Shown here in pieces: positions 1 to 64,000 of a stretch of DNA of 64,000 nt. Made by a program: the position numbers and the translations under genes. Source of the DNA: Hypericum androsaemum. Its lineage: Eukaryota > Streptophyta > Magnoliopsida > Malpighiales > Hypericaceae. Location of the stretch: contig OZ023182.1 of NCBI GenBank assembly GCA_963995505.1, positions 201,001-265,000 of the forward strand. Reading direction: 5' to 3'. The notes under the pieces were generated by a model. It ran no database searches, had not been told where the DNA came from, and worked only from the letters and a program-made list of their open reading frames with translations. Each line of letters starts with the position of its first letter. The first letter of the stretch is position 1.

Positions 1-1826
1 TCGGGAGAGGAAGTGTCAGCTCAGAACCAAGTTAAGGCATCCGTCCAACGGAAAATTCGACAAAGCATAGCCGATGAGGTACCACCCTTGTTTCTTTTTG
101 GCTTTATTTGATTTCCAAGGTTCATCCTCCTTTGTTCTTATATTGTTTAAAGTTGGTATTATTGTTTCAGTACCCAGGACTTGAGCCGGTGCTCGAAGAT
201 TTGCTTCCCAAGAAGTCGCCTTTAGTTGTTGTCAAGTGGTGAGCTTAGCCCGTTTTCTTGTAGACCCCAAAAGAGTTTGATTAGTCGAGGCCCATTTGTT
301 TTTAATCGATGGGGCTTTTCGAAAAAATGTTGCAGCCAGAATCATCTGAACCTGGTTGTGGTCAACAATGTGCCTTTGTTTTTCAACATCCGGGACGGTC
401 CTTACATGCCCACTTTGCGCCTCCTCCATCAGTGTAACTTCTCTCATCCTCTTATTGGATTTTGTTGTTCTGCTTCTTCAGTGTTTTCGTGGTTGGGGCG
501 TTTTGGCAGAATGATTTGAGGGTGGGATTTGGTGTTCTTCTGCTTCTGAATCGCGTGTATAACCCCGCTGCTCTTGCAAAGTTTTGATCTTTCAAGCCTA
601 CCTTTTGGGCAGTGGCGTCACATTCCTGTGCATTTGCTTGCTAACAGTGTGAGTTCACCACCAACATTGCACTTAAGCCATAACCTAATCATGCAAGACT
701 ATTGGCTGCTCTACTTGATGTTTGGAACTACTGTATGATTATTCTTTCATGTTTTTGGAAACTTGAGATATTTTTCTTTGTGTTATTTTGTCTTGCTGGC
801 TTTACAGATCCAAACATCATGAAGAAGTTACAAGTAGACAGAGGTGCAATTAAATTCGTCCTCTCTGGTGCAAATATAATGTGCCCTGGACTTACATCGC
901 CTGGTGGTGTTTTGGATGAGGCTGTGGAAGCCGAAACCCCTGTGGTACTTATTCACTTTTCCTTATAATTTTTGTCTCTTAAGCTCTAATGGGTCTTTTG
1001 GGGCATGACGATTCTGTCAAGGTTGCTTTGTATACACTTGGATCTCCTGCCTCTCTGAGTTATATTGGTGTCGTGTCTGGGGAGGGCACATGCTTACTTG
1101 AGTCGTCATCTGAATCTTTCAGGCTATAATGGCTGAAGGAAAGCAGCATGCTCTTGCTATTGGCTTCACAAAGATGTCAGCAAAAGACATGTATGTTGTT
1201 CTCCCAATTACTGTGTTGTTACTCCCAGTTTGATCTAAATTTTTACTTGTTCTTAGATATAGCTTTTAATGGGAACTGTGACATTGAATTGTAGTAAGGT
1301 TGAAATGCAATCATTAATGGAACAAAGCCTTGTAAGCTAAGAGAAAGGAGAAAGGGCTCCCTTGTGTGCATGTGGGGGGTGTGTGTGTGTGTTTTGGGAT
1401 GGGGTGGGTGTGGACAGGCAGAGGTGGGAGGTGGTTCAACAATGGAACTTGGCAATAAGCAGGCCTTGTTAGTCTCCTTCTATGTTTCACAGGTCTTCAA
1501 GAATTGCATTTCCGTCTTATGTCTACAGAAAAGCAGTTAACAAGGGAATAGGAGTTGACAACATGCATTATCTCAATGATGGTCTTTGGAAGGTATTTCG
1601 TCGTAAAACCGTTCATCTTGATGCTACAGTTATCTTTCATTCTTGGCCCACACAACAAAAATATCTCTTAGTTGACGTTACCTTTTTCATCTTGATGAAT
1701 AAATTTCAAGAACCATATGCGCACGGTCTGTAATTCGTAGTTCTTATTAGCGATGATTGTTCTTATACCTTCTGAAACCCTAACATGTTGTTGATTATTG
1801 ACATGCAGATGTTGACTTTAGATTAA
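1..1826 (+). CDS. MCTS1: MCTS1 (MCT-1) homologue, PUA-domain translation factor, 5' end cut by window
   Basis: Seven exons are readable: 1-78 (partial), 171-238, 336-433, 808-944, 1123-1190, 1529-1592 and 1809-1826 (stop TAA). Every intron is GT..AG and the phases agree, giving 176 residues; by comparison with the family only about five N-terminal residues lie outside the window. Recognisable family blocks are [60 protein letters not shown] and [19 protein letters not shown]. The first half matches the DUF1947-like domain and the second the PUA RNA-binding domain. In animals MCTS1 pairs with DENR to promote re-initiation and release of deacylated tRNA from 40S subunits; the same cytosolic role here is inferred from homology. 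The protein ends WKMLTLD, and the last exon holds only six codons including the stop. Its 3' end faces that of the SWEET gene. Confidence 0.93.
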
Positions 1827-2263
1827 GTTTTGCGACAGCACTGTCAAGATGCGCCGAGCGAGAAGCTGACTGGCACGTATCAGCATTCTACATGGCTTTT
1901 CTTCCTTTTGGTGCATTTGCTTTGCTATATTCAGGAGATCAAGTGTCATGTAATCCTTAACTTCTGATCACCTCTAACAAAATTATTTTGCTATATCATT
2001 CCATCCCTAGAGCGCACCACTGGGCGAGGTCATTACGATTCTCGCTCCGGCGAGAGCACCGCGCCTTGACCTCTTTTATCTTTTTTCCTCATCATGAGTT
2101 TCGTTTGAGTTACCTCAGTTAGAGCTACGCCAAAACATAGTAATGATCTTAGCAACCGTTGCTAGTTAACTTACAACAAAAAAAGACCCGTATCGTTCTT
2201 GCATCATCCTACAATAATCAAAGACCGTCTTCTTCTTCTTCTTCCTCTTCATCCTCTTCACAT
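1827..2263. other. 3' UTRs between convergent MCTS1 and SWEET genes
   Basis: This short spacer should hold both 3' UTRs. No further gene is visible. A pyrimidine-rich TTC-type microsatellite (about 2228-2260) abuts the SWEET stop codon. A small GC-richer patch at 2008-2075 stands out from its AT-rich surroundings but shows no recognisable family. Confidence 0.6.
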
Positions 2264-5169
2264 CTAGACATCCTTCAGTTTGTCCCAAGTCTGCAAGTCA
2301 TAAGGACCGAGAGAGAGCGTCTTGACGATCTTCTGCAAGCTTTCTTGGCGGCTGACGGATGGCTTCGGGAGAGACTGCCCCTTCTTGAGGTTTAGAACAT
2401 TCTTATTAGAAACCTCAAGGCCATCGCAATGGGCATTCCCGACAACTGTTTCCTCTGGTGAACGCATTTCAATGTCTCCTTTGCCATCTTGTTCTCCCTC
2501 CATTTCCTCGTAAGATGACGATGTATTCTTATTGTACATCACGTAGAGGACCAACTGGAGTGACCCCATCACAAAACCTATCGCATTTGGGACCTGGAAA
2601 CAAGGTTGAAAGGAAATGATGTCTTAGAAACACAATCGGAAACTTAAAAAGAAGACACTATTAAAATAATTGTCTACACTCTTAAGAGTGTTCGAAAAAG
2701 TTGTCCTCTAAGACCACTTGCAACGGGAAAAAAAGAGTGGGTCGTGACCCACCCCATGTCAGAAAAATTTTTCAAAAAAATTGGAAAAGGATAAATCTGG
2801 TGCAGCCCAGAGCAGTCGGCCCGCGAGCCAATTTTTTTTAAATCTAGTTTAGTTATATTTAGTATAATATTATTCGAGAAAAATATGAAAATTTGTATTT
2901 TTATAAATTGAGCATAATATTTTTAAAGGGTATATAATTTATTTTTTAATTTTCTATGAAAATTTGTATAACTAATACATGTTTGTGGATGAGAGAGAAA
3001 TAAATTGTGTATACTGTGACATAGGTTGGGATGGGTTGTTATTGTGAGTATCAAATATTTAATTGAGTTGAGTATAGATGAGTGCGAAATTAATTATTTA
3101 TTCTTTGACCTAGGTTGGGATGAGTTGTTGTTGTGCGTGGCCCAAATATGATATCCGAATACATGGATTTACCAAAAAAAATAGATGATGAGACATGAAA
3201 AGAACAAAAGTAAACTTACCCCAATGTAGTAGTCTTTGACAAGCACAGCGTAAATGGACCACACTCCACCATTTAGGAAGAGAAAGAAAGAGAGCAGGAA
3301 AGGCATGTACTCCACGCTCTTGGTCTCTATCACTGTTCTCTGCCATGCGCGAGGATTAACTAGGATGAGAGCTACAAGATCACACATTTCTACGCTTCCA
3401 ATTTTCAGTTATTTATTTATTTTGTTAATTTATCATGATTTAATTTATTTTTTTTACAAAATTATAAGTCAATCACTTGTGGAAATTTATATTGCAAAAT
3501 ATGATTTTATTCAAAAGTACAAAAAATAAAAAACTCTTAAAACATTTTGCAAAAAGACATGGACTAAATGTTGGTGATTCTGTAGGTATAAGTTCCAAAA
3601 AATTTAAATTTTTTAAAGAAAGTTTTGGGTCTAAATTTTACGAATGAAAAAAAATTAAGGCATGAAGATGAGTAAATAAATTGGGTGAACCGAAAGGGAG
3701 AAATTTTCACGTAGTTGGTAAAGAAACTTACCATGGCGGACAATGGAGCTGCATACATGCCTATAGTTAACGCAGCACATAAAATCCCAACAAATGTGAG
3801 CCGCACGCTTCCATGTATAGCTAGCAGAGTTACTGCTATAACTGCCCCTAGAAAAATAACATCACATAGAGCTACTAGCTTTCCTGTACTCACCTGCATC
3901 AACTTCGTCTTAATTACTATCACCAACCATTCCAATATGGAGAACCCCAATTCATAAATTTAATTACTAACCAAATATAAAAATTAGATTGATGACGCTT
4001 TAAAATCTCCATATGTACTCAAAATTTTAAATTAATAAATAAATTGATTTTCCAGACTAATAAACAAACTGACTATACTCATTACTTACTATCAATGTGT
4101 TAATCGCGTGATAACAATAGCACATGAAGGGTTTGGAATTACAGGTAGGTTTCTCTCACCTTCTTATCTTTGGGAGCGTAAATGAGAAAGAGGGTGACGT
4201 AAACGGACTGGAAGAGGGCACCGGCACCATTAACGGTGACGACAAGTAAGCCATTTGGCTTGAGGAGTCCATAGAAGGTCCACAAACTTGTGCTTAGAAG
4301 TGTTGTAACGTATGGCAATCCTTTGTAATCCTCCGTGGATTTTGCTTTCACTATCCTCGCAAACGTCTTTCTGTATCCACCACTCCACCCACACAAACTC
4401 ACATGATGCATTACCATATTTGTAAACAATATCTCACATGTAATGTTAGTGGGGACTGTACCTAATAATTAACTATGTCAACAATTAAATCAAAAAGTAG
4501 TTCGGTAGGTGAAATTTAGTATTCACAATTATACTGTATCTATTACGCTTTGCTTCATAGAGTACACAGCCAATTCCAAAGCAAGAGTATTCAGCTGTAA
4601 GTTTCCTTTCGAATATATCGAGAGATTCGAGCATTGTTCGACCCTAAAAATTTTTCTTTTTTTTATAAGTAATTATAAAAGTTATTATGATAACATATTT
4701 TTCATTCGAAAGACTTGACCTCAATACTTACTTAAAAAATCTAAATTCATTAGAACTTGTACTAACTATCTTGGTCATCCGAACTAACATTTACTCTAAA
4801 GTAACGGTATACTACCACCAACCAAAATGTTAATTAACCCATATTAACGTACTACCAATTATCCCGTGAACAAGAAGCATCTTTTCGGGTCCTCACTACC
4901 CTAACCAAACCTCACGTAGTAATATTATACAGTATCTTACACACGAATATTCCACGAGATCAGAAATAATACCTATAAAAAAGTAAGATATTGTTATACT
5001 CACATTGGAGAAGCGAACACTAGAATAGAAATAACGTTACCTGCAATCATAAAACATATATTTATTAGAGTAATGCATGGGAAAAAACACACAAGGCGAT
5101 GAGAAATGAAATAATTAATTAATTGACAGACATACCAAGGATGCCAACGAAGAAACTTGCGGTAGCCAT
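2264..5169 (-). CDS. SWEET16/17: SWEET sugar transporter, clade IV (SWEET16/17-like)
   Basis: Six exons on the minus strand: 5136-5169, 5004-5040, 3732-3893 preceded by 4160-4370, then 3220-3339 and 2264-2593. Sizes 34, 37, 211, 162, 120 and 330 bp match the classic SWEET exon pattern and join into 297 residues. The start ATG (5167-5169) begins MATASFFVGILGNVISILVF. Two MtN3/saliva triple-helix repeats are visible, with the signatures YGLLKPNGLLVVTVNGAGA, AAPLSAM and KSVEYMPFLLSFFLFLNGG. Seven membrane helices are expected. Clade IV members act as facilitative fructose/glucose carriers in the tonoplast, and that location is inferred from the clade. The long hydrophilic tail, including SLPKPSVSRQESLQKIVKTL, resembles the tail I remember for rice SWEET16. 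A Mutator-like element lies immediately upstream. Confidence 0.94.
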
Positions 5170-5289
5170 GAAGCAATGGTTGGAAGAGACAGCAAGAGGT
5201 AGGAGGAAGCTGCCTGGGAGTGTGTTGAGTACTGGATAGAGATATATGGTAGAGTACTGTTCTGCGGACACCGAATGGTGTTTTGTGGT

Positions 5290-5312
5290 CATTATATAAT
5301 ATATAATTATAT
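5290..5312 (-). promoter_or_regulatory. Probable TATA region of the SWEET gene
   Basis: On the minus strand an AT-only run containing TATATTATATAATG lies about 120-145 bp upstream of the SWEET start codon, a normal TATA distance for a short 5' UTR. The 9-bp target duplication of the neighbouring transposon starts only 6 bp further upstream. No transcript evidence is available. Confidence 0.4.
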
Positions 5313-5326
5313 GGTGATAAAATCTT

Positions 5327-6233
5327 GGGAAAATTATTCTCAGCCCCTGGTGTTTGGTATATTTAAGGCTCGCCCTCCTGTATTCTGGTAATCGATTAAA
5401 AATTCCCCGAAGTTTGATTTTATTATACTCTCAGGCCCCTCGCTGATGTCATCAATTTTTTTTCTAGTAAAATGACTGATATACCCTTAAAAATCAATTT
5501 AAAAACTAATAAATTAATAAATGGAAAAGCCGAACAACAAAATTCCTAACCGTCAGCAGCTACCGTCAACGAGCACCGGTGGAATTCCGGTTGCACGGCC
5601 AGCTCAACTACCTCTCATCTTCTGTCTCAATAGATGCCTGTGTACTACCTCTCATCTTCCTAACTGACAGCAGCTATCTTCTTTCTCAATCGACGCCCGT
5701 CACGAGATCGCCGTCGATGTCTCTCCAATCGATTTAGACGGCGGTGCCGGTAAGGGAACAAGGACAGTGAAACGGGGGATTGAGCCCTAATTGGTGAAGT
5801 GCATCGGGTGGAACTGTCGTACACGCAGTCGATTTCCCCAATTAATTTTCTCTAGGCAGCTCGGGTGGAGCCGTCGTACTTGGCTCACCTAGAGTGTAAT
5901 AGGATTCGGTGAGTTTTAACAACACTTGACAAATTTTTGGTCGTAGGAGGAGGACGATGGAGATGGATTCCCGGAGATGTCTGAGTCGCCGTTGAAGATG
6001 GGATGCCTTTGATGTCCGGTTGTCGGGGAGATGGAAGGGATGATTCAGAGAAGAAAAATTTGAGGTATAATGGTCATTTCAATAATAAAATAATAATATC
6101 TTGACCGCTGACGTCAGCGAGGGGCCCTAGAGTATAATAAAACCAAACCTCTGGGAGTTTTTATCGATTACCGGAATACAGGGGGCCGAACCTTAAATAT
6201 ACCAAATACCAGGGGTCTGAACGTAATTTACCC
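5327..6233. mobile_element. Non-autonomous Mutator-like element with long TIRs and 9-bp TSD
   Basis: The two ends are inverted copies of each other for at least 120 bp with mismatches: left begins GGGAAAATTATTCTCAG, right reverse complement begins GGGTAAATTACGTTCAG. A perfect 9-bp direct repeat TAAAATCTT flanks it (5318-5326 and 6234-6242), the Mutator-superfamily size. The 907-bp element has no transposase. Its GC-rich middle (about 5540-5960) differs in base content from the AT-rich ends and may be captured host sequence, but I could not identify a source gene. Confidence 0.88.
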
Positions 6234-6242
6234 TAAAATCTT

Positions 6243-6854
6243 TGGGTTTAATTCTCTTTTCGTGTACATCCGACACGTAGCATTTGATTTGCAAATCTAG
6301 CAATGGGCTCAAGCCCTTTAATGGCAAGTGGGCCCAACCAATTTGCCGTGACAAAATTTGATTTGCTGTATGTGACAGTAAAGTTACTTTACTGGTCCCT
6401 TTCCCCGAGAGTGTCGGTTTTGATATATTGTACCGTTAACATAGTTTATTCCTCGAAATCTATTGATTTGGGAGTTTCAAATTTCAAAATGTTTATTCTA
6501 AAAAGTGACCCGCATGTTGATTTGTACAATTTTACGGCTTGATAATTTTAGTCGGTTTGATACTAAACCTAAATTGTTCCCGCGTATTCCACATCTTTAG
6601 CCTAAGTGTATTCTAGTTGGTCCTCATTTTTTTTCCATTTAATCGGATATCTCATTTACTTAATTAATCAAGATTCAAATAAAACTTTAATTTATTTGAA
6701 TTTTATGCTTTTAAAATTTAAGAGTGAGTTTTTATAGTCAAATATTTTCTTTGATTCATAGTTTCAAGTTTTGTTGACAACTTTTGACCAAAAAAGGTTT
6801 TGTAAACAACTAATTAATCTCCTTAGGTTAGGATTTTTTCGACAGCATTAAATC
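6243..6854. other. Intergenic, AT-rich, nothing recognised
   Basis: A short open frame at 6303-6542 shows no known motif and no support as a gene. The stretch is otherwise AT-rich and ends at the first copy of a 646-bp duplication. Confidence 0.6.
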
Positions 6855-8154
6855 AACATCAAGAGTATAATATTGTCACGCTAACATGCGCAATTAATCA
6901 CATAAACTTTTCCGTTATATCAACCTTTTTTACTTTTGTTCTTCCACCGCTGGATGGTTATGATTGAGATTCGAAACTTTCTAGAAATGTGGATGAGGCC
7001 GATTTGTTAAACTTGTTACCCTTCGACATGGTGGTGGTACCTAATTTGAAGGAAAAGAACACAAAAAGATGTGGCTTTGATTGAGACCATCATCAAATAT
7101 CTCGATTGACTATGATGTGGAATTGCTTGTCATGGAAGTCCAAACATGGCTTATGAACCTTTCTCTTCGCTCCCTTGTATATGTGTCTCATTTGGCTAAT
7201 CGTGTTGTTGATTAGTTAATAAAGACTAATAGGCTAAGTTCTATTTTAGATGGAGTTGTTCATAACCCTCCTGTTGAACTTCTATCACTCCTTTTGTATG
7301 ACTCTAAAGACTAATATTTATACAAGTATGTTAGGAATTCAGCAACTAGAGAACAAGATCGCACAAAGAACACGGAACAAGAGAATTACGTGGTTCGGCC
7401 TAGTGCCTACGTCCACGGTGAGAAAGGAGAAATTTTATTGATGGATCCGAGTCACAAAGCTATACAAAACCTTAGGGTAACATGCCTTTATATAGAGGCA
7501 TGTTAACATCAAGAGTATAATATTGTCACGCTAACATGCGCAATTAATCACATAAACTTTTCCGTTATATCAACCTTTTTTACTTTTGTTCTTCCACCGC
7601 TGGATGGTTATGATTGAGATTCGAAACTTTCTAGAAATGTGGATGAGGCCGATTTGTTAAACTTGTTACCCTTCGACATGGTGGTGGTACCTAATTTGAA
7701 GGAAAAGAACACAAAAAGATGTGGCTTTGATTGAGACCATCATCAAATATCTCGATTGACTATGATGTGGAATTGCTTGTCATGGAAGTCCAAACATGGC
7801 TTATGAACCTTTCTCTTCGCTCCCTTGTATATGTGTCTCATTTGGCTAATCGTGTTGTTGATTAGTTAATAAAGACTAATAGGCTAAGTTCTATTTTAGA
7901 TGGAGTTGTTCATAACCCTCCTGTTGAACTTCTATCACTCCTTTTGTATGACTCTAAAGACTAATATTTATACAAGTATGTTAGGAATTCAGCAACTAGA
8001 GAACAAGATCGCACAAAGAACACGGAACAAGAGAATTACGTGGTTCGGCCTAGTGCCTACGTCCACGGTGAGAAAGGAGAAATTTTATTGATGGATCCGA
8101 GTCACAAAGCTATACAAAACCTTAGGGTAACATGCCTTTATATAGAGGCAAACC
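6855..8154. repeat. Tandem duplication of about 650 bp that includes part of an LTR
   Basis: Positions 6855-7500 and 7505-8150 read as identical 646-bp copies with a period of 650 bp. Each copy carries about 475 bp of flanking DNA plus the first 172 bp (plus-strand orientation) of the neighbouring Copia LTR. The partial LTR at 7329-7500 is therefore a duplicate, not a separate insertion. Identity of the copies, against roughly 1-2% divergence between the element's own LTRs, implies the duplication is younger than the insertion, or is an assembly artefact. Confidence 0.85.
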
Positions 8155-8266
8155 CTTGTACATCAAGTAAGCTATCTAGGTCAAATTAGGAGTCCAAAAC
8201 TTAGTCCGAATAGAATAGGAAACAAGCCCACAAAATTTCCTCTTCAATTTTTTGACATCTCTAACA
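7979..8266 (-). repeat. 3' LTR of the deleted Copia element
   Basis: 288 bp, near-identical to 10335-10622. In minus orientation it begins TGTTAGAGATGTC and ends CCTAACA. Its outer 172 bp are repeated again at 7329-7500 by the tandem duplication. Confidence 0.9.
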
Positions 8267-8656
8267 ATCTCTACCTTGGCGAGAAATCATCCCATGGACG
8301 AACCATAAAGCTCCATCCGAACTTCAACAAACTCCACCTTAATGAAAGACCGCCCTATGAAGAACTATGAGAACTTGAGGAACCAAACCAACTCTACCAG
8401 CTCCACCTTGACCATAGATACACCGCCATCAATAAGACCATCTCAACTTTCTCACCACCTTAGTTCAATCACTTGGAGCCAGCCCCCAAGCTCGAGCTTC
8501 CGAGCTTGCTTGGCGTCTTCCCTCCAATCTCCATCGAACCCCAACTAGCAAGTCCACCTGCTGAAGCAAACTTGTGACCAATAGATGCGCTCTCTATTTT
8601 TCGATCAACCCCATGCTCCACAACTTCGAACTGCTTCTCCGCTGGACCTTCTTGCC

Positions 8657-10308
8657 TCATACCAATGCTACATGCCATAGCATACAAAGGGCAACCTTCT
8701 GTTCTACCAAGTAGAACCCTTGACATGCCACGAACTCCACCGTTCGGCCTTGAGTGAGATCCCGATTCGCCCGTAGTGCTACCAACGGCTTTGCATTCCC
8801 CATGCAAAACCTACCCAACACCTTTGACGTGCACGTCTCTTTAGACAACCATAGCGGGAACTTGCTAACTTTGTCTCCGCGAATCCCAACTCCACTCAAA
8901 CCATTCATGTCAAGCTTTCGCTCCATCACACAAGAGCTTTTCTCCCCTCTATCAAAATCCAACGATGTGACTCCACCTACAACCGTATTCCCCACTAACC
9001 TATAGGTGTTCCTAGCATTCCTTTCACCCTTCATCACCACCACAGCATCCTTCTCCACCTCCATTAGCCCGCCTACAACATTATAGTTGTACCCACTATA
9101 ATCCAAGGCTCCTAACGAGATCAAATTCCTCTCCAACTTCGGAACATGCCTAACCCCACACAATTTTCTCTCAACACCATCCCACATCTTGATTTGGATA
9201 TCACCTATTCCACCAATTCTGCAAGTAGAACTGTCACCCATAGTCACCATACCTGAATCAACGAACTTGTAGGTGTCGAACCACCCTCTCTTGGGCGTCA
9301 TGTGGAAAGAGCAAGCGCTATCCAAAATCCAGGAATCTTGATTTGGATATCACCTATGCCACCAATTTTGCAAGTAGAACTGTCACCCATAGTCACCATA
9401 CCTGAATCAACGAACTTGTAGGTGTCGAACCACCCTCTCTTGGGCGTCATGTGGAAAGAGCAAGCGCTATCCAAAATCCAGGAATCAGAATGCTTTGGAC
9501 TTGATAAAACAGAAAGAAGATCACCATCTGACCTGTCCGAATGTGAGGCCACATTCACGGAACCTGATCCTTTTTCCTCGCGATCTCGAGTTCTTTTTGG
9601 ACAATCCTTCTTCACGTGCCCTTTTTCTCCGCACTCGAAGCAATTTTCCTTGAACCTCCTTGACCACGACTTGGATCCCTTCCTGTCTTTTGCCCCACTA
9701 CGATCACCATGGCTACCCCTCACAACTAGCCCTTCCGTTTGTTCATCGTCAATTTTCCTTCTTTGATGAAACCCTAGCAGAGCACTTGTGATATCTTCCA
9801 ACACCAGGGACTCCTTCCTCCAAGTTAGAGTTGTAACCAAATTTTCGTAGCCAGGTAAAGAATTCAGCAGCAACAATGCCTTGTCTTCTTCCTCGAACTT
9901 CACATCAACCTTTCTCAAGTCGCTCACAAGTTGACTAAAACCATTAATGTGTTGGCTCAAATCCGAGCCCTCCTTCATTTTGAGCCCGTACAATCTTTGC
10001 TTAAGATAAAGCTTGTTCGACAAAGACTTAGACATATACCTTGCCTCCAATTTCTTCCATACCTCAGCTGGTGACTCCTCATCCATGACGTGATACATCA
10101 CATCATCCGCCAAGCACAAGCGAATTGTCGCCACCGCCTTGGCCCCCATCTCCTTCCACTCTTGCTCCTCCATCTTCTCGGGCTTCTTCTTCGAGAGCGC
10201 GATGACCATCTCTTGTTGCACGAGGAGATCCTTGACACGCCTTTGCCATAATCCAAAATTCGAAGAACCATCGAACTTCACAAGAGCAAACTTCGCACCG
10301 TCCGTCAT
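8657..10308 (-). pseudogene. gag: Copia gag with protease start, broken by a 149-bp duplication
   Basis: Translation starts at the ATG at 10306-10308 (MTDGAKFALVKFDGSSNFGL). The gag body is of the Ty1/Copia gag polypeptide type. A CCHC zinc knuckle, CFECGEKGHVKKDC, is intact, followed by the protease active-site region written DSACSFHMTP. A 149-bp direct duplication (9188-9336 repeated at 9337-9485) shifts the frame, so the first frame ends at 9298 with an unrelated short tail and protease-like sequence resumes in the frame covering 8657-9325. The core active-site triplet reads DSA where aspartic proteases have DT/SG. The product could bind nucleic acid but should not process itself. Confidence 0.82.
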
Positions 10309-10334
10309 CCTCCAACCCAAGCTCTGAGACCAAT

Positions 10335-10622
10335 TGTTAGGAATTCAGCAACTAGAGAACAAGATCGCACAAAGAACACGGAACAAGAGAATTACGTGGT
10401 TCGGCCTAGTGCCTACGTCCACGGTGAGAAAGGAGAAATTTTATTGATGGATTCGAGTCACAAAGCTATACAAAACCTTAGGGTAACATGCCTTTATATA
10501 GAGGCAAACCCTTGTACATCAAGTAAGCTATCTAGGTCAAATTAGGAGTCCAAAACCTAGTCCGAATAGAATAGGAAACAAGCCCACAAAATTTCCTCTT
10601 CAATTGCTTGACATCTCTAACA
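10335..10622 (-). repeat. 5' LTR of the deleted Copia element
   Basis: 288 bp partner of 7979-8266. It is followed in element orientation by the primer-binding-site-like TTGGTCTCAGAGC at about 10321-10333. Confidence 0.9.
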
Positions 10623-11125
10623 AAGTGCTAGCTTTTACCCTTCAAAAAAAATATATCGTTCGTTCCCTTTCAGAAAAAATCTCATCGGTTAAAGAAGCTA
10701 CGCTAATAATGTCGATGATGCAAAGACGCATGTGACAACTTCAATTGTGGTCCTCTTTGTTCAAAACGACGAGAGGTTTTGTACCACCGGTAATTTGCTA
10801 TTTTGATTTGATTTAAATTAATCGACTTAATAATTTAAATCAAATATTACTTGGTTTTGAAAGAATTTTTTTTTCTCAATGACCGTATGTCGTAACGTAG
10901 TTGAAGCAATCAATGAACCTAATAGATTAGAGATTAAAATAATCTCTCTGCAGAGAAGAATCCATCTCTCAAAAATAAAAATGAAATCTTTTCAGAGTAA
11001 AAACTCAATAACTAATATTATTCTAAAAAATGTATCTCAAACTACAGGCCAACAACCTTATAAAGAGCTAGGGTTTAATCTAGAATTCTAAATAACTTAA
11101 AATACGAAATAAGCTATTAGAAAAT
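10623..11125. other. Intergenic, nothing recognised
   Basis: AT-rich DNA between two Copia remnants. A short open frame at 10879-11091 has no recognisable motif. Confidence 0.5.
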
Positions 11126-11682
11126 AATAAAATAATACTTATGTTGTGGATCTTCCTGATGAGTATGGGGTATCCAAACAATACTTAAGATGGATTCGGT
11201 AGAGTCGGTTTGGTATTACAAATTTTCGTGGTTCTTCACGGGACGGTGTTTCATCAAGGTGGAGTTTGTTGAGTTTCAGGTGGAGTTTCATGGTTCTTCG
11301 CAATAGATGATTTCTCGTCAAGGTGGAGATTGTTGGGATGTCAAAAAAATCAGGGAACTGGCGGCCGCCAGTGGCGGCAAAAAGGAGCTCTTGAATTTGG
11401 TAGATTCAATTGGCGCCCGCCAGATCCCCGTGGCATATTTTTCTGTTTTATTTCGGCTCTTGTTTTGGATTCATAGATTCGACCTAGATAGGTTGCTTGA
11501 TGTACAAGAGTTCATCTATTAAATAAAGATGTGTTACCCTAGGTTATGTATGGCTTTGTAGCTACTCATCAATAAAAGTTTTTCTTTCTCCCAGTGAACG
11601 TAGATATTAGGCCAAACCACGTAATCTTATGTGTCCATTATTCTTTGTGCATTGTTGTTCTCTTGTGGATAATTTTCTAACA
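11125..11682 (+). mobile_element. Truncated Copia end with one LTR, plus orientation
   Basis: The LTR at 11331-11682 begins TGTTGGGATGTC and ends TTTCTAACA. It is preceded by the polypurine tract GTCAAGGTGGAGAT. Both this LTR and the roughly 200 bp before it are recognisably similar to the corresponding region of the 7979-10622 element (reverse complemented), including the phrase ending CCAAACCACGTAAT. It is therefore a 3' fragment of a related element lying in the opposite orientation. The rest of the internal region and the other LTR are missing. Confidence 0.75.
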
Positions 11683-11764
11683 TGGTCATGAAGACCTCTT
11701 CGTATGGGTTATTCATCTTTTTGGGTTGTGAAACTAGATAACACTTATCTTAGTATCCTATTAC

Positions 11765-12583
11765 TTTTTTTTTGATAAATGAAGTTGTATATTTACCAAG
11801 ATTAACCGCCAAGAGAGTAATACCACATACACCGTACCTTGCGTACCAGATAACGAACATCAGAACAAGCTGAAGTGCGCTATCTGAGTACTAGCGCCTA
11901 GGTACCTCGCAAATACACAGATTCACACCAAAACAAACAACACAACGAAGAAATCACAGGGGTAAAGGACCAAAAAAGCTCTGGACCACGAGCCGCTCGT
12001 TTAATCTCATAGAGGATATGAGAAGAGTCATCCTCCCACAAGGTACCGAAGGCAATAGCAAGACGCCATACCTCCGCAGCAAGCTCCGTATTAAGTTCAA
12101 CATCATGAGCCTCCAAGCCCGCCATAACCGAGCCAAGAGAGTGTGCCGGAGGAGGACGTGCCCGGGACTTGATCTTAAGCTTCTGCAATGGCAACTTCAA
12201 AAGAGTAGCGACCTTCTCCGTGGGTTTTCTAACATGACTACTAGACCTGGTCGGTGGCAGATTGAACGTGCAATGCTTTATACACTTTTTGGACCCAGAG
12301 ACGAGCGATGACACGACGGAAGAGACCGCGGCAACAGAAGCATCACAAAATTGATCAAGCCATCCCATAAAATCAAAGCCAGAGGGAGAGTCGGGCTGCC
12401 CAGCATCCACAGGAGAAACATGCTGTGCAGCAGCCACTGCACAGGCAGCATCAAGCAGATGAACTTCTTCAAGAGTTACATCAGCCACACCATCATTAGA
12501 AGAAGCATTAGCAGCATCGAGAGACAAGGATGCAACCACTGGCACCATAGGAGGAGAATCACAACAGGGAGTCAACCATTACT
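11765..12583 (-). mobile_element. Probable LINE 3' fragment with unassigned open frame
   Basis: On the minus strand the stretch ends in CATTTATC followed by nine A residues (11765-11773). This closely resembles the 3' end of the LINE at 19.8-21.2 kb, and both sides carry ATTAC (a weak candidate target duplication). It contains a 225-codon open frame, 11898-12575, starting MTPCCDSPPMVPVVASLSLD and ending at a stop. I do not recognise a conserved domain in that protein; it is Ala/Ser/Val-rich. It may be part of a LINE product or a captured sequence. Confidence 0.45.
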
Positions 12584-13662
12584 TTGATATGTGTTTATTC
12601 TAGATACTTGTACTTCTTCTTGTATAATTGGTGTAATTGTCCTTTGAAAATTTTCTTGAGGAACAAAAAATTCTAGTTATCAAATTTTGACAAGGGCGCA
12701 TTCTTGGCTAAGAATCTACATATTCGGTGTTACGCGGTAGGTTTATCTTGAATTATCTCGGCGTGTACGTAGTTTATCTGACATTTAAATTAACGGTCAC
12801 CACGTTTCCTACGATAATCGAAAGTAATTTAGAGTGGAGGTAGCCTTTCATTTTCAGCCCCACCACCGTGCACCTATCATCCCCACCGCCCATTTAGCCA
12901 TAAACTTCAACGAAAGCTAAATTAGAAAGAGTAGTACTGATCTGAAAATGCACTAAGTTTACCAAACAATTACTTATCCCCAGAGAAGGCAAACAAACAC
13001 ACACGCCAACACAATCAATTACAATGCGATTATTAATTTTCATAGTGAACATGACAATTATTGATTGTGAAATTTTTTTTGAAAGGTAAAATTTTTACAC
13101 CATCACACATGCCACGGTTTGAATTATCGATCTCCTAAATATTTATAATACCTTTGAACGGAAGTTGGGTTTGAAATATATGTTTAAACTATTGTTATAA
13201 TAAAATACGGCGTGACATGCAAGCAGACTGGTTGAATCATGATCGACATTGAAATCACATTATTTTTATACTAAAATTTGGAGGACAATTTGACCAGGTG
13301 TTGACTATAATGTTCAAACAGTTGGGCAAAGTGGTTTACTTAGTTGGATCGGTAAACCCAAATCAAGTTGACCAAAATGTATTTTTTTTTTAATAAACAG
13401 TTTTTAGACTTTTGTATGATTAAAAGTATTTGAATTAAGATTTTGGTATTTATAAGTGATGAGGATATTTAAAATTATGTTATATTTTATTAATTATAGT
13501 TAACAATATAATTATATTTTAAAAAAGTTATGACCAAATACACACTTCAGTCAATTAGACCGAAAAATAAAGAGAATTATAATTGACATTCCGTCTATTT
13601 TTAAAAATATTGATTGAAACTGCGCTTTGAGTTTAATTATTATAAATATAGCATATGTAAGT
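12584..13662. other. Intergenic, nothing recognised
   Basis: AT-rich DNA with no open frame of interest, ending at the GTTAC target repeat of the large Copia element. Confidence 0.6.
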
Positions 13663-13667
13663 GTTAC

Positions 13668-14189
13668 TGTCAAAATCACATTCTGCACAATCTGTGTTTC
13701 ATGTTATTCCTCCTTCTATTGAGTTTGACAAAGGAGAAATAAGGGGAAGGACCATTGGGCCTAAAGGAAAGGAGAAAGAAGCTGATGGGCTCGATGATAA
13801 CAACTGGCCCAAGTTACAAACCAACACTAAGGAATCCAAGAGAAAAGCACGTGAAGTTACTCCTCGGGTTGGGCAGCTGGAAATTCACATAGGAGATGTA
13901 CGAGTCCCACTTAGTGCCAAAGTAATTTTTTCCCCAGCTAAAGGACAAAAATAGTTAGGACAGGTGGTGGTGATTTTCCCACGAATATTCTTTTTTATCC
14001 CTTTTCTTTATAGTATAGTACACGTGTTATCTAGTAGTGGTGTCTAAGGAGATATATATCCTTACCCACAATGATAGGATCACTGTACAGAAAAGAGAGA
14101 GAGAAATGAAATGAGATGGTTTCTCTTCTTCCCAGTTCCTTCTTCCTCCCTATTTCACTCTCTCATTTTTCCTTCTACCAAATTTAACA
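13668..14189 (+). repeat. 5' LTR of the full-length Copia element
   Basis: 522 bp, TGTCAAAATCAC to AAATTTAACA. It contains an open frame ending at 13954 that is the counterpart of the frame running into the 3' LTR. Confidence 0.96.
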
Positions 14190-14245
14190 TGGTATCAGAG
14201 CACCACACTTAGTCGTGGTGATTTTCTGGAAGCTTGAGCTGACGG

Positions 14246-17200
14246 ATGGCCTCTCCATCATCTCCGGCTGCTCCAACTGGCACCGGCGGTACGATGGTGC
14301 TACCGATGGACGAGACAAGTCCATACTTTCTCCATCCTAGCGAATCCCCTTCCCAGGTGCTCATTTTACCCCTCTTGAATGGCCCTAATTACCATTCCTG
14401 GAGTAAGTCAATGATTCTCACTTTAGGTTGTAAGAACAAAGATCTGTTCATAGATGGCTCAGTGAAAATTCCTCGTCGTAATGATTCTCGCTATTTTGCT
14501 TGGAAGAGATGTAACAACATGGTACTTAATTGGATTATTAGGTCTGTAGAACCTGTTATTGCACAATCCCTGCATCGTTTTGATACTGCTATAGGAGTTT
14601 GGGAGAATTTGAAACAAAGATTTGGTAAAGGAGATGCAATACATATTTGTAATTTGCTTGAGGAGATCCATAATTTGAAGCAGGGAGGATTGTCCATTAG
14701 TGATTATTTCACTCATTTTCAAACAATTTGGGATAGGTTAGAGGAGTTACAACCTATTCCTCGTTGTAAGTGTGCTGTCACTGCTGATACTAATGAGGAG
14801 GATGAAGATCTAGATGATACTTGTGAAGCCATACGTACGGTTAGAGGCTATTATGAAACTAACCAAGTTGTGCGTTTCTTGATGGGCCTTAATGAGAACT
14901 ATTCAAGTGTACGTTCTCAAATTCTCTTGGCTGATCCACTTTCTGAGTTGTCCAGAGTTCTTTTTCTTTCTCAGCAGTATGAGCAACAGTATATGGCTCC
15001 CCTTCTACCAACGCCCGTGTCTCATGGGGCATTTTATGAGCCTGTGTCCCCTATGGAGTCTGCTTCTCTGGCAGCTCAGGGCCAGCAAGGATATAAGAAG
15101 AATTGGAATGCGCCGGGGAAACCTCAATGTTCATATTGCAAGCTTTTTGGGCACACAATTGATAAGTGCTATAAGAAACATGGTTATCCAGCTGGGTGGA
15201 AACCAAAATCTCAGACAAGAGGCTCATTCTCTCAGGGTCCCAATGTAGCCAACTGCATTGCACCCGCTCCACAACAGGGCACAACTGAACTTGTTCAGGA
15301 ACTCTCCAGGTTGAACTTGACTGCGGATCAATATTCTAATGTATTAAGCCTCATGAACCAACACTTCCCTTCTAGACCTGGTAAGCTAGAAGGGCATTTC
15401 ACAAGTGGACCTACTGGTCACTTGCCGCAAATTAACTCTTCTTCCATGATTCCTTCCATGTCAGGTACTTTAACTGCATCTTTCATAGGTTCTCTAAGCT
15501 CAGTTTCTAATAGATCCTGGATAGTGGATACAGGTGCTTCAGACCATATAGCTTGCTCCCTGGACCTTTTTGTTTCCTATCGACCACTCGCTGATGTACA
15601 CATTTTGTTACCCACTGGTTCTAGAGCTCTAGCCCAGCATGTAGGTTCTGTCCAACTCACTGATAGTGTATAACTACACCATGTTCTACATGTTCCTTCT
15701 TTTACATTCAACCTATTGTCTATAAGCCAGCTCCTTAGGAATTCCTCTTATGCTGTTAATTTCACAGCTAATGGTTGCATTTTGCAGGACCTTGCTACCC
15801 AAAGGACGATTGGTAAGGCATCTGTTACAAATAGACTTTACATTCTGTAAGCAGGCCATCCAACGCCTCACCAAATTGCCGAATCAATCTCTCTTTTTAG
15901 CCCTCAGGTTATCCATAATGATTTAGCCATTTGGCATTCGCGTTTAGGACATGTCCCTTCCTCCAAATTGCAGCTTTTGAAGCAGCATGAGTCTAGTATA
16001 GATGTTAGAGTCCCTATTCCCTGTGATGTGTGTCATCTAGCCAAGCATAAAAGGCTTCCTTTCCCTTTTAGTTCCACTACTGCACTTAACAAGTTTGATA
16101 TTATACATGTGGATATTTGGGGTAAATATAACATACCTTCATATGATGGCTACTTCTATTTTTTGACTATCGTTGATGATCACACTAGGAGCTTATGGAC
16201 ATTTTTGATGAAGAACAAGAGTGAAGCCAGACCTTTACTTGAAAACTTTTGCAACATGGTTGAAACTCAGTTCAAAACCAAAGTGAAAACTGTTAGAAGT
16301 GATCAAGGACAGGAGTTTTTCATGACACAATTCTTTCTTCAACGAGGCATACACCATGAAACATCTTGTGTTCAAACTCCCCAACAAAATGGAAGAGTTG
16401 AACGAAAACACCAACATATTTTAAACATTGCACGTGCTTTATGCATTCAAGCTCACTTGCCTCTTGTATTTTGGAGTGACTGTGTGCTCCATGCTACTTA
16501 TTTAATCAATCGAACACCTTCTATCTCCTTAGGGAATAAAACACCTTTTGAAAAATTGCATAACCAAGCTCCTAAGTTGAACCACTTGCGTGTCTTCGGA
16601 TGCTTGTGCTATGGTTCCACTTTACAGCATGGAAGATCAAAGTTTGATCCAAGGTCATCTCCTTACATTTTCCTTGGAATACCTTCTAGTCTTAAGGCCT
16701 ATAAACTTTATAGTCTGCAAAATCAATCAATTATTTTCTCACGTGATGTTATTTTCTATGAAGATGTTTTTCCATTTCAGAACAACCACATGTATAATCC
16801 CACTTTCTTCCAACCTTATATTCCTACAGATTTAGTTCTTCCATCAGCTAGTCCCATAACTGATTTACCAGACCTTCCTAGTGTTCCACCTGTAGAACAC
16901 CTCACACCTCATTCCACTCCACCCTCACCTATAGTGGATCCATCACATTCTCCCGCTAGATATACACCTTCTTCATCTAGTCATGACACAAGTCCTAGTT
17001 CCTCACAACCTGACCAATTAGCCAGTCCTAATGTGCATGCAACAAGAAATCATAGAAGCAGAGCTCCACCAGCTTATTTGGCTGATTATATTTGTAACAG
17101 TTCCCTTACCATGACATCCATGGGTAAGGTCAATACTTCTCATCCCATCTCTTTGTTCTTTAGCATTGATCATCTTCCATCTTATCATCGTGCCTTCTCC

Positions 17201-19153
17201 CTTAGTGTTCTAACCAATATTGAGCCCAAAACCTATAATGAAGCCATCAAACACAAGTGTTGGAATGAGGCCATGGAAGCTGAACTTGCAGCTTTACAGT
17301 CTAATCACACCTGGGAGCTAGTGCCATTACCTGTTGGAAAGAGTCCTGTGAAGTACAAATGGGTGTTCAAGATTAAACATAGAGCTGATGGGAGCATTGA
17401 AAGATATAAAGCTCGCCTTGTGGCCAAAGGCTATACTCAAATCTTTGGGATAGACTTTCTTGATACTTTTTCTCCTGTGGCAAAGCTGACCAGTGTTCGT
17501 ACTTTGTTAGCTATTGCAGTGCATTACAAATGGCATCTACACCAACTTGATGTTAATAATGCATTCCTTAATGGTGATCTCAACGAAGAAGTATACATGG
17601 AGCCACCTCCAGGTCTGCAATTGCCTCAGCATTGTGGAGGGCTGGTCTGTAGATTACAGAAATCTCTGTATGGCCTCAAGCAGGCTAGTAGGCAATGGTT
17701 TGCCAAACTCACCTCTCTTCTTCTTCAATTTGGTTTCTCTCAATCTCATGGAGATCACTCCTTATTCACTAAAGGTTCAGCCGATGAATACATAGCTCTT
17801 CTTGTGTATGTTGATGATATAGTTCTTGCAGGTCCTACTCTAAAGCTCTTAACAGCCACCAAAGAGTTTTTAAGCCAAAATTTGAAAATTAAGGATTTGG
17901 GAGAGCTGCAATACTTTCTTGGTCTTGAAATAGCTCGCACTACTCAAGGACTTCATCTTTGCCAAAAGAAGTACATCCTAGAGTTGCTCCATGACACAGG
18001 TTTTCTTGGTTCTAAACCATCTCTTACACATGCTGAGGTGAATGTGCATCTGGTTCCTGCTAGTGAAGGGGGTACTCTCTTAGATGATCAACCTGCACTT
18101 GAGCCTGAAGATGGTTGGGAGATTGATCCAGATGAACCTATTTTCTCTTCTATGTATCGCAGATTGGTCGGACGTTTAATTTATCTGACAAACACCAGAC
18201 CAGATATCACTTTTGCAGTCCAGCAATTAAGTCAATTCATGACTTCTCCAACTGATTTACATCTCAAAGCTGCACATCGTGTCTTGAAGTACTTGAAGAG
18301 TTCTCCAGGTGCCGGCTTATATTATCCAGCTTCCTCTCCGCCTAAGTTGCGTGCTTATTGTGAAACTGATTGGCCCAAGTTGAGTGCCTATTGTGACAGT
18401 GATTGGGCCACTTGTCCAGCATCATGACGTTCTTTAACTGGATATTCTGTGTTCCTGGGTGATTCTCTTATTTCTTGGAAGACCAAGAAACAGACCACTG
18501 TATCTCGTTCCTCTTCTGAAGCTGAGTACCGTGCTATGGCCGCCACTACTCTTGAGGTACAATGGTTATCTTATCTTCTTGATGCATTTCGGGTTCCTTC
18601 TTCCACACCAACACAGCTTTTTTGTGATAATCAGAGTGCAATTTACATTGCTAAAAACCCTATTTTTCATGAACGAACCAAGCATATTGAGCTTGATTGT
18701 CTTATTGTTCGTGAGAAACTCCAACAAGGTCTTATCAAGCCTTTTTATGTCCCCACAGACCTCCAAATTACAGATATCTTCACCAAAGGTCTGCCATCTT
18801 CTCCTCATCGCAATTTTGTCTCCAAGTTGGGAATGCGTGATCCCCACATTCCCACTTGTGGGGGAGTGTCAAAATCACATTCTGCACAATCTGTGTTTCA
18901 TGTTATTCCTCCTTCTATTGAGTTTGACAAAGGAGAAATAAGGGGAAGGACCATTGGGCCTAAAGGAAAGGAGAAAGAAGCTGATGGGCTCGATGATAAC
19001 AACTGGCCCAAGTTACAAACCAACACTAAGGAATCCAAGAGGAAAGCACGTGAAGTTACTCCTCGGGTTGGGCAGCTGGAAATTCACATAGGAGATGTAC
19101 GAGTCCCACTTAGTGCCAAGGTAATTTTTTCCCCAGCTAAAGGACGAAAATAG
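14246..19153 (+). pseudogene. gag-pol: Copia gag-pol polyprotein with three in-frame stops
   Basis: A single frame begins at ATG 14246 and is interrupted by TAA at 15671-15673, TAA at 15848-15850 and TGA at 18425-18427; no frameshift is needed. In order it encodes a gag domain (PNYHSWSKSMILTLGCKNKD), a CCHC knuckle (CSYCKLFGHTIDKCYKKHG), the protease site WIVDTGASDHIAC, an integrase HHCC region (WHSRLGH, CDVCHLAKH), the catalytic core with VDDHTRS and NGRVERKHQH, reverse transcriptase with YVDD, and RNase H with CDSDWATC. The last stop reads as a CGA-to-TGA change inside RNase H, consistent with cytosine deamination. Beyond the usual CGGV ending the frame continues about 95 codons into the 3' LTR. 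It is inactive as it stands. Confidence 0.93.
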
Positions 19154-19388
19154 TTAGGACAGGTGGTGATGATTTTCCCACGAATATTCCTTTTTATCCC
19201 TTTTCTTTGTAGTATAGTACACGTGTTATCTAGTAGTGGTGTCTAAGGAGATATATATCCTTACCCACAACGATAGGACCACTGTACAGAAAAGAGAGAG
19301 AGAAATGAAATGAGATGGTTTCTCTTCTTCCCAGTTCCTTCTTCCTCCCTATTTCACTCTCTCATTTTTCCTTCTACCAAATTTAACA
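18867..19388 (+). repeat. 3' LTR of the full-length Copia element
   Basis: 522 bp, same ends as the 5' LTR, about 1.5% different by eye. The gag-pol reading frame crosses its 5' border and stays open until TAG at 19151-19153. Confidence 0.96.
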
Positions 19389-19393
19389 GTTAC

Positions 19394-19757
19394 AACCTCC
19401 ATTTATGGAATCTAACCATTCTCAATCTTGTTACATTGGAGAGGCAACAACGCAATATTGGCAATTGTAAGTTGGTTAGTCATTAGTGATTTAATTACTC
19501 TGCCTATACAATAATTTAGAACAAAAACACATCATTTTTGTTGTTTCAGAAACTTTCTACCATACGTATATATGATTTTAACCAGTCCAAGTTTGGGTAT
19601 GAAAAATATGATTGTATAAAAATTATGAATTCAACGAGTATTGATTAAATGAGGTTTTAACTTTTACATATATAGAGTAAGGAGAAATGGGGATAAACCA
19701 ACTATATCAACGTTCAAATTCCAACTGTTAAAAAAGTTTGAAGGTATGCAAGAGAAT
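19394..19757. other. Intergenic, nothing recognised
   Basis: Short AT-rich interval between the Copia target repeat and the LINE target repeat. Confidence 0.5.
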
Positions 19758-19770
19758 TTAATATGTATAT

Positions 19771-21242
19771 AGTGGACCCCGGGACCGAAAGGGGGCACTT
19801 TCGGCTTTTATACCCTGGTTCGGGTGCTATACAATGGGTCTCAGAGCTCATGACGGAAGATGGCAGTGACTAGAAGGTGCGATTACTGAACATGCTTTTT
19901 AGGGAGGAGAATATAGGCGAATCACAACTATTCGGATAAGTGCGAGGAGTCTGGCTGACATTTTGAGATGGCGTCACTTCGCGGATGGGTGCTATACAAT
20001 AAAGAGTGGTTATAGAGCATATTTCAGTATGTGGTGGGGAAGCTCTAAGTGGGTGGATACTTCCTGTTATGACAGTGCTTTATTACGGAAGTGTTGGTCC
20101 CATTTGTGTCCACCTAGGATTCAGACGGTGCTTTGGCGCATACTGGACAATAACCTGCCACTTTGTAATAATCTAAGGAGGCGGGGGATGGATGTCAAAG
20201 AGCATTGCCCGTGTTATGGGGAGTCGGCGAAGACGACAATGCATTTGTTCTTTAATTGCAGGTGGTCAAGGACTATTTGGAACAGGATGGGTGCCTCACT
20301 ACTAAGTGGAACTTTTGAACAGGTTGAGGATGCTTGCCTCAATGTAGATGGAGATTTTTGGGAGAACGATATGGGTCAGGTTGGGGTGGTCATTCGGAAT
20401 GCGAGAGGGTAGTTTGTGGTGGCATCTTCCAGGTTAGTTCCTCAGGTACAATATCCTACTTTATTGGAAGCTATTAGTGTTTGTGGAGGTTTGCAAACAA
20501 AGGCATCAATGGGATTGAGGAGGGTGACGATCGAGACAGATTGCCTACCAGTTGTCTAGGCGATGCAGCGGAGAGGGATGGAGAGGTCAGACCTTGTGCT
20601 CGTGATTGACAAATGTCGCCAGTTCGAGGTGCTCTTTATGGAGGTCAGGTTCAATTTTGTTCGGAGGAAAGGTAATATGGCAGCTCATCTTATGGCAAAG
20701 TGATAGATTACAGAACAAGTAAGTGGGCTGCTTCTTTTTTCTCTGCCAGATGACATTTGTATGGTTATTTAAGAAGAGCAGGCAAAGGCGAGAGGGGGGC
20801 TTGTGTGACGATAGGTTGGGGCTTTCAGGGGTGGGTCTTTTTGGGGCTACTTTGTTGGGATGGTTGTACAAGGGTGCAGTATGTGAGAATCAATATGTCG
20901 TGCTATCTCTAGAGCAGATTTTTATCGTGAAGTGCTCTTTTCCTTGTCCAGTTTTTTCCGGTGGGGGGCAGATTTTCTGGATAGGTTTTTGACAAGGCAG
21001 GCGACTGCAACCTTGTACTATGTAGTGCAGGATAGATTTAGGAGGTTAGTGTCCTCGCACTGCCGTGTGGTGTAGCTTCTTTGTAGGGCCAAGTGGAGGA
21101 TGGTGAAACTAGGTGGGTAATAGTTTCCTCTTGCTATTGTGCGTTGAAGCTATAGATTTGACCAATAGATATTTTGTATGCGTACCTTTGGATGTAACTG
21201 GTGACTATATGATTAATGAAGTACATTTTTATCCGAAAAAAA
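19771..21242 (+). mobile_element. 5'-truncated L1-type LINE with 13-bp target duplication
   Basis: The 13-bp repeat TTAATATGTATAT lies at 19758-19770 and 21243-21255, immediately outside the element. The 3' end is a short A-rich tail after TACATTTTTATCCG. The open frame 19963-20412 encodes the reverse-transcriptase zinc-binding domain (zf-RVT), seen in CWSHLCPPRIQTVLWRIL and in the Cys/His cluster CPCYGESAKTTMHLFFNC. It runs into a plant RNase-H-like domain (LNVDGDFWENDMGQVGVVIR) that continues past a stop at 20410-20412 to about 20703. Only the 3' part of the second LINE protein is present. It is degenerate and immobile. Confidence 0.86.
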
Positions 21243-21370
21243 TTAATATGTATATGTATTCAAATTCGGTATAACAAATTTCAATTCGATAAAGAGGGCT
21301 AAAAAGTAATTAGGGCCAATCAGGCCTTACAAAGCCCATATAGATAAATCCTGATTGCACTCCCAACATT

Positions 21371-21420
21371 AATGGGCCCAGACGATTTGGTCTCAAAATT
21401 TCATTACCAAAGAACCCTAA
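21371..21420 (+). promoter_or_regulatory. Site II (TGGGCC) and telo-box of RPL18
   Basis: TGGGCC occurs at about 21373-21378 and AACCCTAA at 21413-21420, 120-165 bp upstream of the RPL18 ATG. A second telo-box-like AAACCCTA lies at about 21496-21503 in the leader. This pairing is the established promoter signature of plant ribosomal-protein and other growth-linked genes (TCP and telo-box binding factors). The same pairing precedes the snoRNA cluster near 58.5 kb. Confidence 0.75.
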
Positions 21421-21536
21421 AGGCCCAGCTCAAGAGCCTCCACAAGTATAAATTCTTCTGCTCAAAGACCTACCTTCTTCATTGCCGTCGTCAAGAAACC
21501 CTAGAGAGGCCGTTTCTGTCCGGACCCGACGAAGCC

Positions 21537-23087
21537 ATGGTTGGCCTCTTCTCTTCCTCGTATTCTTTCTACATCCATTTCCAGGAAACAAAATGCTTCA
21601 TCTTTAAACTATTTTGCTTTGTTTTGGTTGGGGGTTTGAACAGGGGATTGATTTGAAAGCGGGAGGAAAGAGCAAGAAGACGAAGAGGACTGCCCCCAAG
21701 TCCCAGGATGTCTACCTCAAGCTCCTCGTCAAGGTAAATTGGTTCCTTTTTTGTCTTCTCTCTTTTTTTTTTTTGTATTTTAGGAGAGAATAAATCAATA
21801 TTGTTTTGGGGCTATTGCTTGTAGCTATACCGGTTTCTTGTAAGGAGGACTGAGAGCAAATTCAACGCTGTCGTGTTGAAGAGGCTCTTTATGAGCAAGG
21901 TCAACAAGGCCCCTCTCTCCCTCTCCAGGCTTATCTCCTATGTGAAGGGCAAGGTACCAACCAACCTCCTTCCACTTGTTTGTTTACTAGAGGCTTCGAA
22001 AGATTCTGTTAGTGTAAGGTGATTCTGTTAGTAGGAATCCAGAGGGAACGCGATGTTGACACTCTGTCTGATGACTCTTTGATGTAGGAGGACAAGATTG
22101 CTGTGCTTGTCGGGACTGTAACCGATGATATTAGGGTTTATGATGTGCCAGCCATCAAGATTGCTGCTTTGCGCTTCACTGAGACTGCTAGGGCAAGGAT
22201 TGAGAAGGCGGGTGGAGAGTGCTTGACCTTTGATCAGCTCGCTGTCAGAGCTCCCCTTGGCCAGAATACGGTAGGGTTCCATTTTATGATTGCTGCCCTT
22301 TTAATTCTGTATGAGTCGGAGTGAATTTTGTTCTAGTTTGGTTGGGGATGTAATGTGGAAAGCAGTGATGAGCCTTACAGACCTGTAATGATCTGCGGTT
22401 ATGATTGCAAATCTTTTGAACATCTAAGGGACTGAGCTTATTACTCCCCTCTATATCCTTCACTTCCAATTGAGGTTTTTTCTCTTGCATGGTGCTTCAC
22501 CCTTTTTCTGTTTTGGCGAGGATTCACACTTTTTGAGGCTGTGATGAGCCTTCCAAACCCGTAATAATTTCTTGTTCATGATCACAAATCTTTTTAACAA
22601 CCAAAGGACCTGAACTTGTTACCTCCTGCTGATAAACCTTTGGAATCATTGATGTCCTTTTGAATTCCATCTATTTTCCCTCTTGTTCAGCTGTAGTATT
22701 CTACAATATTCCTGCACCTCCTTGAAGAGATTCCTTTAAGATGTTCTGAATTATGACAATGTTTTTTGTTTCCCAAGCTGTTAATGGTCATTTATGTTCT
22801 GTGCTTGATTGTTTTGGTCTTTTTTAAAAAAATTGACTAGACAATGTTTGGTTTTCAAACATACCAATATATACTTGTTCCTCTGGAACAATGTTTCTGA
22901 TCGATGTCTTGCGCCTTTTTGATTGCAGGTTCTACTGAGAGGACCAAAGAATGCACGTGAGGCTGTTAAGCATTTTGGACCTGCTCCTGGTGTGCCACAC
23001 AGCCACACTAAGCCTTATGTGCGTTCGAAGGGACGCAAGTTTGAGAGGGCCCGTGGTAGGAGAAACTCCAGGGGCTTCAGGGTCTAA
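21537..23087 (+). CDS. RPL18: 60S ribosomal protein L18 (eL18)
   Basis: Five exons: 21537-21539 (the ATG alone), 21644-21733, 21825-21953, 22088-22270 and 22929-23087. They join in frame to exactly 187 residues, the usual eL18 length. The first intron falls directly after the start codon (donor GTTGGC), and the next exon reads [20 protein letters not shown]. Further signatures are [40 protein letters not shown] and the basic end [11 protein letters not shown]. eL18 is a structural protein of the large ribosomal subunit, imported to the nucleolus for assembly. Intron 4 (22271-22928) is unusually long and hosts two box C/D snoRNA candidates, so splicing of this transcript would also supply snoRNAs. 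Promoter motifs fit ribosomal-protein control. Confidence 0.98.
22360..22439 (+). ncRNA. Intronic box C/D snoRNA candidate 1 in RPL18
   Basis: Box C GTGATGA (22365-22371) and box D CTGA (22432-22435) are flanked by a terminal stem AAGC/GCTT (22360-22363 with 22436-22439), giving an 80-nt RNA. Upstream of box D, GAACATCTAAGGG (22418-22430) is the complement of CCCTTAGATGTTC in plant 18S rRNA as I remember it. ACAGACCTGT (22377-22386) complements the nearby 18S ACAGGTCTGT. Both matches fall in the same 18S neighbourhood. The likely role is guiding 2'-O-methylation of 18S in the nucleolus. The position inside a ribosomal-protein intron is a normal snoRNA location in plants. rRNA matches are from memory and need alignment. 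Confidence 0.82.
22536..22620 (+). ncRNA. Intronic box C/D snoRNA candidate 2 in RPL18 (paralogue)
   Basis: Box C GTGATGA (22541-22547) and box D CTGA (22610-22613) with 62 nt between them. The body is clearly related to candidate 1: TGATGAGCCTT after box C, then a run of ACAAATCTTTTT, ACA, and CAAAGGAC before box D. The guide before box D has diverged and I cannot assign a target. The terminal stem is poor. It is either a second guide with a new target or a decaying tandem copy. Confidence 0.6.
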
Positions 23088-23640
23088 CTTGAGTTTTAGT
23101 ATTATGTCAGTTCTTGAGAACTCGAGTTTGTTATTTTTCTCAATGCCCTACTTAAGGATCTATGTTGTAATGGACCTTTTTCTTGGAATGAATTTTTTCC
23201 CTTGCCATTTTGATTTAAGGAGTATTCAACAATTGTGTTGCTATCTTGTTAGTTAAATTGTCAAGTGGCTGTCAGTCAACATTTGCCTCTCGAGGTTCTG
23301 TTCTACAATATTGCCCGTCTATTAACGGTTTAGATATTGTATGGTTTGAAGTTACGGCAAGATCTCGTATCGTAGACACTTGTGTGTTATAAATGATTGT
23401 GAGCTGGAGAATGTCATAGCTGAGAGGAAAGAGTCCTAGTAATGTTGATTAAATGGATACTAGATCATGTCATCAACCCTTTTTCTCAAATTATCAATGC
23501 AACACAACTTAATCATCGTGCTCGGGTCCGTCCCAAAATAGTTTGCATATCTAAACCCTGCACGGTAATTACACATGTAAAAGCCCTCAACTGGCTTCAT
23601 CTTGGGATTCCTTGGCCTACAAGGAACAGTTGTAAACAAA
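23088..23640. other. RPL18 3' UTR and intergenic DNA
   Basis: The first 150 bp or so, with T-rich runs and TTGTAATGG, should be the RPL18 3' UTR. No gene is seen in the rest. Confidence 0.5.
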
Positions 23641-23880
23641 AGCCACGACCCAATCAGGCCTAAAAAGGCACAAGTACCACCCGATCATGGTCACCTTTTC
23701 CACCCCGAGCTGGTCAATAAGGGCCACCAGGTCACCAACTACGTGGTGGCAGGTGTAGCTATCGCTTGAAGGCGTGCTGTTCAACTGCATGGCAACCGAG
23801 TGAGCTCGGCCAAGTGGCACAAGGTGTATCTCCGGGCTCCGGCAAGCTGTGGAGGAACAACATCACCACCTCTGCTCCAG
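23640..23880 (-). pseudogene. Epoxide hydrolase-like (alpha/beta hydrolase) gene fragment
   Basis: Minus-strand translation of about 23640-23765 gives SSDSYTCHHVVGDLVALIDQ followed by LGVEKVTMIGW. This resembles the plant soluble epoxide hydrolase block that precedes the nucleophile (family form: SYTxxHxVGDLxALxD then VFVVGHDWGA). Just upstream on the same strand, near 23830-23870, the phrase VVMLFLHSLPEPGD resembles the oxyanion-hole HGFPE motif but in another frame. There is no start, no catalytic Asp-containing elbow and no continuation, so this is a dead fragment. Confidence 0.55.
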
Positions 23881-25790
23881 CTTGACCTCGACTCTTCTCG
23901 GATATGTGCATGCTGATGTGCCATTCACGCTCACCCTTCTGTGATTAACTTTACGTTCAGTGCAAAAGTTGCGTTTCTGTTAGAGTACTAATGTATACAA
24001 AAGAATGCTTGGGTGGTAAGCCTCTTCGGGAGATTAAAAAAAGTTAAGCAGAGGCTTGTAAAATGTGGCAGGTACCCTATTAGTTTTATATCTCGATGCG
24101 ACATTAGAAAATTTACTAGAACGTCGCTGAACCACAGGGGATGAGTGCATTGTGTAATAAAATGGACAAGATATGAATCTGTAAGGCCCAAATTTGAAGA
24201 GGGGGATATATATTTTTTTAAATGTAAGTTTTCAGAATCGAGTATTATGGGGTTCTATTTGTGAATATAAGTCTCTTACGGTTATTGGACCACGGTTATT
24301 GCAGATAGCGTGTTTGAAGATCCGGGAAAGTAGGCAGCAGGCCTGGGCTACGGTGATATAAGCCTTATTAAATGCTTGTTTTTCGTCAGCGTGGAAAAAA
24401 AGAAAGAAGGAAATGCAGGGTCCAAGTGCAGGTTCAATTCGTTTAGAATCGTTCTCCTGAATCCTGATAATATATATTTTATTTGTTACGTTTAATCAAT
24501 GACATAAGAGAATAGAATTAACTAGCTCTACACCTTTAAAATGTGGGATAGTGACCACTATCAACCTTTTCTCTTAAACAAAAGGGCAACATTAATCTTC
24601 GAAAGATGATCGGCAACTTCCAACCGTCTAATTAAGGCGTTAGCCCAGGGAGTGACGATACCGATTCGAGTGGAAACAATGTTTAGCAGGGAATTTAAAA
24701 ACAGAGATTGAAATGTGGTCCAGTAACATTGGAGCGCAACTCCATTGCCAAGAGGAGAAGCCTCAAGCAGAAAGGACCCTAGTTCAATATACGCAACCGA
24801 TAAAAAATCCTGGGAGCCCAGATTTGATTGCTTCCCACGAAAGATCTTAGTGCGAGAAATTGGGTGTTTATACTATAAAATTCCATGACCAGATGAAGAA
24901 AAAATATTCATCAAACTGAGAGAAGAGGAAGTACATATGGTGCGACGCACATTGTCTATACCATTTTAAAGACTGAAAAGGGATTTCGGGACTAGGAATT
25001 ACCGGTCTACCTCTTTAATTTTTTGGTTGTGGCGCTTATGGTGATGGCTCTTACCCCGTTCCCTTTTCCTTGATCTGCGATGAAAAAGCTGTAAGACGGC
25101 CAACAGCCAAACAACAAACGCAAAGAAGATTGCCAAAGATATGAATCAAACACCACCTTGTGCCTATCATTTTTCTTGCGCCTCTATGAAGTGTTGGCTG
25201 CGTCGAGCTCGCTATCCGAAGGAACAACTCTCGCTCTACCGTACTCTACTGCTACACCAAATGCCCTTAGTTGTTTTTAATCTCTTTGTAATCCAACATA
25301 ACTATAAATGGATTAGTTTGATAGATCCAATATAGATAAATCTTTCCGACATGTATTTTTATATACAACAAACAGAAAAAATATTAAATACTGCCCAAAG
25401 TTACTTGACCTGTGTTTTTAAACCGTTCTTTATAACACTTTATTTCATTAAATCCCAATTAGTCAAACATGTCTTTTTATATAATAGTAAAACATGTACA
25501 GTATTCGGATTAATGGATGTTCAGTTAACTAATAGTTATAAAAAATTGCAAACACGTATAAAAAAACAAAAAAAATTGTAAACAAAACTGGTAGGAAAGC
25601 CTGTAATTATAACTGGTGCATCATCTCCATTAATTAATTTAATTTGGTAACCCATCTGTTTAGGGCACAGGAGAGGAGAGGACAAAATAATTAGCAGTGG
25701 TGATCAGCGATGTCCAAAATCCGAATTGCTGTGCCTGTAATGTAATGTGATGATATCTTTTTGAAATGGGTTAATCATATTTAGGCAGGT
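23881..25790. other. Intergenic, nothing recognised
   Basis: About 1.9 kb of mixed AT-rich sequence. No open frame with a recognisable motif, no tRNA-like box pairs and no long inverted repeats were seen. Confidence 0.5.
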
Positions 25791-26696
25791 AATCTGTGTT
25801 ATTAGAAATAGATATTTGGTTCCCTGTCTTATAAAAATTTAAAAAACGCCCAAAAGACACCCTGAGTTATTTATAACACTAAAATTTTCATAGAAAAAAT
25901 CTATTATACCCCTCTGCAAAATAAAAACCTTAAAAAATTAATTTCCTCTTTCTTCTCTGTAATTAAGCAGTGTCCAAGCATGGTCCTTGGAGGTGATCGG
26001 CCTGTGTTTGTGGCCAAGCTACAAATCCAACAACAACAAAAACATATACGAAATTACATCCTAGCTATATGGGTATTTTTCTCTCTGTGGAGAAGTCGAA
26101 AAGCCACATATTAGAAAAGAACACGGAAAAGAGCAGTACCACTTCCTGGGGTTGTAGAGGTCCATGTCTTGTCCCTCATCGTTTTGCATTTTGTCTGAGA
26201 TTCGGGTTTAACTCTTCGATCTGTTCACCTGCAACCATTCTCCGACCAGCAATTGGTAATCGGCTCGACTTTTTAAACCCTAAATCGGGATACAAAAATA
26301 TGTCGGTTGATTCTTGATAATTTGCCCATCTTAATTCGATGAATTATTGGCCATATTTATTGATGCTAGGAACAATATTCCTGTAATTATTTGTTATCAA
26401 GCAATATCACTTGGAGAACTTTGATCCCTTTTTGTCAGCGTAGTCATCCCATTTGCTCACCACACTCATAGTCGACACTTTTGGCGGCGGCTCCGGCTAG
26501 GCTAGAGAGAATGAGAGGAGGAGAAAAGAAAAAGAAAATTAATTCTTTAAGGTTTTTATTTCGCAAAGGGGTATAATGAACTTTTCCTATGAAAATTTTA
26601 GTGCTATGAATAATTTAGGATATTTTTTGGGTATTTTTATAATATAAGGTACTAAGTGTCTATTTCCAATAATACGAGACACCTAAATTTTTTTAA
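25791..26696. mobile_element. Long-TIR (Mutator-like or foldback) element, about 0.9 kb
   Basis: Roughly 150 bp at 25796-25950 recur inverted at 26535-26692. Shared blocks include CACTAAAATTTTCATAG, TTATACCCCT and AAATAAAAACCTTAAA. No open frame for a transposase is present. The outer borders are uncertain by several bases, and I found no convincing target duplication. Confidence 0.65.
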
Positions 26697-26853
26697 ATTT
26701 TGAAATAGATACATACATTGTACTAAGTAGGGAGATTGAAGCACGTGATGGACGGACCAATGAGTTTGTCCAGGCAGGGAAGTTTGTCAATTTCTAAGAT
26801 GATCATCTACGACTCAAGAAGAGCAATTTAGCCACGTTAGAAACGTTTTTTTT

Positions 26854-27293
26854 TGTTGGAATTGAATGATATAATTCAATGTATGGCCCAAGTGACAAGG
26901 GCCAAGGTCAAGGCCAAGGCCCAATAAGGCCCATAGTGAGAGGCCCATTCCAAAGTGGCATTACCACATCTGAAACCGCAGGCTAGCTTCCGGCCTCCAA
27001 CGCCTATATATAGGCTCCCCTACCCTCATATACCATTATCCCACTACAATTGCTTACCGCTCCTTCTAGCATTTGTAATATTTACTTTCTTCCTCGAGAG
27101 AAAAGTTTTGAGTATCCAAAGGTTCACCGAGACTTCAAGGGTCATTGAAGTGTAAAGTCGTTGTATCTCAGGGACGATTGCCATAGACCGTAAGTATTGA
27201 ATACAAGACAATCTCGTCTTACGGAGAAAAAGTTAAACTCTTGCCTCGACTTAGATCTTAATAAAATATACCATAATCCTCTGGATTACAATA
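26854..27293 (+). repeat. 5' LTR of the degenerate Copia element
   Basis: 440 bp beginning TGTTGGAATTG, with a palindromic TATA region near 27002-27013. Its terminal CA appears mutated to TA. Confidence 0.85.
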
Positions 27294-27323
27294 ATCGTAA
27301 GACGAGATTAAGTGTATTTGAAG

Positions 27324-30300
27324 ATGGCATCACTAAGCACTGCTATAGCACCAGTCCCAGGAACTGTCTACGCCGAAAGGCCGGTAAAGTTCAATGGGAC
27401 CGAGTTCAAGAGGTGGCAGCAGAAAATATTGTTTTATCTAACAACTCTCAACCTAGTGCGGTTCTTGAAAGAAGAAGTCCCTAAGGTGGAGAAGGATGAG
27501 GTAGATAAACAAAAAGTCAATGCTCTTGAGGCTTTGACTCATAGCGACTTCCTATATCGTAACTACATTCTAAATGGATTAGACGACACCCTCTACAATG
27601 TCTATGCAGTAGCCAAGACTGCAAAAGAATTGTGGGATTCTCTGAAAAAGAAGTATAAAATGGAGAATGTCGGGATGAAGAAATTCATCGTCGAAAAGTT
27701 CCTAGACTTCAAGATGGTGGATTCCAAGAAGGTCATAGATCAAGTGCAAGAGTTACAACTAATTCTGCATGAGAACCATACCGAATGAATGCACCGAAGT
27801 GAATCTTTCCAAATGACAGCAATGATTGAAAAACTACCACCACTGTGGAAAGATTTCAGGAACTACCTCAAACATAAGAGGAAGGTAATGGGCCTTGAGG
27901 ACCTGATTGTGAGACTAAAGATTGAGGAAGATAACCGACAGTCCGAAGTCAAAAGCAACAGGACCAACTCTGAAGCCAATGTATATCTCGCTGAAGAGAT
28001 AATGGTAAGAAGAGGAAAAAGCCCGACAACAAGCACATGAAGCAAGTACCAATGAAAAAGATGTCCAAAAAGATCAAGGGCAACTGCTTCAACTGCGACA
28101 AGCCCGGTCATATGGCCAAAGATTGTTGTCTACCAAAGAAGGACAATTGTGATCATGAGAAGGCAAATTTGGCTGAAGATCTGTCTGAGCTAGATTTATC
28201 TGCCGTGGTGTTTGAAGCCAATTTGGTGGATAACCCAAGATACTGGGGCAACCCGCCACATCTGCTCAAACAAAGATATGTTCTCGACTTATACCCCGAT
28301 CACCGGACGAAATCTGTTTATGGGTAACTTTGCAACTTCCAAGGTAGTCGAATTGGGTAAGGTAGTCCTGAAGCTGACCTCGGAAAAAGAACTGACCCTC
28401 AAGGATGTGCTGCATGTCCCAGACATCCGCAAGAATCTAGTATCCTGCTCCCTATTAAGCAAAGCCAGAATGAAGCTAGTTTTTGAGGCAGATAGATTTG
28501 TATTGACCAAAACTGGCCTATTTGTAGGAAAGGGTTACCTAGATAGGGGCTTTTCAAGATGAATATAATGACTGTACATCGTGCCTTTGAGGGCCAAAAT
28601 AAAGTTGTTTATTCTTCTTACTTGACTGAGTGTTCTAACCTATGGCATGATAGATTGGGACACTTAAATTTAAACTCACTAAGAAAGTTGGTAAGTTTAA
28701 ATTTATTGCTTAAAATAGAGTTTAACTCAAATGATAAATGCGAAGTATGTGTTGAGGCAAAAATGGTCAAAGCACATTTCCATTCAGTGGAAAGAAGTAC
28801 TGCACCTTTATAGTTAATTTATACCGATATTTGTGATATGAAACACATGCAAACTATAGGTGGGAATAAATATTTTATCACATTTATCGATGACTGCACA
28901 AGATTTTGCTACGTATATCTTTTGAAAAGAAAAGACGAAGCTCTAGAAGCCTTCAAAAGATATAAGAATAAGGTTGAGAATCAACTTAGCATTAAAATTA
29001 AAATAATTTGAAGCGATAGAGGGGAAGAATATGTAGCTCCGTTTGAGAAATTCTGCCAACAAAATGGCATTATCCATCAGACAACTGCTCCATACTCACC
29101 TCAATCAAATGGTGTAGCTGAACGCAAGAATCGAACTGTCAAGGAGATGATGAATGCTATGTTGATTAGCTCAGGTTTACCCAGACCGTATGGGGGGAAG
29201 CTCTGCTCTCAGCTAACCACATTTTAAATAAATTACCACATAAGAAAAGGGATGAAACTCTATTTGAATTTTAGAAAGGTAGGAAATCTTCATACGGTTA
29301 CCTAAAAGTGTGGGGGTGCCTAGCTAATGTAGAAATACCTCCACCTAAAAGGGTGAGAATAGGACCCAAGATTGTTGACTGCATTTTTTATCGGCTATGT
29401 CTATAACAGTAGTGCATACCAATTTCTAGTGCACAAGTCAAAAAATCCTGACATCAATGAGGGAATGGTCATGGAATCAAAGAATGTAACTTTCTTTGAA
29501 AATATTTTTCCTAAAAAGGAAAGAAAAGAAGCAAGCTCTAATAAGAGAACTTTTAAGGCTGCACAAGGCTCTGATCAAGATGCTCAGGAACCTAGACGTA
29601 GCAAGAGGGCCAAGGTAGTCAAGTCTTTTGGTTCAAATTTTCTAACCTATGTATTAGATTATGAACCCAGTACAATCTAAGAGGCATTATCTAGTCCAGA
29701 TGCTCCTCTGTGAAAAGAGGCTATCAACAGTGAGATAGAGTCCATCATGTAAAACTACACGTAGAAAATCGTGAATCTCCCACCAGGTTGTAAACCTTTA
29801 GGTTACAAGTGGATCATTAAAAGGAAATATAAAGCTGATGGATCAATCGACAAGTACAAAGCTCGATTGGTAGCGTTCAAACAGAAGAAATGATATAATT
29901 TCTTTGACACATATTCGCCGGTCACAAGAATCACATCCATTAGAGTACTCATAGCTGTTGCAGCACTCTATAACCTCGAGATACATCAGATGGATGTAAA
30001 AATAACTTTCCTAAATGGAGAACTGGAAGATGAGATATATATGGAACAACCTGAAGAGTTTGTTGCCTCCGGAAAAAAGAATAAAGTATGCAAACTGGTC
30101 AAGTCACTGTACGGCTGAAACAGGCGCTGAAACAATGGCATGAGAAATTTGACAGAACAATGATGTCAAATAGATTCAAGATCAATGAGTGTAGTAAATG
30201 TATATACATTAAAGGCACAGTTGATGCTTACGTAATTGTATGTCTATATGTAGACGACATGCTAATCACAAGAAGCAGTAATGATCTTATCGTGAAAACT

Positions 30301-31190
30301 AAGAACATGTTAAAGAATAACTTTGACATGAAAGATATGAGTTTAGCTGATGTCATACTAGGGATCAAAATCTCTAGGATGACTGAAAGAATTGTCTTGT
30401 CACAATCTCACTATGTTGCGAATGTACTAAAAAAGTTTGAAGCTTTTGACAAACCTCTGGCTAAGACTCCGGTAGACCTGAGTCTACACTTAGCTAAAAA
30501 TAGAGAGAACCCAGTATCTCAACTGAAATATGCAAGGATCATTGGGAGCCTGATGTACTTGACAAATTGTACACGTCATGATATTGCATATTCAGTTAGC
30601 AAGCTTAGTAGATTCACAAGCAATCCAGGACCGGATCACTGGCTAGCTCTGGAAAGGGTTCTGAAGTATCTAAAATATACTCTGAACTATGGAAAACTTT
30701 ATACGAGATATCCAGTTGTATTGGAAGGATACAGTGGTGCAAATTGGATATCAGACACTAAAGACTCCAAATCTACTAGTGGTTACGTGTTCACCATAGG
30801 TGGAGGAGCTGTGTCCTGGAAATTCTCTAAACAAACGTGCGTAGCTCGATCCACTATGGAGTCGGAGTTTATAGCACTAGATAAAGCAGGGAAAGAAGCT
30901 GAATGGCTCAGAAACTTCTTATAGGATATTCCCTGTTGGAACAAGCATGTGTCTCCTGTATTGATACATTGTGATGGCATGTTAGCAATCGGGCACAAAG
31001 TACGATGTACAACAGTAAGTTTTGATACATTCGTAGGAGACATAACACCGTTAGGCAATTGATCTCTGGTGGTATAATTACCATTGATTATGTGAAGTCG
31101 AAAGATAATATAGCTGATCCTTTGACGAAAGGAATCAACAGAGATCAAATGTATAATGTAGTAAAGGGAATGGGGTTAAAACTCACACAT
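27324..31190 (+). pseudogene. gag-pol: Copia gag-pol remnant, many stops and frameshifts
   Basis: The first ATG (27324) opens a gag of the UBN2 type (KFNGTEFKRWQQKILFYL) that stops at TGA 27786-27788 and resumes at once in frame. A CCHC knuckle, CFNCDKPGHMAKDC, follows at about 28085-28126. Protease (DTGATRHIC), the integrase zinc region (WHDRLGH) and core (FIDDCTRFCYV, SNGVAERKNR), reverse transcriptase (YVDDM near 30246) and RNase H ([20 protein letters not shown]) are all traceable, with the stop at 29009-29011 among several interruptions. RNase H carries ANWIS where an active enzyme has an Asp-Trp pair. No functional enzyme can be made from it. Confidence 0.88.
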
Positions 31191-31739
31191 TAAAGAACGT
31201 TCATAGCGATAACTCAACCATGATGAGTGGAGATCTCACAAACTTGGTTCAAAGAAATAACTAAGTTATGGATGGTTCAGATGATCACTTGGAATCCATC
31301 CAATTCTCAGAAGCTGCCCAAATACTAACCTGCAGAGGTGTGGTAAGGTTAAGCCTCTATGCTTTTAATGATTCTTATACCAGATAAAGGTAGAGTATGG
31401 CAGGATACTCTTGATAGGAGATCACTTATATAAGTATGAAGTGAGACCGCTTCAAATGGAACAAACACTTATGAATCTGAGATAAGGTCCATGGCCGAAA
31501 CGGACACAACGTGAGAACCAAAGGATATTAGAGCTATCATTGTGTAAATGTCATTGTCTTGGTTTGCATAAAAAAGCTGATCAGTTCAAGACATCGCATT
31601 CACTGAGCAGCAAGTAAATCCGATGGCATCTTACTAGAGTAGGTTCAAAGCCGTAAGCCACCTATCTCGATGCAATGATACCTCGTTAGAACTTTTCATA
31701 AAGTGTTAGCATGCATTAATCATCATTAATGTGAGAGAT

Positions 31740-32152
31740 TGTTGGAATTGAATGATAATTCAATGTATGGCCCAAGTGGCAAGGCCCAAGGTGGAGGCCT
31801 AATAAGGTCCTTGGTGGGAGGCCCATTCCAAAGTGGCATTACCACATCTGAAACCGTAGGCTAACCTCCAGCCTCTAACGCCTATATATAGGCCCCCACC
31901 CTCATATACCATCATCCCACTAAAATTGCTTATCGCTTCTTCTAGCATTTGTAGTATCTACTTTCTTCCTCCAGAAAAAAGTTCCGAGTATCTAAAGGTT
32001 CACCAAGACTTCAAGGGTCGTTGTAATTCGAACTTGAAGTGTAAAGTCGTTGTATCTTGGGGACGATTGCCGTAGACCGTAAGTATTGAATACAGGGCAA
32101 TCTCTCGACTTAGATCTTAATCAAATACACCATAATTTTTCAGATTACAACA
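31740..32152 (+). repeat. 3' LTR of the degenerate Copia element
   Basis: 413 bp, preceded by the purine tract GTGAGAGAT and ending GATTACAACA before a T run. Confidence 0.88.
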
Positions 32153-32157
32153 TTTTT

Positions 32158-32505
32158 TACAAGTTAGAACAAGATGATATAACAAACTGTTTGTATTCAT
32201 AAACGATCAAGACCAAAATTTCTCAAGAGACAACACTAATATTTACCACTGATAATAAAGAAGAAATTAAAAAGAAAGATCGAATTTACGAATCTAGATG
32301 GTTTTCTTCAATCATCATCATCATCCTGTGACAGAGGTGTGCATCATCATCATCAGGGAAGAGAACGATGGATCGATCGATTTTTATAGTGTACAAGAAT
32401 CCAAAAGAATTATGAAAAAAGAAAGAAAAAAAAAGGGTAGTCAGTCCTCCTCCTGATGGTGATCATATTTATGTCTCCCTTAGTTTCTGTTTCCTTCGTC
32501 TTCAA
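32158..32505 (-). other. Probable 3' UTR of the first pectinesterase gene
   Basis: 348 bp between the Copia element and the stop codon at 32506. It contains a CAT/ATC-type microsatellite near 32313-32360. The retrotransposon ends within 350 bp of the stop and may limit or supply the 3' end. Confidence 0.5.
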
Positions 32506-34446
32506 TCAAGCCTTGGTTGTGAAGCCGGCGGTGTAGGGGATAGCGGTCTTCTTGATCCAGGCGTCGCTCCTGAGGAACACCCCGGGGGTGAATTCGTTGG
32601 CTCGTTGCTTGGTGATGTTCTTGACCCCGCCCCACTTGACCCTGCTCTTCATGGCGGACCCCGGCCCGCGGTTGCCGAACTCCGTGTAGAAGCAGGTCTT
32701 GATCCCGAAGGTGCCGTTCCATGGCAGCCATCCGTCCGGGTGGATCACGTCGTCGATGAAGGACTCCATGATCACGGTCCTGGAGAACTCCTTCCAGGGG
32801 CGCCCCAGGTAGGACTTGAACTTGGACTTGACGGGCTCCAGCTCAGGGTGGGCAGCGATGGTGCAGTTCTGGAGGACGATCGCCGTCGGCTGCCTGTTCT
32901 GCTTCCTGCCCTGCGCGGTCACGATGTTCTGCTGGTTGTCCAGGGGCCTCCTCACCAGGAACTTGCAGTTCTGGAACACCACGGGCGCGTCCCCGAACAC
33001 GAAGTCGATTGTCCCGGAGATGGTGCAGTCGCGGTAGAATTGGCGCTTGGCGTGGGTGTAGAGAGTGTCCTGGTACCTGTTAGGAGGACATCACTCACAA
33101 TAGAAACTCAAATGTAACTATAACTATAAACGTACGTTATGACAAATTGGATAAGAAATTAAGAATTCTGAGACAAATCCTTCCTACCCGTCCATGGAGC
33201 AGTTGTAGAAGAGCGCGTAGTCGCCCGACACCCTCAATGCCACGGCCTGGTGCTTGATGGCTCCAGCGCTGTTCTCGAATCCAATGCCCTTGGCGATGAA
33301 GTTGTCCCCGAGCACGGCTGCAAGCGATTGATTGATCAGAATATTGTAGGAAATACATGCAAAATGTTGTAGGAAATGTTTGATTGATCAAGATTGATTC
33401 TTACCGACTGTGGAGGTACGGAAGGTGTTGATCCCGTCGATGAAGTTCTTGTTTCCGGTGATGCGGGTCTTCTCAGAGCCGTCCCCGATGAGCACCAAGC
33501 CGTCCATCTTCCTTGTGATCTCAAGATACTCCTTGTAGATCCCCGCCTTGATGTAGATCACGGTTGGCCCTGTTTTCTTCACGGGCAAGTTGTCCAACGC
33601 GGCTTGGATGGTCCTGTACTTGCCACTTCCATCCCTGGCCACGACTATGTCGGGCTTGATCTTAGCAGCGGGCCTGGCGAGGAGCCTACGGGTGCTAAAT
33701 CCCACCCACTGAGGGAACTGGTCACCGTGGCCGAGGATCGGGAGCTCATCATTCAGGAGGCGGCGGCGCCCTCCAGAGATCTCGAGGGACGAGAGAAGCG
33801 ACGAGAGGCCGCTGATGATGTCAAGGCCGTTGCTGCTGAGCTGCATTGAGGTGTTGAGGGCCTTCTGCATCTTCTTCCCTGCGTCGGTTGTTGTGTTCTC
33901 GAAGGCGTCGAGGCAGGTCTCTTGGTACGTAATGGTGGCGCTGAGCCAGGTCCTGAGATCGGTGATCGCCTCGTCCAAATGTATGATGTCGAAATCGGAC
34001 ACCTTGTCAATCGACTGCCTGAGCTCGCTGATGGACATGTTCATCAGCTGCTTGCAGGTCTCGAGGGCCCCGTGCGTGCGCGGGTCCTTCTCGAGCTCCT
34101 GCAGGGTCACGGACTCCTTGGCAGCCTCCTTGATGTAATCCTGTGCGACCTTGAAGGCCACCTGGATCAACTCCTTGGGGTCGGTGGTGTTTCCCGCGTG
34201 CTTCTGGAGGGTCTTCTCGCATGTGGCCTTGTAGTCTGTGGGCTGGCAGATGCTCTTGATGGCTTTCACTGAGTCGGACGTTTGTTTGGTGCTGTGGTGG
34301 CTGCTCTCGTTCACATCGTCGCCGTCATTGTCCTTGTTAAGGCCGACCCCGACGGTGACCGCCACCACCATCGCAACCAGCAGGAACGAAGAGATGCCAA
34401 TTATGGCAATTCTCTTCCTCCTCTTGTTGTCTTCATTGTAAGACAT
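32506..34446 (-). CDS. PME: Pectin methylesterase with PMEI pro-region (type I PME)
   Basis: Three exons: 33405-34446, 33188-33317 and 32506-33076, joining to 580 residues. The N-terminus has a basic stretch and one membrane segment ([20 protein letters not shown]), a signal anchor typical of secretory type I PMEs. Residues about 60-215 are a PME inhibitor domain with its Cys residues ([16 protein letters not shown]). Basic processing sites GGRRRLL and STRRLL precede the catalytic beta-helix domain. Catalytic-domain signatures are [40 protein letters not shown] and [12 protein letters not shown], which supply the two Asp residues and the Arg. The enzyme de-esterifies homogalacturonan in the cell wall, releasing methanol and stiffening or loosening pectin. 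The coding sequence is clearly GC-richer than its flanks. Everything needed for activity appears present. Confidence 0.96.
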
Positions 34447-35516
34447 TTTTTCCCTTTTCCCCCCCTTTTTAACCAGGGAAAAACCTTTTTTTTTTTTTTT
34501 AGTTTTTCAAATTATTTTTTGTATCTTCCCTGAACGGTGGTCAGGAAGTTCTCTTCCCGGAGAGGGCTAAAAAACTGCTGACATACGTTCAAGGAAGGGG
34601 GGGACCTTGTAGGTGGTGGTGGTCTTAAGGGCCTCCTCCTCCCTATTTCTCCCCTTTTAAAGCTTATAGAGGAAACACCCTACTTGGTGGGAGTTTTTAA
34701 GGAGTGTATATTTATAACAATGGTCAGGAGAAATACAAGGTTCAAAAATTAGTTACTGCTGTTGTGGAAAACCTGAGGCTGCGAGGGAAAAAGGTTACCC
34801 AATTGGCTTCTGTTTATTTACTAAAAATAAAATTTACTGACCCCCCCAACGTGGGGTTTTCGCGTTCATCTTCGCTGTCGTCTAAATTTTTACCCCTGGG
34901 ATCAGTTTTTAGGACATTGACCAAAGGCCAAGGAGCCTACTTCGGCTTCAGTTTTTAGTTGTAACGTGTCCGGGCTCGGCTATTTTCAAGACGGCAATTG
35001 GTTTGTGCTCTCAGGTTTCAGAAATAAAGCGGACATTATCAGTTTACAATTAACAGTAACAAAACTGTCATAGAATACTAAACGCTAACAATTACAAATT
35101 AACATATCGAAAGGGTCGGAGAATGTGGTAGATCATTTACATTTACGATCATGGTCAGCTCGAATTTGGTAGTTCAAAGGAGCTAGAGTTTGGTATGCCT
35201 ATGTTATGGATTTTGATCTGAAATTATGAAATTGCCATGGAGAGTTGAGTGTGGGGCGAGGTCTAATCCGCTGTTGACGGCTTGACTTTTTGCTTGATGT
35301 ATGGCTACTGTGCTTTATAGGGGGTGGATTTTTTGAGCTAGGACACTTCCCAACATTCATTGTTATAATTTGTGTTATTAAGTCAAATACAATTTATCAT
35401 TATTCAATTCACTTTCTTCATATCACTTTGCCTTATTACTAAATAAAAATCTTCCAATTCGATATTACCAAAAGATTAAGCTAATTTCGCCATCGTAGAC
35501 ATAGTTCATAACTTAT
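34447..35516. other. Upstream region of the first pectinesterase gene
   Basis: The 5' leader contains long homopolymer runs (T around 34480-34500; C/T around 34450-34470). No other gene is visible. A promoter must lie here, but no TATA box stands out clearly. Confidence 0.45.
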
Positions 35517-36032
35517 TGTTGGACTTTGGGCCCAATAGGCAATTATTATTGTGCCTAATTGGGGCCGGGCCCATTAGGCCCAAAAAGTTGGGTTGGATGG
35601 GTCGGTCAACCCGCGTTGACCGGCCCAAGCTACGCAAGCGCCACGTCAGCATGACGTGGCGCTGACGTCATATGTGGCAGCCCACGTGGCACCGCGTGGC
35701 AAAGCTAGGGGCAGCTTTACCGCGTGGCATGCCACGTGTCACCACGCGGCGGACATGTGGCATGAAGTGCCACGTGGCGTGTGGCACGCCACTTGGCGGT
35801 CATGCGGCTCGGAGCGCCACGTGGCACATTTTGACTGGCTGGACTGAAATGTAACTTTTCCCACAACCACTCAATACAAAAGGAAAATTCCAGATCAGTT
35901 CCAGAATTTTAATCAGATTTTCGATTAAAGGAAATCTCGTGAAAATCGATTACGGATCCGTTCGAACGTGATCGTAATTCGACCAGCACGAAGAAGTTGT
36001 GGACCCGAGCCTGTGGACCTCTTACTTCAACA
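35517..36032 (+). repeat. Possible solo LTR with a cluster of CACGTG/CACGTGGC boxes
   Basis: The stretch starts TGTTGGACTTTGGGCCC, a very common Copia LTR opening, and could end at TTCAACA (36026-36032), though neither a target duplication nor a partner LTR was found. Between about 35640 and 35830 there are several copies of CACGTGGC or near-copies (ACGTGGC, CCGCGTGGC, CCACGTGTC). This packs G-box/ABRE-type sites at a density far above background. Two short open frames there are by-products of the repeat. Confidence 0.4.
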
Positions 36033-36620
36033 AGTAAGTGATTTATTATTAACGAATTAGTTTGTTAATTAATTAGGTTTAACACGTAATTACTCATTAA
36101 TTACGCGTCAAAACCTTCACTTATGAAACAACCTTCGAATTCGCCATTTTCGGATTGCTCTTCATATGGAGCACAAGTCGATTGATTCTTCTTTACGCTG
36201 CAGTTGGCAGATTAGATTTATTTTTGTTTGATATACCTGTTATTTGGACAATATATAGTTTTCTCAATACCCGAATTTGAGACTCTTCATCGCATGAATA
36301 TTAACAGTACCAATTTTTTTGAACTATTTCACCTTATCATATCATTTGAGCATCTCTCTTTTCATAATAGATTTGAAAGAAAGAAGACAGAGTACATCTA
36401 TCTATCAAAACTATAATTGGTTGGAATAAAATTTGGTTAAAAATGCACCCAAATACGCAACACCATATTTTCTAAGACAATTAAGTTGATAAATTATTTT
36501 AATTGGCTATCGCATTTTATCTCTCGAGAGACTTTGACCATCACATCACCCATGATTATGAAAGTTTTCAATAAGTTTTGGTTGTCAATAAATTAGGAAA
36601 TAGTTGAAGATCTGTTTTTT
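36033..36620. other. Intergenic, nothing recognised
   Basis: AT-rich DNA. Near its end (36589-36617) lies one copy of a 30-bp direct repeat found again at about 38000. Confidence 0.5.
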
Positions 36621-37901
36621 GGCAAATTACTCTCGGGTTTCACAAATTCATCAGTAGGGTCTTTACTATTTCGAAACTCCTCTTTTCGTCCTCCAAATTT
36701 CGTAAAATAAAACTCTCAAGTCGTTGCTCTAGTACCGGAAAATAACACCGACAAAATTTTACCTGCAAGGACCAAATTATCCCCAGTAAAAAAAATATCT
36801 TCTTCAACCTTGGAACATCAAGAACACCAAGATTAGGCTCAAGAACACCCCTATTAAAAATAAAAAAGTACCAAATTAAACAACCAACAACATAACATTA
36901 AGAACACCAAATTAAACAACTAATAACATAACATCAAGAATCCTAATTCCAATTGGTGCATTGAGCTCTGTCCACCGTCGAAAAATAAAACAAGGGTCCG
37001 GTGAGGTGGCCTATTAGGACCTACCCCTCCGGTCCTCATTCGGGATTTGCTCTTGGTTCACCGGAGGATCAGAACGGGACATGGAGCTGGGAATCAAGCT
37101 GAGAAGAGAGAAGACGAAGGTCAGAGGTTTGGTCAATGGCCTGAATGTCACGGGCCAGAAAGAGATGAGCGAAAGGTGGGCGACGGGGCGAGTGGTGGAC
37201 TACGATCGAAAGGTGGGCGATGAGTCTTTGCGACTTGGACTACTGGCTGGAAGATGGACAGTGGGCAGAACAGCGGCTTGAGTTGCGGCCCCAGAGGAGG
37301 GGGAAGCCAGGAAGAGATTGGCGGCCTGAGCTGGTTTCTCTGTGAAGAAGAAAGAGCTCCACTGGGAGAAGAGAAGAGGCCAGCTGCCAGAAAATTACCC
37401 AATTTGGGATGAACCCAACTAAGCCACTCCTCGTCGTCGGTCCCTATTTTTGGTGTTCATTTCTGGGCTAAAGAGGGGATGAATTCAACCGTTCTTGGAG
37501 ACGAAGATGACCTGGAGCACCTGGGCTTCGATGTGTTTGTTTTCGGGTGTATGTTTAATTAATTGGGTGTTGTTTGGTGTTTAATTGAATTTTTTGGTGT
37601 TTAGTTAATTGGGTGTTCTTGATTTAATTGGGGTATTATTGAATGTGTTAATTGATTGCTCTTGATTGTTTAATTTTCTGGATTTAGGGTTGGTGTTCTT
37701 GATGTTCTAGATGTTGAAGAATATTTTTTTTTACTAAGGGGCAATTTGGTCCTTGCAAGTGAAATTTTGCCAAAGCTATTTTTTGGTACTGGTGCCAGAG
37801 TTCTATTTTACGAAATTTGGAGGATGAAAAGAGAGGTTTTGAAATAATAAGAACCCTACCGATGAATTCGTCAAACTCAAGGGACTTGAAGACAATTTAC
37901 C
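36621..37901. mobile_element. Long-TIR Mutator-like element, 1.3 kb
   Basis: The ends are inverted copies for roughly 200 bp: left GGCAAATTACTCTCGGG, right reverse complement GGTAAATTGTCTTCAAG. Further matched blocks include CCTCCAAATTTCGTAAAATA and CAAGGACCAAATT. The terminal GGNAAATT resembles the 5327 and 42565 elements. The flanks are T-rich on both sides and no clean 9-bp duplication is seen. The GC-richer core (36960-37440) has open frames on both strands without recognisable domains and may be captured host DNA. Confidence 0.75.
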
Positions 37902-40178
37902 TTTTTTTTAATATAATGAGGGAATAAACCCCTGTTTTATTAATTAACCTTGAACGCTAATAACAACTGACCGTGAGGTCGCTACATCACTAATGGTCGA
38001 TAAATTAGGAAATAGTTGAAGATCTGTTTGACTCGCTGCCTTATGGACATCTATGAACACCTACAATGGTCGATAAATGTGAAATTGGCCAAACTAGGCA
38101 CTCAATGAAATGCCAGATAGCTGTTATGGTCCAGCGGAAGTAGCTCGTTACCGGTCTATAACAAGATAACTTTTGTTAAAATTTCCGTTTCGATTTGCAA
38201 CAACATGCCACGAATCAACCCACTTCATGGACTCCTAAATAGTCGTAGGCATCAGAAATCTCAACTCCATCGCAAATAACACATCGGCCCTGGAAATGAG
38301 CGTAGTAATCTAAGTCGTCATCACATTATTCATGGCAAATGTCGCCTAACAAATTTAAGTCGAGATTTATAATTGATAAAAAAAAAAACCTATTTAGGAG
38401 TTGAATCAACTTCATCATCCAGCAAGACAAGTAGCTTTTTTCTTCAGGTCCATCTTGCTTACCAACAAATCCTTAATGGGCTTTGTGGATCAAATCCCTG
38501 GCCCAGATGTTTATACTTGTTGTGTCCATTAAAAATAAAAGGATGTTTGGGCCTGTTAATGGGTCTTCATGTCCATAATTCTAGAATTACGAATGGGCTA
38601 AAACATTCAAAATTATGGTCTTCCCGAAATTGCACCATTTTTGGGGTAGAAAATCGCACGAATTTGCATTAGCTGTAATGTTTGAATATACATTAGCTGT
38701 AGTGATTGAATACCAATTCTCAAAAAGTAATGTTTGAATATGGTTGTTTTTTTGGGTTAGATTACTTGGTATTCGAACACCATTGCATCATTCATCAACA
38801 AATATATATTTAAGTTGGGTGAATTTTTTAAAGTGGTAAAGCTCTCTCAAATACTCTTACATTTTCAAAGACTCGAATTTGAGATTTATTGGTTAAGGTA
38901 AAAAATACCTTCATTAGTTTGACGTAAGTTGATGTAAATGGTTATTGATTATTTTTTGCTACAGTTTCTTGTAGCCGAATCCAAAGAAAGTCAAACAAAA
39001 GGTCCACCACACTGTACAAGACATAAAGTCTTAATTATTGAGCCTGTGCTAGTTAAGGGACTATACCAAAAAAAATACCCAATTATTATATTGTTATCAA
39101 ATCGGTATGGGGACCATATATATACATAAGGTCCATGCGAATCGTGGTTCGATTATATAAAGATTGTGTATGATTTACATTAATTAAGAAGGGCATTATT
39201 TATTGTGTCAAGACGAATTTCAAAGTAAAATTTTAATTGGGTAATGTTTTTAAAATGATGGAGCTGGGGGCTGTAATTTTAATGTTGGATAGAATCAACG
39301 GGTTTATTGCATCATTCCTTCCAGTTTTGTAATCTACACAACTCCTTGGGTGTAACCTTCCACTTTCAGGAGTAAAAATATATGCATTAACCAGATAAAA
39401 AATGTGTTTTCGTAAAAATTAAAAATATATATAAACCTTGAAATAATTAATGTCTATTAGGCACGTCAAACGTACACTACAAGGAGATTTCAGTTTTCAC
39501 AAATTATAAGACCTTGGATATTAGAGTGATTGTGAAATTGTTGAAGCCTAAAGTATATTTTATTGAATTAAATAAGTATCCAATATGGCAAGCAGTATTC
39601 CTTTTGTGATCTGGATTTCTTTTGGTTCTAAAGTCGTCCAAAGGTTGTCGACATCGAGAGAAACTCCAAACCAAGTTATCTAACAGGATTCCCAGGCCAC
39701 ATATAACCGGACAAACTACTACCCCACCATTAAAAAAAAAAGGAAAAGACAAACTAGTACCTACTTTCCTATATTTGGCGCTTAATAATCCAATATGGTC
39801 ATGGCCCACTTAATCTCAAGGCCTCATAATTGACTCCTAGCTATTCCCTTTGAGTAACCAAACTTGGTGATGAATGAAAGACAACAAAACAAAATTTAAT
39901 TGTGAAATACCTGTTACTGACTAGGATTTGACGAATGCAAATCGCCAACACACAGAATTCGACGACTAATTCAAATATTATTGTGATAACTAATATCATT
40001 TTAAGTTAGATAATAATTTTAAAATAATAATAATTCTATCAATAATATTTTCCAAGAGCTCGAACTTCATCTTTGAATCACTCCTTGCCTTCATATAAGA
40101 GGAAAAAACATTCTCCACTCCGTACGATTCCCGACAAACTTGCGAACTAGAATAGAATACTGGGTAAAACAATTCCAA
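37902..40178. other. Intergenic, nothing recognised
   Basis: About 2.3 kb of AT-rich sequence. Several short open frames show no motif. It contains the second copy of the 30-bp repeat (about 38000-38029). Confidence 0.5.
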
Positions 40179-40188
40179 TGGTGATTAG

Positions 40189-40644
40189 CATGGTTTTAAA
40201 AAACGACCCGGAGGTCGACCCGGGATTTCTCCCGTCCTCCGGGTCGGCCGGTCGGACCGGGCGGACCACCGGTCGGACCAAATTTTTTTATTTTTAAATA
40301 TTTTAAATAATATATATATGTAGGTTAAAATATACTTATTTTTCATACCAAAAAAAAGTAGACTTAATTTTTTATCTCTCCACTCTATAAATCTACTTTA
40401 TTTATTTATTTATAAATTTGTCAAATCAATTTTTTTTCTCGAAAACTACAAAAAAAAGTCAATTTGTCCATTTTTGTACTAACCGGGTTCGACCGGTCAG
40501 GATGGATCTCAAAATCGGCCGGTCCGACCGGATTTAGTCCGGTTAGTACAGACCCCGGTCAAAAGCCTAAAAATGACCCGACCTAGTGCCCGTTTCGTGG
40601 TCCAACCGGTCGGACCACCGGTCGGACCGCGTTTTTTAAAACCA
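40189..40644. mobile_element. Small TIR element (MITE) with 10-bp direct flanks
   Basis: The ends are inverted: left CATGGTTTTAAAAAACG, right reverse complement TGGTTTTAAAAAACG. Inside them GC-rich segments built of CGGTCGGACC units are also inverted relative to each other. TGGTGATTAG occurs at 40179-40188 and again at 40645-40654, a 9-10-bp target duplication. No coding capacity. The 456-bp length fits a MITE, and the duplication length favours the Mutator superfamily, but this is not certain. Confidence 0.78.
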
Positions 40645-40654
40645 TGGTGATTAG

Positions 40655-41377
40655 GGGAATTAACATTGGCGACAAACCGATAGTGTGCCCTAGTTCCAAA
40701 ACTAGCCTGAGATATTTTTATATAAATTCATATATTAATTATTGTAATTATATTGGAGATATATTTACTTATAAAAAACAATGCAAATGGTGAATATCAA
40801 TTAAATTAATAAATGAAAAAGAACTTTTTGTACTAATAATTTAAAATTTTGTGCTGGACTTATGACCCGCTTGTGTTCATATGATCCTCTTGTCCGGAAA
40901 ACAAATTCAAACTTGTGCAATAAGCTTCCAAACTTTTAAACCAAAAAAACAAAAAAGCTTCCAAACTTAATATACTTGAAAATCTAAGGTTGAAAATAGA
41001 AAGACGGTTGAGTCAACCATAAATGCTTCATCGATCAGACAGAACCCAAACCCAGCCCAATTAAATAATTGAAAACAAGCGAGAAAAATAAAAGTGATCA
41101 TGCCCCACCTGGTTCGATCAAATTGTAATATCTATATATGTATATATAAAAACTGTCTCACATTTATACCATTTGCTGAAATTGACATGGAATGTAAAAA
41201 TTAAGAATATATATTATAGCACTCCTAATTATTATTTGCCTCAATAGTGTCAGGGAGTCCGGGGGTATCCATTTTCGAATCCCCTCCCGTAACCACCGAA
41301 CCAATTAATTAAATTCAAATGATCCATCAACTGCTTGAGAAAAAAAAGCCAAAAACAAATCAATTAAGATCACTTAA
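40655..41377. other. Intergenic and 3' flank of the second pectinesterase gene
   Basis: AT-rich sequence with no gene. The last 100 bp or so are probably the 3' UTR of the downstream minus-strand gene. Confidence 0.5.
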
Positions 41378-44300
41378 TTATATCAACCCGAGATTATATG
41401 GAACCCCGGTTTGGGGCAACCAAGCATCCCCCTGCGTGAAATTCCCGACGGTGAAGTTATAAGCGTCGGTGGCATTGGTCAACACATGGAACCCAGCCCA
41501 CGTAACCCTACCCTCAGTCTTGGCCCCCGCCCCCGTGTTGTTATACTCGGCGTAGTACAAAGTGTCGAGCGCGAAGCTCCCGTTCCACGGGGCCCACCCG
41601 GTGGGGTCAATGAGGCTAGACAAACTCGAATTCATAAAAATCGTGGTCGAGTAGAGCTTCCACGGCCTCCCGAGGTACGTCCTGACCGTGGCGTTGCTGG
41701 TGGCGAGGTCCTTGGCGGCCTTGATGCTGCAGTTGTGGATGGAGATGCCGGTGTTCTGGTTGGGGTCGGTGCGGCCCTGGGCGGTGATGGTGTTGAACTG
41801 CCCGGACATGGGGAGGCGGGAGTTGATCCTGCAGTTCTGGAGGACGACGGCCGCGTTGCCGAAGATGTAGTCGACGGTGCCGTAGACCTCGCAGTCGCGG
41901 TACAACTGGCGGAGGGAGTGAGTGTAGAGTGTGTCCTGGTACCCCTCGAACCCGCAGCTGTAGAACGCCGACATGTCCGCTCCGTTCCGGACGGCCACCG
42001 CTTGGTGCTTTATCGCCCCCGCCGTGTTCCTGAACGTCATGTTTATCCCCACGAATCCTTGCCCGACCACCGCTGTAAATTTCCATACCAGATTTTAATT
42101 GTCTGATTAAAAATGACATTTCTCAGAACAAGTCCTGACCTACTTCACGTGGAAGCGAGCACTAAATTGAATGTTTGAGTTCCGTCAGACGTCTTTAATT
42201 ATTATTTAGTGGGTGGAAACCGACGGAAGTTTATTATATGCACCATGTGTTAAGAGTCGAGACATTTGCTTTAGAACAAATAAACTAAATTGACAAAAAA
42301 TATTACCATTAATTAATAATTACCGTCCATTTAGGCAAGGCGTAGGTGTCGGCAGGAGCCAATTCAATATTTTAATGGATTATTCATTGATGTCCGTGAT
42401 TGAGATGTTATATGCAAAAAGAAACTAAATAAATGCTTGACCTTTCGGTATGAGCTGTAAATGTCACATGGGTCTACCCAATTTTCCAAATTATGCATCT
42501 GCCTCAAACGCTCCTCCCAAAACGAGAAGATACACATGTTTTTAAAAAAAGATAAATTATTATAGGGCAAATTACCCTCACGTTCCTGTACTATGGTCAC
42601 CCTCCCCCTAGGGTTCCTGAATTTTGGAAAATGATTTTCCCGTCCCTAAGTTTTGATGATAATAGACTCTCGGGTCCCTGGAGCCGGAATATTCCTTTTT
42701 CTCCGACGATACCCCACCTGAAAAGACTAAAATGCCCCTCCCTTATTAAAAAATAAAAAAACCATCTTTCTTTCCCCTCCTTCTTCCTCCCACTTCATCT
42801 TCTACCTCTAACCTTCAACATTAAACTCAAACTCAAACTCAAATCCAAATCTTTTTATTGAAATTTAAAACTAATTAGAGAGAATCAAAATTTAAAGAAC
42901 TCTTATTTTCATATGTTATATCCAACTTTTAACCCTAATCTCTTCCGTAAATCTCCTCCATTTCCAGCATTGACCAAATCGACTCCACCCACATAGACTC
43001 CAACATTGACCAAATCCACCGAAGCCTCCTTCACATCAGCAGCCCCCACGCGGTGGGCCCCACCACCACCAACACCACCGACAACCACAACAACCGAGCC
43101 GCCCTCTACTCCCTCGCTTGCCGGGTCAAGTACCCGGTGGACACCCCGGAGAGCATATGGGCCTGCCTCGACGAGTCCATGTTCCTCAAGTCCGCCTCCC
43201 GCTACGTCCGTGCCACTCACGTGCACCGCTCCCTCCTATCCTCGAGGACGACCCCACCACCTCCCTCCTCCTCGACTTCATTACCTGGCTTCCCTTCTCG
43301 AACCCCGCCGCTAAGATGCTCGTCGAGCTCCAAGTCCCACGACTCCGCCGCCGAAGACGGCACCACCACCGTCAAGCTCTCCGATCGCGATTCACTCGTC
43401 AAGTCCGCCAACACTCGCCGTAGATTCGATTCTTTCTGTTATGGACCCTACGAAGCCCAATTTGGTCGATCTAGGGATATTAAGATCGTGAAGAAGCCCA
43501 ATTTATGTGTTAGTTGTTATGGCTTCAGATCTAGTTGAGCGATTGGATATCTATACAGTGACAAGGTTGGGTTTGGGTTTTAAGGTTGGGGAAGATGACG
43601 AAAGTACCCAGGTGGAACTTTTTGAGTTGGGGAAGATGATGGTACCCATATGATTTCCTTGATTGTTCTTGGTTTTAGTTTAGGTATTTTGTTGATTTTA
43701 ATTCTCAGCAAAGAAGAAGAAAGTGAAGGAAAGAAGATGAAGTTTGATTTTAGATATTTTTTATTTCCACCGAGGAGGAGGAGAGAGAGGAATAAAGGAA
43801 GAAGATAACCTTTGTTTTTTCAACAAAGGAGGGTATTTTGGTCATTTCAAGTGGAGGTTCACCGGAGAAAAAAGAATATTCCGGCTCCAGGGACCCGAGA
43901 GTCTATTATCATCAAAACTTAAGGACGAAAAAATCATTTTCCAAAATCCAGGGACCCTATGGGGAGGCTGATCAAAGTACAGGGATGTGAAGATAATTTA
44001 TCCATTATTATATTGTCGAGTTTTGAACCTTGAACTTTCAATACACATTATTTTTTATAGTAAAATGAGTTGACTCGATACCTAATACTGTTAATTTTTT
44101 TGGGTTCAATTAATATGATATTCACACACCTAATAGACCAACTAAAATAAGTTAAAATTGGTTGAATTATAATAAAGTTTTCTGAACAAGAGAAGTTTTC
44201 AATGACTATTTGATATTGTTTGTTGATATAGGTGGTTAGAGTGGATTTAAAAAAAAATCTATAATCCAAATAAAAATTGTTGATAAGTCACATCCTAAAA

Positions 44301-45501
44301 GTTCACTTAGTAGCCAGTGTGTAAGCGCTTTGTATAGTTCCGTATGTTTCGTTATGTAGTTATATTGGAAATATATAAAAAATGCTTATAATTTTTTTTG
44401 TCTAGTTTGGTTAATGAAGCTTGGCAAATCCTAAAATGAATTTAATGTATAAATGAGTTAAATTATATGCATGCACGTAAACTTACCAAAGGTGGAGGAA
44501 TTGAAAGTCGTCCAGCCGTCAACGACGCTCCGGTTGCCGGTGATAATCGTCCTCCCAATGCCGTCTCCGATCATCATAATGTACCTTTTGTTGGTGGGAA
44601 TAGAGACGTACTCATCGTCATAATTCCCCTTAACCACATAAATCACGAAGTACCCACTTCCGGCGGTGGTATTATCAGGTGCAGCAGCTACCGCATCATT
44701 AATGGTGGTGAAATTCCCACCTCCTTTCTTGTTAACAACCACCATTTGGCTCACATTTACGCTACTACCAACGGTAGTACTCTGATCAAGCAACAACCTC
44801 CTCCCGCTTAGCGACTCGTACCTTTCCCTATCCGAATTGGACATCCTCAAGGGCAATCCATCTCTTACACCGTTCTCCAACTCGGAGAAGGTGTGCTTCC
44901 TCTCTTCTTCCAGTGTCTCCCTCCCCTTGACCTTCTTGTGGTGTCGGATCCAGCCCTTGTCGAAAAGGGCTAGCGATATGCTGCAAGTCTTGGTCCCGTT
45001 GGAAATGGGAGTGACCAAGCTGTTGGTGACACTCGAGGAAGCGTCGGCGGTCCTTAGGCCGTCCATACACGTGTCGTAGTTGGTCAGCGTGGCACTTAGT
45101 AGGGTTTGCAAGTCTATAGCTTGGAGGGAATGGAGGGTATCGGTGTAGTTTACGGATCTCAGAGTGTAAGAGAGGGAGTCCACGTTCAGTTGGGCTAGGA
45201 AGTGGCAGTCCTCTAGGGCTCTGATGCTTGAAGGGAAATAGTAAGGGGAGACCCTAAGGAAGTAGTTCACTAGCTTGAGGAACTTCTTTGCGTGTGACAA
45301 GGATTGGCGAAGGGAGATCCTCCCGTAGTCTTTCAAGGTTCCGGGTTTGTGGCCGTACGGCAGCACTGTGGATCGGCAGAACTTGGGGTACTGCGTCGAG
45401 GAGCAGAAGTTGTCCGGCGTGTCGGCGGCCGGAGCTGCAAGAGATGGAGACAAGAGAATGAGGACAAATATTGAAGTGGAGAGGATGTTGGAAATTGACA
45501 T
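41378..45501 (-). CDS. PME: Pectin methylesterase with PMEI pro-region, transposon in its intron
   Basis: Two exons, 44487-45501 and 41378-42072, join across a 2.4-kb intron into 569 residues. The N-terminus is a cleavable signal peptide (ILSTSIFVLILLSPSLAAPA). A PMEI domain follows (FCSSTQYPKFCRST, EDCHFL, YDTCMDGL), then the processing site SGRRLLLD and the catalytic domain with [55 protein letters not shown] and TYLGRPWKLYSTT. The catalytic Asp pair and Arg are present. It acts in the apoplast on methyl-esterified pectin. It belongs to a different subfamily from the first gene: signal peptide instead of signal anchor, one intron instead of two. The intron contains a complete Mutator-like element. 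Confidence 0.96.
42565..44003. mobile_element. Pack-MULE with 9-bp TSD inside a pectinesterase intron
   Basis: Perfect 9-bp flanking repeat ATTATTATA at 42556-42564 and 44004-44012. TIRs of about 150-200 bp: left GGGCAAATTACCCTCACG, right reverse complement GGATAAATTATCTTCACA, with the long shared block ending CCCTGGAGCCGGAATATTC. The 1,439-bp element has no transposase. Its GC-rich interior holds a gene fragment resembling COG1. Confidence 0.92.
42985..43250 (+). pseudogene. COG1: Captured fragment resembling Golgi tethering subunit COG1
   Basis: Plus-strand translation includes DQIHRSLLHISS, then RAALYSLACRVKYPVDTPES and [20 protein letters not shown]. This agrees with the plant COG1 block I remember around [23 protein letters not shown]. 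In COG1 this lies in the N-terminal half, and the protein is part of the conserved oligomeric Golgi tether for retrograde vesicles. Only one exon-sized piece is present, with no family start and no continuation; reading downstream (to about 43538) becomes unrelated. It sits antisense to the host pectinesterase gene. Assignment is from memory. Confidence 0.6.
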
Positions 45502-45597
45502 GGCTGAAACTACTGGCTAGGAAAATGAGATGGCTTCTTTTTTTGGATTAGTTTCCAGCTTGGTTTGGAGGAATTGGTGGTATTGATGGGATTTGAA

Positions 45598-45606
45598 TAT
45601 TTATAG
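45598..45606 (-). promoter_or_regulatory. TATA box of the second pectinesterase gene
   Basis: Minus strand CTATAAATA about 97-105 bp upstream of the start codon at 45501, matching the plant TATA consensus. Confidence 0.65.
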
Positions 45607-48600
45607 AGGGGTCCTATTTGTCGGTCGATCACATGCACCGCTACTATTATATGTCTTTGGATTTAATAGTACTTGGAGTTGCTGCTCTTTGTTTTTTCCT
45701 CCAAGTTGCTGATCTTTTAAAGTATTTTTTTCTATTTGTAAAATTTAAATTCAATACATATTTTAAAAAAAATCAAGTTTATTATCATTTGTAACCAAAC
45801 AAGAAAAGAAAACTTTTATGGGTAAGTTGCTGCCCTTTGTTTGCTGCAATTATGTAATTTTTCGACTTAATAGCTCGACCTAATCTTTTTGGCTGATGAC
45901 CGGTAATTAATTTACGCTAGACCACTATATGTACTTGGAAATTCAGTCTAATTATCAACCTTATGGTGATAATAATTTATTCGGAGATATATATTGCTTC
46001 ATGATACTCGACGTAATATTTAGCTGGTTCAAATAATAAATTCATGGAGATGTCTTCCGTTTTTCTTTTTCTTTATCTTTAATTCTCTATTTTCAAAGTT
46101 GAACAATATCAGATTCTATTTAAGGAGTCACTCTCTAATAATATTTTTTGCATTTGTAATATTTAAATTTAAGACAGTGTTAAATAAATTTAAGTATCTT
46201 AGGAGTTCCATTAAATCCTATTAATTGTTTTCGTACTTTTTTTCTAAACCGAATCAGGATAACAAACTTGTTATCTAGGGATCCTTTTATTATCTAGGGA
46301 TCCTTTTATCCTGACCACAAGTAATAATAGTTAATTACACATATATCCTCTATTTATGAGGTGTAAGTGCACGTGAGTCTCCTTGTTTATTCAAATGCGC
46401 GTTGTTTTTTGGATTCTGAGTCCAGACTCCACTGGCTGAGCAAGTTGGTGCGGTTTCTTTTCTTTATATTTTGTTTGTTTCCTTCCCATGAACATGAAAA
46501 AGATACTCATCTATAGAGCGTCCACCTCGATGAATGTTTTCTAGCAGCCACTTATTTGGAAATTAACTTTTTAGTAAGAATTACTTCGTCGAAACCAATG
46601 GCTTTAAATCTCCGTATACAAACAAACTATTATCTTCAGTATAATTAGCAATCCGCAATCCAGTAATCTCATTATACCCCTTCTACCAAAGTTCTTGGAA
46701 CTAAAATTTACAAAATAAATTTTAATTTTTTAAAAGTAGAATTTTTTTCATATATAAATATATATTTACAAACTAGATGTTGAATTTCCTAATGAGAGGT
46801 TGTAACCGCATCTTCTTTAAATCCTACCGTAGTAAAATCCAATGAAAATTTTACAATAAGAAAAAAGTGTCAACGTTAAAGTTCGTGTCTATCGAGCTTC
46901 ATCGGCATCCTGTTTTCTTGGTTTTGTCCAGATTATGTCGATAGGTTTTGTGACTATGTGGAGGCCGGCAAGGAGGGGAAACAATGTAATTACCGTGGTG
47001 AATGATAGTGTGGAATTAGTTATAGCGATTATTAATGTTAAGGCAGGAAGTTCCCTATGGAGATACTTATTCTTTAATACACATATATTACTTCAAAAAA
47101 TTTATTACCTATCGAATACAAATAATAAATGGAAATATGTTATTTATTAATTACATATATGCAAAATTCAAACCTTCTATAGTTACAAAACTTATATTGC
47201 AGTGGCACAAAATCTAGATTTGAACAAGTTACCCCATTTCTTCAAGTTATAGATCCCGATTAGCTCAGATTTCAAGTTGTTACAATTTTCTTTTTCGGTC
47301 AAAGTTTACAAGAGTTGTTACTTTGCACATGTACAATTACATATACATATATGTGCGTGATATAATAAACACCGACGTATATTTAGGTAGACTGGTTCAG
47401 CCTTCTCCTACATGTATCTTAGAAAATGGTTCTCTCGTTTTCAACGATGCAGTAATCTATACACCAGTTGTATACTAATTATATGCTACAACTAACAATC
47501 TATTTAATTTTCTTTTTTCGACATTCCATGCTATTGGAATATGTATTCTATATCGCTTATTATACATACACAAATTCTCCATATAATGAATTAAATGGAT
47601 TAAATTTGAGAGACTGTATTGAAGTATGAATCGCTAACGAAAGATACATAATCAACTACATAATAAATTAGATGTTATTTATCAATTATCTTAAAATTTT
47701 AGATAGGACATCTAAACTCTAACTATTTCGCTAATAATTTCTCGGAATCTACATGGGTTCGGTTAGACACATACCAAACAATCATGCCAAACATCCAAAT
47801 TTCTTAGCGTATTGTTGTGGAATTAAGCATGTACTTCAAAAGGTAAAATTTAGCATTTCCTATCCGTAATACTTGACCCAAATCTTTTTATAAGAAAAAA
47901 AATCTCACTTAACCAATTCGGAATTTCAACAAAAAAAAAAAGATCAGATGCATCCTAATTTGTCTGACTTACCGATTGTTGCATTTCTTTGACTAATCTG
48001 GTCCAATATTATTCTTGACAGCCATAATACAACGTTGTAATCCATCCATTAAAAAATATAATAATTTAGTGATGATCCTAATACAATGATTGAAAGATAT
48101 GTATGGAGTCCTTTTTTTTAGGGAAATATATATGGATGTCCTACCTAGCCAGCCAATTTTAGTGGAGGACTTGGGAGGAGGAGTTGACTTCGTCCTTTGT
48201 GCACCTAGACAACCTTGTCAGCCCTAGCCTACCATCAATAATCCATTGCAACCCGGCCCTGCCGTGACCTGCTTTTTCCGTGAACGTGTGGCTGAGTGCA
48301 CTAGATAGTGGACTGCACTGTCCAACAAAGTGAATCTAGTTAATTACATCCTATTATTTCTGCCCAAAAAATTACATCCTATTATTTAGTAGTAATGTTG
48401 GAAGAGAATGTGCATATTTAGAAGTAGTTAACATCATCGGCAACTCAAAAAATAAATCGTTCTGAGTTCGAAGTACACTGTAACCATTGTTGTTAACTCT
48501 AGTACCATAACGACCATTTCTACAGATAAAGAACCTCTTTGTTACATAATTTCTTCTTTATATTTTTAAAAAATAAATTTTTACAACACGATTATACCTG

Positions 48601-49343
48601 TCAGGAATTGAACCGTCAATCTTTATCAAATTGTAAATGCCAGACTAAATGTTCTTTGGCAAAAATCGGAAAAGAGAGGAGTGCAACACGAGAACTTTTC
48701 GTGAGTCAACCATCTTAGTACTACTCTTACCCAAACACATTTAATTTTGCAGTTCTGATGAGATCCGGTACATTAGCCCTAGTACAATCGCACTTAATTT
48801 CTTCTTTCATATCGATAAATATAGATAGATATAGAATCTGGGGCACAATTCCTTAGGAATCTATTTTGGTGCAAGAGCCCTTCCTACCCGATAGAAACGA
48901 TCACAGGTTTCTCAACCAATCTTACACGAAGGTCACAAACTCCAAGTTTGTCTATGAAAAGAAGATCAAATTATATTAGTATGAGAATTCGGAGTAAAGT
49001 TGAAAGTTCTTACCTCAAACGGGAAAAAGTGAGTCAAAATTTAAGATTGTCGAAAGCGTTAACAAACACGACAAGACAATTAAATGGGTCATCAACTTGC
49101 TTATAAAAAAAAAGGGTCATCAACTAGCACAGACTTGTTCAAATCTAATTAGAAGTTTACAAGTTCTGAGTACGAAACCTGCAACCTTGCAAGTTTCAAC
49201 TGCGTTGAAACACAGGGTTTTGCCACCTTTTAATTCTAAGGCAACTCGAACTCAGATTAGTTTATCCTGATAGATATTCACAAACTGGATGATTTTGAAA
49301 AGAAAAAAAAAAGTGAAGGGATGAAAGCAAAAGGTATGTTAAA
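45607..49343. other. Intergenic, 3.7 kb, nothing recognised
   Basis: AT-rich DNA without recognisable genes. A 19-bp unit TTATCTAGGGATCCTTTTA is repeated in tandem at about 46270-46308. No transposon ends were identified. Confidence 0.5.
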
Positions 49344-52300
49344 CTAGGACGTTATTATCCCTTGCTTGTACAACTTCTCACCACCTTCTACTTGTGAAAC
49401 ATTCAGAGCTGGTTGCCTAGTTGCAGCATCTACTTGTTCTGGTGGTATCAGGGCCTTGGCATTCCAATACCAGGGCTGAACGTGAGGCGATGATGGCGTG
49501 ACCGATGGCGAGATCGATGAAGGATGATCGACTATTACAGACCCCCAGTCTCTTGATCCAATTTTGGCCTCCTTTTGTCTCCTCCTCAGCAGCAACTTCC
49601 CAACATCTTCCTTCCTCATTTCGGATACACTTCTCAGTATGGAAATGCATATAAGTAGCAACAGAACTGCATCTTCTTCCGGCATGAACTCGACGATGAG
49701 TAGCTTCCAGTTCATAAGAGCTGTTGCTTTTCCTGCAGGATTATCTTCCGTAAACCGGACCATTGTCACAAAACCTTCCTCGTCAGGAAGATCCTCGATT
49801 TGCTTACCGTCGTTTCCACCAGATAAGATAACTTTCCTCGATTCATATTGCATTCTCCGCCCTCTCAGCAACTTCACCTGGCAGATCAAATAGTGGGGCT
49901 ATGGAACTTGCTATTAATAAAACCAGTGTCTTTCCTTGACGAAAACAGAAACTTACTGATGAGTCCGAATATTCATGGTTTTGGAGACTAAAACTCAAGT
50001 CGTGCATCGACGTTGTTGATTCCCAGGTTATGAACAATTCATCTCCGCTGGACAAACTCCATAGAGCTTGAGATTGTTGAGGAGACTCTTTAGGTGTCGC
50101 TGTTCCCACTACTTTCTCTGCACTAGATGGCAACAAGAAGAACTTGATTTTCAAAATGTCACCAGAGTGTAGATTATATAGAAGGGTATCGGCTAGTAAA
50201 GCATTAACTCAACTCTGAAATTACCTTTTCTGATGCATGAAAAGAATCAATTTATGGCAGGTTAACTAGAATTTTTTTATGATATTTTTTTACGAATTTG
50301 ATTCTAATGTTTTCAGTGAGATCTTTAGAAACTTTAGTTATGCTCTCTTCCCTTGATCATACACCAATCAACTACTCTGGATAGCAAGGGATTGGGAAAC
50401 ACATACCAGGCGCCTTGCCAATTGAACCGGCCACATAAGACCAGGAGCCTTCACGTATTTCTGTAATCCTATCCTCCCGCTTCACCGCAGAAGGTGCTTC
50501 TCCTCCTCTCCTCCAAAACCCTCCTCCAATTCTAAAGCATTTAGCAGAGAATTCACTGTCCAAATGTACACAGCGAAAGCAATTTGGTGATACAGAAACT
50601 GCTGAACTCTATTACCTCATCCGAACAACAAAACACTCCCTCCCAGCATGATCAAGAACTGTTCGAGACAGCCACCGACCTTCTTGAGGCTTATAATGGT
50701 TCATTCTCAGAATTACGTCAGATATCATGGCCCCCGAGTCGTCGGTGACTCTATCTGACACACATTTCAGCAAGTATGGAGCTTGAACCGGTGGGGTTAT
50801 TGAAGCAACGACCCTCACCTGGCTTTCAATTTCCTTCTCCAGAGTAAGAGAAGGCGCTCTCAGTAAATCATTCCAGAGAAATGTTATACTATTTATTAAT
50901 TTACTTCCCGTAAAACAGCCAGTGCCAGGCAGACGAAGCTCAAGAATGAGTCCTTTGGTACCAAATTCACAATAGAGCTGCGTATTCTTTCTCCAGGAAT
51001 CTGAAGCAAAGCTGGAAAGTCGGTCATCAATCTTCAGCTCTCCATGACATCGTACCATCCGCAGGCGCAAAATTCTACATTCTGTATTCTCTTGCATTGA
51101 CTTGACCGAGGGATTTAGCCTGGTAAAGGCACATGCCTGCATTACATTATCCATACCCCTTGAAAATGAGACAACAGGGTGATAGATCAACGAAGTCCTA
51201 GAATCACAAATTCTCATTCCCTCCATTTACGATACAGTTAAACCAGAAAAAGGGAACAATTAACATGACGGTACAAAGGAAGCAATGTTCAAGCTACCTC
51301 TAATAAAAACCTGGGATGCAGGGATTTGTACTTGGTGTTGACATCTATATCCGAGACCTCCCAGTAAATTGGAGGTCTGACTGAGGCGGTACCTTCAATT
51401 TGGATAGCTCCACCAGCTTTTTCATAAGGTTGATCAAAGACTCTATCCCATAGCTTTCTTGTCTCTTCAACCTCTCTTTTGTTAAAAGCCTCCCAAATTC
51501 TAACCACTTTTTCCATCTCATTCTCCATTTCTTTCAAATCTTCTGCATATACTGTTGGGTAACTCTGGCACAGAGCAGATGGAGTATAACGTTATTTTGA
51601 ACGCGAAAAAAAGGAGACAAAAGAAACCTACCACTAGATTAGAAAAGACCAATACTAGTGTGGTCCATTTGGTCCATTGCACCGGAAAAAGGAAGAGTTG
51701 CTAAAACTATTCAAAGTGGTGCTCAGAAATCACCATCATCAGTGTGGTGGAAGCTACCGACTACCGCTCAATTGGTTAAAGCATGTCATTAAAGAAAGAC
51801 AAGAAAGTAGGCAACAACTTTGAGATAGATTAACACAAAACAACAAACAGACAGAATAGGAGATAACAATCTTGTCAATGCTAACATGACAGCTAAAGCT
51901 GAACTGAGAAAAATATCGCTATCATAACGCAATAGTCACAAGGAAGATATTAAAATTGGATTCAATTGAATGTAAGCAACCAAAATGGTTCGTAAAAAAA
52001 CCCACCTGATGAGTGATCCACATGAGCAAAATATCCAAGCTAGGCACCAATCGGGAACAGCCCTCCCCAAATCTATGCACCAAGTAGAGGAACCCACTGT
52101 ACCTCTGTCTTGCAGCGATCAAGTACACAATCTCGCTCAGGTACGGCCACGAGAACTTGCTGCTGTACAAAAACCTATGCTTTTTAACTTCATTTAACAG
52201 GGCCTCATTTGCAGAACTAACAAGGGGGTGGTGTTCTTCCTGCTCCGGTTCGGAATCGGCAACCTCGTTCTCGAAAGGCTCGGTTGGGTATCTACGTGTC

Positions 52301-53165
52301 CAGTGCTCTTTACACCTCATCAAAGCGTACTCCTCGTTCTCTTGGTCGAAAATCTGGGGTTTGCCGATCAGCTTTGAGAGCTTCCTCTGGCAATAGTCCC
52401 TGTAAGCTGCCTGCAAATGGGCGACGTGAACGTTAATTTTTCTACAACCTCTTCCTTTAATGTTGAAGAACTATCAGAGTATTATCATCAACATGCTCAC
52501 TTTAATTACTATAGGGAATTCAATTTGACTTGGTCAAAATAATATTCTCATAAAAGAGAAAAATGAAATCTAGATTCTTAAATATTTCATCGCCGGACAC
52601 ACTAATTGCGATCGTTAATAGAACAGTAGGAAGTAGGAGGAAGGATGGATGTTGTTTTTTTGTCTTTAACTGTCGTTGACTTTTGTCTCTTGCTGTCAGT
52701 TAAATTCGGTTCAACAGCCAATGGATGGGTTAAACTGAACTAACTTACCGGGTTTAAGGTGTGACAGAACCAAACCCATTCAACATCAAACGGAGGCAGC
52801 ACCATTGGCGGCGGCGTCCCCGCCACCGTCAGATCGGAGATCAACGGCATCCACAGCTCATCGTACCTGCAAATCACCCTCGCCGTCCGATCATATCATC
52901 ATCAAAACTGTAGACGATCCTTTTTCTTCTTTCCATTTTTTTTAAATAAAAAAATAAACTAGTTAGTTACTTACCTTCGAACAGCCTCGAGCAGACAAGG
53001 TGTGGCGTGAAGCCACCCGCACTCGCTGGCATTCCTCAACAATCCGAGGTTCCTTCTGGCGGCCGCCACCAGATCGATGGCACCGACGAGACGACCGACC
53101 GTTTCCGTCTGGGAGATGTCGCTGAGCGTCCTTATGGACTCCACCCTGTGACTATTACCAGACAT
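49344..53165 (-). CDS. GRDP: DUF1399 / glycine-rich domain-containing protein (GRDP) relative
   Basis: Eight exons in transcript order: 52975-53165, 52749-52866, 52006-52410, 51298-51564, 50616-51136, 50407-50555, 49957-50117 and 49344-49877. All joins are GT..AG and in phase, giving 781 residues. The N-terminal third matches DUF1399 units: GAIDLVAAARRNLGLLRNAS, FDVEWVWFCHTLNPAAYRDY and YSGFLYLVHRFGEG followed by LDILLMWITHQ. The middle (VRCHGELKIDDRLSSFASDS) and end (EGFVTMVRFTEDNPAGKATA) fit the remaining GRDP core. Arabidopsis GRDP1/2 affect stress and auxin responses; biochemical function is unknown. No glycine-rich tract is present, so it is closer to the short, Gly-poor DUF1399 paralogues. 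The start exon was chosen for the first in-frame ATG. Confidence 0.88.
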
Positions 53166-53273
53166 ATTAAATGTCTGGTTTGATGATGAGCGGTCGACTA
53201 ATTGGTCAATGATGATGACGATATTAACATCGGATGCCTAGAACTGGTCTGGTCTGGTCTTGTTCAGTAAAGA

Positions 53274-53283
53274 GAATATTTAT
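53274..53283 (-). promoter_or_regulatory. Possible TATA box of the DUF1399 gene
   Basis: Minus strand CATAAATATT about 110 bp upstream of the start codon at 53165. Spacing is right, sequence match is fair. Confidence 0.4.
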
Positions 53284-54010
53284 GAGAGTGAGGGAGGGAG
53301 AAGGAGAAGTGCCTTGCTTTTTCACGTGGTGGGGACATTTTTCAACCACGTGGCAAGGTTCAGTTTTCAGGTGCCCAAAAGAAAATCTGTGGTTCGGTAA
53401 ACGAGATTCAATAATATTCGACTCGAATAAAAAACCACCGCTACGGAATTAGAAGTTGCAGGACAGTTCCGCTGCGTTAATCATTCCCCACAGGAGGAAA
53501 AAGGTGAAACCGAAGGTTTACATGATAGTATTAGTATGTAACTTCTCTTCCTTTTAATTGAAGAATAATGTTTACATTTCAAAAGAATTTAATCGAACCA
53601 CAGAGAACTGATTGGCATGATTCTAACTAATTAACAAGGGCAAAGAGTTTATTAAAAATTAATAAGAAAATTTCTACAGGCAATATCAAACTCCATCTAA
53701 GTTAGTTAATTTCTGTATAACATATAGTTTGGACAAAAAGAAGGAACGTAATGTAATGAGTGCAATTTTAATATTATTATTGATCGGTTGCGTGTTTTGT
53801 TCTAATAATCATTTCGGTATCCGTCAAATGAAGCTGGATCCAATAATTAAGAGGCATGTAATTCTTTGGATTTCAAGTTGAAACACCATCATGAGTGGTG
53901 GGTCAACCATAAATTGGAGGGAAAATTTACGGACACTTGCCAACAAGGGATAACATTATTCGGCAAACTCGCCGTAGTGTCGCTGCTGATCAGGGCACGT
54001 CAAAACCAGT
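53284..54010. other. Intergenic, nothing recognised
   Basis: Promoter-side DNA of the DUF1399 gene, ending at the TAGGCATCC target repeat of a transposon. No gene seen. Confidence 0.5.
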
Positions 54011-54019
54011 AGGCATCCG

Positions 54020-55106
54020 GGTCATTTTCTTATGTGGAGTGAAATTTTCCGACAAATTCCAGAATGGGGTTGTCAGAAATTTTTTTTCCTGTCTGGGGTT
54101 GTGTTAGAAACCACACAAAATTGAGTGTTTTCATTTGCAAGAAATCGCACGATTTTGTGCAGTTTTTGCACAAAACCGCACGATTTTGTGCGGTTTTATG
54201 CAACACAGCAATTGATTTATTCCACTTGTAACTTATCGACTCTTGACTTTTAAATAATTTTTTGACATTCTTAGATACCAATTTGGGAGAAGTAATAAAC
54301 ATCAAAGTTGTAGATATATATCTGAACTTCACATAGCAACCTGAATCACCTCAAACGGACTGCGGAGTAAGAAGTTACGGTCCTCCAATCAAAATTAAAA
54401 GTAATTTCGGTTGGGGAGCCACAACTTCTTACTTCGGAGTCCGATTGAAGTGATTCAATTTGCTATGTGAAGCTGAGATATATATCTACAACTTTTTATT
54501 TTATAACTTCTCCAAATAAGAAGTGTAAAGGTGTCAAAAATTTATTTGAAGTCAAGAGTTGACCGAGTAATAGTCGGGTAATTTCGGTTGGGGAGCCACA
54601 ACTTATTACTCCGGAGTCTAATTAAAGTGATTCAAGTTGTTATATAAAGTTAAGACGCAAATCTACAATTTTGAAGTTTATAACTTTTCCAAATTCAAAG
54701 TGTAAATATGACAAAATTTTATTTGAAATCAAAGAGTTGACCAAATTGTATCGACTGATTTCGGTTGGGGGACCGTAACTTCTTACTCCGCAGTCCGTTT
54801 GAGGTGATTCAAGTTGCTATATGAAGCTGAGATATATATCTACAACTTTGATGTTTATTACTTCTCCTAATTTGGAGTCTAAGAATGTCAAAAAATTATT
54901 TAAAAATTAAGAGTCGATGAGTTACAAGTGGAATAAATAAATAATGTATCAAGTTGCTGTGTTGCACAAAACTGCACAAATCGTGCAGTTTTGTGCAAAT
55001 GAAAATGCACAATTTTGTGCGGTTTCTAGCACAACCCCAGACAGGAAAAAAAATTTCTGACAACCAGATTTGTCGGAAAATTCCACTCCACATAAGAAAA
55101 TGACCC
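54020..55106. mobile_element. Mutator-like element with 9-bp TSD and internal tandem repeats
   Basis: TAGGCATCC flanks the element at 54011-54019 and 55107-55115. The TIRs are very similar over about 150 bp (GGGTCATTTTCTTATGTGGAG at the left end and, inverted, at the right). They include repeated short palindromes of the type GCACGATTTTGTGC. The interior has related units of about 170-190 bp starting near 54412, 54586 and 54760, each with TCGGTTGGGG, ACTTCTTACTCCG-like text and GATTCAAGTTGCTATATGAA. A further unit near 54320-54400 is inverted. No coding capacity. Confidence 0.9.
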
Positions 55107-55115
55107 TAGGCATCC

Positions 55116-55748
55116 ATCCTTTTACAAGTGTCCACCAAGGGAGCATGCACTATAGTAATTGACGGGAGGAGTATTGTCATTTTTCGACGACTCGATTTGA
55201 TTAGTCACATAAAGATAGAAAAGAGAGAGACGGAAAATAAAATTTGACATTACCTGATTTTTAATAACAAAAAAATTATTAAATATGACATGACAAGTTA
55301 ATAGTTAGAGAATTGACAATTTTACGACGACACTTCAATTTTGTTTGAAACATCAATTGCAAGAACGGGAAATGGGTTAGCAAGTAATAAAAGGAACTAC
55401 CAAAGCATTTCCACGTTCGAATATTTTGATAATTGGTAGAGAAGAACCATACTCCACCATTTATTCTCTTATATAATTGCAAATCATGATAAGGAAGGAC
55501 ATCGCCAAAGTGCGGTGGTTATAGTTAAATGCTATATAATACATTATCGCGGCGGCGTTTTTTAATATTCCCGGGACTTTGTTTCGACACGAAGGACGCC
55601 ACCAAACAAACAACTGAAAGACAGATAGGCCAAGCATTATCCTATTTAAAGAAAACATAAAATTACTATATACTGGTACAGTGGTAAAAGAAAATTAGCC
55701 AATAAGAAAACCACGTTCCCCCAGATTAAATCCCGGCGGCAGAGTAGA
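55116..55748. other. Intergenic, nothing recognised
   Basis: AT-rich DNA between two transposons with no recognisable gene. Confidence 0.5.
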
Positions 55749-55756
55749 ATAGAATA

Positions 55757-56097
55757 ACGGACCGGATTTGGTCCTGGAGGCCAAATCCAGCACGGTAGTA
55801 GAGGATTTTTATTAAAGGACACGCGGGGACTATTTTACAAAAATGTAGAAATACGGGGGGTGCAAAATAAAAACGGATCATAACTGAGTAAACCATTGAA
55901 TCGTAACTGAGTAAACCATTGAATCGTGGACGGGAAAAAACGGATCATTGAATCATAACTAGGTAGACCATTGAATCATAATTAAGTGAACCATTGAATC
56001 ATAACTAAGTGAACCATTGAATCATAACTAAATCAACAATTGAATCGTCCAGGACGGTCTTGGTTGGATTTGACCTTCCAGGACCAAATCCGCTCCC
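55757..56097. mobile_element. Small TIR element (hAT-like MITE) with 23-bp tandem repeats
   Basis: An 8-bp repeat ATAGAATA flanks it (55749-55756, 56098-56105). The ends are inverted around GGATTTGGTCCTGGA. The interior (about 55876-56045) is an array of degenerate units near 23 bp built on ACCATTGAATCATAACTAAG. No open frame. The 8-bp duplication suggests the hAT superfamily. Confidence 0.72.
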
Positions 56098-56269
56098 ATA
56101 GAATATAGGGTTATAAAAGAAAAGCCAAATACAGTTAGTTCACTAGTCCTTGAGGGCAACAGCCCAATAAAGACCGAGCATTCCCAATTCTTTTTGGGGT
56201 AGACCTCCAACTTTTTTATTTGTTAATAAGGGATTTTTATCATTTTCATAGTTTTTCAATGTGCAAGTT

Positions 56270-57110
56270 ATTGTTGAGATCACTCCTAATTGCAAATGTG
56301 GTAAGAGGAATGCGTTGCTGATCTTGTTCGCCTTCTTACCTCCTTCTCGGGGGTCTCGAGTGGAGCGGATAGACTGAAGTGGCTGCCCAATTGTTCGGAT
56401 GGGTTCTCTGTCTCAATTTGCAGGTTTCTCCATGTCGCATCCGGGCATTATCCAGCCAAAGCTATTCAAGTTAATACCCTCCTCCAAAGTGGCTTGTTTT
56501 CTTTGGTTGGCGCTTCAAGACCGCATCAAAATGAAGGACAACCTGCGTCGCATCCGGGCCATTGATCAGAACGACTTCCTCTGTGTAACAAAGAGACCGA
56601 GTCACCTCTGTCCATTTATTATTGCATTGTGAGTTTGCTGCATCAATCTGGAACTTCTTTTGTTGTTAAGCTGCTCGGCCTCGTGTGGTGTGTGGGTGGG
56701 TCTTTCCGTGGATTCTTGGATAGTTGGCTTGGGCTGGTGCGTGGTGGCACCTTGAAAAAGGCGTGGCTCAGCCTTTTCGCTGCCGGATGCTGGACAATTT
56801 GAAAGGCTCGCAACAGGGTTGTCTTCGACCATGTGGAGATAACGTCAGGCCATCTCCTTAATTCGGTTTCGCGCTCTGGATGCACTGGTCAGGGCTACAC
56901 CTGGAACTCCATCAGCAAGACGTTTTCCTCAAGCTTCGAAGCGTTATCACGGAGGGACTCCGTTTTTCCGCCTTGGGCTCTCTCATGTCTTTATTGCGGG
57001 GTGTTCTGTTGTACCTCGTGTTTTCCATGTCTGGGAATTGCTGCAGTTGTTAGCTCGGGATGTCCTTCGGACCCTAAGGTGTTTTCTGGTGAATTAAATC
57101 GCAGCTAGCT
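56270..57110 (+). mobile_element. Degenerate LINE fragment with zf-RVT remnant
   Basis: Translation at about 56480-56585 gives SSKVACFLWLALQDRIKMKD followed by NLRRIRA, the start of the reverse-transcriptase zinc-binding domain common in plant L1 elements. Further downstream text is compatible with the rest of the domain but in shifted frames. No target duplication or A tail was found, so borders are approximate. Confidence 0.55.
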
Positions 57111-57209
57111 CATCATCTATACCAGATTACATGGTAATAGTACAGCATTTTTTATGCTTTCATTGTCACTTTTAATGTCGGTTCTTTTCACCTTCAAAAG
57201 TTTGATGAT

Positions 57210-57302
57210 CTTCACTCAGGGGTCTCTTTCGTTTCGGAGTTTCAAGGATAAATTATGCACACTCCGACAGAGAGCCCTTCCCTGGATTTCATCAATTCAA
57301 GT
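57210..57302 (-). ncRNA. Weak box C/D snoRNA candidate at the 3' side of the cluster
   Basis: Minus strand TTGATGA (57289-57295) resembles box C with a non-consensus first base, and CTGA (57216-57219) could be box D. The terminal stem is poor and no rRNA target was recognised. It is listed because it lies on the same strand downstream of the clear snoRNAs. Confidence 0.25.
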
Positions 57303-57688
57303 TTTCCAAGGAAATTGATTACTATACTGTGCAAACTATTTCAACTTGTGCTCATAAAATAGCCATGTCTCAGAATTTCGTTTCTTCTGGCAATCGTCAT
57401 ACCATATATTATCTTCTCTGTTATTGAGCCAAACATAATATGATACAGCAGAAGACAAATCTTTTGCTACTTATCGTTGGAAGTCAGCTTAAGTCCCCTC
57501 ATAAATAAGATAAGGAAAGCCACAGAAATTAGGAATCCACAAAGCTAACCCGAAACATATCGAAAATTAAAAGAATGAACTGCCGTCCGTGAAATCAATA
57601 GTTCAAGAAAACCCAAAACAGTTCAATTGAACCATTAGGAATCCACAAACGTGGATATCAGCTTGACTATAAAAAATAGTGAATTTGA

Positions 57689-57797
57689 GGATGTAGAAGG
57701 CTCAGATAATTGTATGAACAATTTTATTCCCTGACCTCACAGGTGAGGTCTCATAGAGCTGGGTAAAATTATATTATCATCACTGCCACATACATCC
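57689..57797 (-). ncRNA. Box C/D snoRNA candidate A2 (25S-directed)
   Basis: Box C GTGATGA (57777-57783), box D CTGA (57702-57705). The terminal stem is long: GGATGTA pairs with TACATCC, then GGC with GCC next to the boxes (57785-57797 with 57689-57701). The conserved internal stretch ACCCAGCTC (complement at 57756-57764) pairs with GAGCUGGGU near the 3' end of 25S rRNA as I remember it. It is a paralogue of A1 upstream, sharing TATGAGACC and GGTCAGGGAAT. The likely role is 2'-O-methylation guidance in the nucleolus. Confidence 0.83.
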
Positions 57798-57877
57798 CAT
57801 CCCAAGGATAAAATTCAAACCAGTTAAAAAGCTCAAAATATAAGAAAATCAAGAGAATAAGAAGAGTGGTGAGCAAT

Positions 57878-57968
57878 TTGTTCCCTCAGGAGAAAGAAAG
57901 AATATGTTGAATCAATCAGGTAATTGTTCAGTATTAGCATGGATATAAAAACATCATCAGGAACCCCC
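57878..57968 (-). ncRNA. Box C/D snoRNA candidate B2 (18S-directed)
   Basis: Box C is CTGATGA (57954-57960) and box D CTGA (57886-57889), with terminal stem GTTC/GAAC outside the boxes. An internal CTGA (57928-57931) serves as D', directly preceded by CCATGCTAAT, the complement of ATTAGCATGG in plant 18S rRNA (from memory). It is a paralogue of B1, with which it shares CATGCTAAT and TGATTGATTCAA. Confidence 0.8.
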
Positions 57969-58074
57969 CACTCAAAACAATTCCAAGGCAATCAAAAGGA
58001 ATTAGGCTATCTGCAAATAACCCAGTTCTAAGAAACAAACAATTTATTAATAGGAAATAAAAGTTTTGCAGAAA

Positions 58075-58166
58075 GGGTTCCCTCAGTTTGAATACACAAA
58101 ACTTGAATCAATCATGAATAATCAGAAATACATTAGCATGATCATTTTAAAACATCACAGGGACCC
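58075..58166 (-). ncRNA. Box C/D snoRNA candidate B1 (18S-directed)
   Basis: Box C is GTGATGT (58152-58158, one mismatch to consensus), box D CTGA (58083-58086). Terminal stem GGGTCCC pairs with GGGAACCC with one bulge. D' CTGA (58122-58125) is preceded by a guide whose complement ATACATTAGCATG (58128-58140) is, to my memory, identical to plant 18S rRNA just before GGATAACATCATAGG. Under the five-nucleotide rule an adenosine in that segment would be methylated. Compare yeast snR53-type guides, an association from memory. Confidence 0.83.
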
Positions 58167-58216
58167 CCACAACCAATCTCAAATCTAAGAACACAAATAA
58201 TAGACAAATAAAGGAT

Positions 58217-58315
58217 GCAAAAGGCTCAGATAAATGTTGGAAAAAGTTCAATTCCCTGACCCCAGGGGTCTCATAATGAGCTGGGATAATAACATTTTCA
58301 TCATAGCGGCTTTAA
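58217..58315 (-). ncRNA. Box C/D snoRNA candidate A1 (25S-directed), first in the cluster
   Basis: Perfect box C ATGATGA (58298-58304) and box D CTGA (58226-58229). CCCAGCTCA (complement at 58277-58285) pairs with UGAGCUGGG of 25S rRNA, the same site as A2 but shifted by one base. The terminal stem is weaker than in A2 (AAAG/CTTT at a distance). It lies directly downstream of the telo-box promoter. Confidence 0.8.
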
Positions 58316-58404
58316 CGAGTTCAACGCTAATTGTAAAAAGGAAAGTAAGAGAAACCTCCATAAACAGAGTCGCCGATGGTAGTAAGGGAACGCGATGGTA
58401 GTGA

Positions 58405-58426
58405 GGGAGAGAGTAGGGTTTTTGGT

Positions 58427-58481
<55 letters not shown>

Positions 58482-58614
58482 GTGTGGCGTATTAGGGTTT
58501 TATTGACTGCCTTTGTGTTCCGGTTTAATTAACACACGGGGCCTGTGATGCGTTCCAGGCCTATGTTGAAGATATTAGGCCCAATTGTCTTTTAGACTCC
58601 CGATGTTAGGCCCA
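58405..58614 (-). promoter_or_regulatory. Telo-box/site II promoter of the snoRNA cluster with TA/GA microsatellite
   Basis: On the minus strand: TGGGCC at 58609-58614 and 58578-58583, telo-box AAACCCTAAT at 58491-58500, a GA/CT run (58462-58482) adjoining a TA run (about 58430-58462) that could act as a TATA region, and a second telo-box-like AACCCTA at 58414-58420. This order of site II then telo-box is the known arrangement for plant ribosomal-protein genes and polycistronic snoRNA genes. The microsatellite sits where the core promoter should be, so its length could vary promoter strength. Confidence 0.72.
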
Positions 58615-58619
58615 ATTTT

Positions 58620-59230
58620 ACGTTTGGATAAAATAGGGCCTCTTTCTTCGAATTTGAAGTGAATGATGTCCGATCTGAAATGATAAGTAAATTTTTGTTG
58701 TCCGATCAGAACTCTGATCACGAATAACTACTCTTTGGTTAACATATATATTCTTTTGATAAGTCTTTGGTTAACATATAGATAGTTATTGTAGTTTAAT
58801 TTAAAAATTAATTAATTTCGGTCTATTACAAATACAGAAGACATTTGTCATCTTTCAAGAATCTTATTCGACTTAAAACTGCTCAAGTAATGAATGTTCG
58901 AAGGTATGAACAAAAAAAATGAATGGCGTTAATGTATAGAAATTTATGATACTAGTTCTTGCATCAAATAATAATCGAGAGTTAAGATTAAGTTGAATTC
59001 ATCAAGTTCTTTCTCAAATTAAAGAGTGTGAAGAGTTCCTTCTTTGGCCACAAGTATAGTAGATAAAAGGCTTTTTTTTTTGTCAAGAAGGAGGGGCTAA
59101 AGGCGCTCCTAGCAAATATTTTATCTAATCATCGAAAGAAGTTACAACCGATCTCGGAAGCGAGATGTCATTAATGTCCCTTAACAAAAGGCGACTAATG
59201 TGGATAAAAGGCATTGATCATGAGAAAAAA
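58620..59230. other. Intergenic, nothing recognised
   Basis: AT-rich DNA between the snoRNA promoter and the terminal Copia element. A T-rich patch near 59071-59080 is followed by GTCAAGAAGGAGGGGCTAAA, possibly an old LINE or SINE tail, too short to classify. Confidence 0.4.
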
Positions 59231-59239
59231 AATGGTGCA

Positions 59240-62200
59240 AATTGTCTAGTTTGGTGAGATTGAGCTAGAATAATGATAGCTTAAAAGAAAGATTCAAAAA
59301 GGAAGAACTCAGAGAAAAGAGAGAGGATGGCGAGGAAAGGGTTGCCTCATTTTCATTAATCTTTTCTCTGTACTTCTTAATCAAAATCGCCACACTATTC
59401 AATGTTATATATACAAAAATATATACTAGCAGCTGGGTGTATAGGGAATATTCTCTGACACTGATTTCGAGGGAGATTTCCGTTGTGACAGATTGGCCAG
59501 CTGTGGACCAATTGTTATTTGTCACCTGGTAGTGGATTTGTTAGAGAATTCAGCTGACGTGGCCGATGTAATATTCCTCTTGTCTTCTGATGGGCTTGTG
59601 CCACTAGTTCAGGCCAAATGGGCTTTGTTATTGTTACTCCTTTGTAATCCATCTTTAACTTGGAAGCTCAAGTCTGGAGAAGAAGAAGCAGAAATGGCGG
59701 GATCAACTATTCTCAACACACCCCCACAAGCTGGAAGGTGAATGTTCACCATTCCAAGCTTGGACATCAGAAATTCATGGCGAGTGGCAAGCAAGGGCTT
59801 CGTGAAGATGTCGGCAACTTGGGTCTCAGTAGACACATGGAAAAGCTTCAGGAAGCCAGAGCGAATTTTATCACGAACCGAATGACAATCAATCTCAATA
59901 TGCTTAGTCCGTTCGTGAAAAACGGGATTCTCAGCAATGTGGATGGCTGATTGACTGTCACAAAAAACGAGACAAGGTCCAGACGGTGGAAGGAGAAGAT
60001 CATGAAGCAAATAAGATACCCATTTCAACTCACGACCAATCGAGGAAAGTGCTCAATATTCTGCTTCAGATGAGGAGTGAGAGACCGTGTCTTGTTTCTT
60101 ACATCGCCAAGAGACGAGTGAATCCCCCAAGAAGATGCCAAAACCAGTGATAGATCGTCGGGTGTCGAGGCAATTGCCATGGTTGCTATCACAGAAACCT
60201 TTCAACTGGCAATCTGGTGAAGCGGAGAAATGTAAACCAAAACCAGGGGTACCTTTAAGATAGCGTAAGACCCGATAGGCGGCTTTCATATGGAGATCAG
60301 TGGGATTCGCCATGAACTGGCTGAGTTGTTGGACAGCAAAACAAATGTCCGGACGAGTTGTGGTGAGGTACAGGAGCCGACCAACAAGTTGTTTGTAAGT
60401 GAAAGAAGTAACTGGTTCATCAAGAGAAATGCAGAAGTCGTCATCATCTTGTGCAAGTAGGGGATTATCATCAAGAGGGGTTCCCAACTCGGAAGATAAT
60501 GGACTGTTCACTTCCATGGGCGTTGAAATAGGTTTGCAGCTAAGATAACCTGTATCTTTTAGAATTTCAAGCAAGTATTTCTTTTGGCTGATGTGAAGAC
60601 CATCCTGTCGACGAGCAACTTCAAGCCCCAGAAAATACTTTAAATCGCCCAAATCTTTAAGCTTGAACAGCTGGTGAAGAGCAACTTTGATCTTGGCAAG
60701 AGCCTGGAGATCATTACCGCACAATATAATATCATCGACATAAACAAGTAGAGCCACGAAAGAAGAGCCAGTGAGTCTGGTAAAGAGTGAATGGTCAGAT
60801 GGAGATTGAACAAAACCATGCGCCAGGAGAGAGGTCGTAAGCTTGGCAAACCATTGCCGGTTGCTTGCTTCAACCCATAGAGAGAACGACTGAGCTTACA
60901 GACCTTGCCATGATCTGCAGAAGAAAGAAATAGGCCAGGAGGTGGAAGCATGTAAACCTCCTCAACCAAATCACCATTGAGGAATGCGTTGTTGACATCA
61001 AGTTGTTGTAAATACCAGTTTTTCTTCGCAGCAATTGCAAGCAATAAGCACACTGTGGTTAATTTGGCCACGGGTGAAAAAGTATCAAGAAAATCCACAC
61101 CATAGGCTTGTGTGTAGCCCTTGGCAACTAAACGAGCCTTATAGCGTTCAATAGAGCCATCAGAGAGATATTTGATCTTATAAACCCACTTGCATCCAAT
61201 AGGTTGCTTACCAGGAGGGAGATCAACTAGGGACCAAGTATTGTTCTGAGCAAGAGCTTGAAGTTCTTCATTCATGGCATGTATCCAATGTGTATGGTGA
61301 ACAGCTTCCTTGTAATTCTTAGGTTCATGAGACTAAAGAAGCTTGATAGAAAACACGCGGTGTGCAGTAGACAAATTATATAAACCAAAGTAGGAAGAAA
61401 GTGGATAAAGTGCGGACCTGCCATTAGATGGAGAATGATCAGTAAGGCCAGTTATAGTACCACAGATATAATCTGAAAAGTACTTTGGAGGCTGGCGGGC
61501 TCTTTGGTTGCGATGCCGAATTGCTTCAGAAGGTGGAGAGGAGTCCACAGAACTTGGCAACGAAGGTAGAGGGCTAGGCGTAGGGGAAGAGTTGGTGGGG
61601 CAAAATGGGATGGTGTTTGGATAGTCTAGATCATCTGTAAGTGGTGAGGTAAGTGGGAGAACAAGTTGGTCAGGAGAATATGGCTGATACAGGTCTGGTG
61701 AGTAGAGATGATGGTTCTGAAATGGGTAGATATCTTCATGAAATATTACATCACGAGAAACAATAAGTTGATGAGTAGTAAGATTGTAAAGTTTATAACC
61801 TTTAACTCCAAAGGGATAGCCAAGGAAGACATAGGGTTGGCTACGAGGGTCAAATTTCAATCGTCCTACAGCCACTGTCGCAGCATAGCAGAGGGAACCA
61901 AACACTCTTAAGTGTGCTAATGAAGGAGGTTTGTGGTATAACAACTCAAAGGGCGTCTTATATCCTAGTATAGAGGATGGTGTTCTATTAATCAAGTAAG
62001 CAGCGTGTAGAATCGAATCACTCCAAAAGACTAGGGGTAAGTGAGCAATGTATCAGTAATGACCTAGCAACATTCAAAAGATGTTGATGCTTTTGTTCTA
62101 CGCGTCCGTTCTGCTGTGGGCTATAACGACAAGATGTCTCATGTATAATTCCCTTATCATGGTAAAATCCTCTCAAAAAGAATTCACTACCCTGGTCTGT

Positions 62201-64000
62201 ACGTATGGTCTTAATCGTTGCCCCAAATTGGTTCTTTACTAAGTCATAAAAACTGGGTAGGATGGAGGATACATCAGATTTTGCCTTCATCAAATAGATC
62301 CAAATAGAGCGAGTGTGATCATCGACTAAAGTCAAAAAGTAGTGGTAACCATCATGAGAGGGTAAGCTATATTTCCCCCATACATCCGCATGTAGGATCT
62401 CAAACTTAGATGTAGCTCTAGTAGAACTAATAGGAAAACTAAGCCGTTTGTCTTTGGCTAGATGGCAAACATCACAATGACTATCTACTTTAGAGGAAAT
62501 AGGTGAATGCAGCTACTGTAGGATACGTAGCTTAGGTGTAGGTAAGTGTCCAAGGCGGCAATGCCATAAGTCCACGTCGTTGTGTATGAGGCGAAGGGTA
62601 TTAGTTGAGGGTGAGGTAGTTGCCAAGCACTTCTGAGATTCAGCTTCAAGCAGGTAGAGCCCATTAATTTGTCTAGCCTCACCAATCATTCTCGAAGAGT
62701 GCAGGTCCTGTATAGCACAATGAACACCCTAAAAAATAAGTGAGTAAGCTGAATTCTGCAGTAATTTACTGATAGATACAAGATTAAATGTAAAATCAGG
62801 AACCAAAAGTACGTTAGTCAACAGTAATAGAGGATTCAGCTGTATGAGACCAATATGTGTAGCTGCAGTTTGATTCCATTCGGCAATCCAACATAGATGC
62901 CTGTCACCGGAGTCAGAGTGAGGAAACATTCTTGACTGCAAGCAATGTGGTCAGTGGCTTCCGAATCCAAGACCCACTTCCCATCAAAATAATTAGAAGA
63001 TTTTGGAGTGGAAGAGCTAAAACTACCTGACATATGGAGAGAGTCTTGAGCTGGTGAAGTAATGGTAGAAGCTGCAGAATGATTCACATTAGAGCTGGAT
63101 GTCGGTGCATTAGGAGCAACTGAACTAGCTTGCTGCATTAGAGATATCAGACCACTACATTGATTAGGTGAAAAACCAAGTCGGTTAAATTCAGCTACCA
63201 ATCCATTGGTATCAGGATATGAAGATTGTCCAGTTATAGCTGAGGCAGCATTAGTTGCATAAGAGTTAGCTCTGTTCTGGCCATTTCCAAAAGTGGAATA
63301 TCCCCTATTGTCATGCTGCACTTGTGTCGAGTTCCTCGGCTTATAGTTAGGGGGGAATCCATGCTTCTTGAAGCATTTGTCAATTGTATGACCAAGTCTA
63401 TTGCAATATGTACATTGAGGCCTACTCGAATTATTGTTCCAAAACTTCTTCCCAGGTTGTGCAGCGGCTGCAGTAGATATATTCTCATTGGAAACCAAGT
63501 TAGCAATAGACATAGTAGGAGGATTAGAGTTGACAGTACGCCGCTCTTGTTGTAGAGCTAAGAACAAAACTCTACTCATATTTGGTAATGGATCCATCAT
63601 CAAGACTTGCTCAGAAACATGGGAGTAATTCTCATTTAAGCCACGCAAGAAACCCATAACAAGATCTTTAGACCTGTAATTCGTAGCCAGTTTGTAAAGC
63701 TCACAGGTGTTAGGATCATCATTTTTAGCACATTTACAGTGGGAAAGTGGACGATATTGATCCATCTGATCCTAGAGAACCCTATATTGTGCAAAATAGT
63801 CAGAAATAGTTAAAGCTCCCTGTCGAAGAGAAAAGATCTGGTGCTGCAGATTGGAGACTCTCATGTTATCACCTCTACCATAACGGTCCTTTAAATCCTC
63901 CCATAGATCACGAGCTGTCTCAAACCACATAACACTTTGTGCGATTCTAGGTTCAACAGACCTAATGATCCAGCTAGACACCATAGTGTTGTTCCTCTTC
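59240..64000 (-). mobile_element. Copia retrotransposon running off the window
   Basis: A minus-strand element whose 3' LTR begins at 59718 (TGTTGAGAATAG), right after the polypurine tract CTTGTGGGGGTG, and extends to roughly 59.23-59.28 kb. Its outer border cannot be fixed without the 5' LTR, which lies beyond 64000. The coding order and protein text are close to the 13668-19388 element, so both belong to one Copia lineage. Confidence 0.9.
59609..64000 (-). pseudogene. gag-pol: Copia gag-pol, damaged, 5' part outside window
   Basis: Reading from 64000 downward: gag (IIRSVEPRIAQSVMWFETAR), a stop near 63770, CCHC knuckle CTYCNRLGHTIDKCFKKHG, protease site written WVLDSEATDHIAC, integrase (VDDHTRSIWIYLMKAKSD; QNGRVEQKHQHLLN), reverse transcriptase with a frameshift near 60.8-60.9 kb (motif YVDD retained at about 60735), and RNase H. 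Missing key residues: protease DSE for DSG, and RNase H CDSNHGNC where the 13.7-kb relative has CDSDWATC. A stop also follows SSSEAEY near 60051. After CGGV the frame continues 36 codons into the LTR to 59609. It cannot act autonomously. Confidence 0.9.

Follow-up and report, generated by a model that had tools for sequence, protein, structure and literature searches.

In the 64,000-nucleotide window (the whole stretch of DNA analysed here), an Rfam search at curated gathering thresholds returned five RNA matches, three of which fall inside the interval from 57689 to 58614. Together with a separate search of 2.4 kb around that interval and with the positions of the conserved boxes, they mark out four box C/D snoRNA units on the minus strand, occupying 57692 to 58314 (623 bases). 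In the order of transcription the units run 69Ya, 53Ya, 53Yb, 69Yb (units 1, 2, 3, and 4, respectively), separated by spacers of approximately 50, 110, and 90 bases. The units and their D' boxes are as follows:

58218 to 58314, minus strand: unit 1 (69Ya), a snoR69Y-type box C/D unit (Rfam 67.9 bits, gathering threshold 45)
58271 to 58274, minus strand: D' box of unit 1, AUGA, with 2 extra bases ahead of it
58076 to 58165, minus strand: unit 2 (53Ya), a snoR53Y-type unit (41.1 bits, gathering threshold 43; E value 1.1e-5 in the 2.4-kb search)
58122 to 58125, minus strand: D' box of unit 2, CUGA, with 5 extra bases ahead of it
57879 to 57964, minus strand: unit 3 (53Yb), snoR53Y (Rfam 56.6 bits, gathering threshold 43)
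57928 to 57931, minus strand: D' box of unit 3, CUGA, in the register of the family
57692 to 57790, minus strand: unit 4 (69Yb), snoR69Y (Rfam 63.8 bits, gathering threshold 45)
57751 to 57754, minus strand: D' box of unit 4, AUGA, in the register of the family

Three of the four units lie above the gathering threshold, with unit 1 obtaining the highest score of the four, and unit 2 falls 1.9 bits short of the threshold for snoR53Y. All four have a box D reading CUGA and a UGAUG core; the full box C consensus RUGAUGA is present in units 1 and 4, and the corresponding sequence reads CUGAUGA (or, one base further along, GAUGAUG) in unit 3 and GUGAUGU in unit 2. D' boxes are assignable in all four units, as CUGA in both snoR53Y copies and as AUGA in both snoR69Y copies. 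Three units have terminal stems that fold well; that of unit 1 (58314 to 58218) is weak, its joined arms reaching only −3.7 kcal/mol, compared with −7.3, −13.7, and −15.4 kcal/mol for the other three. No open reading frame of at least 60 amino acids overlaps the region from 57109 to 59264, and Rfam applied to 57000 to 59400 reveals no fifth unit: apart from weak overlapping matches, the other matches there lie over the known units or have E values of at least 2. A de novo scan of the 64 kb (requiring a box C, a CUGA, a stem of at least four pairs, and a 10-base rRNA match) gave eight candidates, of which the three with an rRNA 10-mer represent only units 2 and 3, since one of the two appears twice; the scan missed the SNORD25 gene described below as well as units 1 and 4, whose inner stems fall short of its minimum.

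The initial annotation, made from the letters alone, had described four minus-strand box C/D units within 630 bp, and the Rfam matches and boxes bear this out, with the reservation that unit 2 sits slightly below gathering; the Rfam C/D search that it had suggested as a check did yield matches, three of them above gathering. Its reading of the locus as free of any protein-coding frame agrees with the open reading frame survey, and its terminal stems are good in three units, that of unit 1 being weak. It had seen clear D' boxes in two units; these are present, and the count should be raised to four.

Upstream of unit 1, at distances of 100 to 300 bases, lie the elements of a promoter of the type described for plant polycistronic snoRNA genes in PMC4660826:

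58414 to 58421, minus strand: telo-box AAACCCTA, identified by motif match
58427 to 58462, no strand assigned: (TA)n run between the telo-boxes, with a putative TATA role
58492 to 58500, minus strand: overlapping telo-boxes AACCCTAA/AAACCCTA, identified by motif match
58578 to 58583 and 58609 to 58614, minus strand: two Site II elements (TGGGCC), the motif as defined in PMC4660826

The (TA)n run could serve as a TATA box, a pattern that any such microsatellite fits trivially. To gauge how unusual the remaining motifs are, we counted them in 1274 windows of 346 bases taken at 50-base steps, merging overlapping telo-boxes. At least one telo-box and at least one Site II element occur together in 43 of the 1274 windows, so single motifs are common. 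The combination of at least two of each is found in only seven, which fall in two places, each upstream of snoRNAs: windows starting at 58301 to 58401 lie directly upstream of the cluster, and those starting at 21201 to 21351 lie approximately 0.9 to 1 kb upstream of the SNORD25 at 22359. None of 300 shuffles of 58315 to 58660 reached this combination. The two TGGGCC sites and telo-boxes that had been reported ahead of the units are confirmed on the minus strand.

To assess the targets of the units, we compared them with non-plant eukaryotic rRNA from contaminant contigs: two SSU loci (L008 and L009), found with a longer pattern in genome contigs and confirmed by Rfam as eukaryotic SSU, and one locus carrying the end of the LSU (L010), found with an LSU pattern, in which bases 1 to 361 correspond to the final part of the eukaryotic LSU model and the 5' end is cut off. 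The pattern ACATTAGCATGGRATAA, tried on viral contigs as a source of rRNA, was dropped after Rfam matched none of its seven loci, and Rfam likewise matched none of the six viral loci obtained with a 16-base U6 pattern. Searches of the L008 SSU sequence against phages and of the cluster against plasmids gave no match.

Against this non-plant rRNA, all four units contain a guide that pairs over 16, 11, 10, or 9 bp and ends 0 to 1 nt ahead of the D' box. Taking the predicted methylated nucleotide to be the rRNA base lying opposite the fifth guide nucleotide upstream of D' (the D+5 rule), the 11-bp duplex of 53Yb would place the modification on the bracketed A of ACAUU[A]GCAUGG in the non-plant SSU, and the 16-bp duplex of 53Ya (14 Watson-Crick pairs) on the A of GAAU[A]CAUUAGC in the same molecule. 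In the non-plant LSU, the 9-bp duplex of 69Yb points to the C of GUGAG[C]UGGGU and the 10-bp duplex of 69Ya (9 Watson-Crick pairs) to the A of CGUG[A]GCUGGG. The earlier statement that the guides match 18S and 25S therefore holds against non-plant eukaryotic rRNA, and pairing of at least 10 nt, the length that the initial annotation had set as a check for the real rRNA, is present here in three of the four units, the fourth having 9 nt. Among the five best pairings per target, there are also matches of 9 to 14 bases between units and rRNA that lie away from the D boxes, many of them with G-U pairs; pairing length alone consequently proves little, and it is the position before D', together with the family context, that carries the argument.

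Two further pairings deserve mention. In unit 2 (58076 to 58165, minus strand), a second stretch just ahead of box D is complementary to this 18S region as well, with 10 paired bases in the L008 sequence; its D+5 point is not known as a methylation site, and we do not claim it as a second guide, the stretch representing either chance or extra pairing. For unit 3, a U6 target is suggested by a weak match to snoU6-53 (26.1 bits, gathering threshold 36), and Table 3 of PMC8053127 assigns U6 A48 as well to SnoR53Y in Arabidopsis; by analogy, unit 3 perhaps guides the equivalent of U6 A48 too.

The two members of each pair differ in guide register. Relative to the Rfam consensus, the sequence right before D' is extended by an insert of 5 bases in 53Ya and of 2 bases in 69Ya, and 53Yb and 69Yb have none there; 53Yb accordingly keeps the SnoR53Y guide register and 53Ya is in another. 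With these inserts, the predicted methylation point moves by exactly 5 and 2 positions toward the 5' end of the rRNA in the 53 and 69 pairs, respectively, and the inserted bases themselves join the duplex, which lengthens from 11 to 16 bp in the 53 pair and from 9 to 10 bp in the 69 pair. Table 1 of PMC8053127 assigns Arabidopsis 18S A801 to SnoR53Y and A796 to SnoR25, and 25S C2949 to SnoR69Y and A2947 to U29. The spacings within these doublets, 5 and 2, equal the observed shifts. In that table, the 10 nt on either side of A801 contain no other site than A796, and those around C2949 none but A2947; given a single listed alternative in each neighborhood, we crudely put the chance that two arbitrary shifts would both hit listed sites at approximately 1 in 400. 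The Arabidopsis numbers used for our units rest on family identity and spacing rather than on alignment with Arabidopsis rRNA. Judged by their guides, the units would likely act on four distinct ribosomal nucleotides rather than two, all four of them known sites. The predicted target of unit 1 precedes the snoR69Y site by 2 nt, the same offset as that of A2947 from C2949, in a comparison made through the site spacing rather than through a U29 or plant rRNA sequence. This position, together with the existence in rice of a snoR53Y-U29a-U29b cluster, suggests that 69Ya is probably plant U29 recognized under the model of another family, and 53Ya is probably a guide for the equivalent of 18S A796.

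Sequence comparison identifies the units as paralogues within each pair. The alignment of 69Ya with 69Yb scores 93 (shuffle mean 20.5, maximum 40) and that of 53Ya with 53Yb scores 66 (shuffle mean 26.5, maximum 48), values reached by none of 500 shuffles in either case, and the four cross-pair alignments are unremarkable, being reached by 19, 78, 188, and 240 of 500 shuffles. Likeness between 69Ya and 69Yb covers most of both units, beyond guide and boxes, and a repeat search recovers a 61-base stretch at 74% identity that extends slightly beyond the end of the 69 pair. The 60-base flanks are no more alike within pairs than expected by chance (99, 194, 274, and 331 of 500 shuffles equal them), which points either to an old duplication or to copying of the units alone. 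The order 69-53-53-69 does not fit one simple tandem duplication.

Taken as a whole, the cluster most likely represents a polycistronic box C/D snoRNA gene of the standard plant kind. The proposal of a polycistronic cluster with a ribosomal-type promoter is supported by the Rfam matches, the rRNA pairing, and the promoter motifs, from which we infer that the four units are co-transcribed from one promoter, expressed as snoRNAs, and loaded with fibrillarin. Such clusters are described as routine in plants (PMC8053127, PMC4660826), and the initial annotation placed its emphasis wrongly in this respect, overlooking the duplicated pairs with their different D' registers. We consider it likely that the locus is a four-unit gene of the plant polycistronic type that holds two guide families, each duplicated and found in two D' registers, and whose predicted 2'-O-methylation targets are four neighboring rRNA nucleotides. 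Under this model, RNA polymerase II would produce one precursor from the telo-box/Site II promoter, and processing of the precursor would release four snoRNAs, each loading fibrillarin. Under the D+5 rule, and in Arabidopsis numbers, unit 3 would then act on 18S A801, unit 2 on A796, unit 4 on 25S C2949, and unit 1 on A2947. Both pairs would have been born by duplication, with small inserts in one copy of each pair sliding the point of methylation by 5 and 2 positions, in each case to a nearby site that is likewise methylated in plants.

A stronger version of this proposal, which we advance tentatively and regard as possible rather than probable, is that the gene is a guide-retargeting array: inserts of rRNA-complementary bases would have slid methylation by 5 and 2 nt, a single transcript would cover the doublets 18S A796/A801 and 25S A2947/C2949, and the shifted snoR53Y copy would have lost the U6 target of its parent. 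A chance only a little short of even goes to the view that no recent retargeting took place: both shifted units would be ancient, unit 1 being plant U29 and unit 2 a guide for A796 (SnoR25 or a related RNA), with the likeness within pairs reflecting old common descent or guides that face the same stretch of rRNA. The dissimilar flanks are consistent with such antiquity, as is the rice snoR53Y-U29a-U29b cluster of PMC5122169, where the guides keep the same company; in Neurospora, moreover, PMC2780460 gives CD27 as the RNA for both of the corresponding 26S sites and CD11 as that for the snR53 site. The extent of the 69Ya/69Yb likeness beyond guide and boxes argues the other way. Nothing decisive stands against ancient guides, a reading that differs from our preferred model of a four-unit gene with shifted registers in date and not in mechanism. 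Counting against that preferred model is the report in PMC5122169 of U29a and U29b only in monocots; PMC8053127, despite this report, also assigns U29 in Arabidopsis.

The shifted copies could instead both be decaying, since unit 2 lies below gathering with a box C of GUGAUGU and unit 1 has the weakest terminal stem of the four. On this account, units 1 and 2 would be redundant copies with functionless inserts and only units 3 and 4 would be working guides. A worn SNORD25-like copy at 22534 to 22619 (21.9 bits) demonstrates that worn copies do exist in the window. We nevertheless hold decay to be improbable: it is the shifted copies that own the longer rRNA duplexes of their pairs, each shift lands on a nucleotide listed as methylated in Arabidopsis in PMC8053127, and unit 1 scores best of all four units. 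Still more remote is an arrangement in which the units are intronic in a host gene rather than forming an independent gene. Some plant snoRNAs do sit in introns of ribosomal-protein genes, as PMC4660826 describes, and yet the empty reading-frame survey around the cluster and the promoter elements upstream of unit 1 make this very improbable here.

Comparison with known systems places the preferred model, a gene of duplicated guides in different registers, in context. With the plant telo-box/Site II polycistronic snoRNA genes described in PMC4660826, the cluster shares several same-strand box C/D units, short spacers, the lack of a reading frame, and both motifs upstream; it differs in consisting of two paralogous pairs in different D' registers. 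Rice cluster 58 (snoR53Y-U29a-U29b), which we compared through its description in PMC5122169 rather than by sequence, similarly sets snoR53Y beside a guide for the U29 site, but the cluster studied here additionally contains a snoR69Y whose register is the usual one, along with another snoR53Y that is shifted. Units 1, 3, and 4 pass the curated scores of the Rfam families RF01198 (snoR69Y) and RF01279 (snoR53Y), with which the guide cores and boxes agree, whereas the stretch before D' is longer by 2 bases in unit 1 and by 5 in unit 2. In Neurospora crassa, CD27 serves the same two LSU sites according to PMC2780460, Am2904 and Cm2906 being the counterparts of the U29 and snoR69Y sites; one RNA is listed there for both, whereas here two paralogues would split the work. 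A literature search, with supplements outside its scope, found no account of the register-shifted pairing, which may well be in print.

Plainly taken, the locus is one more snoRNA gene overlooked by protein-centred gene finders. If the register shifts are functional, it would show in nature, and within a small space, how a family of guide RNAs acquires a new site of methylation, by a route in which a unit is duplicated, a few rRNA-pairing bases are inserted, and the D+5 rule shifts the mark. Because the gene holds two such cases, independent of each other and each arriving at a known site, this step becomes testable by tracing the inserts in related plants.

Elsewhere in the window, SNORD25 is found at 22359 to 22441 on the plus strand (62.2 bits, gathering threshold 39). 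The worn second SNORD25-like copy mentioned above lies on the same strand and below gathering, and a telo-box/Site II group is located upstream of SNORD25, at approximately 21333 to 21503; these three features probably constitute a second snoRNA gene of the window. A lone match to 5S rRNA at 48678 to 48795 on the minus strand (53.1 bits, gathering threshold 38) has many non-standard pairs and may be a pseudogene of 5S or a repeat derived from it. Finally, broken frames of a retrotransposon polyprotein lie upstream of the cluster, at 59609 to 61995 on the minus strand, and two of the three such frames tested match Pfam RVT_2 (154.3 and 62.3 bits), a domain typical of Ty1/copia elements.
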